Of a stretch of DNA of 22,142 nt, positions 1 through 22,142 are shown in pieces. The stretch spans positions 1 to 22,142 of IMG/VR virus record IMGVR_UViG_3300032213_001177; one strand, written 5' to 3'. How positions within the stretch are numbered: the first letter of the stretch is position 1; every line of letters starts with the position of its first letter. This DNA comes from a virus. The notes beneath the pieces were generated by a model. The model saw only the letters and a program-made list of their open reading frames with translations, did no database searches and was not told the DNA's origin. The position numbers were made by a program, and so were the translations under genes.

Positions 1-527
1 ACTTTGTCAACCTCAATACCTGCACTATATAACAAAGCGCGGTATGCTGCAAGCTGCAACCAATACGAAGGATATATTGCGTTTGATGTTTTGATGTCTA
101 ACAGGATTAGTTCACCGTTCATATTAATAACGCGGTCAATCGTACCAGCATATCCTAAGTCCTTACTAATAATATTTAATTCAATGCAGTCGGTTACAAA
201 TTCAAATCGTCTGCGAAACTCGACATAACGCTCAAACATTGCCCATTCATTGAGCTTGTAATCAATAGAGCCGTTTTTGTTTACAAGTTGCACCTCTTCT
301 CCGGTATCATAATCTTCTGTTAGTTTATGAACTACTGAACCCCTTCGGCCTGCTTCGTCTCTGATCTCATCCGCATCTTTGCCAGCTTCTTTTAACCAGT
401 TGTAATAAGACGCGCCCTTAGGGTAGCATTCTAAAATAGTTGTTACGGAGGGAACAAAGCCGCCGTCATCTGTTTTGTAAAACCTCGAATCGAGGAATGT
501 TAGTTGTTTGTCATTGATTTGATACAT
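1..527 (-). CDS. PD-(D/E)XK (RecB/Cas4-like) phage exonuclease, partial
   Basis: Reading the minus strand from an ATG at 527-525 gives 175 codons that stay open to the left edge, so the C-terminus is missing. The protein carries the ordered motifs of the PD-(D/E)XK nuclease superfamily: RRGSVVH with His67, GYAGTIDR with Asp131, LLDIKTS with Asp144 and Lys146, and QLAAY with Gln158 and Tyr162. This order (H, D, D-x-K, Q-xxx-Y) is that of RecB/Cas4-type and phage recombination exonucleases. A role in recombination or in processing replicating or host DNA is inferred from family and from its place opposite the replication genes. It is divergently transcribed from the primase operon, with a TAnnTTTG box 24 bases before the ATG. 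Family call is firm; the exact role is not. Confidence 0.85.
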   Translation of the reverse strand, partial: MYQINDKQLTFLDSRFYKTDDGGFVPSVTTILECYPKGASYYNWLKEAGKDADEIRDEAGRRGSVVHKLTEDYDTGEEVQLVNKNGSIDYKLNEWAMFERYVEFRRRFEFVTDCIELNIISKDLGYAGTIDRVINMNGELILLDIKTSNAIYPSYWLQLAAYRALLYSAGIEVDK

Positions 528-550
528 ATGCTTAGAGTTTAATTGTTATG

Positions 551-580
551 CAAATATAATATAAATTTTGAATAAACAAA
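551..580 (-). promoter_or_regulatory. Bacteroidota-type promoter for the nuclease gene
   Basis: On the minus strand the -7 element TATATTTG (plus 551-558) matches TAnnTTTG exactly. A TTTG -33 element (plus 577-580) lies 18 bases upstream of it, close to the usual 19-21. It points to the nuclease start at 527 and would give a leader of about 20 bases. Confidence 0.55.
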
Positions 581-597
581 AAATATTTTTACTTTTG
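567..597 (+). promoter_or_regulatory. Bacteroidota-type promoter for the replication operon
   Basis: TTTG at 567-570, a 19-base spacer, then TACTTTTG at 590-597: an exact match to the TTTG-N19-TAnnTTTG consensus. The first start codon (614) is 17 bases downstream of the box, so the leader is only about 10 bases. It overlaps the divergent nuclease promoter. A 12-base palindrome (AAAAATATTTTT, 579-590) and a TTTTGA/TCAAAA inverted pair (566-571, 598-603) lie across both and could be an operator. Confidence 0.65.
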
Positions 598-613
598 TCA
601 AAAATAAATATTT

Positions 614-754
614 ATGGAACAAAAAAAGAAACGTGGCGCAAAGCCAAAGCCGGAAGGCGAAAAGAAAAAAGTAGTACAATTCTATTTAAAAGAAAAGTAC
701 CATATCAAATTTATTAAGGAGGTATCTCCAATCGTTAAAAAATACTCATTATGA
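614..754 (+). CDS. 46-aa basic protein, possible ribbon-helix-helix regulator
   Basis: ATG at 614 opens 46 codons, ending in TGA at 752-754 that overlaps the next ATG (751) as ATGA. The first 19 residues are mostly Lys, Arg, Gly and Pro. They are followed by a strand-like stretch VVQFYLKEKY and a helix rich in Lys and Ile. That pattern (basic arm, short beta strand, helix) is like small ribbon-helix-helix DNA-binding proteins, but only one helix is clear and no signature residue settles it. It sits right after the divergent promoter pair, where a regulator acting on both promoters would be expected. Its existence is supported by the promoter, the translational coupling and the Lys-rich composition; the function is inference. 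Confidence 0.6.
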   Translation: MEQKKKRGAKPKPEGEKKKVVQFYLKEKYHIKFIKEVSPIVKKYSL

Positions 755-984
755 AATTTATTACAGTTAATACATTAGAAGCACATTTAAAAGATGATCT
801 TGATATAGTATATATTAACATTGATCATATTGTTACAATAACTGACCATTGGATACAAAAAGATGAATTAGACATAATAAATTGTTATGCTAAAATTCTT
901 TTATCTAACGGATCTGAAATTATTTGTGAAGAAAGTATAGAGCAATTAGAAAAAGAATTTAAAGAACTTTTTAAACAATATTAA
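751..984 (+). CDS. 77-aa hypothetical protein of the replication operon
   Basis: No confident family. The start overlaps the previous stop (ATGA), and only one base separates its stop from the primase ATG, so it is part of the replication operon. The protein is acidic and predicted mostly beta in its first two thirds (VYINIDHIVTITD, then YAKILLSNGSEIIC) with a closing helix (SIEQLEKEFKELFKQ). A small beta sheet ending in 'L-S-N-G-...-ES-IEQL' recalls FlbD-like small proteins, but the resemblance is short and could be chance. Codon use is as AT-rich as its neighbours. It could be an accessory replication or host-takeover protein; nothing in the sequence decides. Confidence 0.65.
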   Translation: MKFITVNTLEAHLKDDLDIVYINIDHIVTITDHWIQKDELDIINCYAKILLSNGSEIICEESIEQLEKEFKELFKQY

Positions 985-985
985 T

Positions 986-3466
986 ATGAACATTTACGAT
1001 TATCTCGAACAAGGCGAAATAATTGACAAAGCCTGCTTTGTTGCTGCAAAAGAATTGATTGAGTGCGGCCATCATGTTATTCCTTTAATGAAAGGTGAAA
1101 AGCGGCCAACGATAAACATAAAGCGTATTAACGATGTTGTAAAGAACCCGATCAATTTGCATAATGTATCTTACTTTTTTGATCGTGATTGCGACATCGG
1201 TATTATGCTCCAACGTGGCATGGAGGTGATTGACATTGACGAAAAGAACTGCAAAGGAATAACAAAGAAGATTTTAAACACCATTGAAATGGGGTGGCCG
1301 GAGCTTTACGATAAACTTGTAATATGCAGCACTCCTACAGGTGGCGCGCATATTGAGTATTATGCTGAAAAGGTTGGAGGCGATCCGGTACTTGCAAGGG
1401 TGGAAGGTAGTCCACATCCAGTTACCGTTGTCGAGCGCATTGACGAAACCAATAAGCAATACATAAAAACGGCTCCTTCCGCAGGCTACTATTACATTAA
1501 AGGAAACCCATGCGAACTGCCAAAGCTTGATATTGAGGAACGTGGATGGCTTATGTCGGTTATAAAGTCTTTTGATCAATCACCTGTTTACGAGGTGAAG
1601 AAAAAAGATTACATTCGTGAAGATAGTCCTTGGAAAGTATTTAACGCTCAAAACGATTGGCGATATATACAGGATGAATTAACAGTTAGGAATTGGAAAG
1701 TAGTAATGGAGTTGAATGATCGTGTGGTAGTTCGCCGTCCGAATGCAACATCAAACCATTCAGGAAGTATTTTTAAAGATTCAAACATCCTTTACCTATT
1801 TTCTACAGGAAGCGATCTTGAAGCAGGGAAAGGATATACACCTTTTGGTATTTACGCTCACTTTTATCATGATGGCAATATCCACAATGCACAAAAGCAG
1901 TTAGCGACTCAAGGCATCGGTATAAACATAACCGATGAAGGGCAGTTTTGGAAAAAGGAAAAACACCGATTAAAAATTAAATACACCGAACTAGCAGCAT
2001 GGCTTGAGTCTATTGGATATTATTATTACGATAATCAATTAGTTCAGGTCATTAATAACAAAGTAAGAATATCTGAAACATCTGATCTCATTAAAGCGTT
2101 TTTAAATGAAGTGGAGCCGGATATATTAGACGATATGATTGAGAAAGTGCCTGTGATATTTAAAGAAAGCGGCGGTCTTATGCAGGGCTTAATAGGTACA
2201 TTAAACAGAGAGTTTGTAAGGGATAGTAAAAATGAGACTTGGTTTTTCTTTATTAACTGCGCTGTAAAGGTCACAAATGAGAACTGCGAGCCTGTTTTGT
2301 ATAATGAGATAAAAGGTTTAGTTTGGGAAGAAAACATTATAAACAGGCGCTTTGAGCCGATTAATTACACCGGCTGCGATGCTGAAAGGTTTATAGGTAT
2401 TTTAGGAGGTGATGATATTACCCAACTTGAGCAGATTATAGGTTACAATTTGAGCCGATATAAAGATCCGTTAATAAGTAAGGCAACGGTGATAATGGAG
2501 GATGTATCTGCTGAGTCAGAGGGCGAAAGTCAGGGGCGGTCTGGTAAAGGTGTAATGATTAAATTCATTAAAGAATTTAGAAAGACTAGTTACATAAACG
2601 GAAAGACTATGAACTTTAGCGACTCTTTTCTATGGCAGTCCGTTCAAATGGATACGAATCTAATCTTTATTGATGATGTGGAAAAGTCATTCAGGTTTAC
2701 AAAACTATTTAGTCAGATAACGGAGGGCATTGAAATAAACGCAAAGAACAAAGCAAAGGTTATTATTCCTTATGAGACATCCCCAAAGATAATCATAACA
2801 TCAAACTATGCAGTTGGCGAAATGGATGACAGCACATATGATCGCAAATTTGAATTTCCTGTAGTCAAACATTTTACATCTAATTACAAGCCTGTGGATG
2901 AATTTGGAAGGGCTTTCTTTATTGACTGGGATGCTGTTGAATGGTCAAAATTTGACAACTTTATGATCTCATGCGCTCAAAAGTATTTAAGCCTAAATGA
3001 TCGCGGCAAAATAACCGTAAGGACTTCAAACTCAATAGATAGGAATCTGATAAACGATACTGATAGGGGATTTGTTGAGTGGATGGATGATCAGTTGCAA
3101 AGCAACTTCTTTTTGTTTGCTCCTCAAGTACTTAAAAATGAAAGGTCTGAAAAAAATGGCAGTTTAACGGTAAATGCTGTGAATATGTCTATGTTTAAAA
3201 AGAATACAAATAACCCTGATTATTACATAACTAAGTCAAAACAGGATGTTTTAGAGCTGATTCATAAGGTATGTAACAACAACAAAATAACACAAACAAC
3301 TTTAACCAAGTGGATTAAAAAATGGTCTCAAGTTAGAGTTGTTGAGTTGGATCATGCATACAAAAGAGGCAATGATAGTGGCAGGCTTTACAGGTTTATT
3401 TCATGGCCTGATCAAAATAATTCATTTCCAAATCAATTATCTGAAAGTGAGGAGCCGCCATTTTAA
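986..3466 (+). CDS. D5-like replicative primase-helicase (prim-pol + SF3 helicase)
   Basis: An 826-residue two-domain replication protein. The N-terminal part looks like a bifunctional primase/polymerase: GHHVIPLMKGEKRP at 28-41, the acidic motif VIDIDEK at 81-87 and STPTGGAHIEYY at 115-126. A middle segment (about 215-312) contains the SG-S-...-FSTGSDLEAGKGYTPF pattern often seen in mobile-element primases. The C-terminal part is a superfamily-3 helicase: Walker A GRSGKG (527-532), Walker B NLIFIDDVEK (558-567), and motif C IIITSNY with Asn607 (602-608). It should unwind DNA and lay primers at the phage origin. It is the last gene of the leftward plus-strand operon and is followed by a repeat-rich gene-free stretch that may be that origin. 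Confidence 0.9.
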   Translation: MNIYDYLEQGEIIDKACFVAAKELIECGHHVIPLMKGEKRPTINIKRINDVVKNPINLHNVSYFFDRDCDIGIMLQRGMEVIDIDEKNCKGITKKILNTIEMGWPELYDKLVICSTPTGGAHIEYYAEKVGGDPVLARVEGSPHPVTVVERIDETNKQYIKTAPSAGYYYIKGNPCELPKLDIEERGWLMSVIKSFDQSPVYEVKKKDYIREDSPWKVFNAQNDWRYIQDELTVRNWKVVMELNDRVVVRRPNATSNHSGSIFKDSNILYLFSTGSDLEAGKGYTPFGIYAHFYHDGNIHNAQKQLATQGIGINITDEGQFWKKEKHRLKIKYTELAAWLESIGYYYYDNQLVQVINNKVRISETSDLIKAFLNEVEPDILDDMIEKVPVIFKESGGLMQGLIGTLNREFVRDSKNETWFFFINCAVKVTNENCEPVLYNEIKGLVWEENIINRRFEPINYTGCDAERFIGILGGDDITQLEQIIGYNLSRYKDPLISKATVIMEDVSAESEGESQGRSGKGVMIKFIKEFRKTSYINGKTMNFSDSFLWQSVQMDTNLIFIDDVEKSFRFTKLFSQITEGIEINAKNKAKVIIPYETSPKIIITSNYAVGEMDDSTYDRKFEFPVVKHFTSNYKPVDEFGRAFFIDWDAVEWSKFDNFMISCAQKYLSLNDRGKITVRTSNSIDRNLINDTDRGFVEWMDDQLQSNFFLFAPQVLKNERSEKNGSLTVNAVNMSMFKKNTNNPDYYITKSKQDVLELIHKVCNNNKITQTTLTKWIKKWSQVRVVELDHAYKRGNDSGRLYRFISWPDQNNSFPNQLSESEEPPF

Positions 3467-3473
3467 AACTGGG

Positions 3474-3716
3474 AAGTAGGAAAAAAACAGCTTTGTTCAA
3501 AGTTTACGTTTCCTACTTTCCTTTTTTATTTTTTGGTTTCCTACTTTGTTTTTGGAACATTAACACATTGATAATCAATAGCAATATATCTTATTTCCTA
3601 CTTTACTACTTCTTTTTAGTAATAAAAATAAATAAATAAAATATATATATAATAAGGGTGTATATATATTATATATATAAGTAGGCAAAAAAATATGGGA
3701 AAATGGGAAAAGTAGG
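3474..3716. repeat. TTTCCTACTTT iteron-like repeats
   Basis: Three direct copies of TTTCCTACTTT lie at 3509-3519, 3537-3547 and 3594-3604. Start-to-start distances are 28 and 57 bases, the second being close to twice the first. One inverted copy, AAGTAGGAAA, lies at 3474-3483. Truncated inverted copies of AAGTAGG follow at 3679-3685 and 3710-3716, beyond the AT-rich tract. The copies are identical over the core, which is far more than chance would place in 250 bases even of AT-rich DNA. They may be binding sites for an initiator or regulator. Confidence 0.75.
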
Positions 3717-3730
3717 TATTTTCAATAAAA

Positions 3731-3761
3731 TTTGCTTTTCTCAAACATTTATCTATTTTTA
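3731..3761 (+). promoter_or_regulatory. Possible promoter for the packaging/head operon
   Basis: TTTG at 3731-3734, a 19-base spacer, then TATTTTTA at 3754-3761, a 7 of 8 match to TAnnTTTG. It is the best-spaced candidate upstream of the gene at 3809. AT-rich sequence makes such matches easier by chance, so this is tentative. Confidence 0.35.
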
Positions 3762-3808
3762 TGTATGCGAACGGTTTTTGATGAATTGCCGAAAACGATA
3801 TTTGATTA

Positions 3809-4114
3809 ATGCAAAACATCCTGATCAATAAAGTGGCTGCTATTATTGAAAAGGAAATGTTGACACCTAAATTCAGGGAGTTGACCGTAAAAGATAGGGA
3901 TTACGATAAAGCACGGTATCTTTACATTTGGGTATTGTTTAATGAGTTTAATGTTGAAAGGGTAGTGATTAGGGATACTTTGCCATGTTACAAATACGGT
4001 AAAACGGTTTATCAGGTAATACGGCGAATGTATTTGAGGAGGAAAGACAATGATTTGATTTATGAGGTTAAAAACATAATACGCATATATGCCAAAGGGC
4101 GCGATAAATATTGA
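3809..4114 (+). CDS. 101-aa protein resembling DnaA domain IV (TrpR-like helical DNA-binding fold)
   Basis: All-helical, basic small protein. After an N-terminal helix (INKVAAIIEKEM), the run DYDKARYLYIWVLF at 31-44 resembles the first helix of the DnaA C-terminal domain, where an (A)RY segment is common in Bacteroidota phage homologues. Next come VVIRDTL and then KYGKTVYQVIRRMYLRR, in the place of the DnaA signature DHSTV-x-(Y/H)-A-x-(R/K)-K. The acidic and His residues of that signature are replaced (GKTVYQV), so the match is partial and the call rests on pattern rather than identity. It lies directly downstream of the repeat cluster and overlaps the small terminase gene by 26 bases. It could be a phage initiator-like or regulatory DNA-binding protein; a simple unrelated HTH protein is the alternative. 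Confidence 0.5.
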   Translation: MQNILINKVAAIIEKEMLTPKFRELTVKDRDYDKARYLYIWVLFNEFNVERVVIRDTLPCYKYGKTVYQVIRRMYLRRKDNDLIYEVKNIIRIYAKGRDKY

Positions 4115-4469
4115 TTGGGATCAGGTGGCCTATTGGCTTGAAGCTAGATGCTCAGGAAGCCAAATAGCTGACATTTTAGGCATTCATGAGAATACTTTGT
4201 ACGAAAGATGCAAAACGGATTTGGGATTAGAATTCGTGGCATTTAAGGCCAAAAATAGATCTAAGGGGGAACAGAACTTAAGATTAGCGCAATATGAATC
4301 TGCTGTAAAAGATAAAGACAGAGGGATGCAGATATGGTTAGGTAAACAATGGTTAGGCCAAACAGATAAGAGTCAAAGCACTATAGACATTCCTCAAATG
4401 AAAGTTGTGAAAATAACTACAGATGGCATCACCGAGCAAAGTAATATGGCAGACCCATCAAGCTTATAA
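4089..4469 (+). CDS. terS: Terminase small subunit
   Basis: This 126-residue protein sits immediately before the large terminase. Residues 10-45 form a helix-turn-helix (WDQVAYWLEARCSGSQIADI, then GIHENTLYER) suited to recognising the packaging site. Residues 67-94 hold the run AQYESAVKDKDRGMQIWLGK followed by QWLGQTDK, a common ending of the oligomerising core in Terminase_2-like small subunits. Size, position and the 47-base overlap with the TerL gene all fit. In the complex, the small subunit binds phage DNA and hands it to TerL for cutting and ATP-driven loading through the portal. Its recognition site (pac or cos) cannot be read from the window. Confidence 0.8.
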   Translation: MPKGAINIDWDQVAYWLEARCSGSQIADILGIHENTLYERCKTDLGLEFVAFKAKNRSKGEQNLRLAQYESAVKDKDRGMQIWLGKQWLGQTDKSQSTIDIPQMKVVKITTDGITEQSNMADPSSL

Positions 4470-5580
4470 CGATGGCTGGCAAATAATCTGCAATGAAGGC
4501 GGGAGCCGATCCGGTAAGTCTTATTCAACAATTCAGATACTTGTAAGCATTGCAACAACTGAGGCAAACAAACGTATTTCAGTTGTTTCGCATTCTTTGC
4601 CTCACATCAAAAGGGGCGCATTTCGGGATTTACAACATGTGTTAAAAGAAACAGGCAATTGGTATGAGGATTGGATTAGGTGGACTGATTTCGTTTATTC
4701 CTTTCCAAATGGATCTTATATCGAGCTTTTTGGCCTTGAGGATGAGGGCAAAGCACGCGGGCCGGGCAGGGATATTCTTTTTATAAATGAGGCTAATTTG
4801 ATAAATAAACTTTTGTTTGATCAGTTGGCAATGCGTACCACAGGCACTATTTTTATGGATTGGAACCCTGCTGAGTTTAATTCGTGGGTTTACGATATAG
4901 CCGATAACCCGAAAAACAAAAAGATCCATTCAACATACAAAGACAACATACACAATCTAAGCCAGCAACAGATTGACTACATAGAAAGCTACAAAGATTT
5001 GCCGGATGATTTCATGTGGAAAGTTTACGGCTTAGGGCAAAGAGGAGCAAGTAAGGAACTTATATACACCAATTGGAAAGTTGTTAGTCAATTACCCGAC
5101 AAAGGGCAGATATTTTACGGCTTAGACTTTGGTTATACAGTACCCACAGCACTTGTAAAAATAGAGCATTATGAGGGTGCTAATTACATACAGGAAATGC
5201 TTTACGAGCCTAAGTTGACAATTTCAGACCTTGTGATTAAATTAAAGAGTTTAAATTTGACAAGGAGTGATGAAATCTTTTGTGATGCAGCTGAGCCGAA
5301 AACAATTGAGGAACTAAGCAGAAACGGATTTAATTGCAAAAAAGCTGATAAAGATGTATGGGCCGGCATCATGAAAGTAAAATCACATCCTTTGCATATT
5401 GTACATAATAGCAACAATCTGAAAGCAGAACTGCAATCGTACAAATGGAAAACGGATAAAGATGGCAATATAGCATCGGACGAATCACCTGTTAAAGAAC
5501 ATGATCACTTACTAGATGCCATGCGTTATGCTATCTTTACCAAATTAACAACTAAATCGCCCAGTTGGGTAGCATTCTAA
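4423..5580 (+). CDS. terL: Terminase large subunit
   Basis: 385 residues with both activities of a packaging motor. ATPase: Walker A GGSRSGKSYS (26-35), Walker B with catalytic Glu DILFINEAN (117-125), coupling motif MDWNP (145-149). RNase H-like nuclease: DFGY (235-238), FCDAAEP (286-292) and HDHLLDAMRYA (360-370), which supply its acidic metal-binding residues. This matches the Terminase_3 (PBSX/SPP1-like) family. It is slightly short for the family because little precedes Walker A. The ATG at 4423 lies inside terS; the later ATG at 4446 is out of frame, so 4423 is the only reasonable start. The stop shares one base with the portal ATG at 5580 (TAATG). Confidence 0.95.
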   Translation: MASPSKVIWQTHQAYNDGWQIICNEGGSRSGKSYSTIQILVSIATTEANKRISVVSHSLPHIKRGAFRDLQHVLKETGNWYEDWIRWTDFVYSFPNGSYIELFGLEDEGKARGPGRDILFINEANLINKLLFDQLAMRTTGTIFMDWNPAEFNSWVYDIADNPKNKKIHSTYKDNIHNLSQQQIDYIESYKDLPDDFMWKVYGLGQRGASKELIYTNWKVVSQLPDKGQIFYGLDFGYTVPTALVKIEHYEGANYIQEMLYEPKLTISDLVIKLKSLNLTRSDEIFCDAAEPKTIEELSRNGFNCKKADKDVWAGIMKVKSHPLHIVHNSNNLKAELQSYKWKTDKDGNIASDESPVKEHDHLLDAMRYAIFTKLTTKSPSWVAF

Positions 5581-6935
5581 TGAGTTGGATTACCAAATTT
5601 TTAGGCATCGAAAAGATTAAAACGAAAGCGATGTCATTTCCCGGTATTTACATTGGCAATCATGTAAACTTTTTTAGGTGGGATAAAGATGCGAATGCAT
5701 ACACCAACAACGATACTGTTTTTACGGTTATTAAAAAGATAGCAAGGAAAGCATCAAATGTGCCTCTTTATACGTATCTGCCAAAAAATCAAACATCTTT
5801 AAAGCGATATAAGCACAGCCCTGTTAATAACGTGCAACGCTACCAATTAGACAGGGTAAAGGCATTGGATGAGGTTGTAAGCAATAGCGCTTTGTCAGAG
5901 CTTATCAATAAACCTAACCCTTCACAGGGTGCTGATTCATTTTATGAGGGGCTGTTTTCGTTTTATGCTTTGTTTGGTGAGTGTTTCATTTGGTTAAATA
6001 GGGGCGGTATTGAAAATGGAGAGGTGCTTGAGATGTATATCCTCCCTCCTGCAAAAGTTGAGATTGTACCTGATCCACAGGATTTATACGGTGTTAGTGG
6101 GTATCTGATAGATCTTGGTGGTAAGTTTATACCAATTGCAAAGACTGACATTATACATTGGAAAACATTTAACCCGAATTTTGATGCTGTTGATCGCAGC
6201 CATTTACGTGGGTTTAATCCACTTATTCCTTTGAAAAGAAGGCTGCAACAGGATAACGATGCTATGGAGGCGGCGGTTGCAATGTTTCAGAACGGCGGTG
6301 CAAAAGGTGTGTTAACAAATGAAACTTTGGACAATTTAAGTCCAGAGCAAGCCGGGCAACTAAAATCTGTTATAGACAACAAGATCAATAATGCTGCAAT
6401 GAAGGCCGCTGTTGCTACTTTGCAGGGCAAGTGGGATTATTTGGATATTGGCAAGGATTCAGTTGACATGCAGCTACTTGATAGTCAAGATAAAACAATG
6501 GAGCGTATTGCAATGGCATTGGGTGTGGATCCTGACATCTTAGTACCTGGTCAATCATTTAGTAACAAAGAATGGGCTCAAAAGAAATTTGTTACCGATC
6601 TCATCATGCCAATGTGTAACAGCTTAAGGGATGAACTTAACAGAGGTTTGGTGACATCATTTAAGAGCCGTGAGTATTTGGATTTTGATTTTAGCGCAAT
6701 ACCTGAGTTACAGGATGATTATAGCAAAATGTCAACGGTTTATAACGGCATGTTTGACAGGGGCGCAATCACAGGTAATGAGTATAGGCAATTGTTAGGC
6801 TTTGAACCTACAACGGAGCAAATGCATAGTAAGTATTTAATTACAGGTAATTACGGGCTTATTGAGGATATTGACGTACCAAACGAATCGGGCAGCAATG
6901 ATGAAAGCGGAGAGTACAACGATTATATGGCTTAA
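5580..6935 (+). CDS. Portal protein, HK97 family
   Basis: 451 residues from the ATG at 5580, which overlaps the TerL stop as TAATG. An in-frame ATG at 5565 would add five residues inside terL and is less likely. The protein shows the usual HK97 portal landmarks: an N-terminal segment with VFTVIKKIARKASNVPLY, the run GFNPLIPLKRRLQQDNDAME, the glycine-rich MFQNGGAKGVL, and MERIAMALGVDPDIL. The acidic C-terminus (ESGSNDESGEYNDYMA) is typical. It forms the dodecameric ring at the capsid vertex through which TerL pumps DNA and to which the connectors bind. The position between TerL and the Mu F-like protein is canonical. Confidence 0.92.
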   Translation: MSWITKFLGIEKIKTKAMSFPGIYIGNHVNFFRWDKDANAYTNNDTVFTVIKKIARKASNVPLYTYLPKNQTSLKRYKHSPVNNVQRYQLDRVKALDEVVSNSALSELINKPNPSQGADSFYEGLFSFYALFGECFIWLNRGGIENGEVLEMYILPPAKVEIVPDPQDLYGVSGYLIDLGGKFIPIAKTDIIHWKTFNPNFDAVDRSHLRGFNPLIPLKRRLQQDNDAMEAAVAMFQNGGAKGVLTNETLDNLSPEQAGQLKSVIDNKINNAAMKAAVATLQGKWDYLDIGKDSVDMQLLDSQDKTMERIAMALGVDPDILVPGQSFSNKEWAQKKFVTDLIMPMCNSLRDELNRGLVTSFKSREYLDFDFSAIPELQDDYSKMSTVYNGMFDRGAITGNEYRQLLGFEPTTEQMHSKYLITGNYGLIEDIDVPNESGSNDESGEYNDYMA

Positions 6936-7024
6936 GGATTACGGCTGGCAGTTTGTGAATGTTTGTATATTTAAGGCACTAATTAATTCAGAGGCAATAA
7001 AATTTTATAAGTTTATACAGCACA

Positions 7025-7228
7025 ATGTCACAAACAATAGAAATTAAAAAGTATTGTCAAAGCATTGCAAAGCGGAAATATCCTGAGACTGAGAAAGAAA
7101 AAAAGTGTATTAACGAGTATGGCAAATTGATTATAAAACGTGGGCATTTTACAAAAGAACTGATTAATTTCATCTCAAAATATGACGGCGAGACAAAGGC
7201 GAATATATTGGAACAGGGAGAGGAATAA
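7025..7228 (+). CDS. 67-aa hypothetical protein between portal and Mu F-like gene
   Basis: Not recognised. A short, Lys/Glu-rich, mostly helical protein (EIKKYCQSIAKRKYPETEKE near the start, GKLIIKRGHFTKELINFISK in the middle) with two cysteines and no membrane segment. It follows the portal stop after 89 non-coding bases and overlaps the next gene by 47 bases, which argues that it is translated as part of the head operon. A weak TATATTTA sequence at 6966-6973 lies upstream but lacks a well-placed -33 box. Small unknown genes at this place are common in Bacteroidota siphophages. No function is offered. Confidence 0.6.
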   Translation: MSQTIEIKKYCQSIAKRKYPETEKEKKCINEYGKLIIKRGHFTKELINFISKYDGETKANILEQGEE

Positions 7229-8012
7229 AGCCGTTAAATACATCAATAAGTATCAAAGAAGCTTTTATAATGCTTTGCAGTCCGATATGCGAGGCTTTCA
7301 GGATGCACTAAGGGAAAGCGAACAAGCTGCAAAAAAGTACGTGAACAATCTGCTTTTTAGTGATGGTATAAGCCGAGTGATGAATCAAATAATTAGGGAG
7401 GTTGGTGTAAGATATGCACGTACTAATTACAATACACTAAGAAAGGAAAAGCAGTTTAACACATCTGAGGAGTGGATCCAATTGATAATGGAATACTTAG
7501 GTACTAACTTTTACAACAACGGAGTTTTGCAGATAGTAAAGACAAGCCGAACGATGATGCTTGACATATTAGAATTAGGCAATCGGGAAGGGTGGGGATA
7601 TTCTGATTATGCTCGTTATTTATCTGAGAAAGTGCCTGGTTTAAATAGGAATAGGGCAGATATGATTGCACGAACTGAGGTTGGCAGGGCTATTCATGCC
7701 GGAACATTTGTTGGTGCTGACAAATCACCATTTGAAAAGCAAAAGATGTGGGTTGCTGCAAAGGATAACCGGACAAGGGGAAACCCTATCAATGGGCAAA
7801 AGGATAAAGCAGACCATTGGCATTTAGATGGGCAAACGGTAGATTTTAATGATAAGTTTGTGGATCGCAGATCGGGAACAGAATTAGAGCATCCACATGA
7901 TCCACAGGCGGGGGCCGCTGATGTTATCCGTTGCCGTTGCACTTTTGCGATAGTCAATAAACGGGATGCAAACGGCAGATTAATAAGGAAACAAAGTATT
8001 AATTTTAGATAG
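7182..8012 (+). CDS. Phage head morphogenesis protein, SPP1 gp7 / Mu F family
   Basis: 276 residues. The N-terminal half is helical and basic. The C-terminal half carries the family signature: RADMIARTEVGRAIHAG (158-174), MWVAAKDNRTRG (189-200), HWHLDGQTV (212-220), and HPHDPQAGAADVIRCRC (237-253) with the closing Arg-Cys-Arg-Cys. Family members are minor head proteins that bind the portal on the inside and affect head assembly and DNA entry. The gene order portal - Mu F - protease - capsid is standard. Its start at 7182 lies within the preceding small gene. The TAG stop at 8010-8012 overlaps a GTTGACA motif that precedes the next transcription unit. Confidence 0.88.
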   Translation: MTARQRRIYWNRERNKAVKYINKYQRSFYNALQSDMRGFQDALRESEQAAKKYVNNLLFSDGISRVMNQIIREVGVRYARTNYNTLRKEKQFNTSEEWIQLIMEYLGTNFYNNGVLQIVKTSRTMMLDILELGNREGWGYSDYARYLSEKVPGLNRNRADMIARTEVGRAIHAGTFVGADKSPFEKQKMWVAAKDNRTRGNPINGQKDKADHWHLDGQTVDFNDKFVDRRSGTELEHPHDPQAGAADVIRCRCTFAIVNKRDANGRLIRKQSINFR

Positions 8013-8049
8013 TTGACAAATATTTATCTTTGTATTGTTTTTATATTTG
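8012..8049 (+). promoter_or_regulatory. Promoter of the protease-capsid unit with GTTGACA motif
   Basis: TATATTTG at 8042-8049 matches TAnnTTTG exactly and ends 12 bases before the chosen ATG (8062). A second exact box, TATCTTTG, lies at 8025-8032. No TTTG sits 19-21 bases upstream of either. GTTGACA at 8012-8018 lies 50 bases before the ATG, as it does upstream of two other units in the window. A separate strong promoter fits the high demand for capsid protein. Confidence 0.6.
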
Positions 8050-8061
8050 AATTTTGTTAAT

Positions 8062-8916
8062 ATGCCAAGTCCAAGAGCAAACGAAAATAGAGATCAGTTT
8101 TTAGATAGGTGTATGGGTGATAGTGAAATGGTGGGCGAATTTGGAGAAAATGATCAGAGATACGCGGTTTGTGTGAACTACTGGCAAAATAAAAAAAGTA
8201 TGGCAATTCAGCATAAAGTTTACGATTTAAAGGCATTGGATGTGGATGTATCCAAACGCAGCGTAAAAGTTGCCATTGCTGAAATGGAGAGCATTGATCG
8301 TGACGGTGATGTATTTGATAAATCTGCATTTGACAAAACCATTGCAGAACGTGGCCCATTAGGATCAAATGAGATTTGGCATTTGGTGAATCATGAGCGT
8401 AAACTTGAAAGCAGCTTAGGCAAATTTCAGAAGCTATATAAAGAGGGGAAATATATTGTAGGTGAAAACAGTTACCGTGACATGTTCCTTTGGAAAGAAG
8501 TTGCATGGCCTTTATATGAGCGTGGCGATATTACTCAACACTCAGTAGGTTTCAGCACTTTGAATCAAACAAAAGCAAGTGATCACAATGTAATTACTCA
8601 GGTCGCTTTGTGGGAGGGTTCCGCTGTTCTTTGGGGAGCAAATCCAAACACACCAACTTTCGAGGTTGTGAAATCCTTTTTAGAGCAAAAGAAAGAAACG
8701 GCTATTGATTACATGGCATGGGTTATTAAAAAGCTGAAAGAGGGCAAATACTCAGGCGAAAACGAATCTTTACTTATAAACGAATTGCAAGAGGTTTCTA
8801 ATCTATTTTTGCCGCAGGAGACTGCACAAAAAGAAAGTGAGCCGCAGGAGACTGCACTCGGTTTAAATGATCTGAAATCTGCAATTAATATACAATTACT
8901 AAAATTTTACAAATAA
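8062..8916 (+). CDS. Prohead protease, HK97 family (peptidase U35)
   Basis: 284 residues from the ATG at 8062; an upstream in-frame ATG at 8035 lies within the promoter and is rejected. The protease core (about 48-205) has the catalytic elements: His111 in HLVNHERK, Ser161 in TQHSVGF, and an acidic Glu185 in LWEGSAV followed by GANPNTP. It cleaves the capsid protein's N-terminal arm during head maturation. A 45-residue N-terminal module precedes the core (MPSPRANENRDQFLDRCMGD, then Q-R-Y-A-V-C) with two cysteines; this small motif occurs attached to many phage head proteins. The C-terminal region carries a duplicated PQETA segment. Six bases separate it from the capsid gene. A restart at the internal Met47 (MAIQHK) is possible. 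Confidence 0.88.
   Translation: MPSPRANENRDQFLDRCMGDSEMVGEFGENDQRYAVCVNYWQNKKSMAIQHKVYDLKALDVDVSKRSVKVAIAEMESIDRDGDVFDKSAFDKTIAERGPLGSNEIWHLVNHERKLESSLGKFQKLYKEGKYIVGENSYRDMFLWKEVAWPLYERGDITQHSVGFSTLNQTKASDHNVITQVALWEGSAVLWGANPNTPTFEVVKSFLEQKKETAIDYMAWVIKKLKEGKYSGENESLLINELQEVSNLFLPQETAQKESEPQETALGLNDLKSAINIQLLKFYK
8811..8857 (+). repeat. Direct repeat inside the protease gene
   Basis: GCCGCAGGAGACTGCAC occurs at 8811-8827 and again, identically, at 8841-8857. The 30-base period is a multiple of three, so the frame is kept and the peptide PQETA is repeated ten residues apart in the C-terminal tail. It looks like a recent slippage duplication in a flexible linker. Confidence 0.85.
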
Positions 8917-8922
8917 CAAAAA

Positions 8923-10059
8923 ATGGCAAATGAAATCCTCGATGCCCTAAATCCTTTGGTGGATGGCATCAAATCAGAAATCAAGTCAGTAGATGCTAAA
9001 TTAGCCGCTGACATCGCGCAACTTAATGAAGATGCGCAAAAGAAAAACGAAACAATCGGAGAACTGGCTAACAAAGTAAAAGAAATGTCAGCTTCAGCAA
9101 ATCGTTTGAAATCAGGTATTGAAACAGAAGCAAAAAAAGATTGGTCAAATTCAGATAGATTCAAGGCTGCCATCATGGATATTGTAGCTGAGAACTATGA
9201 TAAGATCAAATCTGAAACATCTTTCATGAGTACTAAGGTTGTTGGTGACATGACCATGACTAACAATCTGACCGGAACTTCACAGATTAGCTATGTACCT
9301 TCAAATCTGCTTCGTTCTTTCTACAATCCTCATCTTTATGATGTTTTTCGTATTATCCCAACTGCAACTGGTAACGTTACTTTCCCCCGCGGAAATAACC
9401 CTGTAGGTGAAGGATCATTCGGAGCGCAAACAGAAGGCAACAGCAAATCACAAGTTGATTATGATGTAACAATGGTTAACGTTTCTGTTCCTTTTATCGC
9501 TGGTTTTGCTAAGGTTAGCCGTCAAATGCTGCAAGATCTTCCTTTCTTACAAGCTTACTTATCTCAGTCACTTGTTGAAGATTGGAATAGAGCGGTAAAC
9601 ACACGTTTCCTTAATACAATTGCTTCCGGATCAACAGCCCTTTCTACATCTGCAACAGTTAATGCTGAAAAAATGATTGATGGTGTTGCACAACACATGG
9701 CGCTTGGTCTTGGTATGCCAAATGTAATTCTTACTACTCACGCTTCATGGGCTACTTTGCTTAAAACTAAGCCTGCTGATTACAGTGTGCCTGGTGGTGT
9801 TACAATAGGAGCAGGCGGTGAAACTCGCATCGTTGGTATCCCAGTTGTACCACATGCTCAAGTTACTGGATCACGTTTTTATGTTATCAATACCGATGCT
9901 TTTGGTATCGCTCAAGCTTCTGCTCTTAGCGTCCGTAGTACTGAGTTTGATGATACAGATTTCCAAAAGAATCTTATCACTTACCGTGCTGAAGCGCGTA
10001 TTGAACTGCTCAGCTTCCAACCTACTGCCGCTGTTTACGGAACAACCGGAACTGCTTAA
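8923..10059 (+). CDS. Major capsid protein, HK97 fold
   Basis: 378 residues. Residues 1-75 form a charged, helical coil (EIKSVDAKLAADIAQLNEDA, ELANKVKEM) like the delta/scaffold domain of HK97-type capsid proteins. The body from about 100 on has the typical run: YVPSNLLRSFYNPHLYDVFR, FPRGNNPVGEG, FIAGFAKVSRQMLQD, SQSLVEDWNRAVNTRFLNTI, GIPVVPHAQV. No separate scaffold gene is present, so the N-terminal arm probably serves and is then removed by the upstream protease; the cut site cannot be read with certainty. Codons such as CGT, CTT, TTC and ATC are used more than in neighbours, as expected for the most abundant protein. A strong terminator follows. Confidence 0.94.
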   Translation: MANEILDALNPLVDGIKSEIKSVDAKLAADIAQLNEDAQKKNETIGELANKVKEMSASANRLKSGIETEAKKDWSNSDRFKAAIMDIVAENYDKIKSETSFMSTKVVGDMTMTNNLTGTSQISYVPSNLLRSFYNPHLYDVFRIIPTATGNVTFPRGNNPVGEGSFGAQTEGNSKSQVDYDVTMVNVSVPFIAGFAKVSRQMLQDLPFLQAYLSQSLVEDWNRAVNTRFLNTIASGSTALSTSATVNAEKMIDGVAQHMALGLGMPNVILTTHASWATLLKTKPADYSVPGGVTIGAGGETRIVGIPVVPHAQVTGSRFYVINTDAFGIAQASALSVRSTEFDDTDFQKNLITYRAEARIELLSFQPTAAVYGTTGTA

Positions 10060-10092
10060 TTGGTTTGTGTTTAGTGTTGGCTTACAATTACG

Positions 10093-10117
10093 GCCTCCCA
10101 GTTTTGGGAGGCTTTTT
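10093..10117 (+). terminator. Intrinsic terminator after the capsid gene
   Basis: An 8-base perfect stem GCCTCCCA / TGGGAGGC (10093-10100 and 10105-10112) with a four-base loop GTTT is followed directly by five T residues (10113-10117). This is a classic Rho-independent terminator on the plus strand. It ends the capsid transcript 34 bases after its stop codon and isolates it from the glycosyltransferase genes. Confidence 0.88.
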
Positions 10118-10118
10118 G

Positions 10119-10126
10119 TATATTTG
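10119..10126 (+). promoter_or_regulatory. Promoter box of the glycosyltransferase cassette
   Basis: TATATTTG, an exact TAnnTTTG box, starts one base after the T-run of the preceding terminator and ends four bases before the ATG at 10131. Transcription would start on or next to the start codon, giving a leaderless or near-leaderless mRNA. Its -33 region falls in the terminator stem and shows no good TTTG match. Confidence 0.55.
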
Positions 10127-10130
10127 TGGT

Positions 10131-10691
10131 ATGAGAGCCGTTTGTCTTAATTTAGCCGCGCGTAATGATAGATGGAAATTAGCCGAAAAGGAATTTAAGC
10201 AACAGGGTATTGATGTGGAACGATTTTATGCAATTGAGCATAATGATCGTTTTTTATCATTTAATTTATCTCAGCAAGCAATACTTAAAACTATTACAGA
10301 AAACACGGCGGTTTTTGAGGATGATGTTGTATTTATAAATAATATGTACAAGCACATCATCCAAACGGCTCCTGAGGGTTGGGATATGCTTTATTTAAGT
10401 GGTCATGTGCTTATGCCATTAAAACACGTTGAAGATCATTGGTGGAGGTGTAAACATACGCATACAACTCATTCCGTTATTTATACACCACAGGCGGCAA
10501 AGTATATACTTGAGCGGTTTGACCCAATGAAAAGCGGCATTTATGATGATTTCCTTTTACGTGAAATACAGCCTAATTTAAAAGCTTATATTTGTAAGCC
10601 ATTTGTTACAACGCAGCGGCCTGGATATTCTGATTTATGGCAGACTGAAACGGATTACGGAATATTACACACACAAAGCAAATTAATATGA
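10131..10691 (+). CDS. Glycosyltransferase family 25-like
   Basis: 186 residues from the ATG at 10131. The frame is open 66 bases further upstream, but that part encodes the terminator hairpin and promoter. GT25 landmarks: the N-terminal strand VCLNLAARNDRW (4-15), where this family has 'xNLxxRxDR'; an acidic EDD in VFEDDVVF (61-68) that would bind the metal and nucleotide sugar; THSVIYTPQAAKYIL (113-127); and YDDFL (138-142). Members transfer galactose, glucose or similar sugars onto lipopolysaccharide cores or onto protein hydroxylysine. It is shorter than typical bacterial GT25 enzymes (about 250) but the core is complete. No membrane segment is visible. First gene of a tightly overlapping five-gene cassette; its stop overlaps the next ATG as ATGA. 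Confidence 0.8.
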   Translation: MRAVCLNLAARNDRWKLAEKEFKQQGIDVERFYAIEHNDRFLSFNLSQQAILKTITENTAVFEDDVVFINNMYKHIIQTAPEGWDMLYLSGHVLMPLKHVEDHWWRCKHTHTTHSVIYTPQAAKYILERFDPMKSGIYDDFLLREIQPNLKAYICKPFVTTQRPGYSDLWQTETDYGILHTQSKLI

Positions 10692-11422
10692 GAATAGTTC
10701 ACATTACTTTTGCTGATATGAATATGTCGCAAAGTGCAATACTTTGCAGAGATAGTGCTTTAAAACACGGTGCGCATCATTCTATTATGTTTAACAAAAG
10801 ATGTTATGATCCTTTGTTTTATAGTTTGAATAAAGATGTTTTGGATCAGGATAGAGGAGCAGGGTATTGGTTATGGAAGCCTTACATTATTTACAATAAT
10901 TTATGCAGGCTAAATGAAGGTGATGTATTGATTTATACAGACGCGGGTGTTGAAGTGGTCAATGATTTAAATATTATCATTGATAAAATGGATAGCGATG
11001 TGTTTTTATTTGGAAATAATTACAAGCATTTGGATTGGTGTAAAATGAGTGTAATGAACGGAATTTTTCCGAGGTGGGATACAAAATTTAACAGAGATAA
11101 TAGGCAAATACAGGCTTCTGCAATATTTATAAAAAACACCAAAGCGGCTAGGTTGTTTATTGGTCAATGGCTTAAGTATTGCCAATTAGATGGTTTTATT
11201 GATGATTCATTAAGTACTGATTACAATTACCCTACATTTCAGGAACATAGGCATGATCAAGCAATACTAACTTGTTTGGCTTATAAACACGGAATAAAAT
11301 TACATTGGTGGCCTGCGCATTATAACGAAGGCCAGTTTATTTACGATAAAGATCAGCAATTTCAGGATGATAATTATCCTGTAATATTTCATCATCACCG
11401 CAAAAGAAATAACGAATGGTAA
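10688..11422 (+). CDS. Putative GT-A-type glycosyltransferase
   Basis: 244 residues. The N-terminal half has the pattern RGAGYWLWKP (56-65) followed by EGDVLIYTDAG (77-87), where the acidic TDAG could serve as the DxD-like nucleotide-sugar site of a GT-A fold. Further blocks are IQASAIFIKN (141-150), HRHDQAIL (187-194) and a C-terminal His cluster HHHR (235-238). Proteins with the GYW-WKP / D-A-G combination occur in capsule and lipopolysaccharide loci, but the sugar and acceptor are unknown. It has no signal peptide or membrane helix, so it should act in the cytoplasm. Its stop overlaps the methyltransferase start by seven bases. The glycosyltransferase call rests on the motif pair and context. 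Confidence 0.65.
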   Translation: MRIVHITFADMNMSQSAILCRDSALKHGAHHSIMFNKRCYDPLFYSLNKDVLDQDRGAGYWLWKPYIIYNNLCRLNEGDVLIYTDAGVEVVNDLNIIIDKMDSDVFLFGNNYKHLDWCKMSVMNGIFPRWDTKFNRDNRQIQASAIFIKNTKAARLFIGQWLKYCQLDGFIDDSLSTDYNYPTFQEHRHDQAILTCLAYKHGIKLHWWPAHYNEGQFIYDKDQQFQDDNYPVIFHHHRKRNNEW

Positions 11423-11982
11423 AAAGAATAACACAAGATAGGTGGCATGAGGCGCAAATAGCAGAAAGAATCTGTCATAAATTTGACAGAAAACATGGCG
11501 AAAATCATTATAAAAATACTTATCTAAATTATTTTCAATATTTAGATATTAAGGATTCAGATGCTTTTATTATTGAAATAGGATGTGCAGATTTTCCTGC
11601 TTTACAATGGGTTAAATTTGGGAAAGGTATTTTTATTGAACCGATGCCATCGGTAATATTAAAAGATATTGCAAAAGAATTAGGCTGTGATATTATTGCG
11701 AAACCAGTTGAGGAAATAGATATACCAAAATGTGATGAAATATGGCTTTTAAATGTGATGCAGCATGTTATAGACCCGGATTTGTTTATTGCTAAGTGTA
11801 AAGAATCGGCTAAGGTAATCAGGTTCTTTGAGCCAATTGATTGGCCAATAGAAATTTATCATCCTCACACTTTTACATTTGATTGGTATAAAAGTCATTT
11901 TCCTGATGCTAAATTATATAAAGGCGACAAACCTAATTTTCACGAAGCTAAATGTGCATACGGTATATGGTCACAAGCTTAA
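11416..11982 (+). CDS. SAM-dependent methyltransferase (class I)
   Basis: 188 residues with a Rossmann-type methyltransferase core: motif I IIEIGCADFPAL (52-63), where the acidic-Gly-Cys segment holds SAM; the next strand ending FIEPMPS (73-79) with an acidic residue for the ribose; and the post-motif EIWLLNVMQHVIDP (108-121) of the form 'D-x-(I/V)-x-x-x-x-V-x-x-H'. This resembles small-molecule or sugar O-methyltransferases such as FkbM and Methyltransf_11/23 members more than DNA methyltransferases: there is no DPPY/NPPY motif. Placed between glycosyltransferase genes, it most likely methylates a sugar, perhaps capping the glycan. The DNA is AT-rich even for this window. Confidence 0.75.
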   Translation: MVKRITQDRWHEAQIAERICHKFDRKHGENHYKNTYLNYFQYLDIKDSDAFIIEIGCADFPALQWVKFGKGIFIEPMPSVILKDIAKELGCDIIAKPVEEIDIPKCDEIWLLNVMQHVIDPDLFIAKCKESAKVIRFFEPIDWPIEIYHPHTFTFDWYKSHFPDAKLYKGDKPNFHEAKCAYGIWSQA

Positions 11983-12722
11983 GCATAGGCACTGGAGGAC
12001 TTGGTAGGTTTGGTAACCAAATGTGGACTATTGCCGGATGCATTGGTATTGCAAGGGCAAACGGAATGGATTTTGCTTTTCCTAAGTGGGTGAATCATGA
12101 TAATGTGCTTTTTGGAGCGAATAGAGACGATTTAAGCCGCTATTTTGTTAATCAACTGCCTTTGTTACCTGATGGCAGGCATTGGCAGGAATACGGCTAT
12201 TTTTGGGGATATAAGGATGTAAAATTAAATAGAGGTGACTGGTCAATTAATGCGCATCTGCAAAGCCATACATTTTTTGAGCATTGCATTGATGAGGTGA
12301 GGCATTACTTTACTTTAAAAAATGAAGGCGAACAAAACAATTTCTGCGCTGTTCATGTGAGGGCGGGGGATTACATTGATGATCCAAATGCTTATCATCC
12401 AATTTGCTCAAATGAGTATTATCAAAAAGCGGTTAGTTTAATGCCATCAGGAACAAAGTATATTATTTTTAGTGATGATTTGGATTTTGCTAAAAAAAGG
12501 ACTGGCATCGATGGCATCTATTTATCTGAGCATTACATTGATGATTTTAGATTAATGAAGCGGTGCAAACATTTTATTATTGCAAACAGTAGCTTTTCTG
12601 CAATGGCGGCTTTATTGGCAGATCATCCCGAAAAGATAGTTGTTGCCCCTAAGCGTTGGTTTGGACCACATGTTGACATATCGGCAAAAGATATTTATCA
12701 TCCAAAATGGTTAGTAATATGA
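11967..12722 (+). CDS. Glycosyltransferase family 11-like (alpha-1,2-fucosyltransferase type)
   Basis: 251 residues from the ATG at 11967; an in-frame ATG at 11952 would add five residues. Family GT11 motifs are clear: GGLGRFGNQMW (10-20), the GDP-sugar-binding VHVRAGDYI (129-137) with H-x-R-x-G-D-Y, FSDD (168-171), and ANSSFSAMAALL (206-217) in place of the usual 'NSSFSWWAA'. Known members add L-fucose (or galactose) from GDP- or related donors in alpha-1,2 linkage to O-antigen or host-like glycans. No GDP-fucose synthesis genes are here, so the donor would come from the host. No membrane segment. It overlaps the methyltransferase by 16 bases and the next gene by four (ATGA). Confidence 0.85.
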   Translation: MVTSLSIGTGGLGRFGNQMWTIAGCIGIARANGMDFAFPKWVNHDNVLFGANRDDLSRYFVNQLPLLPDGRHWQEYGYFWGYKDVKLNRGDWSINAHLQSHTFFEHCIDEVRHYFTLKNEGEQNNFCAVHVRAGDYIDDPNAYHPICSNEYYQKAVSLMPSGTKYIIFSDDLDFAKKRTGIDGIYLSEHYIDDFRLMKRCKHFIIANSSFSAMAALLADHPEKIVVAPKRWFGPHVDISAKDIYHPKWLVI

Positions 12723-13657
12723 ACATTCTTTGGTCAATACACCTTTATTTCCCAAGACATGGCAGCGGAGCCGAGGCAATGGCTCGAAACATAAACAGGT
12801 ATTTAAAAAGTCAGAGTCATGACATTAAAATACTATTGCATCAGGCTAATCAGTACAAAATAACTGAGATGTATGAATATGAAGGTGTGGATGTATTCCC
12901 GCCTGATGAATACATTATAGATAAACTTTTTACTTGGGCTGATGTGGTAATTTCACATTTAGATTACAACAAATGGACTACTCACACATGTGAAAAATAT
13001 AAAAAGCCAATAATTCATATTGTTCACAACGATACACCGTATCCATCGGTAAAGGATTCACCCATACCTGTAAAAGTGGTTTACAATTCCGACTGGTGCA
13101 AAAAGGCATTAAATTATAATTGGCCTAGTATTGTGTTTCCTCCTCCTATTGATGAATGGGTAAAGACGGATGATAAGGAAAGGAAATATATTACCTTAAT
13201 AAATTTGAATCAAAACAAAGGAAGCCGTTATTTTTACAGCCTTGCTAAAAAGCTGCCTCAATATCAATTTTTAGGTGTAAAAGGCAGTTATGATGGTCAA
13301 CATATTGAAAATCTGCCAAATGTAAAAATAATACCAAATACACCTGATATTCGGGAGGTTTACAAAAAGACAAAAATATTGTTAGTGCCTTCGCATTATG
13401 AAAGTTGGGGGATGGTTGCAGGCGAAGGATTGATAAATGGCATTCCTGTAATTTACAATCCAACACCTGGACTGCTTGAGAATGTTGCAGATGGTGGGAT
13501 ATGCTTAAATAGAAAAGATACAGAAAAATGGGTTGAAGAGATTAATAAATTAATGACTGATTCGACATATTACAAAAAATGGTCTAAAAAGGGATTAAAA
13601 AGAGCCGAACAGCATTTGCCCAAGTGGAAAGAATTGGAAGAGTTTATCTGTAAATAA
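12719..13657 (+). CDS. Glycosyltransferase family 4
   Basis: 312 residues from the ATG at 12719, which overlaps the previous stop as ATGA; an ATG at 12707 is in frame but adds only four residues. A GT-B retaining glycosyltransferase: an N-terminal acceptor-side domain with HGSGAEAMARNINRYL (14-29), then a donor-side domain with LINLNQNKGSRYFYSLAKKL and the hallmark E-x7-E motif in SHYESWGMVAGEGLINGIPV (Glu228 and Glu236), followed by TPGLLENV and GGICL. Family members use GDP-mannose, UDP-sugars and others. It is short for GT4 (usual 350-400), but both halves are present. It ends the cassette; a hairpin follows directly after the stop. Confidence 0.88.
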   Translation: MNILWSIHLYFPRHGSGAEAMARNINRYLKSQSHDIKILLHQANQYKITEMYEYEGVDVFPPDEYIIDKLFTWADVVISHLDYNKWTTHTCEKYKKPIIHIVHNDTPYPSVKDSPIPVKVVYNSDWCKKALNYNWPSIVFPPPIDEWVKTDDKERKYITLINLNQNKGSRYFYSLAKKLPQYQFLGVKGSYDGQHIENLPNVKIIPNTPDIREVYKKTKILLVPSHYESWGMVAGEGLINGIPVIYNPTPGLLENVADGGICLNRKDTEKWVEEINKLMTDSTYYKKWSKKGLKRAEQHLPKWKELEEFICK

Positions 13658-13682
13658 AAAGCCGCCTATAGAAATAAGCGGC
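13656..13682 (-). terminator. Hairpin after the glycan cassette, terminator-like on the minus strand
   Basis: GCCGC (13661-13665) pairs with GCGGC (13678-13682); three inner pairs can add to the stem. Five A residues (13656-13660) precede it, so only on the minus strand is the hairpin followed by a T-run. On the plus strand it lacks a T-run and would be at best a weak end for the cassette transcript. An exact TAnnTTTG box on the minus strand (plus 13712-13719) faces it. Confidence 0.45.
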
Positions 13683-13728
13683 AACAAACCCTTAACCATT
13701 GTATGAGAAAACAAAGATATGGTGTTTG

Positions 13729-13772
13729 GTTGACAAATTAAAACATATCCGGTCAACTATTTTTTACCTTTG
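13729..13772 (+). promoter_or_regulatory. Promoter of the connector-tail unit with inverted GTTGAC repeat
   Basis: TACCTTTG at 13765-13772 matches TAnnTTTG exactly and ends six bases before the ATG at 13779, so the mRNA would be leaderless or nearly so. GTTGAC (13729-13734) and GTCAAC (13752-13757) form a perfect inverted repeat with a 17-base spacer, suggesting a dimeric regulator site. The first half-site is 50 bases before the ATG, as upstream of the protease unit. Confidence 0.55.
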
Positions 13773-13778
13773 GTAGGT

Positions 13779-14312
13779 ATGAACAATATATACGAAATTA
13801 AGGTTACTGATGGATCAGAGCCTATTAGCCTGGAAACGGCAAAGGATTGGTTAAGGGTTACGACTGAGGATGATGATGCTATAATAACTGATCTTATTAC
13901 CGTTTCACGTAAAAGAATAGAAGCCTATTCTTTACGGTCAATGGTTGCAAAAAGTATTGTTTTAACCGGACATTTACAATATCCCTTCCTTTTGCCTTAT
14001 TCCCCTATCTCAAATATTAGCGCGGTTAAATATTTGCAGGGTCAAATTGTAGATACTGGGGTGAATGATTGGGATACTTTGGATCCTGATGAATATCAGG
14101 TTATAGGATACAACGATAAGCATTTTAGACCGCAATTTACAGGCACTTATGAAATAACCTACACAACAACAGCAAATGCAGATTCGGGGCTTAAAACCGA
14201 TTTAAAACGTGTTTTATTGTGGATGTACGAAAACAGGGGGGATGATACGGATGAAATGCCTACCGAGTTAATGAGTAATGCAAAAAATTTAAAGGTGTTG
14301 ACATGGGTATAG
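13779..14312 (+). CDS. Head-tail connector, HK97 gp6-like
   Basis: 177 residues from the ATG at 13779; a TTG three codons earlier lies in the promoter box. The N-terminal EPISLETAKDWLRVTTEDDD (14-33) followed by AIITDLITVSRKRIEAYSLR is the characteristic opening of the phage_gp6/YqbG-like connector family, a helical domain. The middle is beta-rich and includes the LPYSPISNISAVKY run typical of the family. The C-terminal helix DLKRVLLWMYENRGD closes the fold. These proteins form a ring under the portal. First gene of the tail block after the glycan cassette; it overlaps the next gene by ten bases. Confidence 0.88.
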   Translation: MNNIYEIKVTDGSEPISLETAKDWLRVTTEDDDAIITDLITVSRKRIEAYSLRSMVAKSIVLTGHLQYPFLLPYSPISNISAVKYLQGQIVDTGVNDWDTLDPDEYQVIGYNDKHFRPQFTGTYEITYTTTANADSGLKTDLKRVLLWMYENRGDDTDEMPTELMSNAKNLKVLTWV

Positions 14313-14671
14313 GTGTTGCCAGGAAGGTAAAAATTGTGGTTGTTGGTCAGTCTAATGGTGTGGATGGCCCTGATGTCACAAGTGATGAACTTGCCAATAT
14401 TTGGGCGCAAATTAATAGTATTAGTCAGTCCAGGGGGTTTGATGCGGGCAAAGCCAACTTTAAAACATCCTACGAGTTTTTAATCCGTTATGATTCCGCT
14501 TTGCTTATTGATGTGAGGTGTATGGTTGAATACAATAATAGGTTTTATTCAATACAGAGTATTGAGCGTGTGGATAGGGTGAGGGCTGAGAATAAGTTTG
14601 CAAGCCAATTGCAAAACAATCCTGAGGGGAAATATTGGAGGGTGGTGGCAACATCTCAAGACATCGCATAA
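14303..14671 (+). CDS. Head closure / head-tail adaptor protein (SPP1 gp16-like)
   Basis: 122 residues, mostly beta. The sequence follows the SPP1 gp16/HK97 gp7-like adaptor pattern: an early ELANIWAQI segment (W-A-x-I), then TSYEFLIRYDSALLIDVRCM (the 't-x-f-x-I-R-Y' strand), VEYNNRFYSIQSIERVD (the 'y-x-g-x-x-y-x-I-x-x-I' strand), and a C-terminal strand YWRVVATS. Such proteins plug the bottom of the connector after packaging and bind the tail. Position between the gp6-like and gp10-like genes fits. Its stop abuts the next ATG with no gap. Confidence 0.78.
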   Translation: MGIGVARKVKIVVVGQSNGVDGPDVTSDELANIWAQINSISQSRGFDAGKANFKTSYEFLIRYDSALLIDVRCMVEYNNRFYSIQSIERVDRVRAENKFASQLQNNPEGKYWRVVATSQDIA

Positions 14672-15196
14672 ATGGCGCAATTTACCTTTAAGATAGAGGG
14701 TTTGGAAAAGCTTAAGGCACGTATAAAAGAATTACCAAAAGATGTGCAGGAGGAAGTTGTTGGCGAAATACAGGCGTGGGGGAATGAGGTTAATGGTGCG
14801 CAATTGGCTTTAATTAGTCAGCAAAAAATACAAGATTTGGGAGCATTGCAGCAAAACACGAAAGCCGTTCCAAATCCTGATGGTGTGGAGTTAATAAGTA
14901 ATGTTTATTACGCTCCATTTGTTGAATTTGGAACAGGGGCAAAAGTAAAAGTTCCTTCTGAGGTTGCTAATTATGCAGCACGTTTCAGAGGCCAAAAAAG
15001 AGGCACATTTGCTGAGTTTGTAATAAAGATGAGGGAATGGCTGAAGCGTAAAGGTTATAACGAAAAGTTGGCATTTATTGCGGCTTTGAATAAGATAAAA
15101 AATGGATCGGAGCCTCGGCCTTACTTCTTTGATCCATATTTAAAGAAAAGAAGGCAATTAGTTGAAAGAGTAAAAAAGGTAATATCTGATTTATGA
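14672..15196 (+). CDS. HK97 gp10-like head-tail joining protein
   Basis: 174 residues. Family HK97-gp10_like is recognised by an N-terminal IEGLEKLKARIKELPKDVQE helix pair, a central YAPFVEFGTGAK (80-91) with the invariant 'Y-x-x-x-(V/I)-E-F-G-T' motif, and the C-terminal EPRPYFFDPY (147-156) with 'P-R-P-(F/Y)-(F/L)'. It is slightly longer than typical because of an inserted EFVIKMREWLKRKGYNEKLA helix also seen in some Bacteroidota and Firmicutes phages. It takes part in joining or completing the tail at the head interface. Start overlaps of the next gene are ATGA (15193). Confidence 0.88.
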   Translation: MAQFTFKIEGLEKLKARIKELPKDVQEEVVGEIQAWGNEVNGAQLALISQQKIQDLGALQQNTKAVPNPDGVELISNVYYAPFVEFGTGAKVKVPSEVANYAARFRGQKRGTFAEFVIKMREWLKRKGYNEKLAFIAALNKIKNGSEPRPYFFDPYLKKRRQLVERVKKVISDL

Positions 15197-15636
15197 AAGA
15201 TCCGGTGAAATTTATAAAAGACGCATATTTTAACGCATTGGATGGTGTTATAACATACAATGGCTCAACCATACCAGTTTACGATGAGGAGGCGGATGAA
15301 ACAGGCGGGGATTACTATATTATCATCTCAACCATTACCGATGCCGATTTCCCAAATAAAGGGAAATTTATGAATGATGTGGAGGTGCTTATTGATGTCG
15401 TAAGCCAAAACAATTGGCGGGTGGATTTGGTAAAACAAATAGTTGACAGTATTACTGCAAAGATTATGAATGTGATTATACCTTCGATAGGCACAACATC
15501 ATTAATCGAGAATGCTGATTTTCAGATAGTGGATGTAAGAAAGGCAAGCACTCAGCATGTTCCGATAATTGATACAGGCACAAAAAAGATAGTTAGGCGG
15601 TTAACAAGATTCACTCAATTAATAATAGAAAAATAA
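15193..15636 (+). CDS. Putative tail terminator / tail completion protein
   Basis: 147 residues, alternating alpha/beta. There is no single diagnostic motif. The opening helix (PVKFIKDAYFNAL), the strand IPVYDEEA, a YYIIISTIT strand and the long helix WRVDLVKQIVDSITAKIM give the layout of lambda gpU/HK97-type tail terminators, which cap the tube and fix its end. Its place between the gp10-like and tail tube genes is where tail terminators are found in siphophages. Call by position and fold-like pattern, not by strong sequence identity. Confidence 0.65.
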   Translation: MKDPVKFIKDAYFNALDGVITYNGSTIPVYDEEADETGGDYYIIISTITDADFPNKGKFMNDVEVLIDVVSQNNWRVDLVKQIVDSITAKIMNVIIPSIGTTSLIENADFQIVDVRKASTQHVPIIDTGTKKIVRRLTRFTQLIIEK

Positions 15637-15637
15637 A

Positions 15638-16060
15638 ATGGCAACAATTCAAGGTACATCCGTCACTTTACAATTAAGAGAAAGCGGCACAACCGGAGCT
15701 TATTTAAATGTAGTTTGTGAAACTACTTCTTCCCTTTCAGGCTCAGCATCTGTAACCACAGCCGTTACAAAATGCAATACAATTACATCTGTTTCTGCAC
15801 CAACAATAACTTTTGCGGTTGAAGGTGTAGCCGAAACAGCACCATCAGCGGGACAAGTAAGCGTTGAGAATTTGCTAAGTTGGTTTAAAGCTAATACTTT
15901 ATTGGATGTTAAATACGAAGACCCTGAAGGTACTGGTGCAAATTTTTATGTCCAAGGTTCTGGGTACATGAGTGAATTTGGCATAACTTCGCCTGCTGAG
16001 GGTGCGGTTACATTTACTGCATCATTTCAGTTAACTGGTACGATTGATGTAACACCATAA
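15638..16060 (+). CDS. Major tail tube protein
   Basis: 140 residues, rich in Thr, Ser, Ala and Val and almost wholly beta: ATIQGTSVTLQLRESGTTGA, TAVTKCNTITSVSAPTITFA, VEGVAETAPSAGQVSVENLL, ANFYVQGSGYMSEFGITSPA and VTFTASFQLTGTIDV. This composition, the N-terminal strand, and the ending 'f-x-a-s-f-q-l-t-G-x-i' match siphophage tail tube proteins, which stack as hexamers round the tape measure. It lies between the tail terminator and the tail chaperones, the usual place. Codon use is somewhat enriched for abundant-protein codons such as ACA and GGT. A one-base gap separates it from the chaperone gene. Confidence 0.8.
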   Translation: MATIQGTSVTLQLRESGTTGAYLNVVCETTSSLSGSASVTTAVTKCNTITSVSAPTITFAVEGVAETAPSAGQVSVENLLSWFKANTLLDVKYEDPEGTGANFYVQGSGYMSEFGITSPAEGAVTFTASFQLTGTIDVTP

Positions 16061-16061
16061 T

Positions 16062-16451
16062 ATGAAAATAAACAATAAAGAAATAAGCCTCCGTTTTGGG
16101 ATGCTTAGTGTGGAGATATTCTTAGGAGAGGCCGATAAAAATAACGGCCTTTCTTATTATAGTTCTTTACAAATGGCTAAGATCATTTATGCTGGAATGG
16201 TCAATTTTTACGAGGTTAAGCAATTGCCTTACCCTGTAACTTTTGAGGAGATTTATGATTATGTAGAAAGTAAGATGATAGCCAAAGAGGATGTTGATGA
16301 ATTGGTAAAAGTTATTGAGGATTTCAACAACTGCCAGGCTATAAAGAAAAAAGCTGAGGATGTAAAGCAAGCCGTTGAAGAGATAGAGGAAATAAAAAAA
16401 AAGGAACTGATTGGCATAACACAAGAATCACAGCCTACGCAGCAGGATTAA
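16062..16451 (+). CDS. Tail assembly chaperone gpG-like
   Basis: 129 residues. The N-terminal part is a compact helical domain (LRFGMLSVEIFLGEADKNNG, SYYSSLQMAKIIYAGMVNFY); the C-terminal part is a long charged helix rich in Glu and Lys, ending in a Gln-rich tail. In lambda-type phages the equivalent gene G is followed by T in another frame, and a fixed fraction of ribosomes shifts by -1 to make gpGT. Here codons 112-114 (AAA AAA AAG) contain that slippery site and the -1 frame is open beyond it. gpG and gpGT coat the tape measure protein and recruit tube subunits. It lies directly between the tube and tape measure genes, as expected. Confidence 0.85.
   Translation: MKINNKEISLRFGMLSVEIFLGEADKNNGLSYYSSLQMAKIIYAGMVNFYEVKQLPYPVTFEEIYDYVESKMIAKEDVDELVKVIEDFNNCQAIKKKAEDVKQAVEEIEEIKKKELIGITQESQPTQQD
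16385..16403 (+). promoter_or_regulatory. -1 programmed ribosomal frameshift site A_AAA_AAG
   Basis: In the gpG frame the codons read ATA AAA AAA AAG across nine A residues (16394-16402) and a G. The heptamer A_AAA_AAG at 16397-16403 is the canonical bacterial slippery sequence known from dnaX. AGAGGA at 16385-16390, six bases upstream, could act as a stimulatory Shine-Dalgarno-like element. No strong downstream hairpin is obvious by eye. Confidence 0.85.
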
Positions 16452-16723
16452 AGCCTGATGAGTACATGTGGATGAAGCCAAATGACTTTTATCAGTTCAT
16501 TGAAGGCTATAATAAAAGGCTCATAGATCATCACGAAATAGCAAGGCGGCAAGCTTATTTTATGTTAGCACCTCACCTTAGCAAACCGATGAATATGGGC
16601 CAATTTTATAAAACGTACTGGCCATTGCCGGAGGATACTTTTGAGGAGAACAGCCGGGAAAAACGATTGATGGAAAAATTAAAACGGATTAAAGAAAATG
16701 TCAGAAGAGGGTCTCAAGATTAA
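16403..16723 (+). CDS. gpT extension of the tail chaperone gpGT (-1 frame)
   Basis: After slippage the frame continues from G16403 without a stop to 16723, adding 106 residues to gpG's first 114 and giving a 220-residue gpGT. The joining region reads GTDWHNTRITAYAAGLKPDE and goes on into YMWMKPNDFYQFIEGYNKRL, the typical T-domain pattern 'AAGL-x-P-x-E-(F/Y)-W-x-M-x-x-x-(E/D)-(F/L)-x-x-x-(I/L)-E-G-Y'. The open stretch before the ATG at 16466 encodes this conserved pattern, so 16466 is not a gene start. The T domain binds the tape measure and the tube. The end overlaps the tape measure start by 26 bases. Confidence 0.88.
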   Translation, partial: GTDWHNTRITAYAAGLKPDEYMWMKPNDFYQFIEGYNKRLIDHHEIARRQAYFMLAPHLSKPMNMGQFYKTYWPLPEDTFEENSREKRLMEKLKRIKENVRRGSQD

Positions 16724-18419
16724 GATAGGTGCGGATGTTCAGCAGGCTGTAACATCATTAAACACATTAAACGCATCTTTAAATAAGACCACGCAAACGG
16801 CTGCAAATGTAGGTGCTACCGGGATGAATAATTTAACAAAAGGCACATCCCAAGCCTCAGCAGCCTTAACTAATTTTAGTCGTGTTGCATCTGATGCGCC
16901 TTTTGGATTAATAGGTATTGCGAATAACATTGATCCATTAATACAATCATTTGTACAGCTTAGGAAAGAAACAGGCAGCGGAAAGGCTGCATTAGCCGCA
17001 TTGACATCATCGCTTGCAGGCGGTGGGGGTTTAATATTAGGTATTTCTTTGCTTACATCTGCTTTGCAATTTGTCCAATTAGGTTTTAGTAGGTGGGGTG
17101 CAAGTGCAAAACAAGCTAAAGAGGATCAGGATAAATTAAAGCAAGGGACAGATCAGTTAATTACATCTGTAACTAAGCAGAGGGTTGAGTTTGAATCTTT
17201 GGTAAATATTGCACGAAATGTTGCCAACAGTGAAAAAGATAGAACAAATGCACTACAAAGATTAAATGAAATTTTGCCTGATACTATAGGCAAACTTAAT
17301 GCACAAAATATTGCAACAGCAGAGGGTGCAAGGATTACATTGCAATACATAAAAGCAATTGAGTCAAGGGCAACGGCTGAACTTTTGATAAACAGAATCG
17401 CGGAAAACAATGTAAAGCTTTTTGATAATAGAAATAATGCTTTATCAAAGTCAGCTGACATTGAGAATAAATTAATTGCGGCAAGGGTAAATTATAATAA
17501 AGCATTAACCGCTACCGTTCCTAATTATCAGGTTATTGAGGCTTATGCATCTGACATTGAGAATTTAGAGAATAAAAGAGCGGAAATACAAAAAGAGGGC
17601 AGGGATATTGCACAACAGGTATTAAACGATAATGCAAAGCTACGAGCTGAATATGAAAGGCAACTGCCTGCTGTAAATAGTTTAACAGTAAAAAATACTC
17701 AAAATTCTAATGTACAAACCAAAACTAAAAAAACTGTTGACGAAATCGGTGATTTATTAAAACAATATTCTGAGCAGCTAAAAGGCATTAATTGGGATGA
17801 GCAAAACAGAGGTATCGAAGGGAATAAAAAAAGATTAGAGTTAGCCGGGGAAACATTAAGAACTTTTTATGTTGCTGGCGTAAAAGAATCATCTGATGCT
17901 TGGAAAACTGTAAAGGCTGATTTTGAAAAATTTCAGTCTGATTACGATAAGTTTTTAAGAGATCAAAGATTAAAAGAGGTAAACGAAGGAGTAAGTCAAT
18001 TAAGAACTAATATAGGTAGTCTTTCTGATAAGGAATTATTAAAAGGACAGGAAAACTTAACAAAAGGACTGCAAAAAGTTGGCGCTCAGTTTTTAGCAAA
18101 TTATGAGTTACAGCAGAAAGGATTAAAAGATTTACAAAAGAAAAATGAGGAGTTAGCAAATACCATAACAGGTTATTTATCCCCGGCTTTGGAAGGTGTA
18201 TTTGAGTCACTTGTAAAAGGTGAAGATCCATTTGAATCTTTAAAAAATAGTGTTGAACAATTAGTAATACAATTGGGAAAGGCGGTAATTCAGTCTTTAA
18301 TTTTAAAAGCGGTAACTTCGGCAATTGGGGGGCCAGCGGGCGGTGTTGCAGGTCAAACCTTAGGATTGGGTACAATTAGAGGTGATACATTTTCATTCTT
18401 ATTAAGCAGAGGCAGATAA
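16698..18419 (+). CDS. Tape measure protein
   Basis: 573 residues, almost all helical, as in tail tape measures. N-terminal polar, Thr/Asn/Ala-rich coil (about 1-70); hydrophobic Gly-rich segment SSLAGGGGLILGISLLTSAL (about 106-125) that could cross the membrane on DNA entry; long charged coiled coil (about 140-500); C-terminal LVIQLGKAVIQSLILKAVTS then AIGGPAGGVAGQTLGLGT, again hydrophobic and Gly-rich. Proteins of this type set tail length at roughly 0.15 nm per residue, which gives a tail of about 85 nm, rather short for a siphovirus. It follows the gpG/gpGT pair that chaperones it. Its TAA stop shares one base with the next ATG (TAATG). Confidence 0.85.
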   Translation: MSEEGLKIKIGADVQQAVTSLNTLNASLNKTTQTAANVGATGMNNLTKGTSQASAALTNFSRVASDAPFGLIGIANNIDPLIQSFVQLRKETGSGKAALAALTSSLAGGGGLILGISLLTSALQFVQLGFSRWGASAKQAKEDQDKLKQGTDQLITSVTKQRVEFESLVNIARNVANSEKDRTNALQRLNEILPDTIGKLNAQNIATAEGARITLQYIKAIESRATAELLINRIAENNVKLFDNRNNALSKSADIENKLIAARVNYNKALTATVPNYQVIEAYASDIENLENKRAEIQKEGRDIAQQVLNDNAKLRAEYERQLPAVNSLTVKNTQNSNVQTKTKKTVDEIGDLLKQYSEQLKGINWDEQNRGIEGNKKRLELAGETLRTFYVAGVKESSDAWKTVKADFEKFQSDYDKFLRDQRLKEVNEGVSQLRTNIGSLSDKELLKGQENLTKGLQKVGAQFLANYELQQKGLKDLQKKNEELANTITGYLSPALEGVFESLVKGEDPFESLKNSVEQLVIQLGKAVIQSLILKAVTSAIGGPAGGVAGQTLGLGTIRGDTFSFLLSRGR

Positions 18420-20545
18420 TGGCATATAACACAAAATATCGCATTGAGTTTGACACGGTAAAAAGCAGATCCGTGAAAGTGGATATTGAACAAGACGGTT
18501 TTGCGGGTAGTATAACTAATCTTATTGCATCTGGTGAAATACCACTTGAGATAAACTACCCAAATGGTGAGTTTGATAAAATGAATGGCATAAGGGAAAG
18601 TAAAATAAGAATAAAAGTTCTTTCCACAAATGTAGACATATCAGATTTTCTGATTACATCAGATACACAATACAAAGTAAAGATTTACATAAATAATACG
18701 GTTGAATGGGTAGGATGGTTGGATAACGACTACATTACAGAAGAGTTTTTAGATACACCTGTAGTCATTGAACTTTCCGCATCGGATGGGTTAAGTTTGG
18801 CGAAAAGTATTGATATTTCAGATTTATCTAATAACCAATTGTGGGGTTTATATAGGGTAAAAGATTTTATTGCTTATGCCTTAGACAAAACAGGATTAGG
18901 ATTAGACTTTTATAGCTTTATAAATATGTTCCCCTCAGGTTTTGCCAGGACTACATTGGATAATGATGCTTTTTATTATTCATACATCACATCACATACC
19001 TTTTTGCGTGGGCCGCGTGAGTTTGATGATGCCTATACTGTTTTGTCAAAAATAATGCAGGCTTTTGGGTGTACTTTGTTTCAAGCAAGGGGGGCATGGT
19101 ATATTATACAAACCAATGATAGGATTGCAAACGATTTAGATGGCAACAGGCGCAATGCCTCAGGTGTATATCAGGAAAACCATTTAAATCAAAATTTCAG
19201 CATTGACATTGGTTTAGATAAGGTTACAAAGCTAATCAATGCAGATGCTTTGACAAGTTGGGAAAGGGAGTTTAAAGAAACTATAATAAAATATAGTTTT
19301 AAAATGCCGCCTATCTTTTTCCGTAATTGGGATTTATTGGATGGCACTTTTAGCAGTCCTTTGTCTGGAAATGTAACTAGATACATAAAAGTAAATAATG
19401 TTGTCACTTCTGTAACATTACAAAGACAAGTTTATAGCTTATTAAATTGGCAAAATGCAGAAAACCCAATAAGCACACAAAATGATGCTTATGTAGGTGT
19501 TGAAATAGATCCAACAACAAATGCCGAATTAACAAGGTATTTGATGTTTTATGAAGATACAAACCCTAATAATGATCAAGCCAAACAGACAACAGAATAT
19601 TGGGTTAATGCAAATGATGTATTAAATTTATCATATTCAACAAGAGAAAAAAATACAGGATTTGTAAATACTAATCAATTTGTTTATGTAAGGTTAGAAT
19701 TGGCAAATGGCAATTTTTACACACTTAATGCTGCTGGCTTTTGGGATTATAATGTATGGCGAAGGGTGGGGGTAGCCTGGCCAAATGCTGAGGATCGTAG
19801 GTTTTGGAAAGAATACGAAATAGAATCGCAGCCATTTCCTGAAACCGGAAAATTAACTATAGAATTTACAAGTGTAGGGCATAGCAGAACTGCTGATAAT
19901 GAAGTTCACTTTAAAGATTTATCTGTAGAGATTAAAACGTATTTTAATGAGATGCTTGAGGTGGATGGTTACGAGTATAAGAATAGCCAGGTAAATGAAT
20001 TAAAGAATCTTTATGATAATGAAATATTTGTCAGCAAATCTGATAACATAGGCACGCAGGGCGCAATTTTAACAGATAGTTATGCTCAGGTTCCCAGTTG
20101 GAAATACTCAGGCGCAAATGATAATACGGCCGTTCCTTTTGCTAAATATGTAGCAAGGGGGTACTGGAGATCCATGTATCGCAATTTCCAAAGAATGGAG
20201 GGAAGGGTTTACGATCTTTATCAAGGCAGTAGGCTGTTGTCTTTGCTTAATACCGTTCAATTCTCAGCCATCACGAATAAAGAGTTTATGATAACTACTC
20301 TTAATATTGATTTAAGAGGTGAAGCCGCTGAATTTACAATGATTGAATTGAGAAGCACGGCAAACAATAATGATTTTAGTGAGACAGGAACAGAGGCATT
20401 TAAGTATTTAAACGTAAAAGCACGTAATTTTGATGATGTCATTAAGGAGCCTCGTACTCCTATAGATTGGAAATACGGAACGGCTGGTATTGTGGCAAAT
20501 TTATTAAGAAGAAATAAAAGAAGAAGGTTTAACAATTACTCATAA
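18419..20545 (+). CDS. Large tail-tip / baseplate hub-like protein
   Basis: 708 residues directly after the tape measure, where siphophages encode distal tail and tail-tip proteins. It is mostly beta with many aromatic residues and no membrane segment. The N-terminal region (YRIEFDTVKSRSVKVDIEQD, ASGEIPLEINYPNGEFDKMN) resembles the opening of tail-tip proteins found in many Bacteroidota siphophages. A later region (about 595-660) with YDLYQGSRLLSLLNTVQFSA and EFMITTLNIDLRGEAAEFTM follows the hub pattern ending in '(T)-x-x-E'. Its C-terminus RRNKRRRFNNYS is strongly basic. One long gene appears where Dit and Tal would otherwise be two; a fusion is possible but not shown. Its stop overlaps the next ATG (TAATG). 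Confidence 0.7.
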   Translation: MAYNTKYRIEFDTVKSRSVKVDIEQDGFAGSITNLIASGEIPLEINYPNGEFDKMNGIRESKIRIKVLSTNVDISDFLITSDTQYKVKIYINNTVEWVGWLDNDYITEEFLDTPVVIELSASDGLSLAKSIDISDLSNNQLWGLYRVKDFIAYALDKTGLGLDFYSFINMFPSGFARTTLDNDAFYYSYITSHTFLRGPREFDDAYTVLSKIMQAFGCTLFQARGAWYIIQTNDRIANDLDGNRRNASGVYQENHLNQNFSIDIGLDKVTKLINADALTSWEREFKETIIKYSFKMPPIFFRNWDLLDGTFSSPLSGNVTRYIKVNNVVTSVTLQRQVYSLLNWQNAENPISTQNDAYVGVEIDPTTNAELTRYLMFYEDTNPNNDQAKQTTEYWVNANDVLNLSYSTREKNTGFVNTNQFVYVRLELANGNFYTLNAAGFWDYNVWRRVGVAWPNAEDRRFWKEYEIESQPFPETGKLTIEFTSVGHSRTADNEVHFKDLSVEIKTYFNEMLEVDGYEYKNSQVNELKNLYDNEIFVSKSDNIGTQGAILTDSYAQVPSWKYSGANDNTAVPFAKYVARGYWRSMYRNFQRMEGRVYDLYQGSRLLSLLNTVQFSAITNKEFMITTLNIDLRGEAAEFTMIELRSTANNNDFSETGTEAFKYLNVKARNFDDVIKEPRTPIDWKYGTAGIVANLLRRNKRRRFNNYS

Positions 20546-20730
20546 TGGATCAGGTTAAATTGATAAGGATTGTAGATGTTACTCAGTTAAACGGAACGGA
20601 GGATAAATTTATTATACACGATTTGCAGGATGGTAAATATTATTTCGGTAATGGTGATTTAATACCTACTGAAATAACTACAGATAATTCTAATAAATGG
20701 GCAAAAATATTTTTTTATGGAGGTGATTAG
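20545..20730 (+). CDS. 61-aa hypothetical tail-region protein
   Basis: Not recognised. Starts on the last base of the preceding stop (TAATG) and overlaps the next gene by 14 bases, so translational coupling supports that it is real. The protein is short and beta-like (KLIRIVDVTQLNGTEDKFII, YYFGNGDLIPTEITTDNSNK) with several aromatic residues and no membrane segment or cysteines. It may be a small accessory of the tail tip or a chaperone. Nothing in the sequence favours one over the other. Confidence 0.6.
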   Translation: MDQVKLIRIVDVTQLNGTEDKFIIHDLQDGKYYFGNGDLIPTEITTDNSNKWAKIFFYGGD

Positions 20731-21058
20731 AGTTTTAGGCACATCTTCACCGAGTGCAAACAATTTAACTACTTTGTTTACGGTGGGTGAGGATAAGGGC
20801 GCTGTAATATCAATGTTAAATATTTGTAACAGAGATAGTTACGATGCTACGATAAGAATAGCCGTTTACAGGGGTGAATCACCTAGTAATTCTAATTACC
20901 TTGAATATGGCATGATCGTTTATGGTAATTGTTCCGCTCAAAGGTTAAAAGGTGTTACGCTAGCGCAAGGGGATAAAGTTGGCATTTGGGCATCATCGGA
21001 GCATATTAGTTTTAATTTATTTGGCAGTTTATTTGATCAAACATTTGAATACGCATAA
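20717..21058 (+). CDS. 113-aa beta-sandwich virion protein, tail accessory type
   Basis: The pattern TLFTVGEDKGAVISMLNICN, RIAVYRGE, then YGNCSAQRLKGVTLAQGDKV and SFNLFGS matches a widespread small phage protein type: 'TLYTVP-G-...-(S)-x-(N/I)-(V/I)-C-N', an 'A-x-(R)-I-A' strand, a 'L-x-x-G-x-V' loop, and a closing 'S-F-(N)-x-F-G'. In other phages such proteins sit among tail-fibre and tail-tip genes and are structural, perhaps fibre-associated. The fold is a small jelly-roll-like sandwich by pattern. It has two cysteines and no signal peptide. The next gene starts three bases after its stop. The virion role is inferred from this resemblance and from context. Confidence 0.7.
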   Translation: MEVIRVLGTSSPSANNLTTLFTVGEDKGAVISMLNICNRDSYDATIRIAVYRGESPSNSNYLEYGMIVYGNCSAQRLKGVTLAQGDKVGIWASSEHISFNLFGSLFDQTFEYA

Positions 21059-21060
21059 AA

Positions 21061-21696
21061 ATGGCAAATCTTAAAGGCAACGAATTAGTTTTATACGCAT
21101 ATGAGGATTTGGAGCCTATAGGCTGTGAGGAAACTTTTACTCTTAATCTGACATCTACTGAGATAATTACAACAACTAAGGGTAGCGGTAGGGCTACTAA
21201 TAGAGAATACGGCGCTTATGATTGGAACATACAGGCAAGTGGTGTTGTAACTATTGGTGAGGCAGGCAAAACAAATCCTTTGCATTTTAATGATAATTTG
21301 ATAAAAGGTAAAAAGGTAGCCATTAAGGCTGTTTATGGTTCTGATTTTTATTTTGGGATTGGTGTTGTAACATCCGCAACAAATACAGGTACATCGGGTG
21401 AACTTGCAAAATACGATGTTACCATTACAGCGGATGGGCCGCTTTATAGCACAAACGGATTAAAAAATACTGAGAATGAGCCTGATATATATGAATATAG
21501 CAGTACAAGCTATCCGGTAAGCGTTTCTTCTTTTAGTTTATATGCTGTTACTTTATTAATGGTATTTGTTGGTGATGAATATTATGCCCCTGAAACTTAC
21601 GATTTTATTTCAGATAATGGCTACGGATTGGGCGTAATAACATTTGATTCAGCTTTACCAAGCGGTAAAACAGTTAGATTGTTTATAGTTCCTTAG
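21061..21696 (+). CDS. Second tail-tube-like protein with C-terminal adhesion-type domain
   Basis: 211 residues. The first 140 resemble TP901-1/phi13-type major tail proteins: MANLKGNELVLYAYEDLEPI with GCEETFTLNL, then STEIITTTKGSGRATN (the 't-x-(E)-I-x-x-x-x-K-G-S-G' step), YDWNIQASGVVTIGE (W-x-(I)-x-x-x-G) and AKYDVTITADGPL. The last 65 residues (VSSFSLYAVTLLMVFVGDEY, YAPETYDF, GLGVITFDSALPSGKTVRLF) form a beta domain like those near the C-terminus of tail and fibre proteins. A tube protein is already encoded at 15638-16060, so this copy may form a tip, a terminal ring or a decoration. It ends with TAG at 21694-21696, overlapping a GTTGACA motif. Confidence 0.7.
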   Translation: MANLKGNELVLYAYEDLEPIGCEETFTLNLTSTEIITTTKGSGRATNREYGAYDWNIQASGVVTIGEAGKTNPLHFNDNLIKGKKVAIKAVYGSDFYFGIGVVTSATNTGTSGELAKYDVTITADGPLYSTNGLKNTENEPDIYEYSSTSYPVSVSSFSLYAVTLLMVFVGDEYYAPETYDFISDNGYGLGVITFDSALPSGKTVRLFIVP

Positions 21697-21740
21697 TTGA
21701 CATTTGATTTATTAATATCGCATTTATGCGGCTAATTTTG
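21696..21740 (+). promoter_or_regulatory. Promoter of the fibre gene with palindromic operator candidate
   Basis: TAATTTTG at 21733-21740 is an exact TAnnTTTG box ending six bases before the ATG at 21747. A near-palindrome CGCAT-TT-ATGCG (21719-21730) lies immediately upstream and could be a regulator site. GTTGACA at 21696-21702 is 51 bases before the ATG, as in the two other units. No TTTG is correctly spaced for a -33 box. Confidence 0.5.
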
Positions 21741-21746
21741 AACAAT

Positions 21747-22142
21747 ATGAAGCATGTTTTAAGCATTTTATTTATTATTTTAAGCTTTTCCGCTTTTTCA
21801 CAAACTAGGTTCCCTTCCGTTGATTCAGCTAAAAATTACGTTTTAAGGTACGTTAAAAATAGTGCTGTTGAGAGTTTTACCAATTGGAGAATGCAAAACG
21901 TATCTTATGGAACTTTGGAGCTTTTAGATAGCTTGGCTGGATCGGGGGCAATTGATAGCATTTGGAAAACAGGAGATACTTTAAAATATAGTAAATCAGG
22001 TGTTAATTATACAATAGGAACTGTTGGCTCACCTGCAAGCGACACAGCAACCGTTGTAAAAGCATACGTAACAAATGCCGAAGCGGTAACGATTACAAAG
22101 GGGCAGGTGGTTTATATTTTTGGCGCACAGGGTGACAGGGCA
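21747..22142 (+). CDS. Tail-fibre-like protein with N-terminal signal peptide, partial
   Basis: 132 codons are open from the ATG at 21747 to the right edge. An in-frame ATG at 21726 would add seven residues but lies upstream of the promoter box. Residues 1-20 (MKHVLSILFIILSFSAFSQT) form a textbook Sec signal peptide with a Bacteroidota-type cleavage region (FSAFSQ). The mature part has SIWKTGDTLKYSKSGVNYTI (about 71-90), as in many Bacteroidota phage fibres, and VVKAYVTNAEAVTITKGQVV followed by YIFGAQGD (103-130), a common repeat unit of tail-fibre shafts. Fibre-like content with a secretion signal is unusual: virion proteins are assembled in the cytoplasm. The C-terminal, probably receptor-binding part, is outside the window. 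Confidence 0.75.
   Translation, partial: MKHVLSILFIILSFSAFSQTRFPSVDSAKNYVLRYVKNSAVESFTNWRMQNVSYGTLELLDSLAGSGAIDSIWKTGDTLKYSKSGVNYTIGTVGSPASDTATVVKAYVTNAEAVTITKGQVVYIFGAQGDRA

Follow-up and report, generated by a model that had tools for sequence, protein, structure and literature searches.

Initiator helicases with iterons downstream of their genes are already known as a kind. The C-terminal domain of SaPI Rep recognises an iteron origin located directly downstream of its gene (PMC7581432). The alpha protein of P4 combines three functions in one polypeptide, since it binds repeats by a winged helix, unwinds the DNA, and primes synthesis (PMC4234260). pRN1 ORF904 and phage BIP-1 provide a third arrangement, in which a protein composed of Prim-Pol, SF3, and C-terminal winged-helix domains is encoded directly 5′ of an origin described as a large stem-loop devoid of iterons (PMC4234260). 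In the PLE satellites of Vibrio cholerae, the initiator RepA and its cognate iterons are swapped as a pair, and an origin-directed nuclease possibly provides the selection (PMC8263062).

The window analyzed here is the entire 22,142-nucleotide stretch of a virus record (IMG/VR IMGVR_UViG_3300032213_001177). We conclude that, very probably, positions 3464 to 3726 are a replication origin and the initiator is the 826-residue primase-helicase encoded directly upstream (positions 986 to 3466, plus strand). The assignment of the repeats and A/T tract to an origin is well supported. A preliminary description had proposed a candidate origin made of repeats, an A/T-rich tract, and the adjacent D5-like primase-helicase, a proposal supported by the conservation of this layout in relatives. 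The span given at that time, 3467 to 4114, also took in the gene for a 101-residue protein, which lies outside the element itself (about 3464 to 3726).

Three exact copies of TTTCCTACTT (3509-3518, 3537-3546, and 3594-3603), an exact inverse copy, AAGTAGGAAA (3474-3483), and two extra AAGTAGG cores (3679-3685 and 3710-3716) were found as previously reported, in what was fairly described as the only long gene-free stretch. All six AAGTAGG copies of the 22-kb window, counted over its whole length, lie within 243 bases (3474-3716). The total is unremarkable (shuffle mean of 2.2, with six copies reached in 3 of 100 shuffles); the clustering is remarkable, a 7-mer count of six being reached in none of 200 dinucleotide shuffles of a 390-base region. 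The repeat sites are mostly arranged in tandem, as pairs with an 8-base step, (TTCCnACT)2 or its inverse, a regularity that the preliminary description had missed, together with the right-hand pair GGGAAAATGGGAAA near 3697-3710, the ATTGATAATCAAT element, and an A/T hairpin. Repeat group R1, TGGGAAGTAGGAAA (3470-3483, plus strand), is immediately 3′ of the helicase stop codon, at a position conserved in the alignment of regions carrying the same helicase allele (allele A, see below). Sequence and alignment define R2 as the inverted tandem TTTCCTACTTTCCTTTT (3509-3525, minus strand; the pair is also written TTTCCTACTTTCC at 3509). A single inverted copy of TTTCCTACTT follows (3537-3546, minus strand), which reads TTCCGACTT in loci L004 to L006 and is lost in L009 to L013, and then R4, the inverted tandem TTTCCTACTTTACTACTT (3594-3611, minus strand), which is the best conserved pair among relatives, where it reads TTCCTACTTTCCTACTT. 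The last group, R5 (3679-3716, plus strand), also defined by sequence and alignment, comprises AAGTAGG at 3679, GGGAAAATGGGAAA near 3697, and AAGTAGG at 3710. The ATTGATAATCAAT element (3567-3579), variants of which persist with each of the helicase alleles A, B, and C and in a Chitinophagaceae relative (L225), is a possible site for a bending protein. In 11 aligned allele-A regions, the order and spacing were kept: a forward pair at the helicase end, an inverted pair, ATTGATAATCAAT, an inverted pair, the A/T tract, and a forward pair.

Lack of conservation of the repeats in relatives retaining the replication genes had been named in the preliminary description as an observation that would speak against an origin. 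Searching TTCCnACTTTCCnACTT with at most one mismatch in 13 complete records from relatives, up to 37 kb long, detected it in 8 of them, with every match inside the region after the helicase; the 5 records without it include carriers of other helicase alleles. Since the allele-A layout is kept and TTCCnACTTTCCnACTT is confined to the region after the helicase, the proposal withstood this comparison. GC skew, which had also been suggested as a check, was uninformative on the origin because it follows gene direction: its extrema in relatives are 1.7 to 3.4 kb from the repeats, at the gene-direction switch, and thus do not mark the origin. Replication of P4 requires a second repeat region, crr. 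The present locus differs in this respect, as no second repeat cluster was found by the AAGTAGG count in the window or by the TTCCnACTTTCCnACTT search of the related records.

The A/T tract adjoins the repeats, as had been claimed, at about 3613-3682 and has 6 G/C in 70 bases, within a gap (3467-3808) with an overall G+C content of 24%. It is the proposed unwinding region. A perfect 13-bp A/T hairpin is present in the tract (arms at 3642-3654 and 3667-3679, 12-nt loop), and the DNA fold z score against shuffles was −3.6 for the window region. Scores of −3.6, −4.3, and −4.7 were obtained for three allele-A regions, with weaker values for two others (−2.1 and −1.9), and the hairpin signal was absent or weak in allele B and C regions. 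A conserved hairpin was therefore dropped as a general origin signal. This organization differs from the pRN1 type in that the window has iterons and the smaller 13-bp hairpin instead of a stem-loop of about 100 nt without iterons.

The primase-helicase comprises an N-terminal Prim-Pol-type primase, a DUF5906/D5-type SF3 helicase core, and a predicted C-terminal winged helix. The Pfam Prim-Pol match was weak for the window protein and clear for its relatives (2.6e-14 for L073 and 4.2e-15 for L111); DUF5906 was matched at 5.3e-6 and also occurs in relatives, and the profile of the helicase family matched the Prim-Pol structure of pRN1 ORF904 (E value of 1.5e-5). An AlphaFold2 model was obtained for residues 331 to 826 (mean pLDDT of 80). 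The best fold match of this model (1-469) was SaPI5 Rep (7om0/7ola; Z of 19.4 to 19.6, with 363 to 368 residues aligned, the upper values being those of 7om0), followed by the ASFV PrimPol, poxvirus D5/E5, and phage NrS-1 proteins. The window protein shares with pRN1 ORF904 and BIP-1 the combination of an archaeo-eukaryotic Prim-Pol domain, an SF3 helicase, and a C-terminal winged helix, and differs from P4 alpha, which has a TOPRIM-type primase, whereas the N terminus of the window protein matches Prim-Pol/ORF904 and not TOPRIM. The likeness to the SaPI Rep/ori systems (SaPI5 Rep; Cch2 of SCCmec) extends to the locus: in addition to the D5-type SF3 fold and a predicted C-terminal DNA-binding domain, iterons and an A/T tract lie directly downstream of the initiator gene, as in SaPI5, and the specific pairing of initiator and origin would find its counterpart here in their co-inheritance (see below). 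Unlike SaPI Rep, to which its sequence is about 11% identical, the window system occurs in phages of Bacteroidota-type hosts rather than in a staphylococcal island, and its repeats form tandem pairs of 8-base step that are found in either orientation and that pass from phage to phage within allele cassettes.

The winged helix predicted by the AlphaFold2 fragment model (residues about 748 to 807; positions 3227-3406, plus strand) is the proposed repeat-binding part of the protein, with helices at 422-432 and 440-453 and strands at 457-463 and 470-476 (fragment numbering, +330). The C-terminal part has diverged more rapidly than the core of the helicase in most of the pairs compared (36% versus 55% identity for L018; 59% versus 93% for L073 with L110), which would be expected of a specificity domain but is not proof of one. 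The last 16 residues (positions 3416-3463, plus strand) form a disordered tail (pLDDT of about 35) ending in EEPPF. The C-terminal Phe is kept in at least 90% of 25 homologues, and nearly all helicase tails of the viral set end in F, often in the form D/E..PF (EEPPF, DDVPF, KIPF, DIPF), resembling the C-terminal tip of bacterial SSB. Such a tail may recruit host SSB-binding proteins. This is a lead only, because 59 of 401 other proteins at these loci (15%) also end in F, 19 of them in PF, and because only 21 of 64 genomic helicase homologues do. One helicase gene of another allele (allele B; L110, positions 2090-2136) has three in-frame stop codons among the final 16, downstream of the winged-helix region, reflecting either loss of the tail or sequence errors.

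Relatives of the window carry different helicase alleles upstream of either the 101-residue protein gene or a CxxC gene, and alleles A, B, and C were each found in both contexts. The repeat type is GTnGGAA for allele A, ATCRAGTC-like for allele B, and AAGTGTG for allele C. It followed the helicase allele, whatever the gene downstream, in 33 of 34 loci, a count that corresponds to perhaps five to eight independent exchanges, since several loci are near-copies, and that relies on motifs defined after the sequences were inspected; the other locus, L110, has a coherent variant of its own. GTnGGAA was the only type in 14 A and 7 A′ loci, and ATCRAGTC was found in 6 of 7 B loci, ATCGTGTC in 2 B′ loci, and AAGTGTG in 4 C loci. 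Allele-A helicases, 50 to 99% identical to that of the window, kept GTnGGAA with the 101-residue protein gene (L002, L005 to L008, L017, L023) and with the CxxC gene (L004, L009 to L013, L015, L016, L019). Allele B is 26 to 28% identical to allele A and is associated with GACTCGAT/ATCAAGTC repeats, next to the 101-residue protein gene in L073/L102 and L110 and next to the CxxC gene in L103 to L109. The L110 helicase, 86% identical to that of L073, has the variant repeats GACGCGAT/ATCGCGTAC, and the L111 and L112 helicases (58% identical) have GACACGAT/ATCGTGTC. Allele C is combined with AAGTGTG both before the 101-residue protein gene (L079, L080, L117) and before the CxxC gene (L114 to L116).

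The exchange is best delimited by comparing the window with L102, which carries allele B. Identity is 88% over positions 1-697, no match is found over 698-3726, and homology returns at 3727, about ten bases past the last repeat, with 96% identity over 3727-4079. These sharp borders indicate that the exchanged block consists of a small open reading frame (ORF), the helicase gene, and the repeats, and excludes the 101-residue protein and the terminase. The layout, its conservation, and the co-inheritance of repeats and helicase alleles are read directly from the sequences, and on this basis the putative initiator gene and its matching repeats form one exchangeable cassette.

These data bear on the role of the 101-residue protein (3809-4114, plus strand), which the preliminary description had regarded as a DnaA-like factor binding the repeats and bringing the helicase to the origin. 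Its likeness to DnaA domain IV was borne out by an AlphaFold2 model (mean pLDDT of 86; VIA-align Z of 13.1 for 3pvp and 12.5 for 1j1v, with non-DnaA matches beginning at 4.9). This likeness comes from the fold alone, as the family gave no match by Pfam or by sequence search against solved structures, and the domain-IV fold fills nearly all of the 101 residues, leaving out the AAA+ domain of DnaA. Despite this fold and its position next to the repeats, the protein is most unlikely to be their reader, since the repeats go with the helicase in relatives. The same repeats occur without it (L004, L009 to L013, L015, L016, L018, L019, L021), and it is kept at 93 to 97% identity next to different repeats where the helicase differs (L073/L102; 97% in L102). 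In L081 to L094, it is encoded without a helicase upstream in the sequence portion examined and without such a repeat array before its gene. The DnaA-box consensus TTATNCACA is also absent from the window.

The L102 exchange equally argues against a cos/pac packaging site recognised by the small subunit of the terminase, whose gene is at 4089-4469. Packaging sites are commonly found next to terminase genes, as here, and the predicted small subunit has a helix-turn-helix, but TerL is kept at 96% in L102 with all repeats exchanged, and allele-A repeats also precede another module, from which this TerS/TerL is absent (L009 to L013), which leaves a packaging site very improbable. An operator or promoter of the late operon, under an allele-specific regulator that could be the helicase or the swapped small upstream ORF, is slightly less improbable. 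The region is upstream of late genes, and the small ORF preceding the helicase falls inside the swapped block. However, this ORF varies within allele A (62 to 96% identity, or not recognised) while the repeats are constant, and the distribution of the repeats on both sides of the A/T tract over 250 bases is more origin-like than operator-like. A double role of the region, as an origin and in late-gene control, is possible.

A 14-codon ORF, MRTVFDELPKTIFD (3765-3809, plus strand), conserved in eight sequence versions, is outside the swapped cassette and belongs to the downstream module. Its pattern, M..VFDExPKTIF[G/D], is found just before the 101-residue protein gene in all three helicase contexts, and the ORF also precedes the CxxC gene in L004, L103, and L104. 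The 80-bp block at 3727-3806 is common to phages that differ on both sides (L103, L104) and is likely a recombination joint between the replication cassette and the packaging module. Elsewhere in the window, five genes (10065-13657) separate the major capsid gene from the head-tail connector gene, and at least three of them encode glycosyltransferases (families 25, 11, and group 1), perhaps for modification of capsid or host glycans.

Preferring the origin with the primase-helicase as its initiator, we propose the following mechanism by analogy with SaPI Rep and P4 alpha, a single protein acting in repeat recognition, unwinding, and priming, as in P4. Replication would start at 3464-3726, where the C-terminal winged helix would bind the GTnGGAA/TTCCnAC repeats that flank the A/T tract in both orientations. 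A pair of SF3 rings would then assemble face to face, perhaps aided by bending at ATTGATAATCAAT, and melt the tract, the Prim-Pol domain would lay the first primers, and the forks would be handed to host or other phage proteins.

Related primase-helicase genes were also found in cellular genomes, mostly of Bacteroidota and Ignavibacteria. At 17 of 62 loci, a 600-base segment covering the helicase stop codon and the sequence after it contained an 8-mer at least four times, whereas this was so for 27 of 771 control windows (P = 1e-9). The figure of 17 is approximate, because one or more of these loci (L284) seem to have a dispersed G+C-rich repeat instead of iterons. The positive loci each have their own repeat sequence, in up to 11 copies; this 8-mer test showed no iteron cluster in about 70% of the distant genomic relatives. 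In the closest cellular relative, L225, a Chitinophagaceae metagenome-assembled genome (52% identity), GTGGGAA repeats are found together with TTGATAATCAAT and an A/T tract, pointing to a possible Chitinophagaceae-like host for the phage. Strong unrelated arrays follow Bacteroidota primase-helicase genes in L270 (6435-6900, 11 copies of AGTGCATA), L265 (6270-6700, 8 copies of TATCTACA), and L290 (6078-6600, 7 copies of GGTTACAA), and are candidate origins. More distant helicases (L025 to L070; 32 to 39% identity) are in other gene contexts; in those read, neither a gene-free stretch nor repeats immediately follow the helicase gene, and no origin was found. Known phage records gave no useful match to the window, apart from one 34-base chance match. 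Six contigs recovered by the repeat pattern alone (L096 to L101) are taken as unrelated or chance matches, since, of the two that were checked, L098 codes for a TOPRIM protein and L097 for a tape-measure protein instead of Prim-Pol helicases.

The phage group, the combination of Prim-Pol and iterons, and the allele exchange of initiator and origin as a unit are new. Joint exchange of an initiator and its cognate iterons is shared with the PLE satellites, whose initiator is, unlike the window protein, an unrelated RepA_N protein without helicase or primase. It is plausible, if still tentative, that the initiator-origin pairs of Bacteroidota phages fall into many "incompatibility types" that exclude one another, in which a Prim-Pol-SF3 gene and its iterons are swapped as a cassette between phages that are otherwise nearly identical, perhaps as an escape from origin-directed defence or from competition in co-infection, with iteron specificity residing in the fast-evolving winged helix. 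The analysis places origins, each paired with its initiator, from sequence alone in a widespread group of uncultivated phages. The natural swaps are matched sets, the same phage with a different initiator and different repeats, for the code linking winged helix and repeat. In addition, the swaps link the iteron origins of SaPI and P4 to pRN1-type Prim-Pol proteins, for which stem-loop origins were proposed (PMC4234260), and lead one to ask which selection favours the exchange of origins among phages.

What the first reader, a model, noticed from the sequence alone, without database searches (positions are those of the whole stretch)
10093..13682. Five-gene glycan synthesis/methylation cassette inserted between capsid and connector genes
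Seen: a GT25-like enzyme, a GT-A-like enzyme, a SAM methyltransferase, a GT11-like enzyme and a GT4 enzyme overlap one another in one block, 3.5 kb long, between the major capsid gene and the gp6-like connector, which are normally adjacent. The block has its own terminator-promoter junction on the left and a hairpin plus a new promoter on the right, like a moron. Known: phage glycosyltransferases can alter host O-antigen, or decorate virion proteins or hypermodified DNA. Inference: none of the five proteins has a visible membrane helix or signal peptide, there are no flippase, polymerase or nucleotide-sugar synthesis genes, and there is no base-modifying enzyme. That points to building a short, methyl-capped glycan in the cytoplasm using host sugar nucleotides, with capsid or tail protein as the most attractive acceptor. 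Position next to the capsid gene suits virion decoration. As a set this looks like an undescribed virion-glycosylation system.
Basis: partly seen in the sequence, partly recalled or inferred. Interest (0 to 1): 0.88.

Follow-up and report, generated by a model that had tools for sequence, protein, structure and literature searches.

The report
Lineage-wide phage capsid-glycosylation gene block
Between its shell-protein gene and the next head gene, this uncultured phage of (probably) Bacteroidota carries five sugar-handling enzymes, and nearly all of its many relatives carry a version of the same block there, which suggests that the whole lineage coats its own particles with sugar, as so far shown only for some mycobacteriophages.

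Summary
The five overlapping genes are real: GT25, a GT-A-fold enzyme, a SAM methyltransferase, GT11 and GT4, at about 10131-13657. Of 110 distinct MCP-to-connector intervals recovered, 109 hold the same GT4 gene, alone or behind a swappable set: methyltransferase; GT25; GT25-GTA-GT11; or GT25-GTA-MT-GT11. MCP-only recruitment gives 82 of 82 informative loci with cassette genes. The block is under purifying selection. The methyltransferase is gained or lost at least ten times on the GT11 tree. No integrase, GtrA, sugar-epimerase or thymidylate-synthase-like gene was found in the longest relatives. The closest known system is mycobacteriophage virion glycosylation: Che8 gp110, essential for it, is also GT25, Che8 gp108 is a GT-methyltransferase fusion, and Corndog-type phages carry an O-methyltransferase plus three GTs inside the head genes. 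Best reading: a virion (most likely capsid) glycosylation module with a constant GT4 and variable outer enzymes including an optional methyl cap. The acceptor and the glycan are inferred, not shown. Verdict: new variant of a known kind.

The parts
8923..10059 (+). major capsid protein (HK97 fold), proposed acceptor of the glycan
   Evidence: PF05065 E 5e-17, phrog_10 E 4e-23
10092..10118 (+). intrinsic terminator after the MCP gene
   Evidence: 9-pair stem plus T-run; conserved with some compensatory changes in 12 relatives and present as different hairpins in other clades
10119..10126 (+). TATATTTG box, matches the Bacteroidota -7 promoter consensus TAnnTTTG, 4 bases before the GT25 ATG
   Evidence: GTATATTT invariant in 12 relatives while neighbouring bases vary; promoter function inferred
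10131..10691 (+). GT25-like glycosyltransferase (186 aa)
   Evidence: PF01755 26.5 bits, cut-off 24; phrog_2835 glucosyltransferase
10688..11422 (+). GT-A-fold glycosyltransferase of unassigned family (244 aa), YTDAG motif
   Evidence: AlphaFold2 pLDDT 93.7, Foldseek matches to LARGE1 (GT8) and GT6 enzymes
11416..11982 (+). optional SAM-dependent methyltransferase (188 aa)
   Evidence: class-I methyltransferase fold matches; present in only part of the relatives
11967..12722 (+). GT11 (alpha-1,2-fucosyltransferase-like) enzyme, HVRAGDY motif; start corrected from 11952
   Evidence: PF01531 E 1.3e-19, phrog_2644 E 1e-39
12707..13657 (+). GT4 glycosyltransferase, the constant gene of the block (start may be 12719)
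   Evidence: PF00534 E 6e-18, phrog_26352 E 2e-52; in 109 of 110 MCP-connector intervals
13661..13682 (.). conserved hairpin after GT4; T-run only on the minus strand
   Evidence: variants in relatives
13729..13772 (+). promoter-like region before the connector: TTGACA with GTTGAC/GTCAAC inverted repeat and TACCTTTG box
   Evidence: conserved in close relatives; function inferred
13779..14312 (+). gp6-like head-tail connector, right neighbour
   Evidence: PF05135 E 1.4e-6, phrog_442

Best explanation
The block is a dedicated virion-glycosylation module, most likely acting on the major capsid protein. GT4, the only invariant member, is proposed to carry out the committing transfer to the acceptor protein (or the one transfer that every phage of the lineage needs). 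GT25, the GT-A enzyme and the fucosyltransferase-like GT11 then extend a short glycan with host nucleotide sugars in the cytoplasm, and the methyltransferase, where present, caps a sugar. Shown: gene content, enzyme classes or folds, lineage-wide fixed position, selection, repeated gain and loss of the methyltransferase. Inferred: the acceptor, the order of transfers, the sugars, and the benefit (for example masking the capsid from host sensors or altering particle surface properties).
For: GT4 lies between MCP and connector in 109 of 110 distinct intervals; MCP-only recruitment gives 72 loci with GT4 and 10 more with cassette GTs before the contig ends, of 82 informative. The Taibaiella and Saprospiraceae MAG contigs, with MCP only about 30% identical, hold the same set at the same site. 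GT4 follows an MCP directly in a Microbispora MAG contig, and a tandem GT4 lies between MCP and major tail gene in Streptomyces phage TurkishDelight. dN/dS medians 0.06-0.12 for all five genes. Che8 gp110 is PF01755 and gp108 a GT-methyltransferase fusion; cluster O phage Wildflower has O-methyltransferase plus three GTs between portal and protease. Che8 gp110 and Corndog gp38 are described as essential for capsid glycosylation (PMC12363180). No GtrA, epimerase, thymidylate-synthase family, tyrosine integrase or resolvase in 16-19 long relatives.
Against: No acceptor or glycan has been observed. The window GT25 has no detectable pairwise similarity to Che8 gp110. In the clades with GT25-GT4 or FkbM-GT4 the MCP ends in YGAI/YGNI without Ser/Thr, so the C-terminal acceptor site known from mycobacteriophages cannot apply to all. 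Position next to the capsid gene is suggestive only: in Che8 the GTs lie far from it. Contigs are incomplete, so missing membrane or lysogeny genes could lie outside them.
Confidence: 0.68

Rival explanations
1. The enzymes glycosylate a tail protein (tube or fibre) or another virion protein rather than the capsid; the position next to the MCP only reflects the late operon.
For: In mycobacteriophages both capsid and tail tube carry glycans (PMC12619734, PMC12363180). The tail tube C-terminus is threonine/serine-rich and similar across clades, including those whose MCP lacks a Ser/Thr tail.
Against: GT4 adjoins the MCP in every clade, and also in a Microbispora contig, rather than tail genes.
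Confidence: 0.15
2. The enzymes modify host surface glycans (O-antigen or lipooligosaccharide) during infection, for example to exclude superinfection.
For: GT25, GT11 and GT4 are typical of LPS/capsule loci, and phage GTs that change serotype are well known (established knowledge).
Against: No membrane helix in any of the five, no GtrA-type flippase in 19 relatives, no integrase in 16; genes sit among late head genes and in other clades are translationally coupled to the connector.
Confidence: 0.12
3. The GTs glycosylate hypermodified phage DNA.
For: Known for T-even and other phages (established knowledge); one clade carries a DNA-methylase-like gene in the block.
Against: No thymidylate-synthase/dCMP-hydroxymethylase family member in 19 relatives; methyltransferases found in the block are mostly not DNA methylases.
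Confidence: 0.04

Closest known systems
Mycobacteriophage Corndog / cluster O capsid modification cassette (gp35-gp38)
   Same: O-methyltransferase plus three glycosyltransferases as one block inside the head genes; capsid glycosylation attributed to it (PMC4351075, PMC12363180; Wildflower orthologues)
   Different: Lies between portal and protease, not MCP and connector; no GT4 or GT11 of the present families seen; Actinomycetota host
Mycobacteriophage Che8 gp108-gp110
   Same: GT25 (gp110), further GT, and a GT-methyltransferase fusion; capsid glycans experimentally shown (PMC11256854, PMC12363180)
   Different: Located at the right genome end, far from the capsid gene; temperate phage; GT2 rather than GT4/GT11
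Streptomyces phage TurkishDelight gp20
   Same: GT4 related to the constant GT4 of this lineage, between MCP and major tail gene; 30% identity
   Different: Two GT4 domains fused; no GT25, GT11 or methyltransferase neighbours annotated; no virion analysis known here
Chlorovirus PBCV-1 capsid glycosylation
   Same: Virus-encoded GTs decorate the major capsid protein without the ER/Golgi (PMC7019647)
   Different: Eukaryotic giant virus, N-linked glycans, unrelated capsid protein

Membership tests
Phage virion-glycosylation systems (Che8/Corndog type) | phage-encoded set of cytoplasmic GTs including a GT25-type enzyme | tested here: met
   window GT25 PF01755; Che8 gp110 PF01755; no membrane helix
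Phage virion-glycosylation systems (Che8/Corndog type) | methyltransferase associated with the GT set | tested here: met
   MT in window; Che8 gp108 fusion; Wildflower gp33; but optional in this lineage
Phage virion-glycosylation systems (Che8/Corndog type) | direct sequence homology of the enzymes to Che8/Corndog enzymes | tested here: inconclusive
   same Pfam family for GT25, but blastp/hmmsearch found no pairwise match to Che8 gp108-110
Phage virion-glycosylation systems (Che8/Corndog type) | glycan covalently on capsid and/or tail tube, at the C-terminus | not testable with these tools
   needs mass spectrometry; MCP ends TTGTA in this phage, SAS or AI/NI in other clades
CAZy-type GT4 | GT-B domain with E-x7-E | tested here: met
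   PF00534, E232/E240 invariant in 14 sequences
CAZy-type GT11 | Glyco_transf_11 domain and HxRxGDY motif | tested here: met
   PF01531 E 1.3e-19; HVRAGDY seen in the translated sequence
Gtr-type seroconversion systems | membrane flippase GtrA and membrane GT | tested here: not met
   no PF04138 in 19 relatives; no membrane helices in the five proteins
DNA hypermodification and glucosylation | pyrimidine hydroxymethylase supplying the acceptor base | tested here: not met
   no PF00303 in 19 relatives

The most novel reading that the evidence does not exclude
A whole, widespread lineage of uncultured aquatic phages (probably of Chitinophagales and related Bacteroidota) has virion glycosylation as a core trait: GT4 is a dedicated capsid-protein glycosyltransferase fixed beside the MCP gene, while outer-sugar and methyl-cap enzymes are swapped between strains, giving a rapidly diversifying glycan coat.
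Probability: 0.5. Interest if true: 0.75.

Novelty: new variant of a known kind. Interest (0 to 1): 0.6.

Why it matters
If true, glycosylated virions are not a peculiarity of mycobacteriophages but a fixed trait of a large environmental phage lineage, most of it sampled away from any animal immune system, which asks what capsid glycans are for: hiding the capsid from bacterial sensors, protection from proteases, or surface adhesion. The constant GT4 and the natural with/without-methyltransferase pairs give ready-made tests.

Tried and rejected
Moron or recent insertion: rejected, since relatives never show an empty site within the lineage; only L111 (MCP about 25% identical) lacks GTs, and L028 is too short to tell. 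Cultured relatives at the MCP level (Flavobacterium phage 11b, Cellulophaga phi10:1; about 30%) have no annotated GT there. DNA-level search of cultured phages: nothing. Seroconversion and DNA glucosylation: markers absent. C-terminal Ser/Thr acceptor as a lineage-wide rule: not upheld. Sigma-70 promoter scan: no excess that can be relied on (26 found, 19.5 +/- 4.8 expected). GT11 search of solved structures by sequence: no hit. The Corndog record and the primary paper by Freeman et al. 2023 were not held; its results are cited through later papers.

Full report
What is there. The window is an IMG/VR-type virus record of 22,142 bases. Around the block lie terminase, portal, Mu-F-like head protein, prohead protease and MCP on the left, and connector, head closure, tail completion, tail terminator, tail tube and tape measure genes on the right: a siphovirus-like late region. 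Five ORFs overlap one another from 10131 to 13657. GT25, GT11 and GT4 pass Pfam cut-offs; the second is a confident GT-A fold; the third is a class-I methyltransferase by fold, with modest model confidence.

Relatives. Recruiting by MCP alone gave 93 distinct MCPs; of 82 with at least 700 bases downstream, 72 have GT4 and the other 10 have earlier cassette GTs before the contig ends. Over all loci, 110 distinct MCP-to-connector intervals were found: 50 MT-GT4, 28 GT25-GTA-GT11-GT4, 16 with a methyltransferase in addition, 14 GT25-GT4, one GT4 alone, one without (L111, a far relative). Many of these loci were recruited by GT4, so the MCP-only count is the unbiased one. The methyltransferases in the slots are of several kinds: Methyltransf_23, FkbM, the window's type, and a DNA-methylase-like protein. 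Contigs binned as Taibaiella and Saprospiraceae (Bacteroidota) carry the full set with only about 30% identical MCPs; they may be phage contigs in host bins, so host assignment is a lead.

Evolution. All five genes are under purifying selection like the neighbours (median dN/dS 0.06-0.12). Pairwise identities of GTA and MCP correlate weakly (0.27), as expected if alleles are exchanged. On the GT11 tree the presence of the window-type methyltransferase needs at least 10 changes on well-supported branches and is not more clustered than shuffled labels. When it is absent the GTA stop overlaps the GT11 start, so the gene drops in and out cleanly. Caveats: the tree is a quick one, recombination between GT11 and MT would inflate the count, and many contigs may come from a limited number of sites.

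Expression. A terminator-like hairpin follows the MCP in the clades read and, in close relatives, is followed by an invariant GTATATTT a few bases before the GT25 start. This fits the Bacteroidota -7 element TAnnTTTG (established knowledge) and would give an almost leaderless mRNA; it is not proved. A similar box precedes the connector in most close relatives, but in other clades GT4 overlaps the connector start.

Function. The known analogue is virion glycosylation of mycobacteriophages. Cluster O phages carry an O-methyltransferase and three GTs between portal and protease, proposed in 2015 to modify the capsid (PMC4351075); glycosylation of capsid and tail tube by phage GTs was later reported, with Che8 gp110 and Corndog gp38 essential (PMC12363180, PMC12619734, PMC11256854, citing Freeman et al. 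2023, not held here). Che8 gp110 belongs to the same Pfam family as the window GT25 and gp108 fuses a GT with a methyltransferase. The likeness is of kind and arrangement; sequence homology beyond the Pfam family was not detected. Markers of seroconversion, lysogeny and DNA hypermodification were not found in long relatives. The MCP C-terminus is Thr-rich (YGTTGTA) where the full set occurs, YGSAS in the main MT-GT4 clade and YGAI/YGNI in others: a lead for the acceptor site in this clade only, confounded by descent.

Verdict. A conserved virion-glycosylation module is the best explanation (0.68), capsid more likely than tail. It is a new variant of a known kind, notable for being fixed in a large uncultured lineage and for its constant GT4 with exchangeable outer enzymes.

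Noticed in passing
15638-16060 and 21061-21696: Two genes match the same major tail protein family (phrog_1407); the second has about 70 extra C-terminal residues and lies after the tail genes, perhaps a second tail-tube or tail-decoration protein.
   Followed up: no
8011-8049 and 13728-13772: The only two plus-strand copies of [AG]GTTGACAAA in the window precede the prohead protease and the connector, each followed by TAnnTTTG boxes: candidate late promoters.
   Followed up: partly
L048 3174-3857 and 7877-8428; L176 4991-5497: Genes that look like GIY-YIG and HNH-type endonucleases have inserted inside or beside the cassette in some relatives.
   Followed up: no
L034 4461-5063, L029 10483-11091: A DNA-methylase-like gene (N6_N4_Mtase) occupies the methyltransferase slot between GTA and GT11 in some relatives.
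   Followed up: partly
L178 34-2670: An Actinomycetes MAG contig holds GT4 followed by a methyltransferase-like and a sulfotransferase-looking gene: possibly another variant of the module.
   Followed up: no
L028 4451-4809: A relative with 75% identical MCP has a short lipoprotein-like ORF instead of GT25 directly after the MCP; the contig ends too soon to tell whether the cassette is missing.
   Followed up: partly
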